Positions 1-55,565 of a stretch of DNA of 55,565 nt are shown piece by piece (the stretch's first letter is position 1; every line of letters begins with the position of its first letter). This DNA is from Chloroflexaceae bacterium. GTDB taxonomy: Bacteria; Chloroflexota; Chloroflexia; Chloroflexales; Chloroflexaceae. The translations under genes and the position numbers were made by a program. Location: contig JANQID010000085.1 in the NCBI GenBank assembly GCA_028282325.1, forward strand, positions 1 through 55,565, read 5' to 3'. The notes beneath the pieces were generated by a model, which worked only from the letters and a program-made list of their open reading frames with translations, was not told where the DNA came from and did not search any database.

Positions 1-315
1 CAATAGGGACGCCATCGTGGAACCGCACATGCCGATCATTGCGCCACCCATCCGGTCGTAAGCACACGCGATGACCGTTTGGCAGTTCTCGTTGTAGTAC
101 AAGGATGGATAGCCATGCAGGCAGGATACCGAATCAGGTACGGAGATGCAAAACGAGCGCACTCGTAGGAACGGTGCTGCTTGCGCGCTCTAACCTTATC
201 GATTTAGATGCGATGACCCTGGTACTAGTCGGAATTTTATGTGAGTCTATGAAAGACTCAAACTTGTCAACCCTATGAAAACAAGTATGAGGTCTGCCAT
301 TATTGTTACTCCTTG
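1..315. other. Left-edge stretch with no recognised gene
   Basis: No recognisable gene. On the minus strand a frame is open from about position 189 to the window edge and encodes a short Cys-containing stretch (CLHGYPSLYYNENC, then MGGAMIGMCGSTM), but it follows an in-frame stop, has no early start codon and matches no family I know. On the plus strand a short frame ends at about 60. Either could be the edge of a neighbouring gene or decayed sequence. It lies downstream of the truncated ABC-transporter gene and next to a decay zone, which favours remnants. Confidence 0.3.
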
Positions 316-1019
316 TTAATTTTGTAAACGAACAGAAATTTCTTGCAAACGAATAGTTTGTTGAATGAAAAAGGGCAGCATTAGCAGGCTCTCGGTATAT
401 TGAAAAACGTACATCAGTATTGAGAAAACCAACCCATAATTGATCGCTCCGCTGCCGATGACGACAATCGGGGTATATGCCAAAACGGCAATGATGCCAA
501 GCCAAATGGCGGCGTAATTCCAGGTTTCCAAATCCGACAATCTAATATTCCAAAGTGTGATCGCTTTGAAATGTTTGTGGATAATGCCCAAATCCTGGCT
601 GGTGAGGGCCGTAACCTGGTTTTCGATTTCGTTGTTGTAGCCCTCATTGAAGCGGTAATTTAGTTTCCCGCTCAACAAATAGATCGCCACCATGAGAACA
701 AACAGGCCAATGCAGGTCCAGAAAACGGTCAAGTTCAACCCCAAAATGATGATCAAAACTCCGACCACACCCATGATGCTCTCCAAAATCCTAGGCATGG
801 AATTTTCGAGAAACTCGACAAACTCCGTTAGCAATGAAGCCCGCGCGGCTATTTTTGAAATTGAGCTTTCTCTGGACTGTTCTTTGGCGACCATTTCTTT
901 GGATATTGTGACGTAGATATCGGAGTAAGCACGGGTATCATAAAACCGTCTGCCGCTGCCAACGATAAGAGAGATGATGCCTAGACCTGCCAGCAAATAG
1001 ATTCCGGTGAATTGATCTA
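316..1019 (-). pseudogene. 5'-truncated ABC transporter six-TM protein
   Basis: About 234 residues of a membrane protein of the ABC six-transmembrane type (ABC_membrane_3-like, a permease without an attached ATPase). The signature stretch GRRFYDTRAYSDIYVTISKE is followed by SKIAARASLLTEFVEFLE and several hydrophobic segments, ending in a normal stop at 316. The expected first 50-60 residues, containing the first membrane helix, are absent. The reading frame runs straight into the terminal inverted repeat of the insertion sequence at 1020, and an apparent start further upstream is inside IS sequence. Nothing on the far side of the IS restores the missing N-terminus, so the gene is truncated rather than merely split. 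The family assignment is from memory of its motifs; the truncation is seen directly. Confidence 0.7.
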
Positions 1020-2491
1020 CTAAGTTCGACTTTATCCATTTCGTAGACGAAAAACGGGAGGCAGGGTACGCTTGACTGAAACCCAACCGCCAAGAAGGGG
1101 CCAGCCATGCGCAACCTGCCACGAGCGATTATACAAGTCCTTCGGTCGTTCGAGTTGCTGTTCAGCGAGCGTGTATGGCACTGGGCCAACATCCTGCTCA
1201 TCGGTGCCATCCTGGCGCCCGGCAAACGTACCGTCACTGCGGCGCTGCGGGTGATGGGGCTGAGCGACGAAGCGCAGTTCCAGAACTACCATCGCGTGCT
1301 CAACCGCGCCGTCTGGTCGCCCTACGCCGCCAGCCGCATCTTGCTGCGCCTGTTGGTCGACAACTTCGTCCCGCTGGATGCGCCCATCGTGCTTGGCCTC
1401 GACGACCATATCGAGCGCCGGCGCGGAGCCAAAATCAAGGCCAAAGGCATCTACCGCGACCCGGTACGCTCGTCGCGCTCGTTCTTCGTCAAGACCAGTG
1501 GGCTGCGCTGGCTGAGTAGAATGCTGCTCGCCCCCATCCCCTGGGCCAAGCGGGTGTGGGCCTTGCCCTTCCTGACCGTGCTGGCGCCGTCGGAGCGCTA
1601 CCATCAGGAACGAGGAACGTGCCACAAGCAGCTCACCGACTGGGCACGGCAGATGATCACCCAGGTGCGGCAGTGGCTGCCCGAGCGCGTGCTGGTCGTG
1701 GTGGCCGACCGCAGCTATGCGGCTATCGAGCTGCTCTCGGCCTGCCAGGGCCTGCCTCTGCCGGTCACCCTGATTACCCGACCGCGATTGGACGCGGCGT
1801 TGTACGACCCGGCTCCGCCGCCAACCGGTCGGCGCGGTCGACCGCGCGTGAAGGGCGCTCGTCAGCCCACCCTGGCGGACCGGCTCAGCGACCCGGCGAC
1901 GACCTGGCAGGATACCACCGTGCGCTGGTATGGCGGCACCACACGCACGGTTCGGCTGGCATCGGCCACCGCAGTCTGGTATCACAGTGGCCTGCCGCCG
2001 GTGCGCATACGATGGGTACTCGTGACCGACCCCGATGGCACGTTCGAGCCCCAGGCACTGCTGAGTACCAACCTCGAGGCCACGCCAACCGCGATCGTCG
2101 CGTGGTTTGTGCAGCGTTGGCAGCTGGAGGTGACGTTCGAAGAGGCGCGGGCGCATCTGGGTATCGAAACCCAGCGCCAGTGGTCGGATCTCGCGATCCT
2201 GCGCACCACGCCAGTGCTGTTGGGGCTGTTCTCGTTGGTGACGCTGTTCACTCATCATCTGCTCCAAGGCCAAGCGATGCCAGTGCGCCAGGCTGCCTGG
2301 TATACGAAGGGATTGCCAACCTTCAGCGACACGCTAGCGTTTGTGCGCCACCAGCTTTGGCCGGCCAGTATTTCTTGGATGTCGCCCGAGGAAGCCGACA
2401 TGGTCATAATTCCGAAGTCGTTCCTCACTCGCCTGACTGATGCGCTCGCCTATGCCGCGTGAGCGGCACAGATGGATAAAGTCGAACTTAG
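1020..2491 (+). mobile_element. Insertion sequence with 20-bp terminal inverted repeats
   Basis: A 1,472-bp element bounded by perfect inverted repeats, CTAAGTTCGACTTTATCCAT at 1020-1039 and its reverse complement at 2472-2491, with a single transposase gene inside. The flanks show no identical direct repeat. If the outer four bases are taken as target (CTAA on the left, TTAG on the right), each fits the YTAR-type target I associate with IS701-like elements, but they differ from each other. The flanking genes are also unrelated. Both points suggest recombination between two copies, or an IS-linked deletion, rather than one simple insertion. Confidence 0.85.
1107..2462 (+). CDS. DDE transposase (IS701/IS4-like)
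   Basis: A 451-residue transposase that fills the insertion sequence. The catalytic triad can be read as Asp in LGLDDHIERRRG (about residue 100), Asp in VVVADRSYAA (about 200) and Glu in WQLEVTFEEARAHLG (about 350), the layout of an RNase-H-fold DDE enzyme of the DDE_5 / IS701 type. A Pro/Arg-rich insert (PPPTGRRGRPRVKGARQP) lies between the second Asp and the Glu. The frame is intact from ATG to stop, so the element may still be active. The start at 1107 lies 68 bp inside the left repeat and the stop 10 bp before the right repeat. The exact IS family is uncertain. Confidence 0.85.
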   Translation: MRNLPRAIIQVLRSFELLFSERVWHWANILLIGAILAPGKRTVTAALRVMGLSDEAQFQNYHRVLNRAVWSPYAASRILLRLLVDNFVPLDAPIVLGLDDHIERRRGAKIKAKGIYRDPVRSSRSFFVKTSGLRWLSRMLLAPIPWAKRVWALPFLTVLAPSERYHQERGTCHKQLTDWARQMITQVRQWLPERVLVVVADRSYAAIELLSACQGLPLPVTLITRPRLDAALYDPAPPPTGRRGRPRVKGARQPTLADRLSDPATTWQDTTVRWYGGTTRTVRLASATAVWYHSGLPPVRIRWVLVTDPDGTFEPQALLSTNLEATPTAIVAWFVQRWQLEVTFEEARAHLGIETQRQWSDLAILRTTPVLLGLFSLVTLFTHHLLQGQAMPVRQAAWYTKGLPTFSDTLAFVRHQLWPASISWMSPEEADMVIIPKSFLTRLTDALAYAA

Positions 2492-2846
2492 CGAAGTCAG
2501 CTGAAAAATTTGAAGAATAGACATGTCGGATTTCTGTTTTTGGATATAACATGCCAAGAGTAGCGATTGCGGAACTTGCGGCATCCGAATCCGGACCGGC
2601 AAGGATTACATTTCTTACTTCTTGTGATACGCCTTCAAGTGATCCAGATATAATATAAATTCGGTCACATCGTGGGAAACACCATAATTTCGAGAGCCTA
2701 TAGCGTTGCAACACAATGTTGGAAAAGACGGTAGCAAAAGCATTTGCAGAAGATTGTAGTGCCAAAACAATGAAGGAGGCAATGATGCCCGTGAGAATAT
2801 TGCCGATGTTCTGGAAGAAAAAATTCAAAACTGCTTGGGTATTCAT
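2492..2846 (-). pseudogene. 3'-truncated membrane-anchored protein of unknown function
   Basis: The first 118 residues of a protein interrupted by the insertion sequence. Residues 1-45 contain one or two hydrophobic helices (IGNILTGIIASFIVLALQSS). The rest is a soluble domain with RIYIISGSLEGV, AGPDSDAASSAIATLGMLYP and VYSSNFSADFA, which looks like the start of an alpha/beta nucleotide-binding-like domain seen in uncharacterised bacterial proteins. Translation then reads into the IS inverted repeat. The remainder of the domain is not found at the other end of the element, where an unrelated ABC permease fragment begins. I do not recognise a named family. Confidence 0.6.
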
Positions 2847-3070
2847 AAATAATGCGCCAAGATTTGATTGGCAATATTGATTTACATCAATGCATTCTGC
2901 TATGCAAGATACCGTTGCGTACTCATCTATAATGTGGCCTCATCGAATATAGTAAAAAGAATCTTAATGTAAATTGAGTGGGTGGCGGTCAGAACCGTAC
3001 TGCGACTGACGTTCGCGTCATACTCTGGTGAGCCGCAGCGTAGAAAAGCCGACAGTACGGTTCTGACCAC
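2847..3070. repeat. Gap with a 16-bp perfect inverted repeat (2987-3002 / 3053-3068)
   Basis: There is no gene here. GGTCAGAACCGTACTG at 2987-3002 is matched by its reverse complement at 3053-3068, with 50 bases between. It sits immediately before the integrase remnant. It could be a transposon end, a decayed recombination site or a folded structure. It lacks a clear attC core (GTTRRRY), so I do not call it an integron site. Confidence 0.5.
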
Positions 3071-3240
3071 GACCCTGCACAACGCCCCGCGTATCTGCCT
3101 ACCGTCCTGAGCCACGACGAAGCCCGCGCCGTGCTCGCTGCCCTTTCCGGCGCCCAGCCGATGTGCAGACGACCATGATCTACCCGCACGGGCTTCGCCG
3201 CGGTCCCGGCGCAGTGCGTAGCCCGCTGGACGCTGCATAG
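3071..3240 (+). pseudogene. Integron-type tyrosine integrase remnant
   Basis: Two collinear pieces of an integron-integrase-like tyrosine recombinase survive in different frames. The first, around 3092-3159, reads YLPTVLSHDEARAVLAALSG, the start of the catalytic domain. The second, 3160-3240, reads DVQTTMIYPHGLRRGPG then AVRSPLDAA and a stop. It corresponds to the C-terminal end, where IntI-like proteins have TTMIYTH with the nucleophilic Tyr followed by R-S-P-L-D. Roughly 150 residues between them, including the catalytic Arg boxes, are missing, and the usual YTH is YPH. The gene is therefore dead. No attC array or gene cassette is recognisable nearby. The assignment rests on motif memory. 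Confidence 0.7.
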
Positions 3241-3405
3241 CCTCCGCGCCATTCGCGTGTCAGCCATCAGGCTCATAGCACATCTGATCGACTGCTTGCC
3301 CATCCAGGGGCGGCGTCAGCGCAGTCTCCTAACCGCACAAACCCCATCCCCGTGATTACCGCCCGCCACCCTGGAGGAGGATGCTCGGCGGCAACCGTTG
3401 CAATT

Positions 3406-3546
3406 CTACCAAACCATATTGGAGGCACCGCATGCGGTCATTCTGAGCGCAGCGAAGAATCTCAGATTCCAATAACGCCGAGACCCTTCCCCTTCGCTGC
3501 GCTCAGGGTCAGGGTGACATGCGGCGTGTGTATCATCATTTGGTAG
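3406..3546. repeat. MITE-like dispersed repeat, copy 1
   Basis: About 141 bp starting CTACCAAACCATATTGGAG and ending ATTTGGTAG, so the ends are near-inverted copies of each other. The interior carries the TCATTCTGAGCGCAGCGAAG block and the GAGACCCTTC / CAGGGTGACATGCGGC block shared with the copies at 21824, 32262 and 42779. This copy differs most in the middle (CCTTCGCTGCGCTCAGGGTCAGG). Translated open frames of the GHSERSEES type across it are not genes. It lies 165 bp after the integrase remnant. Confidence 0.8.
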
Positions 3547-3782
3547 CTTCCCCTCAGCGGTGTGGTAGTATGCAGCTAATAATCATGTGATAGAATGTTA
3601 GAACGGTTGCGTTGAGTATATCACACAGGAATGCGGGTTACAAGCAGCAAATGCAACGCCAGACCGCCGAATACGGGGAAGGCGAACCGGCGGTGGGGCG
3701 GGGATATGCGGCGCGCGCCGGCGATCAGCGCTGCGAGCCTTATTTGTGGCTTGCGGGTGCTTCGTCTTATTCATCACCGCTA

Positions 3783-4197
3783 TTATCCGATTTTGTACGC
3801 ACAATCATAACATGCTCTATCCATGGCACATATATTTCCGCCGCATTGCGGGCATCTCCATATATCTTCTTGCTCCTTAAGCCATTGCTCTACGCCAATC
3901 TTTTGTATCCGCAGCAGATTGCCAATCAAGCTTACGTTATCATCGCGAACATGCCGTTGATCGATCTTTTGCAGATTGGCGCAAGGGAAATCCGGGCACT
4001 CAAAACAAAACTCTATGCGTTTCTTCTGTACCAATGCGCAATCTCTTTTGATCCAGGCGCACGTTTTGTCTTGTATGCGACACCCTTGTGCATCCATGTT
4101 TCAGTTTCTTCGCTTGCAACAATCCTTTCGCGCGTGCGAGGTAATGTCTGCAAGCGCCGCAATAGAATCCACATGGGCCGGCCAAATTATGAATCAT
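3783..4197 (-). pseudogene. Frameshifted DUF3795-like Cys-rich protein
   Basis: Two overlapping frames together make one small Cys-rich protein of the DUF3795 type. The first starts MIHNLAGPCGFYCGACRHYL at 4197. The second continues with GCRIQDKTCAWIKRDCALV, FCFECPDFPCANL and ends CPQCGGNICAMDRACYDC. Joining them requires removing one A near 4095, where the sequence reads ACAAGGGTGTCG and the protein expects a continuous T-G-C. The Cys spacing suggests metal or iron-sulfur binding; the function is unknown. A genuine one-base insertion or a sequencing error are both possible. The surrounding remnants favour decay. Confidence 0.7.
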
Positions 4198-4730
4198 TCC
4201 ACTTAAAACCTAACACTTAAGGTAAATTGATCAATAAATCGGCAAAACTCATACCAATGAACGATTACTTCACATTGAGTGGAGATGGGCGTGCAGCGGG
4301 GAGAGAAATACGTCCAGTCCCGCCACAGGCTCACCTGGCGCATGTGAAAGACGGGATGGCGTCTGCGTAGTCCCTATCTTAACTCCGTCATCTATCTGAC
4401 AAAGTTGCATCATCAACAACCGCCATACCATAATTGTGGCAACGCCGACTTGACCAACGCGCTTGCGGATGATACTTTATGCGAACACGCTGCTTGAACC
4501 ACTGCCTAATAGAATCGGAAAACTTGCCAGGCTTTTACTTCTTACGCTACATCCCGGCTCGGCAAATCGGGCCAATGATGTCAGAGTTTCTACTGACCGG
4601 GTTCTATCAAGCAGATGATTCTGTCGTGCTGGCTGTTCCCGACAAGACGGTCGCGAATGGATCGGCGCTGGCATAACCAAATCGTGGTCGAACAGCATCA
4701 ATATACGACAGCCGGAAAACTATCACACTT
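4198..4730. other. Intergenic stretch with nothing recognised
   Basis: I see no gene, RNA or repeat I can support in these 530 bases. Short open frames exist but show no family motif, no ribosome-binding site and no clear codon preference. It separates the DUF3795 pseudogene from the YdeI remnant and is probably degraded sequence. Confidence 0.4.
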
Positions 4731-4875
4731 ATGACCGACAACAATGAGCGTGTCCAGATCGAAAGCCGTGGTGAATGGAGAGTGTGGAAGGTCGCAGACC
4801 CGCGCTCGACGCATTGAAGAAACCGCACGCCTGGCGAAAGACAATGTGCGGGCCAATCAGTGGCGGTGGAAGTAG
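4731..4875 (+). pseudogene. Internally deleted YdeI/OmpD-associated-like gene
   Basis: The N-terminus MTDNNERVQIESRGEWRVW fits the start of YdeI-family proteins. The C-terminal stretch RRIEETARLAKDNVRANQW, ending with a stop at 4873-4875, fits the family's end. The roughly 150 residues between them are gone, and the two parts are in different frames, joined at about 4793-4805. The stop is immediately followed by the ATG of the marC-like gene, so the remnant may still provide its upstream region. The assignment is from recalled family termini. Confidence 0.65.
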
Positions 4876-5463
4876 ATGAATACTTTCTGGCTATGTTTTG
4901 TCCCGCTATTCGTCGCGGTGGATCCAATAGGCTTGTTGCCGTTGTTTCTCTCCTTGACCGAGGGAATGGAGAAAAAGCGGCTACGCATCATTATCGCCCA
5001 GTCGGTCATCACCGCAGCAACCGTCGGGCTGGCGTTTCTGGCGTTTGGCCCGGCGCTCCTGGAATATCTGGGCATCACAGTGCCAGACTTTATGATCGCC
5101 GGAGGCATTCTCCTGCTGGTCATCTCGCTGAGCGATCTTCTCACCGGAGAGAAGACCCAGCGTCAGGGCGATTTTGAAAGCCTGGGCGCCGTGCCGATCG
5201 GCGTGCCGCTGATCACCGGCCCCGCCGTGTTGACCACAAGTATTTTGCTGGCAGGCATCTATGGCCAGTTGCTTACCGGCGCCGCGATTTTGGCCAATGT
5301 TATCCTCACCGGCCTGGTGTTTTTGCTTGCCAGGCCGATTACGCGACTTGTCGGGCGCACCGGCGCCAAAACGTTGTCCAAGGTCGCCAGTATGCTGCTG
5401 GCGGCTATTGCAGTGATGTTGATTCGCCGCGGTCTCACCGATATTCTGACGATGTCAGGATAA
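4876..5463 (+). CDS. MarC family integral membrane protein
   Basis: A 195-residue protein with six predicted membrane helices (about 5-27, 40-62, 70-90, 110-130, 135-158, 168-190), the normal size of the MarC/UPF0056 family. Family features are the N-terminal FVAVDPIGLLPLFLSLTEG and the central PIGVPLITGPAVLTTSILLA, both with the Pro/Gly-rich re-entrant-like repeats of this fold. The transported substrate of the family is not established. MarC was once linked to multiple antibiotic resistance, but that role is not generally supported. Its ATG directly follows the stop of the YdeI remnant. No clear terminator follows it. Confidence 0.9.
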   Translation: MNTFWLCFVPLFVAVDPIGLLPLFLSLTEGMEKKRLRIIIAQSVITAATVGLAFLAFGPALLEYLGITVPDFMIAGGILLLVISLSDLLTGEKTQRQGDFESLGAVPIGVPLITGPAVLTTSILLAGIYGQLLTGAAILANVILTGLVFLLARPITRLVGRTGAKTLSKVASMLLAAIAVMLIRRGLTDILTMSG

Positions 5464-5656
5464 CCAGACGCACGTCGAATCTTATCGCCGCCGCGACGAT
5501 ATGCCGACCTACAGTCAGGTATTTCTCCCCTATGCGGGACTCTGTGGCAAACCGTACTATGGCGATGGGGGAGTGAGATTGCAACAACACAGGGCGCATC
5601 CTAGCGCTCACGACTGACTTTTTTGACACTCATACTACATTCAAAGGAGCTTGGAA

Positions 5657-6025
5657 ATGCGACACGATGAAATCACCGCGCTGTTCGATGTGTGGAACAG
5701 CGCACTTCAGAGCGGAGATCCCGATCGCGTAACGGCGCTGTACGCCGACGACGCCATCCTGCTGCCGACGCTGTCCAATCGGGTTCGCCGTAATCACGCA
5801 GAGATCAGGGACTATTTCACCCAACTGCTGTCGCGCAAGCTGACCGATACGATCATCAATGAATCGAATGTGCGCACGTTTGAGCAACTGGCCACCAACT
5901 CCGGCATCTACACGTTTTCGTTCAAAGACGGCGCCTCGCTTCCGGCCCGGTTTACGTTTGTCTACCGCTGGGACGGTGAGCGATGGCTGATCATCGAGCA
6001 CCACTCTTCGCCGATGCCGGAATGA
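5657..6025 (+). CDS. SgcJ/EcaC (SnoaL-like) family protein
   Basis: A small alpha+beta-barrel protein of the NTF2/SnoaL superfamily, closest in my judgement to the SgcJ/EcaC group (also matched by CaMKII-association-domain models). Key stretches are LFDVWNSALQSGDPDRVTAL, LYADDAILLPTLSNRVRR and the C-terminal FVYRWDGERWLIIEHHSSPM, with the family's His-His-Ser-Ser near the end. I place the start at ATG 5657, because AAAGGAG at 5643-5649 is correctly spaced for it and too close to the TTG at 5651. The protein is then 122 residues. Its substrate cannot be told from sequence. It precedes the trans-sulfuration gene by 58 bp on the same strand. Confidence 0.8.
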   Translation: MRHDEITALFDVWNSALQSGDPDRVTALYADDAILLPTLSNRVRRNHAEIRDYFTQLLSRKLTDTIINESNVRTFEQLATNSGIYTFSFKDGASLPARFTFVYRWDGERWLIIEHHSSPMPE

Positions 6026-6083
6026 TCGGATAAAATAACACGCTATCGATGTAAGCTTCGAGCATTGGCAAAGGTGACAAGAT

Positions 6084-7214
6084 ATGCGCAAAGAGACTAT
6101 CAGCGTCCACAGCGGCTCCTACCATGATGCGGCGACGCGCGGCGTGAACACCCCGATTTTTACGTCGTCCTCGTACGAATATCTGGATCGTGAAGAGTGT
6201 CCCTACCCACGTTACTTCAACACCCCGAATCAGGAAGCCGTGGTTCGCAAGCTATGCGCATTGGAGGGAGCCGAAGACGGCGTTCTCTTCAGTTCCGGCA
6301 TGGCCGCGCTCAGCACAACCATCCTCGCCTTTGTCGGCGCCGGAGATCACGTCGTCCTGATGGATGCACTTTACGGCGGGACGCATGCGTTCGCTACAGA
6401 CGCCTTTGACCGGCTCGGCATCACGTATTCTTTTGTCGCCACCGATGCAGAGGCGATAGCGCAAGCCGTGACGCCGGCTACCAGGTTGATCGTTATCGAG
6501 TCGCCTACGAACCCGCTGCTTGAGATCATCGATATACACCGCGTAGCAGATATTGCTCAAGCGCACGGTATCGTCACGATCATCGATAACACATTCGCAA
6601 CGCCGGTGAACCAGACACCGTTGGCGCTCGGCATCGACATCGTCGTGCATAGCGGCACGAAATATCTCGGCGGTCATAGCGATCTCAGTTGCGGCGTTGC
6701 GGTCGCCTCATACGAACACGCCGAGAAGATCCGAGCGATGGCGAAACATCTTGGAGGGAATCTGAATGCGACCACTTGTTATCTTCTGGAAAGAAGCTTG
6801 AAAACCCTCGTCTTGCGCGTCGAGCGCCAGAGTGCAAATGCCCTCCGCATCGCCCAGTTTCTGTCCAATCAGTCGGCGGTTCAGCAGGTGTATTACCCCG
6901 GATTGGAATCGTCCACGGGACACCGGCTTGCAGCCGCGCAGATGACCGGCTGCGGCGGGATATTGTCGTTCGAGCTGGATGCAATGCAACAGCAACCGGA
7001 GACGTTCTTGCGGCAACTGAAGCTTATTCGCCCCGCCGTGAGCCTGGGCGGCGTAGAGACGATCATCTGCGCCCCGCACGCAACATCGCACGCAAAAATG
7101 TCAGCGGAGGAGCGTCGCCGGGTCGGAATCAGCGATGCACTGCTGCGACTGTCGATAGGAATTGAGCACGCCGATGACTTGATCGCCGATCTGGCACAGG
7201 CGCTGAATGGTTGA
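6084..7214 (+). CDS. PLP-dependent trans-sulfuration enzyme (Cys/Met metabolism)
   Basis: A 376-residue fold-type I PLP enzyme of the cystathionine gamma-synthase / gamma-lyase / O-acetylhomoserine sulfhydrylase family. Visible features are YPRYFNTPN (41-49), the phosphate-binding SSGMAA (70-75), ESPTNP and the Schiff-base lysine in HSGTKYLGGHSD (Lys193). Length and motif order match the family. The late SLGGVETIICAPHATSH motif is the substrate-binding region. Sequence alone does not tell synthase from lyase or sulfhydrylase. The last eight bases overlap the start of the alkyltransferase gene, suggesting translational coupling with it. Confidence 0.9.
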   Translation: MRKETISVHSGSYHDAATRGVNTPIFTSSSYEYLDREECPYPRYFNTPNQEAVVRKLCALEGAEDGVLFSSGMAALSTTILAFVGAGDHVVLMDALYGGTHAFATDAFDRLGITYSFVATDAEAIAQAVTPATRLIVIESPTNPLLEIIDIHRVADIAQAHGIVTIIDNTFATPVNQTPLALGIDIVVHSGTKYLGGHSDLSCGVAVASYEHAEKIRAMAKHLGGNLNATTCYLLERSLKTLVLRVERQSANALRIAQFLSNQSAVQQVYYPGLESSTGHRLAAAQMTGCGGILSFELDAMQQQPETFLRQLKLIRPAVSLGGVETIICAPHATSHAKMSAEERRRVGISDALLRLSIGIEHADDLIADLAQALNG

Positions 7215-7836
7215 ATGTATGGATACTATCAACGACGCACATGCTCATCATCATCGCGCGCAGACGCCATCCACATCTCGAAACGCTTCAAACTTTCGTA
7301 CGCTACGCTATGGCATCGCGCCATGCTGGTTGGGCCAGGTAATTGTAGCTGTCGCCGATCGCGGCATCTGCGCCATCGGGCTGGGCGATGATCCAGGCAC
7401 TTTGCTCAACCAGGTTCAGGGTATGTTCCCGCATGCATCGTTCACAGAGGCCGGGTCGGATCTCGCCCCGATTATGGCATATGTCAGCACCTGCATCGCA
7501 GCGCCCGAACAGGTTGTAGGAGCGATCAACGCTGCGTCACCACAGCCGCTCGGTATTCAGGGTACAGCGTTTCAACAACGCGTCTGGCAGGCGTTGCGCG
7601 AGATTCCGCCCGGCTGCACGGCGAGCTACACAGACATCGCTGTGCGCATTGGTCGCCCAAACGCTGCGCGCGCAGTAGGGCAAGCCTGCGCAGCGAACAA
7701 ACTGGCCGTCGTGATTCCCTGTCACCGCGCAGTGCGCAGCGATGGCCAGCTCAGCGGTTATCGCTGGGGTATCGAGCGCAAACGGATGCTGCTCCTCCGG
7801 GAACGCGACACATCCGCCGCTCCGCCGAATCAATAG
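7207..7836 (+). CDS. ogt: Methylated-DNA--protein-cysteine methyltransferase (Ogt/Ada C-terminal type)
   Basis: A suicide DNA-repair enzyme that transfers alkyl groups from O6-alkylguanine to its own Cys. The active site VVIPCHRAVRSDG contains the acceptor Cys172, preceded by the helix-turn-helix region FQQRVWQALREIPPGCTASY with the arginine finger in GRPNAARAVGQAC. The N-terminal domain (RYGIAPCWLGQVIVAVADRG, GLGDDP) resembles the C-terminal half of Ada more than minimal Ogt. No Ada N-terminal zinc domain is present. The first 30 residues are His/Ala-rich and poorly conserved, so ATG 7219 is an alternative start. It overlaps the upstream trans-sulfuration gene. Confidence 0.92.
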   Translation: MVECMDTINDAHAHHHRAQTPSTSRNASNFRTLRYGIAPCWLGQVIVAVADRGICAIGLGDDPGTLLNQVQGMFPHASFTEAGSDLAPIMAYVSTCIAAPEQVVGAINAASPQPLGIQGTAFQQRVWQALREIPPGCTASYTDIAVRIGRPNAARAVGQACAANKLAVVIPCHRAVRSDGQLSGYRWGIERKRMLLLRERDTSAAPPNQ

Positions 7837-7995
7837 AAATTTCCACTCGAAGCCGAGCATTTGTTGGCGCGCAGCGGTTTCAAGCTAAAGCACGTATGCG
7901 CGGACTTCGACAAACGACCTTATGGTTCAACATATCCCGGCAAGCTGATATTCATGGCAAGAAAGGTATAGCGCCGGTTCCGCAACGCAGCGCGG

Positions 7996-8439
7996 TCAAT
8001 CATACGCATCGGGGATCGTCGCAACCCGAAGCCAGTAGTCGATCAAGGTCTGCAATTCCTGCTTGAAACGCGCATAGTCAACCGGTTTGATCTGATAGCT
8101 ATTGGCGCCTCGTCGATAGCAGGCGGCAATATCCTTTGGATTACTGGACGTGGTCAGGACAACAACCGGAATAGACTTGAGGTCTTCATCGTCTTTAATG
8201 ACGGCCAGTAGCGCGCGCCCATCGGTTCCCGGCAGATTGAGGTCGAGCAGGATCAGGTGAGGTCGCGGCGCCTGACCTCGGTCAGCATAGACCTCTCGCT
8301 GATACAGATAATCGAGGGCCTGATCCCCTGTTGTGCAGCGATGCAACACGATGTTCAAATCCTCGCGCCGTAACCCGCGCACCGTCGCCGCCACATCCTC
8401 ATCACTATCTTCAATCAGCAGGAGATGCCACTCTTTCAT
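7996..8439 (-). CDS. Single-domain response regulator, Rcp1-like
   Basis: A stand-alone receiver domain of 147 residues with no output domain. The acidic pocket is LLIEDSDED, the phospho-acceptor is Asp66 in HLILLDLNLPGTDG, and the switch residues are VVLTTSS and the Lys in YQIKPVDY. The extended loop before the acceptor (YLYQREVYADRGQAPRP) is characteristic of Rcp1/CheY-like partners of phytochromes. ATG 8439 is chosen because it lies 8 bp after the stop of the phytochrome kinase with a purine-rich site between. An upstream in-frame start would overlap the kinase. It is most likely phosphorylated by that kinase. Confidence 0.9.
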   Translation of the reverse strand: MKEWHLLLIEDSDEDVAATVRGLRREDLNIVLHRCTTGDQALDYLYQREVYADRGQAPRPHLILLDLNLPGTDGRALLAVIKDDEDLKSIPVVVLTTSSNPKDIAACYRRGANSYQIKPVDYARFKQELQTLIDYWLRVATIPDAYD

Positions 8440-8447
8440 GCTTCCGC

Positions 8448-10760
8448 TCACCCTTCCAGGCTTGCCTCCGGCCCGTATCTGCAAAACTTCGTCAGATTAA
8501 CATTAACCTTGCCGAGCGTGAACCAGAAGGTTGCGCCTTCATCAGGCTTCGAGACTAGCTGAATTGTCCCGCCGTGGCGCTCGACGATCTTTTTGACGAT
8601 CGTCAGACCCGCACCGACTCCGCCACCATACTCATCACGACCATGCAACCGCTTAAAGATACGGAAGACTGTCTCCTGGTGCTCTTCGGGAATGCCAATG
8701 CCGTTATCGCGCACATAAAACACATATGCCTCGTCGTTATCGTCGTCCGGGACCGACAGACAACCGATCTCCACCCATTTCTGAGGCTTGTTGTTGTACT
8801 TGATTGCATTAGTGATCAAGTTGCTAAAAACTTCCCGCACACGAGCCTGATCGGCGCGGACTCGCGGCAAGTTCTGCTCAATCCGCAACTCGACCTCGCT
8901 TTCGCGCAAGCGCGGCTCCAGCAAATTTACCACATCAGTCAGTTCAGCATTGAGATCGACCTCGACCCAGGTCAACTCGGCCCGACCAACCCGCGAATAG
9001 TGCAACAGCGAATCAATCAGCGCCTCCATCCGTTGGGTCAGGCGAACCAGGGTCGCCAATTTGCCTTTCCCGTCATCATCAAGCTGATCTCCATAATCCT
9101 CGATCAAGAAGTGCGCATAGTTATGCAATCCCCGCAGCGGCTCCTTGAGGTCATGCGAGGCCACATAGGCAAACGAGTCAAGCTCAACGTTACTGCGGGA
9201 CAGTTCTTCATTCAGCCGGGATAGCTCTTCTAGCCGGTACAAAACCAGGTCAATAATTGCGCGCCTCAAGTCACGCGCGGCTGTCACCTCGTACGCCCGC
9301 CATAGCAGCGAAGTCTGCGTTACCGTCTCCTTCCAGATCTCGAAGGATCTGCGCGGGCTAAGCCGGGTGGATTCCTCGTCGACGATCACCGGCTTGTCGG
9401 GATTGCCGCCCCAGTTGACGGTCTGGATCACTTCGGGGCGGAACCAGAGCAAATAGTTTGGACGTGAGCGAGCCAGTCGTACTGCTAGAAGGCCGCTTGC
9501 TACAGCTTTAAACGGCTCGATGGCCGGGTATTGCCGGGGCAGCGAGTTGGTCGCGAAAACGTTGTCATCAATAGCTTGTATAAGCCATTCGATCAGCTGT
9601 CGAACCACCGGTTCGGGCGGGGTTGACCCCAGCAACACAACCTGTCCCTCCATACAGACGGCGACACCGCCCGAATCGATGAACCGCATCAGATTAGGCT
9701 CGAAGCGGGTCAATCCGGCCACAACATCGTTGGCCACGCTCATATGCTGCACCAACTCCGCCTGAACACCTTGCAATGCGGCGGTGTAGGCGGCATCCTC
9801 GGACGCTTCCTTATCGCCGATTTGCAGCGACGCCATATGGCCGAGAAACTCGCATGCGGCGCGAATATCATAAGGTAGATACCGCGGCCCGGAGTGATGA
9901 TGGCAGGCGACCAGCCCCCAGAGCTGATCATTCTTGATCAGCGAGATTGACATCGAAGCCTTAGCGCCCATGTTTATCAGATATTCAATGTGAATGGGCG
10001 AAACGCTACGCAATGATGCATAGCTCATATCGAGCGGTATGCTTGGATGATCGGGATCGATCGCCAGCATCGGCGCCGGTTGATACCCAACATCGGGTAT
10101 CAACCGCAACCAGTTGCGCAGATAGAGTGCGCGCGCCTGCATAGGAATATCTGATGCTGGGTAGTGCAGATCAAGGTATGATTCGAGATCATCGCATTTG
10201 TCCTCAGCTATAACCACGCCGCTTCCGTCAGGCTGGAACTGATACGCCATAACCCGATCAAACCCGGTCAGCTTGCGAACCGAACTTGCCACAGCCTGGG
10301 CAAATTCTCGCACCTGGGAAGTTCGCTGGCATGCTATCACAGCGCTTTTCACCATACGATAGACCCGCAACGACACCGACTGCTCGCTCTGGGTGGAAGG
10401 CTCAAACTCAAGAATAAGCACTTCGCCCATCCGGTGAACGATCACATCGAACAACTGCTCGGATCCTCGTACGGGCAGAGTGAAGACATAGAGCGGATTC
10501 TCGTCAACTTGCTCATTTGCCAGACTATCACGAAGGCAGGCGAGTTGCTCCGGCTCGATCAGCACACTCAACGGTTGACCGAGGAACTCGTGGGGGTGAC
10601 GGCTCAGAAATGCGAAGGTGTTAGCGCTGACTTGAATGATCGTAAAATCGGCCTCGGCAAGCACAAACAACATGCCGTGGGGCTGGATCGAGCCAGGGAT
10701 ATGAATCGGCTCACGATCACAGTTAGTCAGATCAATATCAAAGGAAGAATCCTGAGACAT
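8448..10760 (-). CDS. bphP: Bacteriophytochrome histidine kinase
   Basis: A red/far-red photoreceptor kinase of 770 residues. It has an N-terminal PAS domain carrying Cys14 (DLTNCDREPIHIPGSIQPHG), where biliverdin is expected to attach in bacterial phytochromes. The GAF domain follows (about 130-300) with PASDIPMQARALYLRNWLRL and SPIHIEYLINMG, then a PHY domain (about 315-495). The transmitter has HisKA with phospho-acceptor His536 in ASHDLKEPLRG and HATPase_c with NAIKYNN and DNGIGIP. ATG 10760 follows a good GAGGTGA site and replaces a longer upstream frame. It is co-oriented and nearly contiguous with the Rcp1-like receiver. No heme oxygenase for biliverdin is visible in this window. Confidence 0.93.
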   Translation of the reverse strand: MSQDSSFDIDLTNCDREPIHIPGSIQPHGMLFVLAEADFTIIQVSANTFAFLSRHPHEFLGQPLSVLIEPEQLACLRDSLANEQVDENPLYVFTLPVRGSEQLFDVIVHRMGEVLILEFEPSTQSEQSVSLRVYRMVKSAVIACQRTSQVREFAQAVASSVRKLTGFDRVMAYQFQPDGSGVVIAEDKCDDLESYLDLHYPASDIPMQARALYLRNWLRLIPDVGYQPAPMLAIDPDHPSIPLDMSYASLRSVSPIHIEYLINMGAKASMSISLIKNDQLWGLVACHHHSGPRYLPYDIRAACEFLGHMASLQIGDKEASEDAAYTAALQGVQAELVQHMSVANDVVAGLTRFEPNLMRFIDSGGVAVCMEGQVVLLGSTPPEPVVRQLIEWLIQAIDDNVFATNSLPRQYPAIEPFKAVASGLLAVRLARSRPNYLLWFRPEVIQTVNWGGNPDKPVIVDEESTRLSPRRSFEIWKETVTQTSLLWRAYEVTAARDLRRAIIDLVLYRLEELSRLNEELSRSNVELDSFAYVASHDLKEPLRGLHNYAHFLIEDYGDQLDDDGKGKLATLVRLTQRMEALIDSLLHYSRVGRAELTWVEVDLNAELTDVVNLLEPRLRESEVELRIEQNLPRVRADQARVREVFSNLITNAIKYNNKPQKWVEIGCLSVPDDDNDEAYVFYVRDNGIGIPEEHQETVFRIFKRLHGRDEYGGGVGAGLTIVKKIVERHGGTIQLVSKPDEGATFWFTLGKVNVNLTKFCRYGPEASLEG

Positions 10761-10876
10761 CGTCACCTCATTCTTACCAGCCAGAGCACAAAGCAATTAC
10801 AAGGCCGCCGGAGATGCCGGCGCCAACATCGGCTCAGACACAGATCCCACAGAAAATATGGATAGCGTCGTACTGA

Positions 10877-10907
10877 GGACTGGCAGTCCTTGAAGGACTG
10901 CCAGTCC
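10877..10907. terminator. Strong 15-bp hairpin upstream of bphP
   Basis: A near-perfect palindrome: GGACTGGCAGTCCTT pairs with its complement around a single G. It lies between the OmpR-type regulator and the phytochrome gene, both transcribed leftward. No T-run follows on the minus strand, so it is at best a weak or Rho-assisted terminator, or an mRNA-processing hairpin. Its right half is part of the 52-bp repeat described next. Confidence 0.5.
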
Positions 10908-10946
10908 TACAGTCACATTGTACGACCTCTAACTGATTTATCTATA
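10895..10946 (+). repeat. 52-bp dispersed repeat, copy A
   Basis: The 52 bases from GGACTGCCAGTCC to CTGATTTATCTATA recur in inverted orientation at 32583-32634 with 50 of 52 positions identical by hand alignment. Both copies are intergenic. The conserved core includes CATTGTACGACCTCTAACTG. This is not part of the 141-bp MITE family. Confidence 0.85.
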
Positions 10947-11037
10947 TGTGTCGGCGATGGCGCCGCACAAGGCGTACAAACGACAGAAAACGCGCCACAA
11001 TGGTTCAAGAGAAAGTATAACATACGCGGCTGGATCT

Positions 11038-11730
11038 CTATCGTTCGGGGAGGCGAAAACGGTAACCGACGCCCGGCTCAGTCACGATCAGCTTCGGATT
11101 TGCGGGATCCGCCTCAATCTTGCGCCTGAGCTGGGTGATAAAAACACGCAGGGTGTTCAGATCGTTTTCTGAGTGCGGTCCCCAGATAGTGCGCAAGATC
11201 ATACGGTGAGTCAGTACTTTGCCGGCCTGCCCACTGAGGAGCAGCAGCAAATTGTACTCAGTCGGCGTCAAGCGCAATTCCTGACCTTCGTAGGACACCA
11301 GGCGACGCGAGTGATCGATCTGGAGTTCGCCGAAGGTCATCACCGCGCCTCCGTCGCTATACAAACGCGCTCCATGGCGAAGACCCGCCCTGATACGCGC
11401 TAATAACTCTCGGACGCTGAAGGGTTTCGTAACATAATCATCGGCGCCAAGGTCGAGGAGCGCGACTTTCTCATCTTCGCCGTCACACTCGGTCAACACG
11501 ATGATCGGTGTCTGCGACCAATCGCGAATCCGTCGACAGACTTCATGGCCGTCAAGCACCGGCAGCCGCAATTCTAGCAGGACAAGGTCGGGTCGCCACC
11601 TGACCATCAAGTCAAGAGCGGTCTGACCGTCAGTCGCAATCTGAAAGGCGTAACCCTCGATATCAAACACCCTCTTGAGCAGGCGGCCTATCTGTGGATC
11701 TGCATCGGCAAGGAGGAGTCGCACACTCAT
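11038..11730 (-). CDS. OmpR/PhoB-type response regulator with Glu at the phospho-acceptor site
   Basis: A 230-residue regulator: receiver domain 1-120, then a winged-helix DNA-binding domain (about 135-228) with LTPTEYNLLLLLSGQAGKVL, NTLRVFITQLRRKIE and the C-terminal GVGYRFRL. It is closest in style to KdpE/PhoB. The acceptor position reads PDLVLLELRLPVLDG, with Glu53 (codon GAA) where the family has Asp. The acidic pocket (LLLADADP) is also atypical, while the switch Thr and Lys105 (YVTKPFS) remain. Normal Asp phosphorylation is therefore not expected, and Glu may mimic the active state. The operator-like repeats at 11980 lie upstream of its start. Confidence 0.9.
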   Translation of the reverse strand: MSVRLLLADADPQIGRLLKRVFDIEGYAFQIATDGQTALDLMVRWRPDLVLLELRLPVLDGHEVCRRIRDWSQTPIIVLTECDGEDEKVALLDLGADDYVTKPFSVRELLARIRAGLRHGARLYSDGGAVMTFGELQIDHSRRLVSYEGQELRLTPTEYNLLLLLSGQAGKVLTHRMILRTIWGPHSENDLNTLRVFITQLRRKIEADPANPKLIVTEPGVGYRFRLPER

Positions 11731-12211
11731 TGTGAAGACCTCCGGCTATACCGGTGCGGAGCTTTCGCCGCCCACAGCAAAACACCCGGCGCCGGTGCGG
11801 TGATCGCACATATACGTACTGGCGACTCGGCAATGGTCATAGCAGTGACCTCGAATGAAACTGGAGGAGGGCTACGAGGACCTCACGTGGATATTATAAC
11901 CTTACCGATACGCTGCCATACTACACGAATGCTCGCTCGACAGGCCTCTTAATGGATCTCACACGGGTTCCGCGCTGCGCTTAAGGTTTTCTTAATCTAA
12001 ATTACGTTAAGATTGCCGTATTAGTCTATTTCATAATAGGGTCAGATTATCTGTAGATGTTCAGGGTGTAGCATATACGCCAGAAAAACGACCCAGGCAG
12101 CTGTCAACAAACTGAGCCTACGCATCAACAGACGACGAGATTCACCCAAACGACTGGCGAGATTTTGATGTGAATCGTTAGCGGCTATTGCGGCTCATTG
12201 AGGAGAGCGCT
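11731..12211. promoter_or_regulatory. Divergent intergenic region with OmpR-type direct repeats (11980-12013)
   Basis: This 480-bp gap separates the leftward regulator gene from a rightward unknown gene. At 11980-12013 it reads CTTAAGGTTTT, CTTAATCTAAA and then TTACGTTAAGA: three 11-bp units sharing a TTAA core. Direct repeats one helical turn apart are typical of OmpR/PhoB-family binding sites. The simplest inference is autoregulation or control of the divergent gene by the neighbouring regulator. I see no other gene in the gap. Confidence 0.5.
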
Positions 12212-12718
12212 GTGTTTGTTCAAACCGATTTTACTGCGGAGGAGTGGAATATCATCTTGCAATCCCCCGCTTTCGTTATCTTATATATCATCCAGGCGGA
12301 TTATTATAGCCAACCTGTTACCTACCGCAAAGTAGCGGCCGGCATCAAAGCCGTTTTTGGCACAAAGGAGCACGACGTAGCCGGCAATCTTGTTAGAGCA
12401 GTGCGCGACGCAATTCAGGCGGGGCAGCGCCCAATATACCCCGATGTCGTTCCCGAGAATCTCGCGAATGCCCATCGAATAACGCTGCGCAGTTGTCAGC
12501 AAGTTGCGTTCCTGCTCGCCCAACGCATACCCGACATCGAAGCCACAGCATTCATCGATTGGCTTCTCGAAATAGGCGCAGCCGTAGCAGCAGTCCCCAT
12601 TGACCCGTTAGCACCTGGCCAACATCTTGAGCAGGCCGCTGAAAACGTGCGCACGGCGCTTGAAACGCTGGAGTTCACACTCAACGGATGCGCATTCCCT
12701 ATCAACGACCGATACTGA
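12212..12718 (+). CDS. Conserved-looking protein of unknown function
   Basis: A 168-residue soluble protein that I do not recognise. The start is taken as GTG 12212, because GAGGAG at 12200-12205 is correctly spaced for it; a TTG further upstream is less likely. The N-terminal half (FTAEEWNIILQSPAFVILYI, YRKVAAGIKAVFGTKEH) looks globular and helical. The C-terminal part (FIDWLLEIGAAVAAV, LEQAAENVRTALETLEF) looks like an amphipathic helical bundle. There is no signal peptide or membrane segment. It diverges from the OmpR-type regulator across the repeat-containing region, so co-regulation is possible. Confidence 0.65.
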   Translation: MFVQTDFTAEEWNIILQSPAFVILYIIQADYYSQPVTYRKVAAGIKAVFGTKEHDVAGNLVRAVRDAIQAGQRPIYPDVVPENLANAHRITLRSCQQVAFLLAQRIPDIEATAFIDWLLEIGAAVAAVPIDPLAPGQHLEQAAENVRTALETLEFTLNGCAFPINDRY

Positions 12719-13043
12719 ATCGATCATATGCCGATGGTGTTATACCACGTGCGACGGAGAATCTGGTCAGCCGACCTTGTTCCTTTTCCCTTTTCCACAC
12801 CCAAATAGAGCAATCTTATCCGATTTGTAAAGTCTAAAACCTATCAGGCAGCGAGTGGCAGATCTGGAAAATACACTTGGTCAGGCGCAGCAACGCCTGA
12901 CCGAGTTCTATATTGGGCAGGATTGCGCCATTTACGTTTTGGCCGAAGCAAGCTATACTGCATATACTCAAAGAGTAGCTCCCTCAGACCATATACGATG
13001 CACCAAAGCAGCGCTCGCGCGGAAGAACGAAAGGACTCGTAAT
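12719..13043 (+). promoter_or_regulatory. Leader with hairpin and promoter (-35 12931, -10 12954)
   Basis: TTTACG at 12931-12936 and TATACT at 12954-12959 are 17 bp apart, a reasonable sigma-70-type promoter for the oxidoreductase gene starting at 13044. A 9-bp perfect hairpin (12879-12887 / 12894-12902, loop CAGCAA) lies upstream and has no T-run. I looked for a T-box or riboswitch-like core in the leader and found none. Confidence 0.5.
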
Positions 13044-14276
13044 ATGCAACGCTCGGCTGAAGCCATTGTAGTTGGTGCGGGGGTCATCGGCGCCAGCATT
13101 GCTTTTCATCTAACCCGCCTGGGTATGCGCGACGTGCTCATCCTCGAGCAAGATATGATCGCCGCCCACGCTACCGGACGTTCGGGCGCTTTGATCCGCA
13201 CACACTACACCAACGAGCCAGAGGCGCGCCTGGCGCTGGCGGCATTGCCCTGGTTCCAGGAATGGGCCGAACGAGTTGGCGGTGATTGCGGCTTTGTGCA
13301 AACCGGCTTTCTGCAATTCGCCGACCCGGCCGATCGGGAGATCTTGCGCGACAATGTAGCGATGCTGCAACGCGTTGGCGTAGATACGCGCCTCGTCAAT
13401 GCGCAGGACATCGCCAATATTCAGCCGCAGTTGCATGTGAAAGAGTTTGAAGTCGCCGCCTACGAACCATTGAGCGGCTACGCCGACCCAGTTGCGATAA
13501 CCGACGCGCTGATTGTCGCCGCTCAGCGCAACGGCGCCAGATTGATCGAAGGCGCCACAGTAACCCGCCTCAATGTAGAGGGCGGACGCATCACCAGCGT
13601 CGAGACGAACCAGGGCACCTTTACAGCGCCGATTGTGGCGCTGGCGAACGGAGCATGGTCTGTGCCGCTGGTGCGCCCGCTGGATATCGTGTTGCCGATC
13701 TATCCGCTTTGGATTGAGATCGGCTTCTTCTCGCGACCGTCGGCGTTTGCCCGCGGCGAGAACGGCCATCTGACCATCATTGACCGCGCCAACGGATTCT
13801 ATCTCCGTCCCGAGGAAGACGATCTCACTCTGGTCGGGCTGAGCGCCTACAACCATCCGCTCGACAATGCGAGCGATTACGCCGATCAGCACGACCCGCA
13901 TTTCGTCACCATGACCCGGCGTCAGGTATCACGACGCATTCCCGCGCTTCAAGCCGAGCAGTATGTGCGCGGTCACGCTGGGCCGCTTGATGTCACCATC
14001 GACAGCCGAGCTATTCTTGATCGCGCGCCGGGCGTGGATGGTCTGTATCTGGCTGTGGGAATGAGCGGATCCGGCTTTAAGAAGGCCCCGGCGATCGGGC
14101 TGTGTATGGCCGAGTTGATAGTTAACGGCGCAGCGACCACGGCGCCGATCAGGCCCTTCCGGCTTGATCGCTATGTTGAGGGTGAACCCATCGTCGGCAA
14201 CGACTATCGCTTGCCGCGCGACGCGATCAACCCGGATGCGACGACGGCCTGGCAGAAACACGGGCTGGTGCATTGA
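13044..14276 (+). CDS. FAD-dependent oxidoreductase (DAO/sarcosine-oxidase-like)
   Basis: A 410-residue flavoenzyme of the D-amino-acid oxidase superfamily. It begins with the Rossmann FAD-binding motif VVGAGVIGASIAFHL (GxGxxG at 11-16), an acidic strand end in LILEQD, and the family's ATGRSGALIRTHY. The late segment GLYLAVGMSGSGFKKAPAIG is the second FAD-contact region. ATG 13044 follows AAAGGA at 13030-13035; a longer frame upstream has no conserved content. Its substrate is probably an amine or N-methyl amino acid but cannot be fixed. The stop overlaps the start of the SDR gene (TGATG), so the two are translationally coupled and may act in sequence. Confidence 0.87.
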   Translation: MQRSAEAIVVGAGVIGASIAFHLTRLGMRDVLILEQDMIAAHATGRSGALIRTHYTNEPEARLALAALPWFQEWAERVGGDCGFVQTGFLQFADPADREILRDNVAMLQRVGVDTRLVNAQDIANIQPQLHVKEFEVAAYEPLSGYADPVAITDALIVAAQRNGARLIEGATVTRLNVEGGRITSVETNQGTFTAPIVALANGAWSVPLVRPLDIVLPIYPLWIEIGFFSRPSAFARGENGHLTIIDRANGFYLRPEEDDLTLVGLSAYNHPLDNASDYADQHDPHFVTMTRRQVSRRIPALQAEQYVRGHAGPLDVTIDSRAILDRAPGVDGLYLAVGMSGSGFKKAPAIGLCMAELIVNGAATTAPIRPFRLDRYVEGEPIVGNDYRLPRDAINPDATTAWQKHGLVH

Positions 14277-15049
14277 TGACAAACCATTTCGACTTGAGCG
14301 GACGAGTCGTGATCGTCACCGGCGGCTCCAGCGGCCTTGGCAAAGCTATGGCGCGTGGTCTGGCCGACTATGGCGCGCGGGTGGTGATAGCCGGCAGCGA
14401 CCCGGTGAAGTGCGCCGCAGCGACCGATGAACTGCACGCGCAAGGTTATACGGTCATCGGCGTACCGACCGACGTCACCCAGCCTGCCGCAGCTACAACG
14501 CTGATCAACGCAGCGCTGGACGCCTGGGGCCGGGTAGACATTTTGATCAACAGCGCCGGCGTCTCTCAGAATGCAGCCTCGTTGGAGATGAGTCCCGAAG
14601 AATGGCGTCGGGTGATTGCGGTTGACCTCGACGGCGCATTCTACTGCTGCCAGGCCGCCGGACGAGCGATGATCAATGGCGGCGGCGGCGCGATTATCAA
14701 TATTACCTCGCTGTCGGGCATGCTCGGCTATGCCAACCAGGCAGCCTATTGCGCAGCCAAAGGCGGTTTGACGATGCTCACTCGCGCACTGGCGACGGAA
14801 TGGGCCCGGTACAACATTCGCGTCAACGCAATTGCGCCGACCTGGTTCTACTCGCCGATCAGCGCGCACATCCTCGACGACCCGTCCCAGTTAGCCCAGA
14901 AGCTCAAATCTATACCGCTCGGTCGCTTTGGCCAGGGTGATGACATCGTCGGCGCAGCAGTATTCCTTGCTTCCGATGCAGCCAGTTTCGTGACCGGACA
15001 AGCGCTCTGCGTCGATGGCGGCAAGTTCGCAATGCTTGGCGAGTGGTAG
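14276..15049 (+). CDS. SDR family NAD(P)-dependent oxidoreductase
   Basis: A classical short-chain dehydrogenase of 257 residues. It shows the cofactor motif TGGSSGLG (15-22), NSAG (92-95), catalytic Ser145, Tyr158 and Lys162 (YCAAK), and a C-terminal FVTGQALCVDGG. Length and motifs fit the family of 3-oxoacyl-ACP-reductase-like or sugar/polyol dehydrogenases; the substrate is unknown. ATG 14276 shares one base with the preceding stop, so it is expressed with the FAD oxidoreductase. No terminator is evident after it. Confidence 0.9.
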   Translation: MTNHFDLSGRVVIVTGGSSGLGKAMARGLADYGARVVIAGSDPVKCAAATDELHAQGYTVIGVPTDVTQPAAATTLINAALDAWGRVDILINSAGVSQNAASLEMSPEEWRRVIAVDLDGAFYCCQAAGRAMINGGGGAIINITSLSGMLGYANQAAYCAAKGGLTMLTRALATEWARYNIRVNAIAPTWFYSPISAHILDDPSQLAQKLKSIPLGRFGQGDDIVGAAVFLASDAASFVTGQALCVDGGKFAMLGEW

Positions 15050-15088
15050 CCCCCAGATCAATGCTCTCCAAATACGCCTTCTTGTTCT

Positions 15089-15117
15089 TTTACCCTACTC
15101 GACGCACGTGATATAAT
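15089..15117 (+). promoter_or_regulatory. Sigma-70-type promoter for the epimerase operon
   Basis: TTTACC at 15089-15094 and a perfect TATAAT at 15112-15117 are separated by 17 bp, 80 bp before the GTG of the epimerase gene. It probably drives the five tightly spaced genes from 15198 to 21764. Confidence 0.55.
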
Positions 15118-15197
15118 CTCCAGAGAAATACAATGATGTCATATCCCGCTTAACTTCGTGACAAGTCACCTCGCATCAATCCAGTGGAGATAGTACT

Positions 15198-16199
15198 GTG
15201 CGCATCCTGATAACTGGATCCAGCGGTCAAATTGGCGCCAATCTGGCGTTGCGCTTACTCTCCGATGGTCACCAAGTTTTCGGTGTTGATCGCCGCGTAA
15301 ATGTCTGGACCAACGCATTTCCGACCTTACTCCAAGATTTATCCACGCCACAGCGCGACTTTGTCGGCGGCATCGGCGGCGCGCCATATCCGCCTAGCGA
15401 TATTGTGATCCATCTGGCCGCCAACGCCAAAGTCCATGAACTGGTCGAGCAGCCATACCGAGCGTTGGAGAACACCATCACCACCTTCAACGTGCTCGAA
15501 TATTGCCGCATGAATAATACGCCGATCATTTTCTCATCTTCGCGCGAAGTGTATGGCGACATTCGCCGCTACATCACCGAAGAGCAGCAGGCTAACTTCA
15601 GCTTTACAGAAAGCCCCTACTCGGCCAGCAAAATTGCCGGCGAAGCGCTCGTGTACTCATATGCTCGCTGTTATGGATTGCGCTACCTGATATTTCGTTT
15701 TTCCAACGTCTATGGGCGCTATGACAACGACATTGAGCGTATGGAACGAGTTATTCCGCTTTTCATCCGCAACATCGAGCGTGGCGAACCGGTCGTCGTT
15801 TACGGAAAAGAAAAGGTGCTTGATTTTACCTACGTTGATGATTGTGTAGAAGGGGTGGTACGCGGCATCGATCGTCTGCTGTCCGGGGAAGTCGTTAATC
15901 GCACCATCAACTTGGCGTATGGCCAGGGCAACACGCTGATCCGTATGGCCGAGCTGATCGGCGAAGCGCTGAACATCAATCCCGACATCAAAGTTGAGCC
16001 ATCGAAACGACCCGGTGAAGTTACGTACTATGTGGCAGACATTTCACTCGCCCGCTCGCTTCTGGGGTATGAGCCCAGGGTCGCGCTTGAGGAAGGCATT
16101 CGACGCGCGGTGGCCTGGAAACGAGATTATCAAGCATCAGCTTCTTCGTCAATGGTCAATGCATTTGATGACAGGATTGGCGCAAACCGCGTCGGCTAA
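15198..16199 (+). CDS. NAD-dependent epimerase/dehydratase
   Basis: A 333-residue extended SDR enzyme of the UDP-glucose-4-epimerase type. It shows the NAD-binding motif GSSGQIG (7-13), catalytic Tyr141 and Lys145 (YSASK), Ser in IFSSSREVYG, and VLDFTYVDDCVEGVVRGI typical of nucleotide-sugar epimerases. The start is GTG 15198 with GGAGA just upstream. The last 25 residues are Ser-rich and unlike the family, so they are probably a tail. Its stop is 2 bp before the histidine kinase start, so the genes are co-transcribed. The sugar substrate is not determined. Confidence 0.88.
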   Translation: MRILITGSSGQIGANLALRLLSDGHQVFGVDRRVNVWTNAFPTLLQDLSTPQRDFVGGIGGAPYPPSDIVIHLAANAKVHELVEQPYRALENTITTFNVLEYCRMNNTPIIFSSSREVYGDIRRYITEEQQANFSFTESPYSASKIAGEALVYSYARCYGLRYLIFRFSNVYGRYDNDIERMERVIPLFIRNIERGEPVVVYGKEKVLDFTYVDDCVEGVVRGIDRLLSGEVVNRTINLAYGQGNTLIRMAELIGEALNINPDIKVEPSKRPGEVTYYVADISLARSLLGYEPRVALEEGIRRAVAWKRDYQASASSSMVNAFDDRIGANRVG

Positions 16200-16201
16200 C
16201 T

Positions 16202-18550
16202 ATGGAAAACCTGCAACAACCAGAGCACAATCACCAGAACGTTGAGCACAGCGCCTGGGAGCGTGAGCCAGCGGCAGATTCGCCTGAAGACCCCGCTCAG
16301 CGCAAGCCTTCTCCATCTAATGAGGCATCAGCTACGTTTACCGCAGCGCAAGTTACCGCTACCGCTCTCTTCGAGGTTTCAGCCTCTCTGATCTCCATAC
16401 TTAATCCTGACGAACTGCTGGAAAACTTGCTTCCCAAAACCGTTGATGCGTTACCGTCCGTGCAAGCCGGCATCCTCTGGCTCTACAACCAACGCGTCGG
16501 ACGATTGCGCGCGTTTTCCGCCTATGGATTACCGCTTGATCAAGAAACCGCGGCAATGCTCACCGGCGTCTCCCTCAAAACCGGCGAAAGCCTGGCTGGT
16601 CTGGCGCTGCAACAGCGATGCGCCCTGGCGCGCGAAACTCACCAGGGGTATATGAGTATTGCAGGCCGGATGAACCCGGCAAATCAAGAGATTTTCCAAC
16701 TCCTTCACGATCAGCTCCCGCATCAAATATCGGTAGCTTGCATTCCGCTCCAAACGGGGAAAGAAATCAGCGGCACGCTCGAATTGCTCAACCTGAACCA
16801 GCATCAATCCGACGCACCAGGATCATCGTTGCACGATGATATACCCATGCTCGAGATCTACGGCAGCCTGGTCGCCGCCGCCATCAAGAAAGCTCAAGCC
16901 TACGCTCAATCTGAAAACCACCACCAACGACTGAAAGCCTTCGATGCCGTGGTGACTGCCATCAGCACGGCAACCGACCTGCGCGATATGACACATAGCG
17001 TGCTGAATGTGATATTGGATCTGCTCTCGATACCTGCCGGAGCACTCTTGTTGCTCGATCCATCGCAATCGCGTCTGACGATGCAGGCGTATGATAGGTT
17101 ACCGCCGACTTACACGCAGCAAATGACGAGCATCCTCATCGCCGATTCGATATGCGAAGAAGTTGTCCGCTATGGGCAGCCGTCGCTGCGACCACTTATG
17201 GAGGATCGCGGCGAGAAAGCGCTGCTAGAAGCGGGATTGACCGGATGCGCCTATTTACCCCTACTGGCAGGCGGCACGGTAGTCGGCGTAATGGCGCTGT
17301 TCGATTACGATGCGGCCATACATCAGCGCGTAGATTCGGCAACGTTAATGCCGATATGCAATCAAATCGGTTTTGCTATCGCGAATATTCGCCTCTACGA
17401 AGACAGCCAGATCGAGCGGCGCAAGCTCAGCGCCGTGATCAGCGGCATCGCCGAAGGCGTTGTGGTATGCGATAGGCAAGGACAATTAGTGCTGGCGAAT
17501 GAAGCGGCGATGGAATTGTTGAGCTTGGAATCGGTGCCGTATCAACAATCGTTGAGCGAGATGACCGATTTTTACAGCATCCGTAGTCTGGATGGACATC
17601 CACTGCCCATTGAGCAACTCCCAATGGCCCGCGCATTATCAGGCGAGATCTTTCACGACTATCGAGTACTGATTCGCGGCGTCAGCGGGCTGAACAGCGT
17701 GATGAGCTACAGCGGATCGCCGGCGTACGCCGGTGACGGCGCTATCGAAGGCGCCGTGGTTATTTTTCGCGATATTACCGCTCACCAGAAACTCGAACGC
17801 GCCAAAGATGAATTTCTCGCCGTCGCCGCCCACGAGCTGCGCAGCCCGCTGGCAGCCGTTCGCAGTTATGCCGAACTTCTGCTTCGACGTGAACAACAGC
17901 GTGACGACGCCGACGATAGCGACATCAAGGGCCTCTCGATCCTGACCCAGCAAGTGTCGCATATGCTGCGCATGGTTGATAATTTGCTTGATCTATCGCG
18001 GCTCGACGCCGGCCAGATTGATTTGCAGATTCAACGTGTAAATTTGCTGCCCTTGATACAACAAGTTCTGGATCAACAACGACCGCTCGCCAAATCGTGC
18101 AATCTTATGCTGAGCGCCGACCAGACCGAATTCTGGGCAGAGTGCGACTCATTACGCGTACGGCAGGTGTTGACCAACCTTGTCAATAACGCCATCAAAT
18201 ACAGCCCCCCCGATGCGCCGATTATTGTGCGTCTGGAGCAAATGTCGTATGATGGAACGATTATCGACGACGTAGAGATCGGCGATCATCAGTGTGAAGC
18301 AGTAAATACCGACCGTTTGAACCAGGCGGTGTTGATCAGCGTCCACGATCACGGAAGCGGCATCTCTAGCGATCAGCAGGCACGGCTATTTCAACGTTTT
18401 TACCGCGTATCTCCCCGTCGCGCTGAAGGGCTAGGGCTCGGCTTGTATCTCAGCCGCCAATTTGTCCTGATGCATGGCGGACGAATCTGGGTTGAGAGCA
18501 TCGAAGGCCAGGGGAGTAAATTCTATTTTACGCTCCCGATCGAGCAATGA
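16202..18550 (+). CDS. GAF-GAF-PAS sensor histidine kinase
   Basis: A soluble 782-residue kinase. After a charged, low-complexity N-terminus (1-48) come two GAF domains (about 50-235 and 245-405), a PAS domain (about 412-540, VISGIAEGVVVCDRQGQLVL), HisKA with His544 in VAAHELRSPLAAVRSYAEL, and HATPase_c with NLVNNAIKYSP, DHGSGI and GLGLGLYLS. There are no membrane segments, so it senses a cytoplasmic ligand or redox/light cue. No adjacent response regulator is encoded in this operon. It sits between an epimerase and hisC with only 2- and 12-bp gaps. Confidence 0.92.
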   Translation: MENLQQPEHNHQNVEHSAWEREPAADSPEDPAQRKPSPSNEASATFTAAQVTATALFEVSASLISILNPDELLENLLPKTVDALPSVQAGILWLYNQRVGRLRAFSAYGLPLDQETAAMLTGVSLKTGESLAGLALQQRCALARETHQGYMSIAGRMNPANQEIFQLLHDQLPHQISVACIPLQTGKEISGTLELLNLNQHQSDAPGSSLHDDIPMLEIYGSLVAAAIKKAQAYAQSENHHQRLKAFDAVVTAISTATDLRDMTHSVLNVILDLLSIPAGALLLLDPSQSRLTMQAYDRLPPTYTQQMTSILIADSICEEVVRYGQPSLRPLMEDRGEKALLEAGLTGCAYLPLLAGGTVVGVMALFDYDAAIHQRVDSATLMPICNQIGFAIANIRLYEDSQIERRKLSAVISGIAEGVVVCDRQGQLVLANEAAMELLSLESVPYQQSLSEMTDFYSIRSLDGHPLPIEQLPMARALSGEIFHDYRVLIRGVSGLNSVMSYSGSPAYAGDGAIEGAVVIFRDITAHQKLERAKDEFLAVAAHELRSPLAAVRSYAELLLRREQQRDDADDSDIKGLSILTQQVSHMLRMVDNLLDLSRLDAGQIDLQIQRVNLLPLIQQVLDQQRPLAKSCNLMLSADQTEFWAECDSLRVRQVLTNLVNNAIKYSPPDAPIIVRLEQMSYDGTIIDDVEIGDHQCEAVNTDRLNQAVLISVHDHGSGISSDQQARLFQRFYRVSPRRAEGLGLGLYLSRQFVLMHGGRIWVESIEGQGSKFYFTLPIEQ

Positions 18551-18562
18551 TGGAGCTATTGT

Positions 18563-19633
18563 ATGCAATTCAAAGATCATATTCTGAACTTGCCCGCATA
18601 TAAGCCAACCCGCTTACTCGCCGGACATCAGGGAGAAGTTGTCAAACTCTCGTCGAACGAGAATGCGCTGGGCCCTTCGCCGCGAGCCATCGCCGCGCTT
18701 CAGGCGGCGATGGCAAATGTCCATCGCTATCCTGACTCGGGTGCAGCGACGTTGCGCCGGGCGCTGGCCGAACGCGCCGATTTGACGCCAGAATCGGTGA
18801 TGTGCAGCAACGGTTCGGACGAGATGATCTTTCTGCTCTGTACAGCATTTCTGAGCCCCGGCGATGAAGCCGTAATGGCCGAGGGAACGTTTATCAGCTA
18901 TTTTCTGCGCACGCTGGAAATGGGCGGGAAACCTGTCCGCATTCCTCTGCGCGATTACACACATAACCTTCCGGCGCTGATCGATACTATCACGCCACGC
19001 ACGCGCCTGCTGTTTGTGTGTAACCCAAACAATCCCACCGGAACGACCAACTCTGCCGCCGAAATTGCCGCACTGATCGCGAATGTTCCCGATGACACGC
19101 TGATTGTAATGGACGAGGCATACATCGAATTTGTCACACGGGCCGACTATCCCGACCTGCTGCCAGAGTTGCGCAACGGTCGGCGCAACCTGATCTTGTT
19201 GCGCACGTTCGCCAAAATCTATGGATTGGCCGGCCTTCGTCTGGGATACGCTTATGGGCATCCTGATGTCATCAGCTATCTTGATCGCGCCCGCCCGACC
19301 TTCAACGTTAATGCGCTGGCCCAGATTGCGGGCCTCGCAGCGCTCGACGATCAGGATCACGTTGCACGCAGCCGCGACTACGCCAATGCCAGTCGGGCGA
19401 TGTTCGTCAGTGAGCTGAACAAGCTCGGATTGCACTACATTCCCGGCGAGACAAACTTCGTGGCGATCAATGTTGGCGACGATATAACCGTTGCTGAAGG
19501 AATACGCGAACGAGGCTTTACGGTAACGCCGCTGGCGGGTTGGGGGTTGCCCGGCCTGATTCGGGTTTCATTCGGAACGATGGAGCAAAACCATCAGTTC
19601 ATCGCCGCGCTGGCCGAGACTCTCAAAGCGTAA
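18563..19633 (+). CDS. hisC: Histidinol-phosphate aminotransferase
   Basis: A fold-type I PLP enzyme (356 residues) for step 7 of histidine synthesis, converting imidazole-acetol phosphate and glutamate to histidinol phosphate. It shows LSSNENALGPSP (29-40), NGSDEMI, CNPNNPTGT, DEAYIEF and the PLP-binding Lys218 in RTFAKIYGLAGLRLGY, then RVSFG near the end. Motifs and length match HisC well, although HisC-like enzymes acting on aromatic amino acids look similar. No other his gene is in the window. It follows the histidine kinase by 12 bp. Confidence 0.9.
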   Translation: MQFKDHILNLPAYKPTRLLAGHQGEVVKLSSNENALGPSPRAIAALQAAMANVHRYPDSGAATLRRALAERADLTPESVMCSNGSDEMIFLLCTAFLSPGDEAVMAEGTFISYFLRTLEMGGKPVRIPLRDYTHNLPALIDTITPRTRLLFVCNPNNPTGTTNSAAEIAALIANVPDDTLIVMDEAYIEFVTRADYPDLLPELRNGRRNLILLRTFAKIYGLAGLRLGYAYGHPDVISYLDRARPTFNVNALAQIAGLAALDDQDHVARSRDYANASRAMFVSELNKLGLHYIPGETNFVAINVGDDITVAEGIRERGFTVTPLAGWGLPGLIRVSFGTMEQNHQFIAALAETLKA

Positions 19634-19677
19634 GACTTTGACCATACAATCGGGAGAAGACTCGCATTTCGACACGT

Positions 19678-20526
19678 ATGAACTATGCCGAGGATGCTGC
19701 ACATCTGGCCGAATCGCCTGAGACGGACACTGAAAGCGCCCCTGCAATGTCGGTCAATCAACGCCCCTCGCGGCAAATCTGGGCAGCGAGCGCAGGCATC
19801 GGCTGCTTGAGTCTGGCCACGATCCTGGTTTGTGCGATACTGGCCGTATTCTGGCAGCAACCCTCAATCCAGTCGCTACCGACCGCCGACGCCGCAGCGC
19901 CATCGGTTGTTGCTGCGGCGACAAAGCCGGCGCTCAGCGCGTCAGCCGCAGCCGAGACGGCAGAAGCGCTGAACGCGGTCATTCTCCTCGAGGATGACTT
20001 CAGCGACCCGGCACGGAGCGGGCTGGAAACCGGCCAGGATGATGTGAGCCGTTATGCTTTCGAGAATGGACAGTACGCGATTGAGGTTCTCGCGCCTGAC
20101 CTCATTGTCTGGAGCCGTATCGAAGGACGCTATGCCAACCTCGCGGTGGAAGTCGAAGCAACGCTCAATCGCGGCCCGCAACGCACGGCAAGCGGGATCA
20201 TCTTTCGCTACCAGGATGATCGCAATTTCTACCTTTTCAGCGTCGCCAATGATGGCTTTTATAGCCTTGAAGTGATTGAAAATGGAGCCTGGACGACACT
20301 CATTGATTGGACGCCATCGGATTCCATCGCCTCCGAACATCAACCCAATGTGCTGCGCGTTCAGACTGTCGGCGACCACATTACGCTCACCATCAATGAC
20401 ATCCGTCTAGAAGAAACGATGGACTCTGCGTTTAGCGAAGGCCAGATCGCGCTGGTCGTCAGCACATTTGACAAAGGCGGCGCGTCGATTGCTTTCGACA
20501 ATCTGAAAATCACAACCGGCGAGTAA
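19678..20526 (+). CDS. Membrane-anchored protein with LamG/DUF1080-like domain
   Basis: A 282-residue protein with one membrane helix at about 35-58 (AGIGCLSLATILVCAILAVF), an Ala-rich linker (60-98), and a C-terminal beta-sandwich domain (100-282). That domain has DDFSDPARSGLETG, ASGIIFRYQDDRNFYLFSVA, HITLTINDIRL and ASIAFDNLKI. The pattern is that of concanavalin-like / 3-keto-disaccharide-hydrolase-like domains found in extracytoplasmic Chloroflexi proteins. It is probably exposed outside the membrane and may bind carbohydrate; there is no evidence for catalysis. It is part of the operon starting at 15198. Confidence 0.7.
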   Translation: MNYAEDAAHLAESPETDTESAPAMSVNQRPSRQIWAASAGIGCLSLATILVCAILAVFWQQPSIQSLPTADAAAPSVVAAATKPALSASAAAETAEALNAVILLEDDFSDPARSGLETGQDDVSRYAFENGQYAIEVLAPDLIVWSRIEGRYANLAVEVEATLNRGPQRTASGIIFRYQDDRNFYLFSVANDGFYSLEVIENGAWTTLIDWTPSDSIASEHQPNVLRVQTVGDHITLTINDIRLEETMDSAFSEGQIALVVSTFDKGGASIAFDNLKITTGE

Positions 20527-20555
20527 CGCTACGCGCGGCTCGCTTCATCAGTGCT

Positions 20556-21764
20556 ATGCTCAATGAACGATTAACCGGTTATCTGAACTACTTCGAACGT
20601 CTGTCCGCCCAGCCGCCCAATCGCTGGGAAGGTTTTTACCTTACGAAGAATGAAGACGGCAATTTCGGCTTGCGCTTTCAATTGGCGTTCGCCTGCTACG
20701 CTCTGGGCGTCATCTGCCTGCATCCTGATGCAACCGAAGAAGAGCAGGAGCGCTGCCGCACGGCAATGGCAGCTCTGATCGACCGTATGATCCAGCGCCG
20801 TGTTTGGGCCTACTGGGCATTGAGTCTTGATCGCAGTCGCTATGACATCACCGCCGATCCTATCGCCCACGGCAATGCCCAATACAGCGCTCACCTGGCG
20901 ATGATGATCGGCGCATTTACGGCGGCGGGCGGCGACCCGCGCTACGACGAGCCGTTTACGCTCCTCTGGACGCAAGATGAAAGTTACGAGTACACACACA
21001 CCGCGCTGATCGAGATGATCGGCTCGCAAATGCGCGATAATCGCTTCCACGGCGTCGAATGCGCGCCTGGACGAGTCGACGCGGCATGTATGAGTCACGT
21101 GCTCTGGGCCTATCTCCTGCACGATGCACGACACGGCAGCGACTACGCCGAACTCAACGCCGAATGGCTGGCATTCGTCCAGAAGCGGCTGGCGCTGGGC
21201 GGACCGAAAATGCCCGGACGCGGCGCGCTCCGTTCGTCGTACAATACCCGCAACGGCATTGCATCACTGTTCAGCACGAACGTTCACGACGCCTGGGCTC
21301 TGGCGTTTATGGCCGAACCGGCGCCCGATCTCGTTTACACACTCGCCGAGCGATTTCTGCCTCGTCTCCGGCGCATCCAAACCGCCGCCGAGAACGTCGA
21401 TTTGGCATATACACCGGTAACACAACGGGACGCTGAGCGCGAGATCGCTACGCCAGGGTTGGCAACGGGGTTAAGTTACATACTCGCGGTTGAACTCGAT
21501 AACGACGAACTCGCCGACGCATTGCTCGCCTATGCCGATGTCCGGCTCCAACCCGTCGAGCAAGACGGTGAACGTTACTATGATGACGAAATGGTCGCGC
21601 CATTCGTGACCGCCCTTTTTGCTATCGGCGAAGCAGGAGGCATCCGAACACTGCGAAGACGACCGCGGCCCTTCGTGTTTTCGTTTAAGAGAGCCGTATC
21701 GCCCGACATATCAGAAATCGCCTCGCGCTTGATCGATGTCGATGATGAAGAAGCTGACGACTAG
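20556..21764 (+). CDS. Linalool dehydratase/isomerase-domain-like protein
   Basis: A 402-residue soluble protein with the alternating helices of an alpha/alpha-barrel. The stretches IAHGNAQYSAHLAMMIGAFT, GGDPRYDEPFTLLW, QMRDNRFHGVECAPGRVDAA and CMSHVLWAYLLHDARHG recall the linalool dehydratase-isomerase (Ldi) domain, including its Tyr, His and Cys positions (HGVEC, YDEPF). The fold is also shared with terpenoid-cyclase-like proteins. The actual substrate in this organism is unknown. It ends the five-gene operon, and a truncated MITE copy follows 60 bp later. The domain assignment comes from motif memory. Confidence 0.65.
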   Translation: MLNERLTGYLNYFERLSAQPPNRWEGFYLTKNEDGNFGLRFQLAFACYALGVICLHPDATEEEQERCRTAMAALIDRMIQRRVWAYWALSLDRSRYDITADPIAHGNAQYSAHLAMMIGAFTAAGGDPRYDEPFTLLWTQDESYEYTHTALIEMIGSQMRDNRFHGVECAPGRVDAACMSHVLWAYLLHDARHGSDYAELNAEWLAFVQKRLALGGPKMPGRGALRSSYNTRNGIASLFSTNVHDAWALAFMAEPAPDLVYTLAERFLPRLRRIQTAAENVDLAYTPVTQRDAEREIATPGLATGLSYILAVELDNDELADALLAYADVRLQPVEQDGERYYDDEMVAPFVTALFAIGEAGGIRTLRRRPRPFVFSFKRAVSPDISEIASRLIDVDDEEADD

Positions 21765-21823
21765 CACATACACGGAACAGAGCCAGAGATGACCCAGGAT
21801 CTTGTCAGCCAGACCATGGCCAT

Positions 21824-21891
21824 CGAGACCCTTCCCCTTCGCTTCGCTCAGGGTCAGGGTGATATGCAGCATACTCATCATCGTTTGGTAG
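21824..21891. repeat. MITE-like dispersed repeat, truncated copy 2
   Basis: This is the right half only: it begins in the CGAGACCCTTCCCC block and ends TCATCGTTTGGTAG, matching copy 1 closely, including the CCTTCGCT.CGCTCAGGGTCAGGGTGA segment. The left inverted end is missing. It lies between convergent genes. Confidence 0.8.
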
Positions 21892-21893
21892 CA

Positions 21894-23081
21894 TCAATCC
21901 CACAGACGCAGTTGTTCTGCAACCGTCGGACCGCGCGGCGCGTAATGGCGCTGCAATGACTGTTCATCACGCCCGAAGAATCGCCCGTCCAGAGTGACGA
22001 AATCACGCGCCCGACCGGCCTGGCTGCTCAGTTTCGCCAGTTGTTCGGGGGTGCGGAATGGATAAGCGCGCCGCAGTCGAACGATGCGCGCCACACTGAC
22101 CGGGCCGAAACCCGGCACACGCAGGAGCGTCTCCGGCGGAGCAGCGTTGATCTCCACGGGGAAGTATTCCGGGTGCTTCAATGCCCAGGCCAGCTTGGGA
22201 TCGAGATGCAGCGGCAAGTCGCCATCGGCGCTGAACGGCAGCTCGCGCACGTCAAAGCCATAGCTGCGCGCGAGCCAATCGGCCTGATGCACCCGCTGCA
22301 CGCGAATGAACGGTGTTGGTTCGCGCTCCTCCAGCGGCGTCCCCACAACCGGACGAAAAGCTCCAAAGTAGACCCGCCGCAGATCCAACTCACGATAGAG
22401 CCACGCACCGGTCAGCAGCAGATCGCGGTCGCGCTCGCCCGCCGCACCGACCACAAACTGCGTCGCCAATCCCGCCGACAATCGCCCCGCCGTGCGCTGC
22501 CAGTCGCGCGCCCAGAGCAACCGCTCGATCAGATCCATACGCCAGTTGCGTTCAGGCGAAATGCGTTGTAGATGTTCCGGCCCCGGCGCTTCAAGGTTCA
22601 AACTCAAGCGATCGGCCAACCACGCCGCGCGTTCAATGTCATCGCGCGTTGCACCGGGCAGCAGCTTGACGTGAACATAGCCATCGTAGCGATGATACAC
22701 CCGCAGCAACTCCACACCGTCAAGCATACGCTGCACCGCACGACTCACGCCATTATCGACCGCCGTCGAGAGGAAAAGCCCCTGCACAGCCCCAGATTCG
22801 TAGCGCGGCAGGAAGATGCGCGCCAGTTCATCCGGCTCAAGCGCAGCGCGCGGAACGTCGTTGGCAGCGCGCAATGGGCAATAGGCGCAGTTCCAGGCAC
22901 ACGAATTGCTCATCAACACCTGGAATAGAGGACGCGAGCGGGCATTGCGGCCATCGACAATCAGATCGTTGTTCAACAGCGCCCGTTTCGGCGTATAGCG
23001 CCGCCCGGTCTGGCTGAAGCTGTCGCACACATCAAAGCGCGCCGCATCAGCCAGCAGTTCGAGTTTCGCGTCGAGGTTCAT
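21894..23081 (-). CDS. Radical SAM protein with helix-hairpin-helix (DNA modification/repair type)
   Basis: A 395-residue radical SAM enzyme with the 4Fe-4S motif SNSCAWNCAYCPL (Cys61, Cys65, Cys68) and a C-terminal helix-hairpin-helix segment, NAAPPETLLRVPGFGPVSVA (about 312-331), for DNA contact. The N-terminal LADAARFDVCDSF fits the family often called putative DNA modification/repair radical SAM protein, which in many genomes sits beside a UDG-like gene. No such partner is adjacent here. ATG 23081 is preferred over the GTG just upstream. Its reaction is unknown. The promoter of the divergent hydrolase lies just beyond its start. Confidence 0.88.
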   Translation of the reverse strand: MNLDAKLELLADAARFDVCDSFSQTGRRYTPKRALLNNDLIVDGRNARSRPLFQVLMSNSCAWNCAYCPLRAANDVPRAALEPDELARIFLPRYESGAVQGLFLSTAVDNGVSRAVQRMLDGVELLRVYHRYDGYVHVKLLPGATRDDIERAAWLADRLSLNLEAPGPEHLQRISPERNWRMDLIERLLWARDWQRTAGRLSAGLATQFVVGAAGERDRDLLLTGAWLYRELDLRRVYFGAFRPVVGTPLEEREPTPFIRVQRVHQADWLARSYGFDVRELPFSADGDLPLHLDPKLAWALKHPEYFPVEINAAPPETLLRVPGFGPVSVARIVRLRRAYPFRTPEQLAKLSSQAGRARDFVTLDGRFFGRDEQSLQRHYAPRGPTVAEQLRLWD

Positions 23082-23150
23082 CACGCCTCACGAGGGATGG
23101 CGAAGGCTTCGTTACACGCATTGTAGCACGCTCAAGGGTTGTTGTATGGT

Positions 23151-23178
23151 TTGACAATGCTAACGAAGGTTATACAAT
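23151..23178 (+). promoter_or_regulatory. Sigma-70-type promoter for the alpha/beta hydrolase
   Basis: A consensus TTGACA at 23151-23156 and TACAAT at 23173-23178, with 16 bp between, 40 bp upstream of the ATG at 23218. An AGGAGG ribosome site at about 23208-23213 lies between. Confidence 0.7.
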
Positions 23179-23217
23179 CCAGCCGTAAGCCGGACATATA
23201 CAACAGCAGGAGGTTCT

Positions 23218-24003
23218 ATGCATGCACACATCAATGGCATACAGCTCGTCTACGAAGATCGGGGCCTCGGAACGCCTATCGTGCTGATCCACGGGTTCCC
23301 GTTCCGCGGCGCGATGTGGCAACCACAAGTCGCCGGACTGGTCGAACAGTATCGGGTGATCGTTCCCGATCTGCGGGGATTCGGCGACAGCGAAGTCCCG
23401 CCCGGAACATACACGATGGATGTGTTCGCCGACGACATCGCCGGTCTGCTCGACGAACTAGGCATCGAGCAGGCAATCATCGGCGGACTCTCGATGGGCG
23501 GCTACATCGCATTCGCGTTTTTGCGGCGCTACGCCGAGCGTGTGCGCGGCCTCGTACTTGCCGACACGCGAGCACTGCCCGACACCGAGGAAGGCCGGGC
23601 CGGGCGCGAAGTTAACGTACGCCTGGTAGAAAGCAACGGCCCTGGCGCGCTGGCCGACAAGGTGCTGCCGAATTTGCTCGCCCCCGCCGCGCCGATGGAG
23701 CTGCACGCCCAGGTTCGCGGGTTTATCGAGCAAACCCAGCCGCAAGGCATCATCGGCGCGTTGCGCGGGATGGCGCAACGACCGGATTCGTCCGATCTGC
23801 TGCCGACGATCACCGTGCCGACACTGGTTGTCGTAGGCAGCGACGACATATTGAGTCCCCCGGAGGAAATGCGCACGCTGCACAACGCAACGCCCGGCAG
23901 CCGGTTCGTCGTCATTCCCGGCGCAGGACACCTGGCCCCGTTGGAACAGCCGGACGCCTTCAACGCTGCGCTGCACGATTTTCTCGCGCCGTTGAAGGAT
24001 TGA
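23218..24003 (+). CDS. Alpha/beta hydrolase
   Basis: A 261-residue alpha/beta-hydrolase-fold enzyme. It shows the oxyanion-region HGFPF, the nucleophile elbow GLSMGG (Ser92), a late acid in VVVGSDDILSP (about 210) and His238 in GAGHLAPLEQP. The triad is complete. The cap region is short, as in esterases and 3-oxoadipate-enol-lactonase-like enzymes; the substrate is not determined. It has its own promoter and a strong ribosome site. It converges on the LCP gene with only 9 bp between their ends. Confidence 0.88.
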   Translation: MHAHINGIQLVYEDRGLGTPIVLIHGFPFRGAMWQPQVAGLVEQYRVIVPDLRGFGDSEVPPGTYTMDVFADDIAGLLDELGIEQAIIGGLSMGGYIAFAFLRRYAERVRGLVLADTRALPDTEEGRAGREVNVRLVESNGPGALADKVLPNLLAPAAPMELHAQVRGFIEQTQPQGIIGALRGMAQRPDSSDLLPTITVPTLVVVGSDDILSPPEEMRTLHNATPGSRFVVIPGAGHLAPLEQPDAFNAALHDFLAPLKD

Positions 24004-24012
24004 TCAACAAAC

Positions 24013-25443
24013 TCACGGATCGCCCGCCCACCGCTCCTGGTAGTCGCCGCCAAGAACAAGAACAATATCGGTGCGATAGGGCGCGGGAGGATCGTCGGTT
24101 TGGGGTTGTTCGTGGATATAGCGTGGATCGATGCCCAGCAGATCGGCCAGGCGTTGGCGATTCAGCGGGCGGCCCGTGTAGTCGATGATCAGCGAGTGTT
24201 CAAATTGGTGCGGCGCATCACCCGCCGAGGCCATCAGGAAGCCATTCTGTGTCAGATAAGAAGATACTCGCGTGGCTAATCCCTGAACGCCTATGCCATT
24301 CTGAACTTGAATCCGCGCCACTTCAGCACTCGCTGAAGGTCCGGCCAGCAAGCGCGCCACTTGCATTGCCACATCGTCTTGATCCCAATAGATATCCGAT
24401 CCATGCTCGGAGAGCATACCGACGTCGTTCGGGTTAATGCTCAATTGCACGATCCGATCCGACGTGAGCGACTGGCCGATGTCTGCCAATCCCCGCAGCA
24501 CCGCCAAGTCACTGATCGGCAATGTGGTTGCCACGCTTTGCTCCAGATCACGGGCAAGATCGGGAAGCAACGCAGCTTGCTCGAACAACCCGCGTTGACG
24601 AACTTCGTTCAGCAGGGCATGCAACACCTGCTGCTGACGGCGGCTCCGATCAAAATCGTTGCTGCTATGGCGCGAGCGCGCATAACGGAGGGCAGTGCGA
24701 CCATCAAGCACTTGTAAGCCGGCGGGAATGTACACGCGCTCATAGCCGAAATCATCGGTCGGGTATTCGGGATCAAGCAGCGGACGCGGTATATCAACCG
24801 TCACGCCGCCGATGGTATCGACAATGCGCTCGAAACCACGAAAATCTACCTGCGCGATATAATCGATAGAAATACCCAGGAACGCTTCGACCGTCTCAGC
24901 GGCTAGCGCGCCGCCGGCCTCGGAAGGATCGATCCCATAGCCATACAGATCCTCAGCATGCATATATCCATAGGAATACGCCACGTTGATCTTCTGTTGG
25001 CCGAGTTGCGGTATCGCCGCCACGGAGTCACGTGGAATGGAGAGCATGCCGGCCCACTGCTCACGCGGATCGACATGTACGACAATCAACGTATCGCTGC
25101 GTACGCCTTCTTCGGGATCGTCACGTCGGTCAACGCCAAGCAGCAACACGTTGAATGGTTCGCGCAGGAGATCGGGCAGGCGCGCAGATGCCTCAGCGTC
25201 ATTGCCCAGACTGCCCGATTGAGTGTAACGCGGATCGTCCTGCTCAATGGTCTGCAACGCACTCGTCACGCTGCGAAAGACAACGAAAAGAAGCACGCCA
25301 AGAGCAACTGCTGCCGCCAACGCGCCAATTCCCAACAGCCCGCACCCGCGGCGATTGCGTCGCAGGCTACGCACCTCGCCTCGCCGCATGGCTACCCGTT
25401 CACGAGCAGTGCGATACGCGCGCCTGGGGCGCTCAGAAGACAT
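24013..25443 (-). CDS. LytR-CpsA-Psr (LCP) family protein
   Basis: A 476-residue envelope protein. It has an Arg-rich cytoplasmic N-terminus (1-33), one membrane helix (about 36-60), an extracytoplasmic LCP domain (about 95-270; NVLLLGVDRR, VRSDTLIVVHVDP, SIPRDS, GRTALRYARSRHSSNDFDRS) and a C-terminal LytR_C domain (about 365-445; VQNGIGVQGLATRVSSYL). LCP enzymes attach lipid-linked polysaccharide to a wall or envelope acceptor, and the Arg and Asp residues expected for pyrophosphate binding are present. Its start overlaps the end of the phosphatase gene by 11 bp, so the two are coupled. Confidence 0.9.
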   Translation of the reverse strand: MSSERPRRAYRTARERVAMRRGEVRSLRRNRRGCGLLGIGALAAAVALGVLLFVVFRSVTSALQTIEQDDPRYTQSGSLGNDAEASARLPDLLREPFNVLLLGVDRRDDPEEGVRSDTLIVVHVDPREQWAGMLSIPRDSVAAIPQLGQQKINVAYSYGYMHAEDLYGYGIDPSEAGGALAAETVEAFLGISIDYIAQVDFRGFERIVDTIGGVTVDIPRPLLDPEYPTDDFGYERVYIPAGLQVLDGRTALRYARSRHSSNDFDRSRRQQQVLHALLNEVRQRGLFEQAALLPDLARDLEQSVATTLPISDLAVLRGLADIGQSLTSDRIVQLSINPNDVGMLSEHGSDIYWDQDDVAMQVARLLAGPSASAEVARIQVQNGIGVQGLATRVSSYLTQNGFLMASAGDAPHQFEHSLIIDYTGRPLNRQRLADLLGIDPRYIHEQPQTDDPPAPYRTDIVLVLGGDYQERWAGDP

Positions 25444-26185
25444 TGGGATCCTCGGTGCGCTCGGCGCTATCCATTGGCTTGAACGGAACGCTCATTCGCA
25501 TGCGCCGCACATCGTTTTGCTGTTCAGAGGGCAAGACGCCCAGCGCAACAATGCTAATATCATCGCCGGGCTCCCCTCGATCCAGCTCAATTGCGCGGCG
25601 CAAGAGATCTTCGGTCAATGTCTCCGGCAAGCGACCTTCAGCAGCCGGCCATCCGGCGAGATAGTTCGTCAACTCGATATCTTCATCGTACTGCTCGCCT
25701 GCGCTTAACAAACCATCCGTAAACATAACAATGTAGGTGTATGGCTTGACGGAAAGCTCGGTGATGATCGGACGCGCCATTGCCGTCAATCCGATAGGCG
25801 TCGACGGCTCGTTGTAGGTTTGCATGCCCCCCGGCGTTAATACAAAAAACGGCGCCGGGTTATTCCGCGACATCAAAATTGACCCGCTGGCGAAATCCAC
25901 CGACAGAATATTCAGCGTCGCCGCCACCTGGCCCATACGATAGGTGTAGAGGTAGTCGTGCACCGCACGCGCAACGGCGCCGTCGCGTGCGCCATCCTTC
26001 AACAAGGAGATCGCCCGCGTTGCCAGGAGATTGCTGAGCGTCTTTGCGCCGCGCCCGCTTCCCTGACCATCGACCAGCACAAACGAGAAGCCGCCGGCAG
26101 GCCGCTCGATGGATTCCAACGTATCACCGCTCTCCGATGACAAGTGGCAGGCAATCTTAGTAACCGCGATGTGTATCTCAAGCAT
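25433..26185 (-). CDS. SpoIIE-type PP2C serine phosphatase
   Basis: A 250-residue protein that is almost entirely a PP2C/SpoIIE catalytic domain without a sensor module. Metal-binding motifs are FSFVLVDGQGSGRGAKTLSN (34-53), MFTDGLLSAGEQYDED and GEPGDDISIVAL. SpoIIE-type phosphatases usually act on anti-anti-sigma-factor-like proteins, but no such partner is in the window. The overlap with the LCP gene suggests a link between serine phosphorylation and envelope glycopolymer attachment, which is an inference. The last 30 residues are not part of the domain. Confidence 0.85.
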   Translation of the reverse strand: MLEIHIAVTKIACHLSSESGDTLESIERPAGGFSFVLVDGQGSGRGAKTLSNLLATRAISLLKDGARDGAVARAVHDYLYTYRMGQVAATLNILSVDFASGSILMSRNNPAPFFVLTPGGMQTYNEPSTPIGLTAMARPIITELSVKPYTYIVMFTDGLLSAGEQYDEDIELTNYLAGWPAAEGRLPETLTEDLLRRAIELDRGEPGDDISIVALGVLPSEQQNDVRRMRMSVPFKPMDSAERTEDPNVF

Positions 26186-26334
26186 ATGCGCCTCGATGTT
26201 GCTGGATGAGTATTAGAGATGTTGCATATTATGAACATTGTAGAAGCAATTGGGTTTCTGAGCAAGAGAATCAGACCTTCAACGCTCTCAATGACACAAA
26301 TGAACAACAACAATGCCCCGCCCGCAAATACAAT

Positions 26335-26359
26335 GAGGACGACCAATTCGGTCGCCCTC
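26335..26359 (-). terminator. Probable ftsH terminator hairpin
   Basis: On the minus strand GAGGGCGACC and GGTCGTCCTC form a 10-bp stem (one G-T pair) around GAATT, 34 bp after the ftsH stop. It is followed by the moderately T-rich ATTGTATTTG. The T-tract is weak, so the efficiency is uncertain. Confidence 0.5.
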
Positions 26360-26392
26360 TTCCTCTTGTATGATGCTGGAGCTCGCGCTCGC

Positions 26393-28345
26393 TTACGCCG
26401 GCAACGGCGGATTCATCTTATCGCCCGATGAGGACGCTGTCACATTGCCATCAAGTTTTGACCCGTTTTCCTTGCCATCCAGATTGATTGACAATTGCAC
26501 CACGCGATTCAGCAACTCTTTCAAGCGTTCGCCATCCAGAGTCTCAACTTCAAGGAGTGCATTCGCCATATCGTCAAGCACCGAGCGGTTGGTCAACAAG
26601 ATCTGCCGCGCGTTTTCATAGGCCTCGTTAGCAAGCTGATATACTTCCTCGTCAATTTGCCGGGCGACCTCATCGCTATAATTGCGCTGCTCGCTGATCT
26701 CGCGACCCAGGAAGATTAACTCCTCCTTCTCGCCAAAAACCAGCGGACCGAGACGTTCGCTCATGCCATAGCGTGTTACCATCGCGCGGGCAGTGCGGGT
26801 TACGGAAACCAGATCGCCCGACGCGCCGGTTGTCACTTCGCTGGTGCCAAAGACAATCTCTTCGGCCAAGCGACCGCCAAGCGAGACCGCTAGATCAGCC
26901 TTAAACTGGGCAATGCTCCGCAAATTCAACGTATCATCATCAGGCAGGAAGAGCGTGTACCCGCCAGCGCGACCGCGCGGAATAATCGTCACCTTTTGCA
27001 CCGGGTTCGCCTTCGGCATACCAGCACCAACAATGGCGTGACCAGATTCGTGATATGCAACGACCAGTTTCTGACGATCGGTCATCACGCGACTACGGCG
27101 TTCCGGCCCGCCAAGAGCGACTCGCTCAATCGAGTCTTGCAACTCGGACATGCCAATCTTTTTCTTTGAGCGACGGGCGGCCAGAATTGCCGCTTCGTTC
27201 ACAACATTCATCAGATCGGCGCCGGAAAAGCCGGGTGTCTGACGTGCGATCACTTCCATATTTACATCATCGGATAGCGGCTTGCCCTTGACGTGGACTT
27301 TCAGCACTTCCGTTCGTCCGCGTACATCAGGCGCGTCGAGCACCACCTGGCGGTCGAAACGACCGGGGCGGATAAGAGCCGGGTCAAGCACATCAGGTCG
27401 GTTGGTGGCGGCAATAATAATGACATTCGTGTTCGTATCGAAGCCATCCATCTCAACCAGGATCTGGTTGAGGGTTTGCTCACGCTCGTCATGCGAACCG
27501 CCCAGACCGGCGCCACGCTGACGACCGACGGCGTCGATCTCGTCGATAAACACAATACACGGCGCGTTGCGTTTGGCCTGGTCGAATAAGTCGCGAACGC
27601 GGCTCGCCCCGACGCCGACGAACATCTCGACGAACTCAGAGCCGCTAATCGAGAAAAACGGCACGCCAGCCTCGCCGGCCACTGCACGAGAGAGCAGCGT
27701 CTTACCGGTTCCGGGAGGACCCACCATTAAGACGCCGCGCGGGATGCGCGCTCCAAGAGCCACGAACTTATCCGGAAATTTCAAGAATTCAACCACCTCG
27801 GTCAAATCCTGCTTGGCTTCTTCCTGCCCAGCGACATCGGCAAATGTTACCGTGGGCTTGTCACCGGCGAACATCCGCGCCCGGCTTTTGCCGAAAGACA
27901 ACGCCTGATTGTTGCTTCCCTGCGCCTGACGCATAAAAAACACAAAGAAGCCGATCAGCAGCAGCGTTGGCAACAACACGGTAAAAATGCTGAGCAACCC
28001 GCCCCACGCCGGCGCAGGATCGACATTCACCACAAAACGCGTCTCGCCGCTTTCTTCGGTCAGCGGCACATTGTACTGCGCCAACAACGACATAATGCTG
28101 TCGGTGCTCTCCAGCCGTGATCGATACTTGTTGCCGTTCGCGTCAGTGACAATGATTTGCTCCTCTCCGGCTTGAGCCTGGATTTCACTAATGCGTCCGG
28201 CTTGTGCGTCGGCGATGACTTCAGCAATGCCTTTTTCGTTGCTTTGAGCGGAGTTTTGCCCAAAGTATTGGAAAAACAATGCAAGCGCCGCGACCAAGAT
28301 TATGAGATAGACAAAGCTATTTTTAAGCCAGCGATTATCGCCCAT
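26393..28345 (-). CDS. ftsH: ATP-dependent zinc metalloprotease FtsH
   Basis: A 650-residue membrane AAA protease that degrades misfolded and regulatory membrane and cytosolic proteins. Two membrane helices flank an extracytoplasmic domain (about 9-27 and 116-138). The AAA module has Walker A GPPGTGKT (209-216), Walker [13 protein letters not shown] and the pore loop [10 protein letters not shown]. The protease site HESGH (432-436) is followed by the third zinc ligand in the M41 domain. All expected residues are present and the length is normal. Promoter and terminator-like elements on both sides suggest it is monocistronic. Confidence 0.97.
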
Positions 28346-28451
28346 GCTTTTTATCTATCCTTCCTTTTCCAGGAGACATATTCCCCGCTGAATGAGGAGA
28401 AAAACAGCAAAGCAAAAGAAGATGCACCAAAAAATGGTACATGTCTCGCTC

Positions 28452-28480
28452 ATTATACCAAAAGCCTACCCTAGCAGCAA
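28452..28480 (-). promoter_or_regulatory. Promoter for ftsH
   Basis: Read on the minus strand: TTGCTG at 28480-28475, 17 bp, then a perfect TATAAT at 28457-28452, about 107 bp upstream of the ftsH ATG. It follows the hpt terminator-like hairpin. Confidence 0.55.
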
Positions 28481-28486
28481 GGTGAA

Positions 28487-28511
28487 CAGATTACACAAAA
28501 CGTGTAATCTG
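28487..28511 (-). terminator. Hairpin after hpt
   Basis: CAGATTACAC and GTGTAATCTG form a perfect 10-bp stem around a 5-base loop directly after the hpt stop. No long T-run follows (TTCACC). It is probably the end of the tRNA-tilS-hpt unit. Confidence 0.5.
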
Positions 28512-28513
28512 GA

Positions 28514-29065
28514 TTACGTCGAGGTTTGTGCGTAGATCTCAGGCTTGAGAACGCCGATATAGGGCAAATTGCGATAATGCTCGCCAAAGTCCAATCCGTA
28601 TCCGACGACAAATTCGTTGGGAATGCCAAATCCGCGGTAGTCTACATGCACATCGGCGATGCGTCGCTCAGGTTTGTTGAGCAAGGCGCAGATGCGCATA
28701 CTCGCCGGTTGGCGGCGCTCCAACTGGCTTTGCAAATACGCCAGCGTCAAGCCGCTGTCAATAATATCTTCAACGATCAAGACGTGGCGCCCGGTGATGT
28801 CGGTATCCAGGTCTTTCAACAGGCGCACAACGCCGCTCGATTCGGTGCTCTGGCCATAGCTCGAGATAGCGATGAAGTCGAGCGTTATAGGTACGTCGAT
28901 CTGCCGCGCCAGATCGACAATAAACATAACGCAACCCTTCAAGACGCCGATCAGCAACACTTCTTTCACATCTGCATAGTCGCGGCTTATCTGTCGACCG
29001 AGTTCACAGATTTTCGCTTGTATATCCTCGGCGGAAATGAGAATGCGCTCAATGTCCGGATGCAC
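28514..29065 (-). CDS. hpt: Hypoxanthine phosphoribosyltransferase
   Basis: A purine-salvage enzyme (183 residues) joining hypoxanthine or guanine to PRPP to give IMP or GMP. The PRPP-binding signature is HVLIVEDIIDSGLTLAY (94-110). The PPi loop LLIGVLKGCVMF and the flexible-loop Ser-Tyr (AISSYGQSTESSG) are present, as is the C-terminal base-contact region VVGYGLDFGEHYRNLPYIGV. Length is standard. It follows tilS by 18 bp on the same strand, a tilS-hpt-ftsH order common in bacteria. Confidence 0.96.
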   Translation of the reverse strand: MHPDIERILISAEDIQAKICELGRQISRDYADVKEVLLIGVLKGCVMFIVDLARQIDVPITLDFIAISSYGQSTESSGVVRLLKDLDTDITGRHVLIVEDIIDSGLTLAYLQSQLERRQPASMRICALLNKPERRIADVHVDYRGFGIPNEFVVGYGLDFGEHYRNLPYIGVLKPEIYAQTST

Positions 29066-29083
29066 AGTATTTCTCCCTGAACG

Positions 29084-30607
29084 TTAGGAAATGGAATGTT
29101 CTTGAGACGAATCATTGGATGTGAAAGCAATCCAGAGCGTACGGCGCGTATGCGGACCTGGCGCACAGCTTTCATCGGCGCGCAGCCCCGCCACCCAGAC
29201 AATCTGGTTCGGCGCTGTTACAAGCGGCCAGCGCGCGCGGAGCGTACGCGGGACTTTGTGATCAACGAAGAAATCTTGAAGCAATCGACTGCCCGCGCCG
29301 CCTGCCGGACGAAAGCGATCCCCCGGTCGGCGACAGCGGAGGAAGAGCGGACCGTCGATGCGATCGGCGTCCAGTGCAATGTGCCAACGCCAGGCTGATG
29401 CAATCTCTGTTGCAGTTTCTGCAGGCGGCTCAAACGTTGTCACGACGCTCCACTTCGCGTTGATCGGCGTGACCCCGGGAACGCGCAGCGCTAGCGTCTC
29501 AGTATTCAGTTGAGGAACCGCATCTGTTTGGTTCACAGCGTTGGCCATTTGCCTCAGCGTCTCCAACGAGGCGATAACCAGAACCTCGGATTCAATGCGT
29601 ACTCCCAGACCACACCCCAGATGGTGTTGCACGCCCGCCTCGCGCGCCGCAGCCATCCGTCCGGCCTCGACCTGATCGTAGCTGAGTTCGTCGGCGTCGG
29701 TAAGCAAAACAGCCGCGCGCCGCAAGGCATAGCGCTGAAGTGTTAACGGCAGTTGCGACCAGACGGCGCGTTGAAATTCCACGCGATCACCGCGCTCGTC
29801 TGCCAGCGTCGGCCAGTGAACGTCAAGCTGGCTCTGGATGTACTCGTAGTCGTCGGTGAAAATGCGCGCCATACGTCCGAGCGTGGCGACGATCTGCGGA
29901 TTGAACCGAGTCAACACGGGCATAAGATCGCTGCGCACACGGCTACGGGTATAGTCAGGCGATTCGTTCGATGGGTCGCGATTCGGGCTGAGGTGATGCG
30001 CAACGCAATAGTCCTCGATCAGACTGCGCGCAGTGTGCAAGAGCGGACGAACGAGGCCAGGCAGATCCGCAGGCTGGCCAGCGGGCGTTTCGGACTGCAC
30101 TTCGCAGGGCACCCATTCAGGCCACGGCGTCCAGACACGCATCCCGCGCAGCCCGGCCAGACCGGTTCCGTGAAGTAGATGCAACAAAACGGTTTCCGCC
30201 TGATCATCGGCCTGATGAGCCACGGCGACGGCGTCAGCGCGTTCGCGCAGCGCAACCCGAGCGAGAAACGCATAGCGCACCGACCGGGCGGCGACATGGT
30301 TGTTCTGACGCCTGGCCAGTGCAATAGAGCGAACATCGTATGTTTCGATCGTCGCCGCGATGCCCCAGTCATTGGCAATCTGCGCGACGTAACGCGCCTC
30401 GGCGGCGGATTGTTCGCCCCGAAAGCCATGATCCAGGTGCGCGATATGCAACGCCGGCCCTCCTTCGTCCCGCAATTGCCAAAGCATATGCAGCAAGCCT
30501 AGCGAGTCGGGACCGCCGGAAACAGCCACGACTATGATCGCGTTCTCGCGCAGCAGATTGAGTTGTTCCAGGGCTGCCTGCACCTGGGTCGCCAGGTTAT
30601 CGCTCAT
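29084..30607 (-). CDS. tilS: tRNA(Ile)-lysidine synthetase TilS
   Basis: It converts C34 of tRNA-Ile(CAU) to lysidine with ATP and lysine, making the tRNA read AUA. The N-type ATP pyrophosphatase motif is VAVSGGPDS (27-35 from the chosen start), followed by LDHGFRGEQSAAEA and VAHQADDQAETVLLHLLHG. The C-terminal TilS domain contains RRPGDRFRPAGG. The start is uncertain: ATG 30607 fits the family length (507 residues) and has GAGG nearby, ATG 30625 is possible, and a much longer frame would run towards the tRNA gene. It lies downstream of a CAU tRNA. Confidence 0.93.
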   Translation of the reverse strand: MSDNLATQVQAALEQLNLLRENAIIVVAVSGGPDSLGLLHMLWQLRDEGGPALHIAHLDHGFRGEQSAAEARYVAQIANDWGIAATIETYDVRSIALARRQNNHVAARSVRYAFLARVALRERADAVAVAHQADDQAETVLLHLLHGTGLAGLRGMRVWTPWPEWVPCEVQSETPAGQPADLPGLVRPLLHTARSLIEDYCVAHHLSPNRDPSNESPDYTRSRVRSDLMPVLTRFNPQIVATLGRMARIFTDDYEYIQSQLDVHWPTLADERGDRVEFQRAVWSQLPLTLQRYALRRAAVLLTDADELSYDQVEAGRMAAAREAGVQHHLGCGLGVRIESEVLVIASLETLRQMANAVNQTDAVPQLNTETLALRVPGVTPINAKWSVVTTFEPPAETATEIASAWRWHIALDADRIDGPLFLRCRRPGDRFRPAGGAGSRLLQDFFVDHKVPRTLRARWPLVTAPNQIVWVAGLRADESCAPGPHTRRTLWIAFTSNDSSQEHSIS

Positions 30608-30742
30608 TGCCTCATCAGCCAGCATTGAGAATGTCGTACAATCTGCGCCTACGCAACGTCCGATGTAGGCAATATCTTCGAGAACGCGGATCGTCGTACA
30701 AAAAGAGCGACGAACCATATTTCTGGCTCGTCGCCCTGTTGC

Positions 30743-30817
30743 TGGTGCCGGAGGAGGGATTCGAACCCTCGACCTAACGATTATGAGCCGTTTGCTCTAC
30801 CACTGAGCTACCCCGGC
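30743..30817 (-). tRNA. tRNA with CAU anticodon (Met, possibly Ile2)
   Basis: A 75-base cloverleaf including an encoded CCA. The acceptor stem GCCGGGG pairs with CTCCGGC (one G-T pair) and the discriminator is A. The D-arm is AGCTCAGTGGTAGAGC, the anticodon loop is CTCATAA (anticodon CAT), and the T-arm has GGTTCGAATCC. It is not an initiator-type tRNA, because the first pair G1-C72 is matched. The loop alone does not separate elongator Met from the TilS substrate Ile2. The G4-C69/G5-C68 pairs differ from the C4-G69/C5-G68 pairs important in E. coli Ile2, which favours Met. Confidence 0.92.
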
Positions 30818-30870
30818 GTGCAATACTCGGAAGGCGTTACAGTCACACATACTGCACGCTTGACCAACAA

Positions 30871-30899
30871 ATAGTAGCACGAGGCTATAGGCATGTCAA
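30871..30899 (-). promoter_or_regulatory. Promoter for the tRNA-tilS-hpt unit
   Basis: On the minus strand, consensus TTGACA (30899-30894), a 17-bp spacer and TACTAT (30876-30871). Transcription would begin about 45 bp before the tRNA. The -35 overlaps the stop codon of the M20-like gene upstream. Confidence 0.6.
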
Positions 30900-32242
30900 A
30901 TAGCAGCAGCTTTCAAGACGGTTCGCAGCATAATTTCAGACAGCAGATGGCTATGCCGAACCAAATCTTCCAGAGGTAGATGTTCATCAGGCGCACAGAC
31001 AGCGCTATCATAGCGTGACAGCCCCACTGAAGCAACCGGGACACCAAATTGCTGCACGAAGATTTGCAACGGCTGGGTAAATGGGCCAGATGGCAGAACC
31101 GTCAATGGCGCGCCGTAGATATGCGCGCCGACGGAAGCGATCTGCTCGATAAAAGGCGGGTTGGCATCCGTTCGCGTCGGCGGGTATGCGCCGGGCAGCA
31201 TTTCAACATCAACAAAATCGATATTCTTTGCGCGCAAGTGTTCACGGAGGAGGCAGAAAATGTCATCAGGCAGTTGTTGCGGAACGAGTTGAAAATCCAA
31301 CATTGCCATTGCTGCCGAGGGAATTCCGGGCAGTTCGCTGTATGGCTCACTTATCAGCGACGTCAGATTGCATGTCGGCAACGTGACCTCGGCACGAATG
31401 AGCGCCGAGCCACTCATGCTAAACAAGAACGCGGGCGCATTCCAGGCGGCCAATCGCCCAGCTTCATCAAGGCGCACTCTACGAAGCGCAGCATTCTCAT
31501 CCCGACTCGGCCCGGTGACGCTGTCGTAAAACCCTTCGATGCGGATGTCTTCATCTTCGCCTTTGATCTGATTCAACACCCAAGCTAACCGCCAGAGCGG
31601 ATTGTGGACGCTGGAGGCCAGACCTGCCGGCAGCGTCTGGCGTGATCCCCGCGCGGTGAGACACACGCGCAGAAGTCCCTTGCTCCCACTATAACAAAAT
31701 GGCCGCCCATCGACATCACGTTCGCCGCCCGTGGCCAGACAGGCATGCGCCTTCAGCTTTGGAGGCCAGGACGCAAGCGCCTGGGCAAGATGCGGACTTC
31801 CACTCAAGTATTCACCTTCTGCTACGATGACAACACCGCAAGGAAGCTCGCCATCTTGCTGCATCAGCGTACGCAGCGCAGCGAGGTGAGCAACCAACGG
31901 TCCCTTGCCATGGGCGACGCCTCGTCCATACACATACCCATCACGCTCGGCAAGTTGGAACGGCTCATGCGACCAGGCACGCCATGGGCCGGGCGGAGAC
32001 GTATCGTAATGATGATAGAGCAGCAGATTGAAAGGACTGCGCCCTGCACGCCAACCGATCACTACCGGCGCTCCAGGAGTAGGAGCGATTATTGTGGTCA
32101 ATCCGCTCTGTCGCAGCATTCTGGCAACCAGATCAGCCGCAGATGCAAACTCGTCCTGCTGGCCAGCGCTAGACGGTTGCGCACACAATGCCCGCAAATC
32201 GGCAAGCAGTTGATCAAGCGCGTTGATCATAGGAGCGGTCAC
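30896..32242 (-). CDS. M20-fold metallopeptidase homologue lacking catalytic residues
   Basis: A 448-residue protein with the overall order of M20 dipeptidases: LLLYHHYDTSP (73-83), YVYGRGVAHGKGP (103-115), AEGEYLSGS (141-149), a dimerisation domain with ASSVHNPLWRLAW, and the C-terminal CAPDEHLPLEDL. Compared with the family (HYD..P, GRGxxDDKG, EGEEExGS, DTG), His78, Asp80 and the final His are kept. The metal-bridging Asp is His111, the general base and its neighbouring ligand Glu-Glu are Tyr145-Leu146, and the Asp ligand is Ala170. It probably cannot bind two zinc ions or hydrolyse peptides in the standard way. The frame is intact, so it is a pseudoenzyme rather than a pseudogene. The start could also be ATG 32230. 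Confidence 0.8.
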   Translation of the reverse strand: MTAPMINALDQLLADLRALCAQPSSAGQQDEFASAADLVARMLRQSGLTTIIAPTPGAPVVIGWRAGRSPFNLLLYHHYDTSPPGPWRAWSHEPFQLAERDGYVYGRGVAHGKGPLVAHLAALRTLMQQDGELPCGVVIVAEGEYLSGSPHLAQALASWPPKLKAHACLATGGERDVDGRPFCYSGSKGLLRVCLTARGSRQTLPAGLASSVHNPLWRLAWVLNQIKGEDEDIRIEGFYDSVTGPSRDENAALRRVRLDEAGRLAAWNAPAFLFSMSGSALIRAEVTLPTCNLTSLISEPYSELPGIPSAAMAMLDFQLVPQQLPDDIFCLLREHLRAKNIDFVDVEMLPGAYPPTRTDANPPFIEQIASVGAHIYGAPLTVLPSGPFTQPLQIFVQQFGVPVASVGLSRYDSAVCAPDEHLPLEDLVRHSHLLSEIMLRTVLKAAAI

Positions 32243-32261
32243 AAGCGTAGCCCCTTGCTAG

Positions 32262-32402
32262 CTACCAAACAATATGGGAGACACCACAGAGTGTCATTCT
32301 GAGCGCAGCGAAGAATCTCCGATTCCCCCAACGCCGAGACCCTTCACGCTGCCTGCGGCTCCATTCAGGGTGACATGCGGCATGGGTAGCATCGCTTGGT
32401 AC
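32262..32402. repeat. MITE-like dispersed repeat, copy 3
   Basis: A full-length copy starting CTACCAAACAATATGGGAG and ending near CATGGGTAGCATCGCTTGG. Its interior is nearly identical to copy 4 (TCATTCTGAGCGCAGCGAAG, then GAGACCCTTCACGCTGCC). It directly follows the start of the M20-like gene. Confidence 0.85.
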
Positions 32403-32742
32403 TACGCTCATTCGGAGGTTCAAGCGCACATCCGATAGAAGCGAGCATCGTTGTTATTGGCCTGAAATGACATAATCGGCATCGCGTAGCCTGTTGCCAT
32501 TATAACACCTCGTATCGTAATTGTATGATTATCGATGAACCGAGGCAAAATCTTGAACCATTGCCCGGCATGACGACAAGACTATAGATAAATCAGTTAG
32601 AGGTCGTACAATGTGGCTGTAGGATTGGCAGTCCTCGATTGTCTATTCTTAGATAGAAAGAACAGCAACGATCTCCCTTGTAAAGCCGGAAACAGACATA
32701 TCAATAGACCTTATAGCGAATAAGCTACGATATATGAAACAT
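32403..32742. other. Intergenic stretch carrying the inverted 52-bp repeat
   Basis: No gene is visible. The only recognisable element is the 52-bp repeat at 32583-32634. The rest is AT-richer than its surroundings and leads into the ABC-transporter promoter. Confidence 0.4.
32583..32634 (-). repeat. 52-bp dispersed repeat, copy B
   Basis: The reverse complement of 10895-10946 with two differences, beginning TATAGATAAATCAGTTAGAG and ending GGATTGGCAGTCC. Unlike copy A it is not attached to a palindrome. It lies about 110 bp upstream of the ABC-transporter promoter. Confidence 0.85.
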
Positions 32743-32771
32743 TTGACACCGCTACTATAACTCAATATAAT
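32743..32771 (+). promoter_or_regulatory. Perfect-consensus sigma-70 promoter of the ABC transporter operon
   Basis: TTGACA at 32743-32748, exactly 17 bp, then TATAAT at 32766-32771: a perfect match to the sigma-70 consensus. It predicts strong transcription of the solute-binding protein gene after a leader of about 375 bases. Confidence 0.75.
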
Positions 32772-33154
32772 CTGCTATTATCCCTTCCCAATCGCGCCGC
32801 ATACACGATTATTGGACAGTCCCATTCAGATGATACCGTGCCGATGACGCTGTTTGCCGCACAACAACGAACATTCATTACATGAAGCTTGAATTTCGTT
32901 CAGCCACTTTGCCTCGTACGAATGCGAAATCTGTAGCATATGCTCTCCTTTGTCGAGTGCATCACACTATGCTGATTCTTAGAATTGGGCAAATCCGTCC
33001 ATATCTTGCTTGATACTCGAATCCGCCGATCAACATGAAGGGAGGTTGCCAGGCTACAAAGTTTGGGAATTGCCAGCGATAGCGCTGGTTCCGTACGGTA
33101 GAAACGCCGGTGTTTCTAGGATTATATTCCTGCAAATCAGGAGGAAAAGTAAGG
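32772..33154 (+). other. Long 5' leader of the solute-binding protein mRNA
   Basis: About 375 untranslated bases with no convincing gene. Near its 3' end are small hairpins, CCAGCG/CGCTGG at 33073-33088 and GAAAC/GTTTC at 33101-33116, followed by the strong site AGGAGG at 33139-33144. No known riboswitch core is recognisable. The leader could hold an attenuator or an unrecognised regulatory RNA. Confidence 0.4.
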
Positions 33155-35167
33155 ATGATGCGTACTATGTTCAAGCGCACCTTTGCAGGCGCTATGCTGA
33201 TGGGGCTGCTCATTCCGCTGTTGGCGGCATGCGGTGGCCAGGCCGAACCCCAGGTCATTCGCGAGACCGTCGTTGTCCGCGAGACTGTTGAACCGCAGAT
33301 TATCGAGCAGACCGTCATCGTTGAAGCGCCCACCGCTGAAGAAGGCGCTACCGAAGAAGGCGCTGAGGAACCAGCCGCGTCCACCGAGTCCTACACGACG
33401 CCGCACCCCATTTTGGACGATCTTCGTGTTCGCCAGGCCATTGCTTATTGCGCCGATCGCTCTGAAGTCGCCAAGTCGGTCTACTCATTCCTCGACGATG
33501 AACAGCGCGAGGAGTTGTTGATGGACACCTTCCTCCCCAAGACCCACTGGGCTGCGGCCGGCGAGGATGACGGCATCACCGTCTATCCCTTCGACCCCGA
33601 ACAGGGCCAGGCGTTGTTGGATGAGGCCGGATGGACGCTGGACGAAGGCGATACCGTACGTATGAACGAAGCCGGCGAACCGCTGACGCTGAAGTTCACC
33701 ACCACCAACGCGCAGTTCCGCCAGACATGGGCGGCAGTGTTCGAGCAGCAACTGCTTGACAACTGCGGCATCCAGATTATCCGCACCCACGCGCCGGGAT
33801 CCTGGTGGTTCGGCGGCACAACCGGCCTGCAGCGCCGCGACTTCGAACTCGGCGCGTTCGCCTGGGTCGGCGAAACCGATCCGAAGGGCCAAACACTCTA
33901 CGCCTGCAACCAGATCCCATTGCCTTCGAACAGCTGGGAAGGCCAGAACTATATGGGCTGGTGCAACGAGACCGCCAGCCAGGCAATTATCGCGGCGAAC
34001 AACACGCTGGATCGGGACGAGCGCATCGCGCAATACCAGATCTTCCAGCAGGAATTCACCAAGGATATGCCGAGCCTGCCGATGTTCAACCGGCTTGAGG
34101 TCGCGGCTGCGTCCGGCAACGTCGAAAACTACAACCCTGATCCCACCGAGTACTACACCAAGAACATTTATGAGTGGACCTTGACGGACGGCGGTGATAC
34201 TGTCGTACTGGGCATGACCCAGGAACCGGCTTCGATGTTCACCCAGAATGAGAGCGCGGCGGTACAGCGCATCGCTGCTTACCTCATCGGCAACTTCGGG
34301 CACCAGGGCTTCGCCTTCACCGCTGCTGATTACGACTATCAGGCGCTGGCGCTGACCGAACTGCCCTCGATTGAGAATGGCGGCGCGGCGCTTGAAGCAG
34401 TCGAAGTCAACGCGGGCGATATGGTCTGGAGCGTTGACGGCGACGCCGTTGAACTGGCCGATGGCGTCGAAGTCATCAACGCCGACGGTGAGACGGTCGC
34501 CTTTGAAGGCGATGCGATAACAATGAATCAACTCAGCGTTACCTTCGAGTACCAGGAAGGCATCACCTGGGAAGATGGCGAGCCGCTGAAGGCCGCGGAC
34601 TTCGAACTGGGCAACGCGATCGAGTGCGATCCCGAAGCCGGCACGATTAGTTTGCAAATCTGCAACTCGCGCCAGGAGATCGAGTACGTCAGCGACAACT
34701 CGTACACGATCACCTACCTGCCCGGTGTGCAGTGGCCGGAATACTCGGTCTACTCGCTGTATGCCTATCCGTCGCACCAGGAACTGAGCGATGGTCGCAC
34801 GCTGGCCGATGTTCCGGCTGACGAGTGGTCAAGCTTGCCGGAGATCGCTGAGGCGCCATTGAGCCTTGGCCCGTATCGCCTGGTCGAATGGGAGAAGGGC
34901 CAGCGTATGGTCTTCGAAGCCAACCCGAACTACTACGGCGGCGAACCGGCAATCCAGAACGTCATCATCCAGTTCTTCGAGGACACCAACCAGGCGGTGG
35001 CCCAGTTGCTGACCGGCGATGTTGACGTGCTTGGCCGCGAGACTCTGGGCGCTGGTCCGGAGGTTGAGGCGGTGCTGCAGGAAGCTGAGGAGGGCACAGA
35101 TCTTCAGGTCTTCACCCTGGCCAGCCCGACCTGGGAGCACGTTGATATAAACCTCTTCACCAAATAA
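33155..35167 (+). CDS. Circularly permuted family 5 solute-binding lipoprotein
   Basis: A substrate-binding lipoprotein of a peptide-type ABC importer, 670 residues from ATG 33155 (AGGAGG 10 bp upstream). The signal peptide ends at the lipobox LLAAC with Cys26. A V/E/T-rich linker (30-80) follows. Residues 84-344 (HPILDDLRVRQAIAYCADRS, then YPFDPEQGQALLDEAGW, DPKGQTLYACNQIP and MPSLPMFNR) are the half normally found at the C-terminus of SBP_bac_5 proteins. Residues 348-670 (GDTVVLGMTQEPASM, YQEGITWEDGEPLKAADFEL, GPYRLVEWEKGQRMVFEANP, ASPTWEHVDINLF) are the normal N-terminal half. The protein ends exactly where family members continue into D-[VL]-R-V-R-Q. The frame is intact and the permease genes follow. 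Ligand unknown, probably peptides. Confidence 0.88.
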   Translation: MMRTMFKRTFAGAMLMGLLIPLLAACGGQAEPQVIRETVVVRETVEPQIIEQTVIVEAPTAEEGATEEGAEEPAASTESYTTPHPILDDLRVRQAIAYCADRSEVAKSVYSFLDDEQREELLMDTFLPKTHWAAAGEDDGITVYPFDPEQGQALLDEAGWTLDEGDTVRMNEAGEPLTLKFTTTNAQFRQTWAAVFEQQLLDNCGIQIIRTHAPGSWWFGGTTGLQRRDFELGAFAWVGETDPKGQTLYACNQIPLPSNSWEGQNYMGWCNETASQAIIAANNTLDRDERIAQYQIFQQEFTKDMPSLPMFNRLEVAAASGNVENYNPDPTEYYTKNIYEWTLTDGGDTVVLGMTQEPASMFTQNESAAVQRIAAYLIGNFGHQGFAFTAADYDYQALALTELPSIENGGAALEAVEVNAGDMVWSVDGDAVELADGVEVINADGETVAFEGDAITMNQLSVTFEYQEGITWEDGEPLKAADFELGNAIECDPEAGTISLQICNSRQEIEYVSDNSYTITYLPGVQWPEYSVYSLYAYPSHQELSDGRTLADVPADEWSSLPEIAEAPLSLGPYRLVEWEKGQRMVFEANPNYYGGEPAIQNVIIQFFEDTNQAVAQLLTGDVDVLGRETLGAGPEVEAVLQEAEEGTDLQVFTLASPTWEHVDINLFTK

Positions 35168-35191
35168 ACGCCAAATCTCGGTTGGTCGTAT

Positions 35192-35231
35192 CAGCAGCGT
35201 GGCAGTCTTTGAACCGGCTGCCACGCTGCTG
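35192..35231 (+). terminator. 14-bp hairpin between binding protein and permease
   Basis: CAGCAGCGTGGCAG pairs perfectly with its complement at 35218-35231 around a 12-base loop, 25 bp after the stop. No T-run follows, so it more likely stabilises the upstream mRNA or partly reduces read-through, giving more binding protein than permease. Confidence 0.65.
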
Positions 35232-35251
35232 TACTATCGGTATGCTGGATT

Positions 35252-36463
35252 GTGAGCGGCGCAATGACGACTTTCCTTGTACGACGTTTGTTTCAGATGT
35301 TGGTGGTGATTACCCTCTCGGCAATGGCCTCCTACGGTCTCCTTTACCTGGCGCCCGGCGGTCCGCTGCTTTTCCTTCAGCAATTGCAGCGCAGCGGCCC
35401 CCAGGCAGTCACTGAAGAAGACATCGCTCGCATCAAAGCGCGCTTCGAGCTTGATCTCTATTTGCCCTATCGATTCACCCGCTGGTTTGTGGGCTTGCCG
35501 CGTGGCCCGATTACGGTCGGAGACCAGGCGTTTTTCTCCGATCTCCAGGTCGGGTGCGCTATTCCCGGTCAGGTGCGCCTTCGCTACCCCGATGGCCGCA
35601 TAGAGTTTATCGAAGAGGGATGCGAAGTCCCCGTCACAATGGCCGATCTCGAAGGGCGCGACGTGAGCCGCGGCGTTATGCTCGGTGATTTCGGTGATTC
35701 CCAGGTCATCCTGCGCGATCGTCCGATCAGCATCTTGATCGAGAGTCGTCTCTGGTACACTCTGGCTTTGATGGGCGTTTCGACGTTGCTGGCCATTCTC
35801 ATCGGCGTCCCGATCGGCATTTATTCGGCGGTGCGGCAATATTCCCGGTTTGACTACGCGATGACGACGATGGCATTTGTTGGCTCATCGCTACCGACGT
35901 TCTTTTTTGGCATCATTGCCATTCTCCTCTTCGCCATCATCGCCAAAGAAGCGGGACTGCCCTATTTGCCGCCGGGCAACGCAACCGCAAATCGAGACTA
36001 TGTCATTCCGCTCATCGGCACGGTGGAAGCCCGTTCAACGCTGGATTACGTGTTACACTTTATTATGCCCTGCGCGGTGTTGACCTTCGTGAATATCGCC
36101 CAGTGGAGTCGTTTTGTTCGCACGAGTATGCTCGAAGTGTTGCGCCAGGACTATGTGCGCACCGCACGAGCCAAGGGCGTTCGCGAGCGACTGGTGATTA
36201 CCAAACACGCGATGCGCAACGCGCTGATACCGTTTGTCACCCTGCTGGCAGGCGTGCTGCCCACGCTGATCGGCGGGGCGGCGATTACCGAAGCGGTGTT
36301 CAACTGGCCCGGACTGGGGCGCTTGCTGATCGATGCGCTGGAACGGAGCGATTACACCGTCGCAATGTCATTAACGTTTTTGAGTATTTTGATGCTGCTG
36401 ATCGGATATCTGATCTCCGACATTCTCTACACTGTAGTAGACCCTCGCATCCGCTTGTCGTAG
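35252..36463 (+). CDS. ABC transporter permease, DppB type, with periplasmic insert
   Basis: An inner-membrane permease of the peptide/nickel importer family. It has an N-terminal helix (MTTFLVRRLFQMLVVITLSA), the core helices from about 155 on, and the ATPase-contact loop EVLRQDYVRTARAKGVRE. It is 403 residues, against the usual 310-340. The extra length is an external segment of about 60 residues between helices 1 and 2, containing Cys102 and Cys124 (DLQVGCAIPG, FIEEGCEVP). The start is GTG 35252 or ATG 35264. It probably pairs with the next gene product. The insert may contact the unusual binding protein, which is an inference. Confidence 0.9.
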   Translation: MSGAMTTFLVRRLFQMLVVITLSAMASYGLLYLAPGGPLLFLQQLQRSGPQAVTEEDIARIKARFELDLYLPYRFTRWFVGLPRGPITVGDQAFFSDLQVGCAIPGQVRLRYPDGRIEFIEEGCEVPVTMADLEGRDVSRGVMLGDFGDSQVILRDRPISILIESRLWYTLALMGVSTLLAILIGVPIGIYSAVRQYSRFDYAMTTMAFVGSSLPTFFFGIIAILLFAIIAKEAGLPYLPPGNATANRDYVIPLIGTVEARSTLDYVLHFIMPCAVLTFVNIAQWSRFVRTSMLEVLRQDYVRTARAKGVRERLVITKHAMRNALIPFVTLLAGVLPTLIGGAAITEAVFNWPGLGRLLIDALERSDYTVAMSLTFLSILMLLIGYLISDILYTVVDPRIRLS

Positions 36464-36472
36464 GAGTACACT

Positions 36473-37468
36473 ATGGCGACGACATCCGCTACTACCGCGA
36501 CTGAGCAGCCGCGCAAGCGACGTTCCGAGGGTCAATGGGCAATCGTCTTTCGACGCTTTCGACGCCACCGTATGGCGATGGTCAGCCTGGGCATCATCAC
36601 GGTCATTCTGCTGGCCTCGTTCCTGGCCCCTCTGATCGCACCGTTTGAACCCGACGAAATCGGCCTGGGGCGCAATTATCTACCGCCGATGAGCGTCAAC
36701 GCTGAGACGGGACAGTTCCATATTCTCGGCACCGATCATCTCGGTCGCGACTACTTTACCCGCGTGATCTACGCCGGACGCGTATCATTGACCGTGGCAT
36801 TGCTCGTGGCGACTATCTCGTCAGTCATCGGCATCCTGCTCGGCGTTCTTGCGGGATATTTCGGCGGCTGGGTCGATATTGTCATCTCGCGCTTTTTGGA
36901 ATTCATCGCAACCTTCCCCGCGCTGGTTATTCTGCTGATTATCGCGGCGATCTTTCTGGAGAACGAGCAGTTTATCAACATTCCCGACTTCATCCTGGCG
37001 CCGCTTTCGGCGGTTCTGGCCGTCTCCGAGCGCGAGACAAAGCAAGTGGTATTAATTATCCTGACCCTGGCGTTGCTGAACTGGATCATTCCGGCGCGTT
37101 TTATGCGCGGTATGGCGCTAACGGTGCGCGAACAACTCTATATCGAGTCGTCACGGGCGCTCGGCGCATCACACTGGTTCATCATTCGCAAGCACACGTT
37201 TCCAAACTCGCTGCCCCCTTTGATCGTTGAATACACCCTGGCCGTGAATACGGCGCTGGTGTTTGAGTCGGCGCTGAGTTTCCTGGGCTTCGGCATTCAG
37301 GATCCGACGCCAACGTGGGGCAATATGCTGGCATTCGCCAACAGCTATATGTTTAATCACCCGTGGATGCCGCTGGTGCCGGGGTTGCCGATTCTGCTGG
37401 CTTCGCTGGCGATCAACTATATCGGCGACGGGCTGCGCGACGCCCTGGATACGCGGTTGCAGTTGTAG
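36473..37468 (+). CDS. ABC transporter permease, DppC type
   Basis: The second permease subunit, 331 residues. It has the N-terminal domain of the family (FRRHRMAMVSLGIITVILLA, LAPLIAPFEPDE), the GTDHLGRDYFTRVIYAGRVS motif characteristic of DppC/OppC, about six membrane helices, and the coupling loop EQLYIESSRALGASHWFIIR. The segment around 165-190 (ENEQFINIPDFILAPLSAVL) is longer than usual between helices. ATG 36473 is 9 bp after the previous stop. It works with DppB-like and two ATPases in one importer. Confidence 0.93.
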   Translation: MATTSATTATEQPRKRRSEGQWAIVFRRFRRHRMAMVSLGIITVILLASFLAPLIAPFEPDEIGLGRNYLPPMSVNAETGQFHILGTDHLGRDYFTRVIYAGRVSLTVALLVATISSVIGILLGVLAGYFGGWVDIVISRFLEFIATFPALVILLIIAAIFLENEQFINIPDFILAPLSAVLAVSERETKQVVLIILTLALLNWIIPARFMRGMALTVREQLYIESSRALGASHWFIIRKHTFPNSLPPLIVEYTLAVNTALVFESALSFLGFGIQDPTPTWGNMLAFANSYMFNHPWMPLVPGLPILLASLAINYIGDGLRDALDTRLQL

Positions 37469-37531
37469 CCAAATCGCCAATATTGCGATGCTGTACGGTG
37501 TACCTTCGTTCGCATACCTTGTGGAGGTCCG

Positions 37532-38548
37532 GTGACTATCGAGCCGATTCAGTCTCCTCACCCGCTGGAGGAGACGCAACCTCAAAACGCACACCTGTTG
37601 CTTAAAGTGGAAGGGCTCAAGACGTACTTCTTCACCGAGGAAGGCGTCGTGCAAGCCGTGGATGGCATCGATCTCACTATTCGCCGCGGCGAGGCGTTGA
37701 GCATCGTCGGCGAAAGCGGCAGCGGCAAGAGCGTCACATCGTTGTCGATTATGCGCCTGATCTCGTCGCCCGGCAAGATCGTTGAGGGAAGCATTACGTT
37801 TGATAACACTGATTTGCTAGCGCTCAATGACGAAGCAATGCGCCAGATCCGCGGCAGCCGAATATCGATGATCTTTCAGCAGCCAACGACATGCCTCAAC
37901 CCGGTCTTCCGCGTCGGTGAACAGATCATCGAGGCGTTGAGCATCCACCGATCGATCGCAGCCACAGAAGCTGAGCAGCGCTGCATCGAGTTGCTGTCGA
38001 TGGTCGGATTGCCCGACCCGGCCCGACGGATGCGCCAGTATCCGCATGAGCTATCCGGCGGGCAAGCCCAACGTGTGATGATCGCGATGGCGCTGGCCTG
38101 TAACCCGGAACTTCTCATCGCCGATGAGCCGACGACGGCGCTCGATGTCACTATTCAAGCGCAGATCCTGGATCTCATGCGCACGCTGCGCGAGAAGATC
38201 GACACTGCGATTATTTTGATCACCCACGACATGGGCGTGGTCGCCGAGATGGCCGATAATGTCGCCGTTATGTATGCGGGACAGATCGTTGAATACGCCG
38301 ACGTGAACAGCATCTTCGCCGAACCCCGGCATCCCTACACGCAGGGCTTGCTTGGCTCTATGCCGATGCTGGGCGAAGTACGTGAAGAATTGGCCGTGAT
38401 TCCCGGTGTGGTGCCAAGCTTGATCAACCCGCCCACAGGTTGTCGCTTTGCCGAACGCTGCCCCCATCGTTTTGACAAGTGTGACACCGAGCCGCCGCTG
38501 CTGAGCATAGACGGCGGGCGTAAAGTACGTTGCTGGCTATACGATTAG
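37532..38548 (+). CDS. Peptide ABC transporter ATP-binding protein, DppD type
   Basis: A 338-residue ATPase of the oligopeptide importer class. It has Walker A GESGSGKS (60-67), signature LSGGQAQR, Walker [15 protein letters not shown], and H-loop ITHDMG. The C-terminal oligopeptide-transporter domain ([20 protein letters not shown]) carries the family's Cys cluster, which binds an iron-sulfur centre in some members. It starts at GTG 37532 after TGGAGG. It forms a heterodimer with the next gene product. Confidence 0.94.
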
Positions 38549-38562
38549 TAGCAGGGATGCTA

Positions 38563-39564
38563 ATGAATGCCGCGTTGACCTCACCAGAACAGAATGATCT
38601 CTTGCTTGAAGTTACCGATCTGAAAAAGCATTTTCCGATCAAGGGCGGCATCTTGCGGCGCACGGTAGCGGCGGTCAAAGCCGTCGACGGTGTCAGTTTC
38701 AAGGTGCGCCGCGGCGAGACGCTTGGTCTGGTCGGCGAGAGCGGATGCGGCAAAACCACAACCGGACGGACGATACTGCGCCTCGAACCGGCTACATCGG
38801 GGGATGTGCAGTTTGAAGGGCAAGATGTACTGCGCGCGTCGGGCAAGCAGATCAAGACTTTGCGCCGCGATATGCAGATTATCTTTCAGGATCCGTATGC
38901 CTCGCTCGATCCGCGCATCACGATCGGTGAAAGCATCGCCGAAGGGCTGACCATCCATCGCATCGGATCCGCCGCCGAACGCATCGAACGCGTGCGCGAG
39001 GTTCTCGACAAGGTCGGCTTGCACGCGAACCATATGCAGCGGTTTCCTCACGAGTTTTCCGGCGGCCAGCGCCAGCGCATCGGCATCGCCCGCGCTCTGA
39101 TTATGAATCCCAAGCTTATCGTCTGCGATGAACCGGTGTCGGCGCTTGATGTAAGCATCCAGTCGCAGGTACTGAATCTGTTGCGCAACTTGCAGCACGA
39201 ATTTGGGCTGACCTATCTGTTCATTGCCCACAACCTGAGCGTCGTTGAGCATATCAGCGATCGCGTCGGCGTGATGTACCTCGGTAAAATTGTCGAACTC
39301 GCCGATCGCGACGATCTCTTCCAGGAGCCGTTGCATCCTTACTCCAAAGCGTTGATCTCAGCCATACCGGTGCCCAATCCGCAGCGCAATCGTGAGCGCA
39401 TTATGCTTCAGGGAGATGTGCCCAGTCCGATCAACCCGCCTTCGGGGTGCCGTTTTCATCCGCGTTGCTGGATAGCGCAGAGCATTTGCCGCGAGGAAGA
39501 ACCCGCCTTTGAGGAGAAAAAGCGCGGTCACTGGGCCGCATGCCACTTCGCCGGACAATTCTAG
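38563..39564 (+). CDS. Peptide ABC transporter ATP-binding protein, DppF type
   Basis: The second ATPase of the importer, 333 residues from ATG 38563 (AGGG 7 bp upstream; ATG 38557 is an alternative). It has Walker A GESGCGKT (58-65), signature FSGGQRQR, Walker [15 protein letters not shown], and the C-terminal [39 protein letters not shown] at the N-terminus is typical of DppF/OppF. It completes the five-component transporter whose genes begin at 33155. Confidence 0.94.
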
Positions 39565-39575
39565 GAGTTGACCTG

Positions 39576-40358
39576 ATGAGCGACTTGTTGCAGGTCACGC
39601 GAGACGGCTCTGTCGCAACATTGACTCTCAATCGCCCCGATATCCACAATGCGTTCAACGCCGCCCTGATCGCCGATTTGCACACAGCCTGCGACGACCT
39701 AGCGCGCGACACGACGGTGCGCGTGGTAGTTCTGACTGGCGCCGGAGCATCATTTTGCGCCGGGGCTGACATCAACTGGATGCGTGAGAGTCTCGATTAT
39801 ACGCATGCGGAGAATCTGACCGACGCCGCGCGTCTCGACGCAATGCTCGCCACGCTGAATTCGCTCCCGCAGGCGGTTGTCGCGCGGGTGCATGGCGCGG
39901 CGCTGGGCGGCGGAATGGGATTGCTCGCCTGTTGCGACATCGTGATCGCCGCCGAGGACGCGCGCTTTGGCTTCACCGAGGTGCGGCTGGGACTGCTACC
40001 CGCCGTGATCGCCCGTTATGTCACACCGCGCATCGGCGCTGGTCACGCCCGAGCGCTATTTGTCAGCGGCCAGCGTTTCGACGTGACGCGGGCGCAGGCA
40101 ATCGGACTGGTGCATCAGGTTACGCCCACCGATACAATCGATACCGCCATCGAGCGTGCGGTCGCCGATCTGTTGCGCTGCGGACCACAAGCTATAACTG
40201 CATCTAAAGCCTTGATCCAGGCCGTCACAACACTCCCTTCCGAGGATTCCCGCCAGTACGTGATCGAGGCAATTGCTGCGGCGCGCACCGGCCCCGAAGG
40301 CCAGGAAGGGCTGCGGTCGTTTCTGGAGAAGCGCACGCCAGAATGGAGCGTTGGATGA
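39576..40358 (+). CDS. Enoyl-CoA hydratase/isomerase family protein
   Basis: A 260-residue crotonase-fold protein. The acyl-CoA oxyanion hole is formed by CAGADINWM and ALGGGMGLLACCDI. LGLLPAVIARYV and the Glu in FTEVRLGLLP match hydratases of the methylglutaconyl-CoA / enoyl-CoA type. ATG 39576 follows AGGAG with 8-bp spacing; a longer frame inside the ATPase gene is not used. It may serve degradation of branched-chain acyl-CoAs or short fatty acids. It is the first gene after the transporter and probably co-transcribed with it. Confidence 0.88.
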   Translation: MSDLLQVTRDGSVATLTLNRPDIHNAFNAALIADLHTACDDLARDTTVRVVVLTGAGASFCAGADINWMRESLDYTHAENLTDAARLDAMLATLNSLPQAVVARVHGAALGGGMGLLACCDIVIAAEDARFGFTEVRLGLLPAVIARYVTPRIGAGHARALFVSGQRFDVTRAQAIGLVHQVTPTDTIDTAIERAVADLLRCGPQAITASKALIQAVTTLPSEDSRQYVIEAIAAARTGPEGQEGLRSFLEKRTPEWSVG

Positions 40359-40413
40359 GTGCAGTCTGGCCCGACAAATTGACAACATCAATCCGCCGTT
40401 TGCGTTTGATCGT

Positions 40414-41454
40414 ATGAACAGCCTGAATCTCGACCAATCCATCATCAATGCGCTGCCGACTTACTACCGGATCGGCCCGATTGAGCTTACCTCGAACATT
40501 GTGCTCGCACCAATGGCCGGCGTCACCGACAGCGTGTTTCGACGGATGATCCTTGGCCTGGGCCACTGCGGTCTGGTCAGCAGCGAGATGACCAACGCCG
40601 CCAGCGTCTCCCCCAAAGCGCTCAAGCGCCATCGCCTGCTCGACTATCTGCCCGATGAGCGCCCAATCGCGATGCAGATCAGCGGCAACGATCCAGACCT
40701 GGTCGCACGCGCGGCCCAGGTCGTGGAAGGACTCGGCGCGGACATTCTCGACATCAACTGCGGGTGCCCGTCGCCGAAAGTGACCGGCGGCGGACACGGC
40801 GCATCGTTGCTGCGCAATCTGCCGAAGATGAGCCGTATGCTGAAAGCCGTGCGCGCCGCTGTGCACATCCCGATCACGCTGAAATATCGCGCCGGATGGG
40901 ACAAGCAAAGCCTGAATTACATCGAGACGGCGAAGATTGCCGAAGACGCCGGGGTGGATGGGCTGACCCTCCATCCGCGCACCCGCGAACAGCTCTATCG
41001 GGGCACAGCGGATTGGCAACGGGTGGCTGAAGTCAAACGCGCCGTCAGTATCCCCGTGATTGGCAGCGGCGACGTAAACGATGCGGCCACAGCCTTGCAA
41101 CGGCTGTACGAAACCGGCGTCGATGGCGTAATGATCGGGCGGGGTGCGATCGCCAATCCCTGGATCTTCCTGCAAATCGCTCAGCTTCGGCGCGGCGAAG
41201 CGCCTTTCACGCCAACACCGGCGGACAAATTCGAGTTCATGCACCGCTTCCTCGATCTGTGCCTGGAGGAGATGAACGAGCGGCTGGCGTTGAACAAGCT
41301 GAAGCAGTTGGTCTCGCATTTCTCGCTCGCGCTGCCCGGCAGTGCGGCGCTCCGCGCTGCGATCCATCGCTCGGCAAGCGTCGCCGAAGCGCGCGAGCAT
41401 ATGGAAGCCTTCTTCGATCTCCATATGGCCACTTCCGCCGCAAGCCAGAGCTAG
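40414..41454 (+). CDS. dusB: tRNA-dihydrouridine synthase
   Basis: A flavoenzyme of 346 residues reducing specific uridines in tRNA. It has an FMN-binding TIM barrel with LAPMAGVTDSVFRRM (31-45), the catalytic Cys118 in DINCGCPSPKVTGGGHGASL, KYRAGWD, the TLHPRTREQLYRGTADW motif of DusB-type enzymes, GSGDV and GVMIGRGAIANPWIF. ATG 40414 is preferred because the upstream extension overlaps the hydratase gene. It is followed by a DUF885-like gene 27 bp later. Confidence 0.94.
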   Translation: MNSLNLDQSIINALPTYYRIGPIELTSNIVLAPMAGVTDSVFRRMILGLGHCGLVSSEMTNAASVSPKALKRHRLLDYLPDERPIAMQISGNDPDLVARAAQVVEGLGADILDINCGCPSPKVTGGGHGASLLRNLPKMSRMLKAVRAAVHIPITLKYRAGWDKQSLNYIETAKIAEDAGVDGLTLHPRTREQLYRGTADWQRVAEVKRAVSIPVIGSGDVNDAATALQRLYETGVDGVMIGRGAIANPWIFLQIAQLRRGEAPFTPTPADKFEFMHRFLDLCLEEMNERLALNKLKQLVSHFSLALPGSAALRAAIHRSASVAEAREHMEAFFDLHMATSAASQS

Positions 41455-41481
41455 CCATGCAAACGCACAAGGACGTGAACG

Positions 41482-42693
41482 ATGACCATTGACGCGATCA
41501 GCACACGCTACATCACGCTGGCCTTCGAGATCGAACGCGACCTCGAAGGATTCGTTGACGCCTACTTCGGCCCGCCCGATCTGCGCAACGTCGGCCCGGC
41601 TCGTCCGCCGAGCGCTATCGCCGACGACCTCGCCGCGCTACGCAGCGAGGTCCGGGCCAGCGCCTACGACGAGCGCCGCAAATGCTACCTCGATGTGCAA
41701 CTGCGCGCGATGGAAACGAACGCGCGCAAGCTGGCCGGCGAACATCTGGCTTATTGCGACGAGGTGCGCGCCTGTTTCGACATCGAGCCCTATTTCACCC
41801 CGGAGGCGGTGTTTGAGGAGGCTATCGCCGATCTGGACGACCTTCTGCCTGGCGACGGCCCCATCGCCGAGCGAACGACCGCCTGGAAGCAGCGCTTCGA
41901 GGTGGCGCCGGAAACGGCCCGCCAGATGATTGAACGCATCGCCGCCGAGGCTCGCGCCCGAACATACGCGTTGATCGACCTGCCCGCCGATGAAGCCGTA
42001 ACGTTTGAAATGGTCAGCGACAAACCCTGGAGCGGCTACAACTGGTATCTGGGCGATTTCCGTTCGCGCATCGACATCAACGTCGATTTGCCGATCCGCG
42101 CAAATACGCTGATCGATCTGGTGTGCCACGAAGGCTATCCCGGCCACCACACCGAGCACACGCTGAAGGAACAACGTCTGTATCGCGAACGCGGCTGGGG
42201 CGAGCATGCGATCCAGTTGATCAACGCGCCCGAATGCGTGATTGCCGAGGGCATCGCCACGCTCGCCGCCGACAGCGTATTCGGCGATGAAGCCGCCGAC
42301 TGGGCCGCCGCCGAGGTTTACCCATTGGGCGGCATTGTTGGCGAGCCGGAGCGTGAGCGGCGCATCAATGCGTCGAGCTGGCTGTTGCGCGCGTTGGGAG
42401 GCAATGCAGCGCTGTTGCTGCACGAGCAGCACGCCGACCCGGAGGAAGTTGTGCGCTATATTATGCGCTATGGCCTGCGCACCGAACGCGAGGCGCGCCA
42501 GCAACTCCGCTTCATCAGCGACCCGCTCTGGCGACCCTACATCTTTACCTACTTCATCGGACGCGAACTGCTGGGGCGTTGGATCAGGCGCGGCGACCGG
42601 CGCGAACGTTTTCGCACTGTACTGACGGAGCAGGTTTTTCCGTCGTTGATCGAAGGCTGGAATCTCGAAGAAGAACGCAACTGCGGTCAATAA
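41482..42693 (+). CDS. DUF885-like putative metallopeptidase
   Basis: A 403-residue, mostly helical protein. The motif CHEGYPGHHTEH (His216-Glu217, His222-His223) is the hallmark of DUF885 proteins and resembles a zinc-dependent HExxH-type site. YFTPEAVFEEAIADLDDLLP and ECVIAEGIATLAADSVFG (with the downstream Glu expected as third ligand) support this. It is shorter than the usual 550-600 residues of DUF885 and lacks a signal peptide, so it is a cytoplasmic, compact version. The substrate is unknown. It ends the run from the ABC transporter, and a MITE copy follows. Confidence 0.78.
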   Translation: MTIDAISTRYITLAFEIERDLEGFVDAYFGPPDLRNVGPARPPSAIADDLAALRSEVRASAYDERRKCYLDVQLRAMETNARKLAGEHLAYCDEVRACFDIEPYFTPEAVFEEAIADLDDLLPGDGPIAERTTAWKQRFEVAPETARQMIERIAAEARARTYALIDLPADEAVTFEMVSDKPWSGYNWYLGDFRSRIDINVDLPIRANTLIDLVCHEGYPGHHTEHTLKEQRLYRERGWGEHAIQLINAPECVIAEGIATLAADSVFGDEAADWAAAEVYPLGGIVGEPERERRINASSWLLRALGGNAALLLHEQHADPEEVVRYIMRYGLRTEREARQQLRFISDPLWRPYIFTYFIGRELLGRWIRRGDRRERFRTVLTEQVFPSLIEGWNLEEERNCGQ

Positions 42694-42778
42694 CACGACT
42701 TATGCGGTGGCGCTTTTTTCGGCCCTGAACCCAGAAAGAAAACCACTCTGCCGAAGGCGAATCCGGCATTACTCGATA

Positions 42779-42918
42779 CTACCAAACAATATGGGAGACA
42801 CCGCATAGTGTCATTCTGAGCGCAGCGAAGAATCTCCGATTCCCACAACACCGAGACCCTTCACGCTGCCGGCGGCTCCGTTCAGGGTGACATGCGGCAT
42901 GGGTAGCATTGTTTGGTA
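42779..42918. repeat. MITE-like dispersed repeat, copy 4
   Basis: The best-preserved copy: CTACCAAACAATATGGGAG at the left and GCATTGTTTGGTA at the right, so TACCAAACAAT is an 11-bp perfect terminal inverted repeat. The interior matches copy 3 almost base for base. It fills most of the 336-bp gap between the DUF885-like gene and the next gene. Confidence 0.88.
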
Positions 42919-43029
42919 ACGACCGCGTAACTCGTGTCAATAAGGAGTCAAGCTGCACAGCGAGCAGACGATAGCCGCATCAAACCGGCAGCCTGATCCG
43001 TCCGCCGCTTAATAGGAAACGCACGTCAT

Positions 43030-43563
43030 ATGCACGATGGCTACATCTTCACACTCGGCATCTGCGGCGTCGCCGCCGACAGCCACCCCGCGCCTGCGCT
43101 GCTCGACGCCTTGATGGCAGCGTTGCCGCCGGTCAAGCGAGCCGCTTTCCTCGGCGATGTGCTGCCGATTAACGACGCCGGCGCGGTGTATGATCCGTTG
43201 CTTGAACCGATCATCAACGACATTGCCGACGCTGAGACGGTGTTGATCGTCGCGCCGTTGCGAACTGACGGTCCGCCCGCACGCCTGATACACATACTTG
43301 AGCAGGCTGCCAGGAGCGATGCCGTGATACAACCGCGCCCCCGTTTCGCCGTGTTGGTCGGCATCGCCTCAAACAGCGACGCCGCGCCGGAACTTCTCGC
43401 CCCCGCGCGCGATTGCTGCGATCAATTGGGCATCGCCGTCGCCAGCGCACAGATTATCTCCATAGCCGAAGCTGTGGATCCGACTATGCAACAAGCGCTG
43501 CTCGACCAGGTGCGCCACGTCTATTTGCAAGCGCGGGCACGCTATCCCGACGCGCTGCCATGA
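43030..43563 (+). CDS. Flavodoxin-like / NADPH-dependent FMN reductase-like protein
   Basis: A 177-residue alpha/beta protein whose layout resembles the NADPH-dependent FMN reductase fold: a first strand and loop (FTLGICGVAADSHPAPALLD), a middle strand (AETVLIVAPLRTDGPPARLI) where such proteins have a P-x-Y loop, and FAVLVGIASNSDAAPELLAP. The usual flavin-binding G-S-x-R and PEY motifs are not clear, so cofactor binding is uncertain. It stands alone between a MITE copy and the convergent SPFH gene. The identification is tentative. Confidence 0.5.
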   Translation: MHDGYIFTLGICGVAADSHPAPALLDALMAALPPVKRAAFLGDVLPINDAGAVYDPLLEPIINDIADAETVLIVAPLRTDGPPARLIHILEQAARSDAVIQPRPRFAVLVGIASNSDAAPELLAPARDCCDQLGIAVASAQIISIAEAVDPTMQQALLDQVRHVYLQARARYPDALP

Positions 43564-43644
43564 GTAGAATACGTATGACATATGCCGGGAATCACGACGC
43601 GGGCTCTGGCGGCAACGCCGGATCCCACGCTACGCTGCTTGCAC

Positions 43645-44706
43645 CTATCCACCCATCTGCTTTAGACGATCTTGCCACTTCTGCATCAGGCGGTTGTAGT
43701 TCTCCTCGCTTATTTCACCCATCGAGAAGCGCAAGTCGAGGTTGTCAATCGCCTGCTGGATCTGATCGCGCGTGATCGCGCCGCCGGTCGCCGGCGCCGC
43801 CGCGGATGGCTGTTGAGGCTGTTGAGACGACGGTTGTGGCTGCGGCGCGGCCTGGCCGCTCTGGAAAGCCTGACCAAGCATTCCTGCCAGACTCGCGCCC
43901 ATGCCAAAGCCCGCGCCAAGCCCAACGCCCGAAGACGCATCACCGGATGGATTTGCCGCCGCGTCACCCATCGCGCGCGCCGCCTTAAACTTCAAATAGG
44001 CGTTCATATCGCCAATCGCGCCCATCGCCGCGCGTTCGTCAATCGCTTTTGCGGTTTCCTCAGTCGGCGTAATCGCCGAGATGTACAACGCCGACAACAT
44101 CAGACCAAGCGCCGCGAAGTCGCCGGAAAGCTGGGCTTTCGTCGCCGCGCTTATCTCGTTGTACAACGCCGGCAGATCGAGCAGCGAGCGACTCTGTTCA
44201 CCCAGCAGGTCGGCCATACGCTGAATGATAATGCCGCGCAGGTAATCCTGAACCTCGCCTGTGGTGAATATACCTTTCTGGCCAACGATGCCATTGACAA
44301 AGAGCGAAGGCTCGCTCACCTGAAAGGCATAGGTTCCGAACGCGCGCAGACGCACCATGCCCAGATCGGCGTCACGCAGCGTGATCGGCTCCGGCGTACC
44401 CCATTTCTGGTCGAGGAATTGGCGCATATTGACGAAAACGACCTCCGCCGGGAATGGCGACTGTCCCCGCGTCGCCAGGCCGATCAGTCCGGCCAGGATG
44501 GGAATGTTTGCGGTTGTAATGGTGTGCCGCCCCGGCCCGAACACGTCGAGCGCCTTGCCGTCGCGGAAAAACACTGCTGTCTGACTCTCGCGCACGATCA
44601 CCTGCGAGCCAAGTCGAAAATCGCCGGGGCCTGTTTCCGGCTCGCGATGGACAATCGTCTGACCGGTCTCATCGAGAAACTGAACGACATCAATAATGCG
44701 TGCCAT
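43645..44706 (-). CDS. SPFH domain protein, YdjI-like
   Basis: A 353-residue membrane-associated scaffold protein. The N-terminal part (1-245) is an SPFH/Band-7 domain of the virion-core/YdjI type (VQFLDETGQTIVHREPE, VIVRESQTAVFFRDGKALD, FGPGRHTITTANIPIL, GTYAFQV). A Gly/Ala/Met-rich stretch (246-280) and a Gln/Pro-rich linker follow. A short C-terminal helical pair (ITRDQIQQAIDNLDLRFSMG, ISEENYNRLMQKW) resembles a SHOCT domain. There is no classical membrane helix. It is last in a four-gene operon and resembles the Bacillus ydj operon protein involved in membrane-stress responses. Confidence 0.88.
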   Translation of the reverse strand: MARIIDVVQFLDETGQTIVHREPETGPGDFRLGSQVIVRESQTAVFFRDGKALDVFGPGRHTITTANIPILAGLIGLATRGQSPFPAEVVFVNMRQFLDQKWGTPEPITLRDADLGMVRLRAFGTYAFQVSEPSLFVNGIVGQKGIFTTGEVQDYLRGIIIQRMADLLGEQSRSLLDLPALYNEISAATKAQLSGDFAALGLMLSALYISAITPTEETAKAIDERAAMGAIGDMNAYLKFKAARAMGDAAANPSGDASSGVGLGAGFGMGASLAGMLGQAFQSGQAAPQPQPSSQQPQQPSAAAPATGGAITRDQIQQAIDNLDLRFSMGEISEENYNRLMQKWQDRLKQMGG

Positions 44707-44724
44707 ACGTAAAGCTCTCCTTGC

Positions 44725-45240
44725 TTAGTCGCGTTTGCCGAGGGTGACGAATGCCTGACGCGCATCGAACTGAGCGTTGAGACCATCTACGAAGTTTTGC
44801 AACTCCGTGAGCGCGTTATCAAAGCCTTCGCCTTTCTCAGTCGCAAAGGCCGATTCGGCGAATGTGACGCGCTCGCGCAAAGGCGACAGACCATTGGCCA
44901 GCCCGGCATCGAAGGCGTAGATCTGGTCGAGGTCATATTCGTCGATCTTCACAGTACTGAACCAGCCTGCATAGCCGCGCGGCGCCGTTTGCAGCCGGGT
45001 GATGAACAGGCCAAGCGCCTGGTCGATCTGCTCGATACGCGCCGAATAGGCGATCCGTCCGCTGGAAGCAACGCGTTGGGCCAGGCGAGTGAGAGCCTGA
45101 CGTACGCCGGTATATTGCTGTGCAAGGTGCGTGCGCAAAAGCTTATCGGTGTCACGACGCTGCTCCTTCGCTCGATAACCGGCGTAACCGGGAATTTGGT
45201 ACGCCAACGCTTGCAGCCGGTCGCGTAATTCATCGGTCAT
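44725..45240 (-). CDS. Unknown helical protein of the SPFH operon
   Basis: A 171-residue, highly charged, probably all-helical protein: MTDELRDRLQALAYQIPGYA, GYRAKEQRRDTDKLLRTHLA, RIEQIDQALGLFITRLQ, FDNALTELQNFVDGLNAQF. ATG 45240 follows the stop of the zinc-ribbon gene by one base, with GGAGG inside that gene's end, so translation is coupled. It has no membrane segment. I do not recognise a family. The context suggests an adaptor between the SPFH scaffold and the membrane proteins of the operon, which is an inference. Confidence 0.75.
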   Translation of the reverse strand: MTDELRDRLQALAYQIPGYAGYRAKEQRRDTDKLLRTHLAQQYTGVRQALTRLAQRVASSGRIAYSARIEQIDQALGLFITRLQTAPRGYAGWFSTVKIDEYDLDQIYAFDAGLANGLSPLRERVTFAESAFATEKGEGFDNALTELQNFVDGLNAQFDARQAFVTLGKRD

Positions 45241-45241
45241 A

Positions 45242-45820
45242 TTAAGAACCTCCCTGAACGGATGGCGGCGCCGGCGTAGCAACCGTCTGGGGCGCATCGG
45301 GCGGGATAAACAACTCGACGCCGCAATACGGGCACTTCACCATTCCCTGCCCGACCAACTCCCGGACGCCGCCGCAGTTGGGGCATTTATTGCTGCCGAC
45401 GCGCGCCGCATCTTTGGAATAAAAGGTTTGTTTGCTCCAGTCGATGTAGCCGGCAAACAGGCCGAGATTGACCAGGGCATAGATCGCCTGCTTGATCGCC
45501 TCGCGGCTCATCTTGGTTTCAATCATCATCGTGCCGAGCGAGACCTGGCCCTGCGCCTGGATCACGCCGAGAATCCGTTCCCGCTTGCGCACTTCCGCCA
45601 TATCACGCGCTTCCGCCTGCCCGCGGATGAACAAGTATGCGCCGACGCCGCCAAACAGCAACAGCGGCAGCGCGCCAAACATCCCGATCCCCAGGATTGC
45701 GCCGGATGCTTGCACCTGATTCGATGCATAGCCCGAACCGATGAATAACGCCACGATCGCAAAGATGCTGATGCCAACGACGATAAAGATGATGCCGAAA
45801 ACTTTGCTATTTCCTGCCAT
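45242..45820 (-). CDS. Two-TM protein with winged-helix-like segment and zinc ribbon
   Basis: A 192-residue protein. Two membrane helices (about 7-30 and 39-65) are followed by a short helix and a PCI/winged-helix-like stretch (RERILGVIQAQGQVSLGTMM, SREAIKQAIYALVNLGLFAG). A four-Cys zinc ribbon (NKCPNCGG, VKCPYCG at about 146-168) and a Pro-rich tail complete it. It is probably anchored with the soluble part in the cytoplasm. It lies between the DUF2207 gene (51-bp gap) and the helical protein (coupled), as part of an SPFH operon. Confidence 0.85.
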   Translation of the reverse strand: MAGNSKVFGIIFIVVGISIFAIVALFIGSGYASNQVQASGAILGIGMFGALPLLLFGGVGAYLFIRGQAEARDMAEVRKRERILGVIQAQGQVSLGTMMIETKMSREAIKQAIYALVNLGLFAGYIDWSKQTFYSKDAARVGSNKCPNCGGVRELVGQGMVKCPYCGVELFIPPDAPQTVATPAPPSVQGGS

Positions 45821-45871
45821 ACGAGTGGATGCTCCTTAAGCGATGCTTGGCCGGAACGATGCGTATAATCT

Positions 45872-47776
45872 CTAGCCAAAGCCGCTTCCACCGCCGCCGC
45901 CACCGCCACCGCCACCGCCGCCGCCGCTGAAACCGCCCGAACCCGAACCTGAGCTCGACGGCGTGCTGGCCATCGTTGACGACGTGGAATTCAGCATTGA
46001 AAACAAACCCTGGCTCATCGCATTCAGACCGACAAAACTTCCGCTGGACATCTGGTTGAGCGAAGGGGCGCCGCCGCTGATATTCGACATGCCCGACCCT
46101 TCCGACCAGGAGGAGGAATGCCGCGAATGGTAATAATACCCGTAGGGCATATACCAGGAAGGCGCGGGCGTGTTGACCGCCTCGAACGTGCGCACCCAGC
46201 CTTTTTCGATCCCGAATGCGATGGCATAGGACAAATACATATCGAACTGGCCGCGCGCTTCGGTGACATTGGCATACTTATCAACACGCTCAATGTAACG
46301 CTTAAATGCGTGCCACTTTGCCGCCGTTTCCACTCCATGCGCTGTCTTTTTAGGCATAATCTGGCTCAAAATCATCATCGCAACGGAGAGGATGCCCAGT
46401 ACAATAACGATGAAAAGAGCAAACGGTGCGAAATCCGCCACAAACAGATAGACGAGAATGCCGCATACCAACGTCACAACGAGCAGCCCGAAGCCCGCGC
46501 CGATGTATTTGCCGCGCGTCGTGCTCGGCTTCTCTTTGAAGTATCCCGCCTGGATTACTTCGGCGTACAATGCATTGTATATATCCGGCAGTTCTTTGTA
46601 GAACTTGTTGCGCAAATCGGACAAACTGCGCTCGCCGGAATACGATCCAAACGAGGCGGAAAAGATCTCAGCCAACAGTTTTTGTTCATAGGGACGCAAC
46701 GGGCTGCCATCGCCAGGTTCGCGGACAAACGTGAAATCGTACGACTGGCCCAGCCCAAGAAAGTTCGATTCCTGGCGTTCAAGGATGCGAATAAAGCCTC
46801 GCCGCGATAGATCGATAATCGTTGCGATGATGTCTTTCATATCGGCGCGCTCGTCGATCAATACGCCTACTATGCCCGGCGGCAGATCGTCCGGCGGCGC
46901 GGGATAATATTCGGCGACCACACCCGTCGATTGGTCGCGCCCGAAGCGATGCCAGAGCATAAACATCCCCAACCCGCCGCCGATAAGCGTGATGAACGCG
47001 ATAAAGAGCGAGATCAAATTGAAGACCGGCTGCTGATCCTCAAGCGTTTGCCATTGTTGCGGGCTCGCCGTCACGACGCCGTGGGGAAATTGTGCGCGGA
47101 TCTCCCACTCCTGGCCGCCGGCAAATGGGCCGCCGTTGAACGTAATGGTCTGACCATCCACAATGCGCGCACCGCTGCTTTCAGCCGTGTTCAGATACGT
47201 CGTCGCCAGGAGCGTTTCCGGCTGGAAGTGTGCGGGCAAGTGAACGACGACATTCGACGACTGGATTGGGTAGTCGCGATCAGTCTCGATAAACTTCCAG
47301 AAAAACTGATCGCCTTCGGGGTAGATGCGCAACGCACCCTGCAAAGTGTAGCTCAAGGCAAACGTACGGACAGCGTTGGTGGTAGGAGGGAAATACCATC
47401 GGATGGCCTTCTCGCCGTTATCTTCAGACAGCGTAAATGTGTATTCAGACTTTGTATTGCTCTGCTGAAACGGTCGCCCCCGTACACTATCTTCGCGCAC
47501 GCTCCAATTCACAATGTCATTCACCCGATTGAGCGGAATGTTGCGAAAGGCGTAGGTAAAAGGACCGCCGGAGAAATGAACTTCCCAGATCTCGACAACG
47601 TTAACATCGCCGTTGGCGAGGATGGTGATGTCGCCGTCGCGCCGCTCAACAACGACCGATTTCGATTGCGCCGACGCGGGAGGAGTTGCGCCAGAGAGGC
47701 CGGACATAACCAGGAATAGGAGCATCACGCCGATCAGGATTATTCGGCGGCGGACTCGCGAAAAGTTGTTCTTCAT
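45872..47776 (-). CDS. DUF2207 membrane protein with Gly-rich tail
   Basis: A 634-residue exported membrane protein. It has a signal-like N-terminal helix (12-37), an extracytoplasmic beta-rich DUF2207 domain (about 40-235; FTYAFRNIPLNRVNDI, IRWYFPPTTNAVRTFALSYT), a membrane helix (about 252-276), a cytoplasmic winged-helix-like part (about 310-420; LRPYEQKLLAEIFSASFGSY), two more helices (about 430-480), and a Ser/Gly-rich end with an almost uninterrupted glycine tract. The Gly tail is common in this family. It is the first gene of the four-gene SPFH operon and may sense envelope stress. Confidence 0.88.
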   Translation of the reverse strand: MKNNFSRVRRRIILIGVMLLFLVMSGLSGATPPASAQSKSVVVERRDGDITILANGDVNVVEIWEVHFSGGPFTYAFRNIPLNRVNDIVNWSVREDSVRGRPFQQSNTKSEYTFTLSEDNGEKAIRWYFPPTTNAVRTFALSYTLQGALRIYPEGDQFFWKFIETDRDYPIQSSNVVVHLPAHFQPETLLATTYLNTAESSGARIVDGQTITFNGGPFAGGQEWEIRAQFPHGVVTASPQQWQTLEDQQPVFNLISLFIAFITLIGGGLGMFMLWHRFGRDQSTGVVAEYYPAPPDDLPPGIVGVLIDERADMKDIIATIIDLSRRGFIRILERQESNFLGLGQSYDFTFVREPGDGSPLRPYEQKLLAEIFSASFGSYSGERSLSDLRNKFYKELPDIYNALYAEVIQAGYFKEKPSTTRGKYIGAGFGLLVVTLVCGILVYLFVADFAPFALFIVIVLGILSVAMMILSQIMPKKTAHGVETAAKWHAFKRYIERVDKYANVTEARGQFDMYLSYAIAFGIEKGWVRTFEAVNTPAPSWYMPYGYYYHSRHSSSWSEGSGMSNISGGAPSLNQMSSGSFVGLNAMSQGLFSMLNSTSSTMASTPSSSGSGSGGFSGGGGGGGGGGGGGSGFG

Positions 47777-47998
47777 TGAAACCTCGGCTTTCAGGTGTAC
47801 AGCTATATGTGTCCAGCATGGGGCGAGGCGTGTGTTCTTCCTTGCTGTGTTATTTATTGATACGAATGTCGACGGTGAAGGTTTCCCTTCGTCTGACGTG
47901 TAGGTTATAGAGGCTCAGCGCTCCTGATCAAATCATACCACCCTGTGCAAAATCAGCTATACGCAAAGATTCCAGACCACATTCCGTGACGCGCAAAA
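47777..47998. other. Intergenic stretch upstream of the SPFH operon
   Basis: No gene is visible. It holds the start region of the DUF2207 operon. I could not identify a convincing promoter pair. Confidence 0.35.
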
Positions 47999-48034
47999 CC
48001 GCCGCGGCAAGGCGTTCACCTTTTGCCGCGGCGG
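47999..48034 (-). terminator. Terminator of the carboxylase operon
   Basis: CCGCCGCGGCAA (47999-48010) and its complement at 48023-48034 form a perfect, very GC-rich 12-bp stem. Read on the minus strand it is followed by TTTTGCG. It lies about 85 bp after the stop of the biotin carrier gene. Confidence 0.7.
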
Positions 48035-48058
48035 CATGCTTTATCACTCATATGCAAG

Positions 48059-48093
48059 GAGGACGGCCAATTCGTGGAGGATTGACCGTCCTC
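48059..48093 (-). terminator. Second hairpin after the carboxylase operon
   Basis: GAGGACGGCCAAT and ATTGACCGTCCTC form a 13-bp stem with one mismatch, between the biotin carrier stop and the stronger terminator. Two tandem hairpins may act together or protect the 3' end of the mRNA. No T-run is attached to this one. Confidence 0.5.
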
Positions 48094-48117
48094 TAGGGTT
48101 TATCGGACGTTAGTCGA

Positions 48118-48612
48118 CTAGGTAATCTCAGCCAGAACCATATGCAGTTGGACATCCTGTCCGGCCTGAATATGCAACGCGCTGACCGAGCCTGCACGCG
48201 GAGCGCGAATCTCGTTCTCCATCTTCATCGCTTCAAGCACGATAATTGGCTGACCAACCTCCACCGGATCGCCCTGGTTGACCAACACACGCGTGACTTT
48301 GCCGGGGATAGGCGCTTTCACCCGCCCATCGCCGCTGGCCGGACGCGCGACCGCCGCCTCCAGATCCTGAATTTCGATATGGTGCATACCATGATAGGAC
48401 TTAAGCCAGCGCAAGTTGCGGTCCACATCGATCTCATAGGAGCGATCGCCGACGAGCAACCAGTCCATCTGATCGGGATCGTCGAGATTGGGAACGACCA
48501 CCCGCAGCGACTCGCCATCCACGACAACGGGAAGCTCGACACCTTCACGACGATGCAGATCTACCTCAACCTCGTGGATCTGACCATCGATAGTGACCCG
48601 TACTTTTCGCAT
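48118..48612 (-). CDS. Biotin carboxyl carrier protein of an acyl-CoA carboxylase
   Basis: A 164-residue carrier. The C-terminal biotinyl domain (about 95-164) has VLEAMKMENEI with the biotin-accepting Lys130 and the flanking Pro/Gly-rich VKAPIPGKVTRVLVNQGD. The N-terminal half (1-90) is a separate beta-rich domain typical of carriers of propionyl/acetyl-CoA carboxylases, not of plain AccB. It takes CO2 from the biotin carboxylase and passes it to the carboxyltransferase. It is the last gene of the minus-strand operon, 95 bp after the biotin carboxylase. Confidence 0.92.
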   Translation of the reverse strand: MRKVRVTIDGQIHEVEVDLHRREGVELPVVVDGESLRVVVPNLDDPDQMDWLLVGDRSYEIDVDRNLRWLKSYHGMHHIEIQDLEAAVARPASGDGRVKAPIPGKVTRVLVNQGDPVEVGQPIIVLEAMKMENEIRAPRAGSVSALHIQAGQDVQLHMVLAEIT

Positions 48613-48707
48613 CTCACCCTCTTTACGTCAATATACAATCCTGGAAATGGCCCGAACGGAATACATGCAGGCAAGCATCCTCTCGCGATTGGCCATCTGG
48701 CGCCGCC

Positions 48708-50189
48708 CTAGCCTGGCAAGCGACGGCTATCGCGATGCCACCCGGACAGCAAGCGATCAGGCATGCTGAATCCGATAGACTGATTGCGGCTCACATAGGC
48801 GACGGCGGCGGCAACCGCCAGATTGCGCAGGTCATGCGCCGGCGCCGGTGATTTCATCAGCGAGCGGCGACTCGACTCGGTATTATATTCGCCGCTCAAG
48901 AATTCGGTCATATCCATAATGCGCTGGATCAACGGCAGGTTGGTCTGGATGCCCTCGATAATAAAATCTTCCAGCGCGCGCCGCATCCGCTGCAGACACT
49001 CATCGCGATTTTCGCCCCAGACGGTGAGCTTGGCAAAGACCGGGTCATAGCGCACCGGAACGTCGCAGCCGTTATAGACATAGGTATCGACGCGCACGTG
49101 CGGGCCTCCCGGCAAGCGAAACTGGCGTAACTCGCCCGGGCTGGGCATAAAATGATTCCAAGGATCCTCGGCATTGATACGGCACTGCATCGCGCAACCG
49201 CGCAACTGAACATCGTCCTGACGCACGCTGAGCGGCTCGCTGGCGGCAATGCGGATCTGTTCGCGCACAATATCCACCAGCGATACCATCTCAGTTCCCG
49301 GATGTTCCATCTGGACGCGCGCTTTGATTTCGGTAAAGAAGAAATCCCCATTGGCATCCATCAAGAACTCGATGGTGCAGGCATTGCTACAGCCGAACAT
49401 CCGCGCAATATCGGCAGCCATATGCCAGAGTCGTTCGCGCTGATCTGGCGTCATATAGGGAGCCGGCGTTTCTGCAATCACCTTCTGGCTGTTGCGTTGG
49501 ATCGATGCATCGCGCTCGCCGAGATGAATGATATTGCCATACTGATCAGCCAGAATCTGAACTTCGACGTAGCGTGACGGCAAAATTGCACGCTCAAGAT
49601 AGAGTTGATCGTTGCCGAAAACCGCCCGCGCCGCCGCATACGACGTATGAATCACGTCTTCAAGCTGTTCGGGGGAGCGGATCAAGCGCGTACCACGACC
49701 GCGACCGCCACTGCATGATTTGACAATCACCGGATAGCCCAAACTATCAGCCTCGGCGCGCAACGCGTCGATTTGATCACGGCCAAACGAGTGCGCCGAG
49801 TGAATAGGCGTGGCGTTTCCCGCTTCCCGCACCTGGCGCTGGGCGCCGATTTTGTCTTTCAGCGTCGCCACAACATCAGCCGGCGGGCCAATAAACACGA
49901 TGCCCGCAGACTCGCACGCCCGGATGAAGCTCGCCTCTTCAGCAAGAAACCCATACCCCGGATGAATCGCATCGACGCCGGCATCCTTCGCAATTTGCAG
50001 AATCGCCGCTTGATCCATATAGCCGAGGTCAGATGTCAACTGCACACACGAGTCGGCCAGGCGAACATGCAGCGAGCCAATATCCGGCATTTCATAGAGT
50101 GCGACGGTCTCAATACCGAGATCACGGCAAGCCCGGATAACGCGTACAGCGATCTCGCCTCGATTGGCAACCAGTACCTTCTTGAACAT
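48708..50189 (-). CDS. Biotin carboxylase subunit of acyl-CoA carboxylase
   Basis: A 493-residue ATP-grasp enzyme that carboxylates biotin with bicarbonate. It starts MFKKVLVANRGEIAVRVIRA and has HPGYGFLAEEASFIRACESA, the ATP-binding glycine loop KSCSGGRGRGTRLI, FTEIKARVQMEHP with the catalytic Glu/Arg region (most family members read EMNTRLQVEH), and AMQCRINAED. The substitution EIKARVQMEHPGTE keeps the active-site Glu and Arg. ATG 50189 is chosen because of conservation at MFKK; a longer frame overlaps the upstream gene. It lies 16 bp after the carboxyltransferase gene and is co-transcribed with it. Confidence 0.93.
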   Translation of the reverse strand: MFKKVLVANRGEIAVRVIRACRDLGIETVALYEMPDIGSLHVRLADSCVQLTSDLGYMDQAAILQIAKDAGVDAIHPGYGFLAEEASFIRACESAGIVFIGPPADVVATLKDKIGAQRQVREAGNATPIHSAHSFGRDQIDALRAEADSLGYPVIVKSCSGGRGRGTRLIRSPEQLEDVIHTSYAAARAVFGNDQLYLERAILPSRYVEVQILADQYGNIIHLGERDASIQRNSQKVIAETPAPYMTPDQRERLWHMAADIARMFGCSNACTIEFLMDANGDFFFTEIKARVQMEHPGTEMVSLVDIVREQIRIAASEPLSVRQDDVQLRGCAMQCRINAEDPWNHFMPSPGELRQFRLPGGPHVRVDTYVYNGCDVPVRYDPVFAKLTVWGENRDECLQRMRRALEDFIIEGIQTNLPLIQRIMDMTEFLSGEYNTESSRRSLMKSPAPAHDLRNLAVAAAVAYVSRNQSIGFSMPDRLLSGWHRDSRRLPG

Positions 50190-50205
50190 AGTCCCTCTTC
50201 CAGTT

Positions 50206-51747
50206 TTACATCGGCGAGATTCCGTGCTTCTTTGGCACGTGGCGTTCACGCTTTGAGAGCGTCACCTCCAACGCACGAATCAGAATGCGCCGGGTGTCGC
50301 GCGGTTCGATCACGTCATCAATCAAGCCGCGAGCAGCCGCAACGTAGGGATTGTTGAACTTCTCTTGATAGTCATCGATCAGTTCGCTTCGACGAGCAGC
50401 CGGATCTTCCGCCGCTTTGACTTCGGCGTTGAACAAGATGTTCACAGCGCCTTCAGCACCCATCACTGCGATTTCGGCGTTGGGCCAAGCGTACAACAGG
50501 TCGCCGCGCAAGCCTTTGCTGCTCATCACGCAGTAGGCGCCGCCATAGCTCTTGCGCAGAATAATCATAAGCTTGGGGACGGTCGCTTCGCTGTAAGCGT
50601 AGATCATACGCGCGCCGTTGCGAATAATGCCGCCATATTCCTGGTGCGTGCCGGGCAAGAAGCCGGGCACGTCTTGCAGCGTAATAATCGGAACGTTGTA
50701 GGCATCGCAGATACGAATAAAGTGCGCTGTTTTGATCGACGCTTTGATGTCAATCGTGCCGGCCAGCACCATCGGCTGATTGGCGATGATGCCGACAACC
50801 CAGCCATTCATCCGGGCGAAGCCGACAACCATGTTCTCGGCCCACAGCGCGTGAACCTCCAGAAAGCGCCCGTCATCCACCACACTGGAGATCACCTTGC
50901 GCACATCATAGGGCTTGTGCGAGTCGGTCGGCACGATATGCTCAAGCTCCGGGCAACGTCGATCAGGATCATCCATCGGTTTGACATAGGGCGGATCGTC
51001 CTGATTATTCGAGGGAAGATAGCTCAAGAGTTCGCGCACACGCAACAGGCATTCGCGATCATCTTTGGCCAGAAAATGGCTGACGCCGCTTTCCTTGCTG
51101 TGGATGAGACCGCCGCCCAGATCCTCCTGGCTCACGTTTTCCTGCATCACCGAGCGCACCACATTCGGGCCGGTGATAAACATATAGCTTTGCTCAGTCA
51201 TAAAGACGAAGTCCGTCAATGCCGGCGAGTAGACCGCTCCGCCGGCGCATGGCCCCATAATGATCGAGATCTGCGGAATGACGCCCGACGCTTCGCAGTT
51301 GGCATCGAAGATCCGCGCATAGCCGGCCAGGCTATCGACGCCCTCCTGAATGCGCGCTCCGCCGGAGTCGTTCATCGCAATAAACGGGCAGCCATACTTC
51401 AGTGCCATACGCATCGCTTTGACGATCTTATTCGAGTGCATCTCGCCCAGCGAGCCGCCCATAACCGCCGCATCTTGGGCCGCAACGAAGACGCGCCGCC
51501 CGTTGATCGCACCGAAGCCGGTGACGACGCCATCGCCATAGCGCGATGACTTTCCGCCCATATAGCTTTCATAGCGTGGCTGGACAAGCGTATCGATTTC
51601 CGTAAAGCTGTCGGGATCGAAAAGCAGATCGATCCGCTCGCGAGCGGTTAGACGACCTTTGCGATGTTGCGACTCAATGTTCTTTTCATTGCCGGCTGCG
51701 ATAGCTTTACGTTCACGCAGCTTCTGAACGTACGACTCCATATCCAC
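50206..51747 (-). CDS. Acyl-CoA carboxylase carboxyltransferase subunit
   Basis: A 513-residue crotonase-fold carboxyltransferase (propionyl-/methylcrotonyl-CoA carboxylase beta type). It has GKLTARERIDLLFDPDSF-like KGRLTARERIDLLFDPDSF near 30, FIAMNDSGGARIQEGVDSLA, GPCAGGAVYSPALTDF, and the second CoA/biotin half with FLEVHALWAENMVVGFARM, QDVPGFLPGTHQE and RKSYGGAYCVM. It would make methylmalonyl-CoA or malonyl-CoA. A residue position controlling acyl length cannot be judged reliably here. It sits between the Sfp-type gene and biotin carboxylase. Confidence 0.94.
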   Translation of the reverse strand: MDMESYVQKLRERKAIAAGNEKNIESQHRKGRLTARERIDLLFDPDSFTEIDTLVQPRYESYMGGKSSRYGDGVVTGFGAINGRRVFVAAQDAAVMGGSLGEMHSNKIVKAMRMALKYGCPFIAMNDSGGARIQEGVDSLAGYARIFDANCEASGVIPQISIIMGPCAGGAVYSPALTDFVFMTEQSYMFITGPNVVRSVMQENVSQEDLGGGLIHSKESGVSHFLAKDDRECLLRVRELLSYLPSNNQDDPPYVKPMDDPDRRCPELEHIVPTDSHKPYDVRKVISSVVDDGRFLEVHALWAENMVVGFARMNGWVVGIIANQPMVLAGTIDIKASIKTAHFIRICDAYNVPIITLQDVPGFLPGTHQEYGGIIRNGARMIYAYSEATVPKLMIILRKSYGGAYCVMSSKGLRGDLLYAWPNAEIAVMGAEGAVNILFNAEVKAAEDPAARRSELIDDYQEKFNNPYVAAARGLIDDVIEPRDTRRILIRALEVTLSKRERHVPKKHGISPM

Positions 51748-51761
51748 GATAGCAAGTCTCC

Positions 51762-52622
51762 TTAGCCTACTTCGACAAGGGAGGGTTCAAGACTATTGCG
51801 CTTGACAACCAGGGTCAGCACGTAGTCGGCGGTCAAATGCCACCAGCCGTTTAACTTGATGTTTGGAAGGCAATCCACAGCGTTCGATGAACACGCAGCA
51901 GGATTGCCGTGAGCATTCCCTTTGGCGTGGCGGTTCAAAACATCAATTTCACACTGGACGCCCAGCTCGTTCCAATTCTGACTCAGATTGATCGGATCAA
52001 AGCGGCAGGATATACACCGGGTATCGACGGTTAGTCCCAGGCGCAGCGCTTTCAGCGCCGACTCCTTCGCACTCCAGATCAAGGTAATGATCGTGTCGCG
52101 AGCGCCCGGCGGCGTGCGGCGAACAAGGGCGATTTCTCCATCGGTAAAGTAGTCTTCGACAAGCTGCCATGATCGCGGCTCAATCCACTCGATGTCGGCT
52201 CCAACATGTGTCAGACAATCATCCGACATCGCACAGAACGCGTGATCATGGGAATGGCTGATTGAAAAGCTCAGCACCGGGCGAAACCACAGTTCGGAGT
52301 ATGGCCCGCCGCTCGGTCCGCCTCGACGACTCCAGCCGGAGAGGAGGTTGAATAACGGCGCGCCGTTCTCGTCATTGCCGATGTCAATCGCATCCAGCGG
52401 CGGCGTAACCCCGGCATGCCGGGCGACATAGGACTGGATCAGGTGTTTGGCAGTCCAGCGGCCAAGCAGCCATTCACGGCGGCGCTTGTCAACATTCAGT
52501 CGGTGTAATTGGCGGCTTTCCGACAGGCTTAGCAGACCCGTCGGGGTCAATCCTCGGGCCAGATCGGGATGGTTCGCAGTGGATTGCGTAAGCCAGTAGA
52601 TCATAGGCTGGTCAATGTACAC
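51762..52622 (-). CDS. 4'-phosphopantetheinyl transferase (Sfp type)
   Basis: It attaches phosphopantetheine from CoA to carrier proteins. The 286-residue protein shows the family order: RREWLLGRWTAKHLIQSY near residue 48-65, SFSISHSHDHAFCAMS (about 118-133), the Mg2+-binding VGADIEWIEPR (about 138-148) and LIWSAKESALKALRLGL (about 182-198). The size fits the Sfp/EntD type rather than AcpS, so broad or secondary-metabolite carriers are the likely targets. It is encoded just after the polyketide synthase, whose carrier domain is the obvious client. The start may be ATG 52604. Confidence 0.92.
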   Translation of the reverse strand: MYIDQPMIYWLTQSTANHPDLARGLTPTGLLSLSESRQLHRLNVDKRRREWLLGRWTAKHLIQSYVARHAGVTPPLDAIDIGNDENGAPLFNLLSGWSRRGGPSGGPYSELWFRPVLSFSISHSHDHAFCAMSDDCLTHVGADIEWIEPRSWQLVEDYFTDGEIALVRRTPPGARDTIITLIWSAKESALKALRLGLTVDTRCISCRFDPINLSQNWNELGVQCEIDVLNRHAKGNAHGNPAACSSNAVDCLPNIKLNGWWHLTADYVLTLVVKRNSLEPSLVEVG

Positions 52623-52628
52623 ATTACG

Positions 52629-52669
52629 ATAGACGGCGGATGCGGCGTTTGGCCATGTCCGCCGTCTAT
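52629..52669 (-). terminator. 12-bp hairpin between polyketide synthase and Sfp-type genes
   Basis: ATAGACGGCGGA pairs perfectly with its complement at 52658-52669 around a 17-base loop, in the 62-bp gap between the two genes. There is no T-run. It is probably an intercistronic processing or attenuation element. Confidence 0.55.
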
Positions 52670-52684
52670 GTTCTGAGCGCCGGT

Positions 52685-55564
52685 TTATGTCAACGAAACA
52701 CCACCGGGCAGTTGCACCGTGCGGTAGCCGTTCATCACGATGTACACACGACCCGACTCATCAACCACTTGCGCGTCGAACAGTGCCCCATCGTCAACGG
52801 CGGATACCACCGCGTAGAGCCGTTGGCCCGCCGCCGCTTCCGGCTGACGATAAGTCGTCACCGAGTCGATGCTCAGCGGCAGAGCCATCACGCCCTTGGT
52901 CGCCATCTCCCAGATCCCGGCGGTCTGGAAGCACAGTTCGATCAGTCGCGCAGCAATGAGCGTTTCAGCCTCAGCGGGCGCGGTGTTGGGCGGCAGGTTG
53001 TCGGCCATCAAGCTAATCGCGCGCGCGCCGTCCACGCCCGCCCGTTCCAGCACCTGATAGGCCGGGCCGTGGAAGTAGATCTGGTAGATCCGCTCGGCGT
53101 CGAAGGTCAGCGTCGCGGCGTCCGGCGGAGCGAAATCGACCGTTCGTTCCTCGACTGGCTGGCGAGTCAAGCGCACCTGGCCGTAGAAGTGGTCGTTGAT
53201 CTGTTCGGGCAATTCAGGCTTCGGCGGCTTCGTCACCGACCGCAGCGTCACCTGTGCAACCAGCGCGCCGTCGTTTGCCGGAGCGATCGTTGCGTTCAGG
53301 ATGAGTGTGCGCGGCTGGTGACGGTAGAACTTGAACGGACGCTCGGCGACCCAGCGTATCTCCGCCGTGTGGAAGCCGGGAGCCAGCAACGTCGCCATCT
53401 CGGCGAACGCCTCGTTGGACATCACGCCCGGCAGCAACGGCAGGCCCTCGAATTGGTGATCGAAGAGGTAGGGTTGCTCGTTTGGATCGAGCGTGGTTTC
53501 CACCTCCAGCCCGCCGTAGAGTTTCGCCGCTTTCACCGCACCGATCATCGCCAGCGGTCGTGTACGCTCGGCCAGTTTCGCCGCAACCTTCGCCGTATCG
53601 AGTCCGCCATCCGGGTCGAATTCCTCAACCAGGATGCCCAGGCTCTTGCCGACAACCAGTTCGCCGCGTGTACCGCCGTAGGTCAACTCCCGCCGGATCG
53701 TCGGCACGCCGGCTTCGGGCGGCAGCATCTGGATCCCGGCCATTTCCATCAAGCGCGGGATCGATCCGCGTGTCGCCATCCCGATGCCGTCCCACGCGGT
53801 CCAGTCAATGACGATGCCGCGCGTTTCGGGTCGCCAGGCACGCAGGTTGCTGGTGAGCTTGCACAGCAGATCATTCGCCGAGCTGTAGTCGGTCTGTCCG
53901 CCGTTGCCAAACCGCCCGGCCACCGAACTGAAAGCGACAGTCGCGCCGATGGGCATACCTCTCGCCGCGTTCAGCAGGCTGAAGAAACCGTCGGCCTTGA
54001 TGTCGAAGACTAGATTGAACTCGTTCGGCTGCTTGTCCGGCAACGTACGACTAATCTCGATGCCGCCCGCGTGCAGCAGCACGTCGATCCGCCCGTAGCG
54101 CTGGCGAATATCCTTGACCACCGCAGCGATGGCGGCGCCATCGAGCAGGTTGACGCTGTGATAGTGCGCCATACCACCTGCCGCCTGCACCGTTTCGATC
54201 GCGCGCAGGGCGGCTTCCTCACGCTCAATCGCTTGCAAGCGCTTGTCGATCAGCACCGGCGTTGGTCGTTCGCCCGCCGCCTTCAACTCGTCGAAGACCT
54301 GGCGTTTGAGCGCTTCTTTGTCGCTGCGGAAGAGTGCGATGCGCGGATCATTCGCAGCGGGAGCCGCCGCCAGATCGAGCAGGTAGAAGACGCCGCCGCT
54401 GACGCTCGCCAGATCGGCGACAATCGCGCTGGTAATACCGCCTGCCGCGCCGGTGACAACGAAGACAGTGTCTTTTGTCAACGCCATACCGGGCTGCTCA
54501 TCCGCCGCCGGTTGCTCGGTCAGGGTGATGGTGTAGCGCAGTCCGTCGTAGTAGCCAACCTCGACAATGCCGGGATCGGTCAGCGTCTCCGCGATCAGCG
54601 CATCGGCGGGTTCAGCGGTCTTACGGCTCGTCTCGAAGTCCACGACCTTGATGAGCACGTCGCGACGTTCGCGCTTGTAGGCTTTGGTGAAGCCGGAAAC
54701 CGCGCCGCCGAGCGGGTTGGTTGCGCCTTCCTCGCCATAGCCGTGCAATCCGCCCAACCGCGTCGCCGAGACCAGGAAGTTCGCGGGCGCGCTGACCTCG
54801 TCGTAGAACGTGCGCATCGTAGTATAGAAGTTCTTGACCAACTGGCGATTCAACTCACGCCAGGCTTCAAGGTCAAGTTCCTCTAGCGCCGGTTGGCTAT
54901 CCAATGCCGGGAGCCAGTAGACGCCCTGGATCGGCCCGTTCGCCAACCACTCGCGGAGTTGGGCTTCGAGAGCCGCGCTGTCCGGCGCTTCCTCAATCAC
55001 GAGCGGGGTGACGCCGCGCTTCTCCAGCCGGTTGACCAGCGCTTTGCCGACGCCGCCGCGATCCATCATTACCACCACGCGGCTTTTTTGATCGAGCGCG
55101 ACGCCAGTTGACTTGCAGAGATCGAGCGTCGGTCGCAGCGCGGGCGTTGGTACACGACGCGGGATGCTATCGGCATCCTCCAGCGTGCCGATGGTTGCCG
55201 GAGCCGCCGCCGGAGACGGCGGAATGTCGGCTGTTACGCCGTTGCCGCTTACCGGCGCAGAAACCGGCGCGGGCGCCGTCGCTGCGACCGGCCCTCCTAG
55301 ATCAGGCCGCTGTGTGCGGACAAAGCCGATCACGCTCGCCAGCGTCGGATAGTCACGTAGCTGAAGGTTCTCCTGCCGTGGAATGTCGAAGGCTTCCCGC
55401 ACCGCGACAAAGGTCTCGGCCTGCTTCACCGTATCCACGCCCAGGTCGGCTTCGAGGTCGAGATCCAGATCCAGCATCTCTGTCGGGTAGCCCGTCTTCT
55501 CGGCCACGATCGCCAGCACCCGCTCCTCCACCGGATCGATTCCGGAAGCGACCGGCGCCGCAAC
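52685..55564 (-). CDS. Polyketide/PUFA-synthase-like protein (ACP-KR-DH), 5' end outside window
   Basis: The C-terminal 960 residues of a large synthase; the frame stays open to the right edge. First comes a carrier domain (about 10-85 of this part; [20 protein letters not shown], then TVKQAE), in which Thr replaces the usual phosphopantetheine Ser. A Pro/Ala linker follows, then a PfaA-type ketoreductase ([40 protein letters not shown], with Ser-Tyr-Asn triad). A hotdog dehydratase comes last ([20 protein letters not shown] with the catalytic-type His; [12 protein letters not shown]). The order resembles PUFA or secondary-lipid synthases. Ketosynthase and acyltransferase domains are expected beyond the window. 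It leads an operon with Sfp and acyl-CoA carboxylase genes. Confidence 0.88.
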
Positions 55565-55565
55565 C

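Follow-up and report, generated by a model that had tools for sequence, protein, structure and literature searches.

A naturally circularly permuted substrate-binding protein at the head of a Dpp/Opp-type importer operon in Chloroflexota

The locus and the reversed binding protein

The window, which means the whole stretch of 55,565 nucleotides analysed here (contig JANQID010000085.1 of a Chloroflexaceae bacterium), contains a gene for a substrate-binding protein (SBP) of the SBP_bac_5 family, followed by two permease genes and two ATPase genes, and a divergent peptidase gene lies on the other side. The features are listed with their evidence in brackets.

30896..32242, - strand: divergent M20-family peptidase gene (PF01546), a neighbour in many related loci
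33155..35167, + strand: gene for a circularly permuted SBP_bac_5 protein of 670 aa, a putative lipoprotein (intact open reading frame, reversed Pfam order, conserved family)
33155..33232, + strand: predicted lipoprotein signal peptide through Cys26 of the lipobox LLAAC (sequence, conservation in homologues)
33233..33394, + strand: low-complexity tether, roughly residues 27-80, ahead of the former C-terminal lobe (sequence, pLDDT mostly <60)
33404..34186, + strand: former C-terminal lobe, residues 84-344, first in the chain (Pfam profile 210-358, superposition on AppA)
34178..34204, + strand: new junction between the old C-terminus (..NIYEWTLTDG) and the old mature N-terminus (GDTVVLGMTQEP..) (unpermuted sisters L122, L217 and L218)
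34190..35164, + strand: former N-terminal lobe, residues 346-670, second in the chain (Pfam profile 14-175, superposition on CtaP)
35132..35152, + strand: crossover strand WEHVDIN, now the C-terminus (conservation, comparison with the sisters)
35264..36463, + strand: DppB/OppB-type permease (PF00528), found 3' of the permuted SBP in most sufficiently long loci
36473..37468, + strand: DppC/OppC-type permease (PF00528 and OppC_N)
37532..38548, + strand: DppD/OppD-type ATPase (ABC_tran and oligo_HPY)
38557..39564, + strand: DppF/OppF-type ATPase (ABC_tran and oligo_HPY; over the NCBIfam subfamily cut-off PRK11308)

A sequence-only reading of this DNA had claimed that the two halves of the SBP are swapped, with the C-terminal half first and the chain ending at the interlobe crossover, and that the gene, with an intact frame and a strong ribosome site, opens a complete ABC operon. 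All of this was borne out. The 670-aa frame is intact, the strong ribosome site upstream of it is caggaggaaaag, and the SBP gene is accompanied by two permeases and two ATPases. When each half was aligned to the profile separately, residues 84-344 matched positions 210-358 of SBP_bac_5 (E 4e-17) and residues 345-670 matched positions 14-175 (E 3e-24), and the boundaries proposed from sequence (84-344 and 348-670, with the junction near 34150-34210) are right within a few residues. The protein stops with the WEHVDIN strand, in which W660, E661, H662 and D664 are invariant or near-invariant in the homologue alignment. The solved structures of AppA, the Thermus protein 2d5w and DppA also align to the two halves in reversed order.

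To place the protein among its paralogues, we scanned the whole genome and found 10 SBP_bac_5 genes, nine of which have the normal order; only the gene at 33155-35167 is reversed, profile positions 208-358 coming first and 15-175 second. Its product is a permuted variant and not a standard co-linear member of the family. The whole protein scores 146.8 bits against PF00496 (curated cut-off 32.4), and each half alone is also over the cut-off. PF00496 is the only family assignment that the sequence gives, and the protein stays below the NCBIfam equivalog cut-offs of Opp4A (140 bits vs 650) and DppA_dipep (45 vs 1005). Automated annotation by profile score alone would give an ordinary family 5 SBP label, under which the permutation is hidden.

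The residues A25-C26 are kept in at least 90% of 43 aligned homologues, and a lipobox-like motif occurs in 97 of 103 distinct homologues, which points to a secreted, lipid-anchored protein. An AlphaFold2 model, built from 43 aligned permuted homologues, predicts a confident two-lobed fold (mean pLDDT 87.7, pTM 0.82), with nearly all residues beyond the signal and tether above 80 pLDDT. The sequence-only reading had suggested comparing such a model with known binding proteins, and it turned out that each half superposes on the expected half: residues 83-345 of the model on residues 274-520 of AppA (1xoc; Z 23.7, rmsd 3.9, 244 aligned), and residues 345-660 on residues 37-280 of CtaP (5isu; Z 20.2, rmsd 2.1, 239 aligned; both with VIA-align). 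The best Foldseek matches are cluster C proteins, and among the fold matches listed there are cluster C proteins only and none of cluster B. Which lobe comes first in the chain should make no difference to the final fold. The predicted SBP fold is kept despite the permutation, and with it probably the Venus-flytrap action. The lipid tether would now enter at the hinge and C-lobe side instead of the N-lobe.

Thermus 2d5w, B. subtilis AppA (1xoc) and E. coli DppA (1dpp) share both lobes, the motifs and the folds of the halves with the permuted SBP, which also, as cluster C SBPs do, heads a BCDF importer operon. Unlike them, it has reversed lobes, new ends in the interlobe crossover and the old ends fused, and its anchor probably sits at the opposite side of the hinge.

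Distribution and origin of the permutation

The search for the same order in other Chloroflexota, which had been proposed as a check, found it in relatives within Chloroflexia and in Anaerolineae. Co-linear full-length homologues with the same order and 60-70% identity occur in 39 of 61 genomes (the window's own and its relatives), with the one-contig genomes G029, G033 and G042 among them; the one-contig genome G065 is a further carrier. A scan of GTDB species genomes gave 80 loci that, judged by their titles, belong to Chloroflexia and Anaerolineae, and most of them hold full-length co-linear permuted homologues; the scan of genome contigs used short peptide patterns from one protein and so reaches close relatives only. 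Among 298 sampled genomes of the class of G065 (Anaerolineae, judged by the relatives of G065), 35 have a single match running across the joint. For the open reading frames (ORFs) of the fetched loci, classification with half-HMMs gave 163 permuted ORFs (107 distinct) and 69 canonical ones (50 distinct). In an earlier count of 133 permuted ORFs, the halves are joined with 0-3 residues in all except L126 (56 residues), and 111 of them stop exactly at the end of the N-half. The genomes searched of families f2 and f3, from the same order as the window's genome, have canonical proteins only and no permuted form, and a plasmid search with the permuted protein gave no match. In two loci, L161 (G298:C70) and L160 (G276), the permuted SBP frame is split in two by a frameshift or a sequencing error.

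Misassembly, here the misjoining of two adjacent canonical SBP genes in a draft genome, had been named as what would overturn the permutation, and the source assembly is indeed a draft of 140 contigs while in some Anaerolineae the gene just upstream of the permuted SBP does encode a canonical one; but it has virtually no chance of being right, because independent genomes share the identical junction (more than 100 distinct sequences, the four one-contig genomes included), the permuted proteins form coherent trees, and the upstream canonical genes of Anaerolineae fall in a different clade.

For the trees, the permuted halves were first returned to normal order. All permuted SBPs form one clade (bootstrap/SH-aLRT 100/100) nested inside the canonical proteins, so that they have a single origin. 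Closest to this clade stand the canonical proteins L122 (3604-5550), L217 and L218, one from each of three genomes, which group with it at 100/99. In the unpermuted sister L217, the mature protein starts with ADTLIIGMSQEPS, has the crossover SPTWEHMDFNTLARTNKDSKERKAPHPLLGDKTVRQAIA and ends with KPNATEYATWNIAEWEKG, and in the sisters the crossover strand continues into the C-lobe. In the window protein, the sequence after the tether starts with SYTTPHPILDDLRVRQAIAY, the junction is NPDPTEYYTKNIYEWTLTDGGDTVVLGMTQEPAS and the end is SPTWEHVDINLFTK. The ends and the crossover loop of the sisters thus correspond to the new junction and the new termini of the permuted protein, and from these sequences we conclude that the chain was cut in the crossover loop and rejoined at its old ends. 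Profile order, half structures, the conserved junction and the unpermuted sisters all support the circular permutation that had been read from the sequence.

In the preferred explanation, one permutation event in an ancestor within the canonical family joined the native C-terminus to the mature N-terminus and opened new ends in the first interlobe crossover, and the product spread vertically and/or horizontally across Chloroflexia and Anaerolineae. The route suggested earlier, in which the gene was duplicated in tandem and the two outer halves were then lost, is plausible; no intermediates of the form N-C-N-C or C-N-C were noticed among 232 two-half ORFs. In several Anaerolineae (L071, L085, L087, L103, L106, L150 and L153) the gene directly upstream of the permuted one encodes a canonical SBP. 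We considered this gene as the parental duplicate and rejected it for its position in another clade.

The halves might also have come from two different SBP genes, and in a comparison with the canonical paralogue on contig C63 of the same genome, conservation is higher in the C-half (39%) than in the N-half (24%). In both half-trees, however, the permuted clade has one and the same unpermuted neighbour: L122 is its direct sister in the C-half tree (100/99) and stands with L133 beside it in the N-half tree (91/81). Both halves therefore most likely derive from one parent protein, and we regard a chimera as very improbable.

Whether such an arrangement had been described before was left undecided by the sequence-only reading, and the answer differs between clusters. 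For cluster B it is known: TpMglB-2 (Tp0684) of Treponema pallidum is a naturally permuted glucose-binding lipoprotein for which "cluster Bc" was proposed, and lipoproteins of its type also occur in other species (PMC4990184). For cluster C we found no published permuted protein in a literature search that left subscription journals mostly outside; the search for circular permutation with OppA found nothing, and that for Chloroflexus-type names with "circularly permuted" found nothing relevant. Both TpMglB-2 and the Chloroflexota protein are natural circular permutants of substrate-binding lipoproteins. In TpMglB-2 the first three N-lobe strands have shifted to the C-terminus and there is an additional, fourth crossover (PMC4990184), whereas the Chloroflexota protein, from the cluster C family, swaps whole lobes and goes together with a permease insert. 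The sequence-only reading had missed how widespread the arrangement is in Chloroflexota and that it has unpermuted sisters. Natural permutants with an unpermuted sister, an exact breakpoint and wide conservation are rare.

The importer operon, probable transport role and ligand

The gene order SBP-B-C-D-F recurs in most loci of sufficient length, and the two adjacent BPD_transp_1 permeases and two oligo_HPY ABC ATPases are those expected of a Dpp/Opp importer. The operon of families f2 and f3 combines ATPases close to those of the window (D about 64-74%, F about 73-76% identity) with a canonical SBP, and its permeases are less closely related (B 41-44%, C 37-46% identity). Two quick trees were built. 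In the tree of permease pairs, with the insert described below left out, all partners of permuted SBPs form one clade (100), while in the ATPase tree the Chloroflexales group together (100) whatever the SBP type. Read side by side, these trees suggest that SBP, B and C were co-inherited as one working unit.

It is well supported that the permuted protein acts as the SBP of the adjacent importer, and the earlier judgement that it looks functional gains good support from the conserved operon and the co-inheritance with the permeases. We hold with high confidence that this natural circular permutant of a cluster C SBP is the lipid-anchored receptor of a DppBCDF/Opp-type importer, with a single origin and its own permease pair. 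Such a receptor would trap the ligand between its two lobes and hand it over to BCDF.

The protein could instead have left transport and become a peptide sensor or scaffold, the permeases using another SBP, such as the orphan canonical protein of C63. An orthologue of the C63 protein ends the canonical operon in sister families, and no transporter genes were found in the DNA examined around the extended second Chloroflexus copy or the C-lobe-only derivatives (see below). However, at its loci the main permuted copy stands at the start of SBP-B-C-D-F, and it shares the history of permeases B and C, which makes a sensor or scaffold improbable. As for the second canonical SBP gene itself, it follows the ATPases of the orthologous operon in related families (L124, L125, L138 and L122). 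The window's genome has a relative of it (contig C63, L140) that stands alone: no importer genes were found near it.

With the transport role as the preferred reading, the ligand is probably peptide, as suggested by the M20 peptidase that adjoins the operon here and in many relatives. In DppA, Arg383 and Asp436 hold the ends of the dipeptide (PMC12136057). These residues align with Leu179 and Glu240 of the permuted SBP, and at the position of Glu240 most homologues have Gln. The clamp residues are thus unmatched, so ligand or binding mode probably differs from DppA, and binding of a dipeptide in the DppA manner is unlikely. Like E. coli DppABCDF (PMC12136057), the system has heteromeric B and C permeases, D and F ATPases, a separate SBP and a scoop region in B; unlike it, it has a permuted SBP, an extra cysteine hairpin after the B scoop and, by alignment, other residues in place of the dipeptide clamp. 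Transporters of this class have been studied extensively, so the permuted SBP is a natural means of asking if folding, hinge motion and docking depend on chain order and on the position of the anchor.

The permease hairpin and apparent derivatives of the permuted protein

The earlier account of the operon, that permease genes follow, was correct, but it missed an insert in the B permease that is correlated with the permuted SBP. Two further features are needed here.

35354..35485, + strand: stretch that aligns to the DppB scoop motif (PGGP...W), periplasmic between TM1 and TM2 (sequence position)
35510..35656, + strand: 49-aa permease insert, residues 83-131, a predicted beta-hairpin with Cys98 and Cys120 (alignment, model)

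The insert has 41-54 aa (145 in one case), lies in the first periplasmic segment and comes directly after the scoop-aligned region. It is present in 106 of 106 permuted loci vs none of 8 canonical loci, and 105 of the 106 have two cysteines in it. In a wider count, 136 ORFs (94 distinct) bear the hairpin, every one beside a permuted SBP (split frames in L161), while it is absent from 26 ORFs (20 distinct), the measurable permeases of other operons. The B permeases of the unpermuted sisters L122 and L217 have no hairpin. Cys98 and Cys120 are invariant across 28 aligned permeases, and the AlphaFold2 model of the permease (pLDDT 81) places them on two long strands (95-107 and 113-125), where they might form a disulfide. 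The scoop of E. coli DppB lies in the cleft between the DppA lobes and contacts the SBP (PMC12136057). Since the insert adjoins the scoop-aligned segment, the hairpin is likely to touch the permuted SBP.

The co-occurrence suggests that hairpin and permuted SBP are co-adapted, and in the preferred explanation the hairpin is most likely a co-adapted contact to the receptor. Both features may stem from one event, so the association counts as one phylogenetic case: permuted SBPs and hairpin permeases each form one clade, and a perfect association may equal a single event. A hairpin unrelated to the permutation, with both merely inherited in one operon, is thus a serious possibility, to which we give somewhat less than an even chance. 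Against it, the insert directly follows what in DppABCDF is the SBP-contacting segment (PMC12136057), the two invariant cysteines survive much sequence change, and the closest measurable unpermuted operons (L122 and L217) are without the insert. The alternative, an obligate co-adapted pair, is put forward tentatively and we incline to doubt it in this full form: moving tether and ends to the hinge would have changed docking and opening, and the cysteine hairpin would have evolved in compensation, giving a distinct importer subclass of Chloroflexota. In this form, the permuted topology would also have permitted the loss of a lobe, leading to single-lobe and double-C-lobe proteins. The association itself links a change of SBP topology to a specific insert of the partner permease. 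At one locus, L070 (2245-3795, + strand), the permease insert has 145 aa and four cysteines, three times the usual length.

Apparent derivatives of the permuted protein were found at several loci. A second permuted SBP of Chloroflexus islandicus (L118, 5755-8220, + strand; the same as L127) has a C-terminal extension of about 157 aa, which has no Pfam match. Three proteins have the C-lobe only: L131 (1431-2675, - strand), L224 (2762-4195, + strand) and L225 (3652-5247, - strand). In each of them the C-lobe is followed by a WEHIDFNL strand and then by a shared beta-rich C-terminal extension, which is common to the full-length permuted L118; no ABC genes were found in the DNA examined around these three genes. 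The strand WEHID comes after the C-lobe only in the permuted order, so the N-lobe was apparently lost from a permuted ancestor, and the C-lobe-only and double-C-lobe proteins look like permuted proteins with the N-lobe internally deleted. The double form is L226 (2749-5055, + strand), a protein of 769 aa with two tandem C-lobes, WEHID[LF]NL after each of them and then the same extension.
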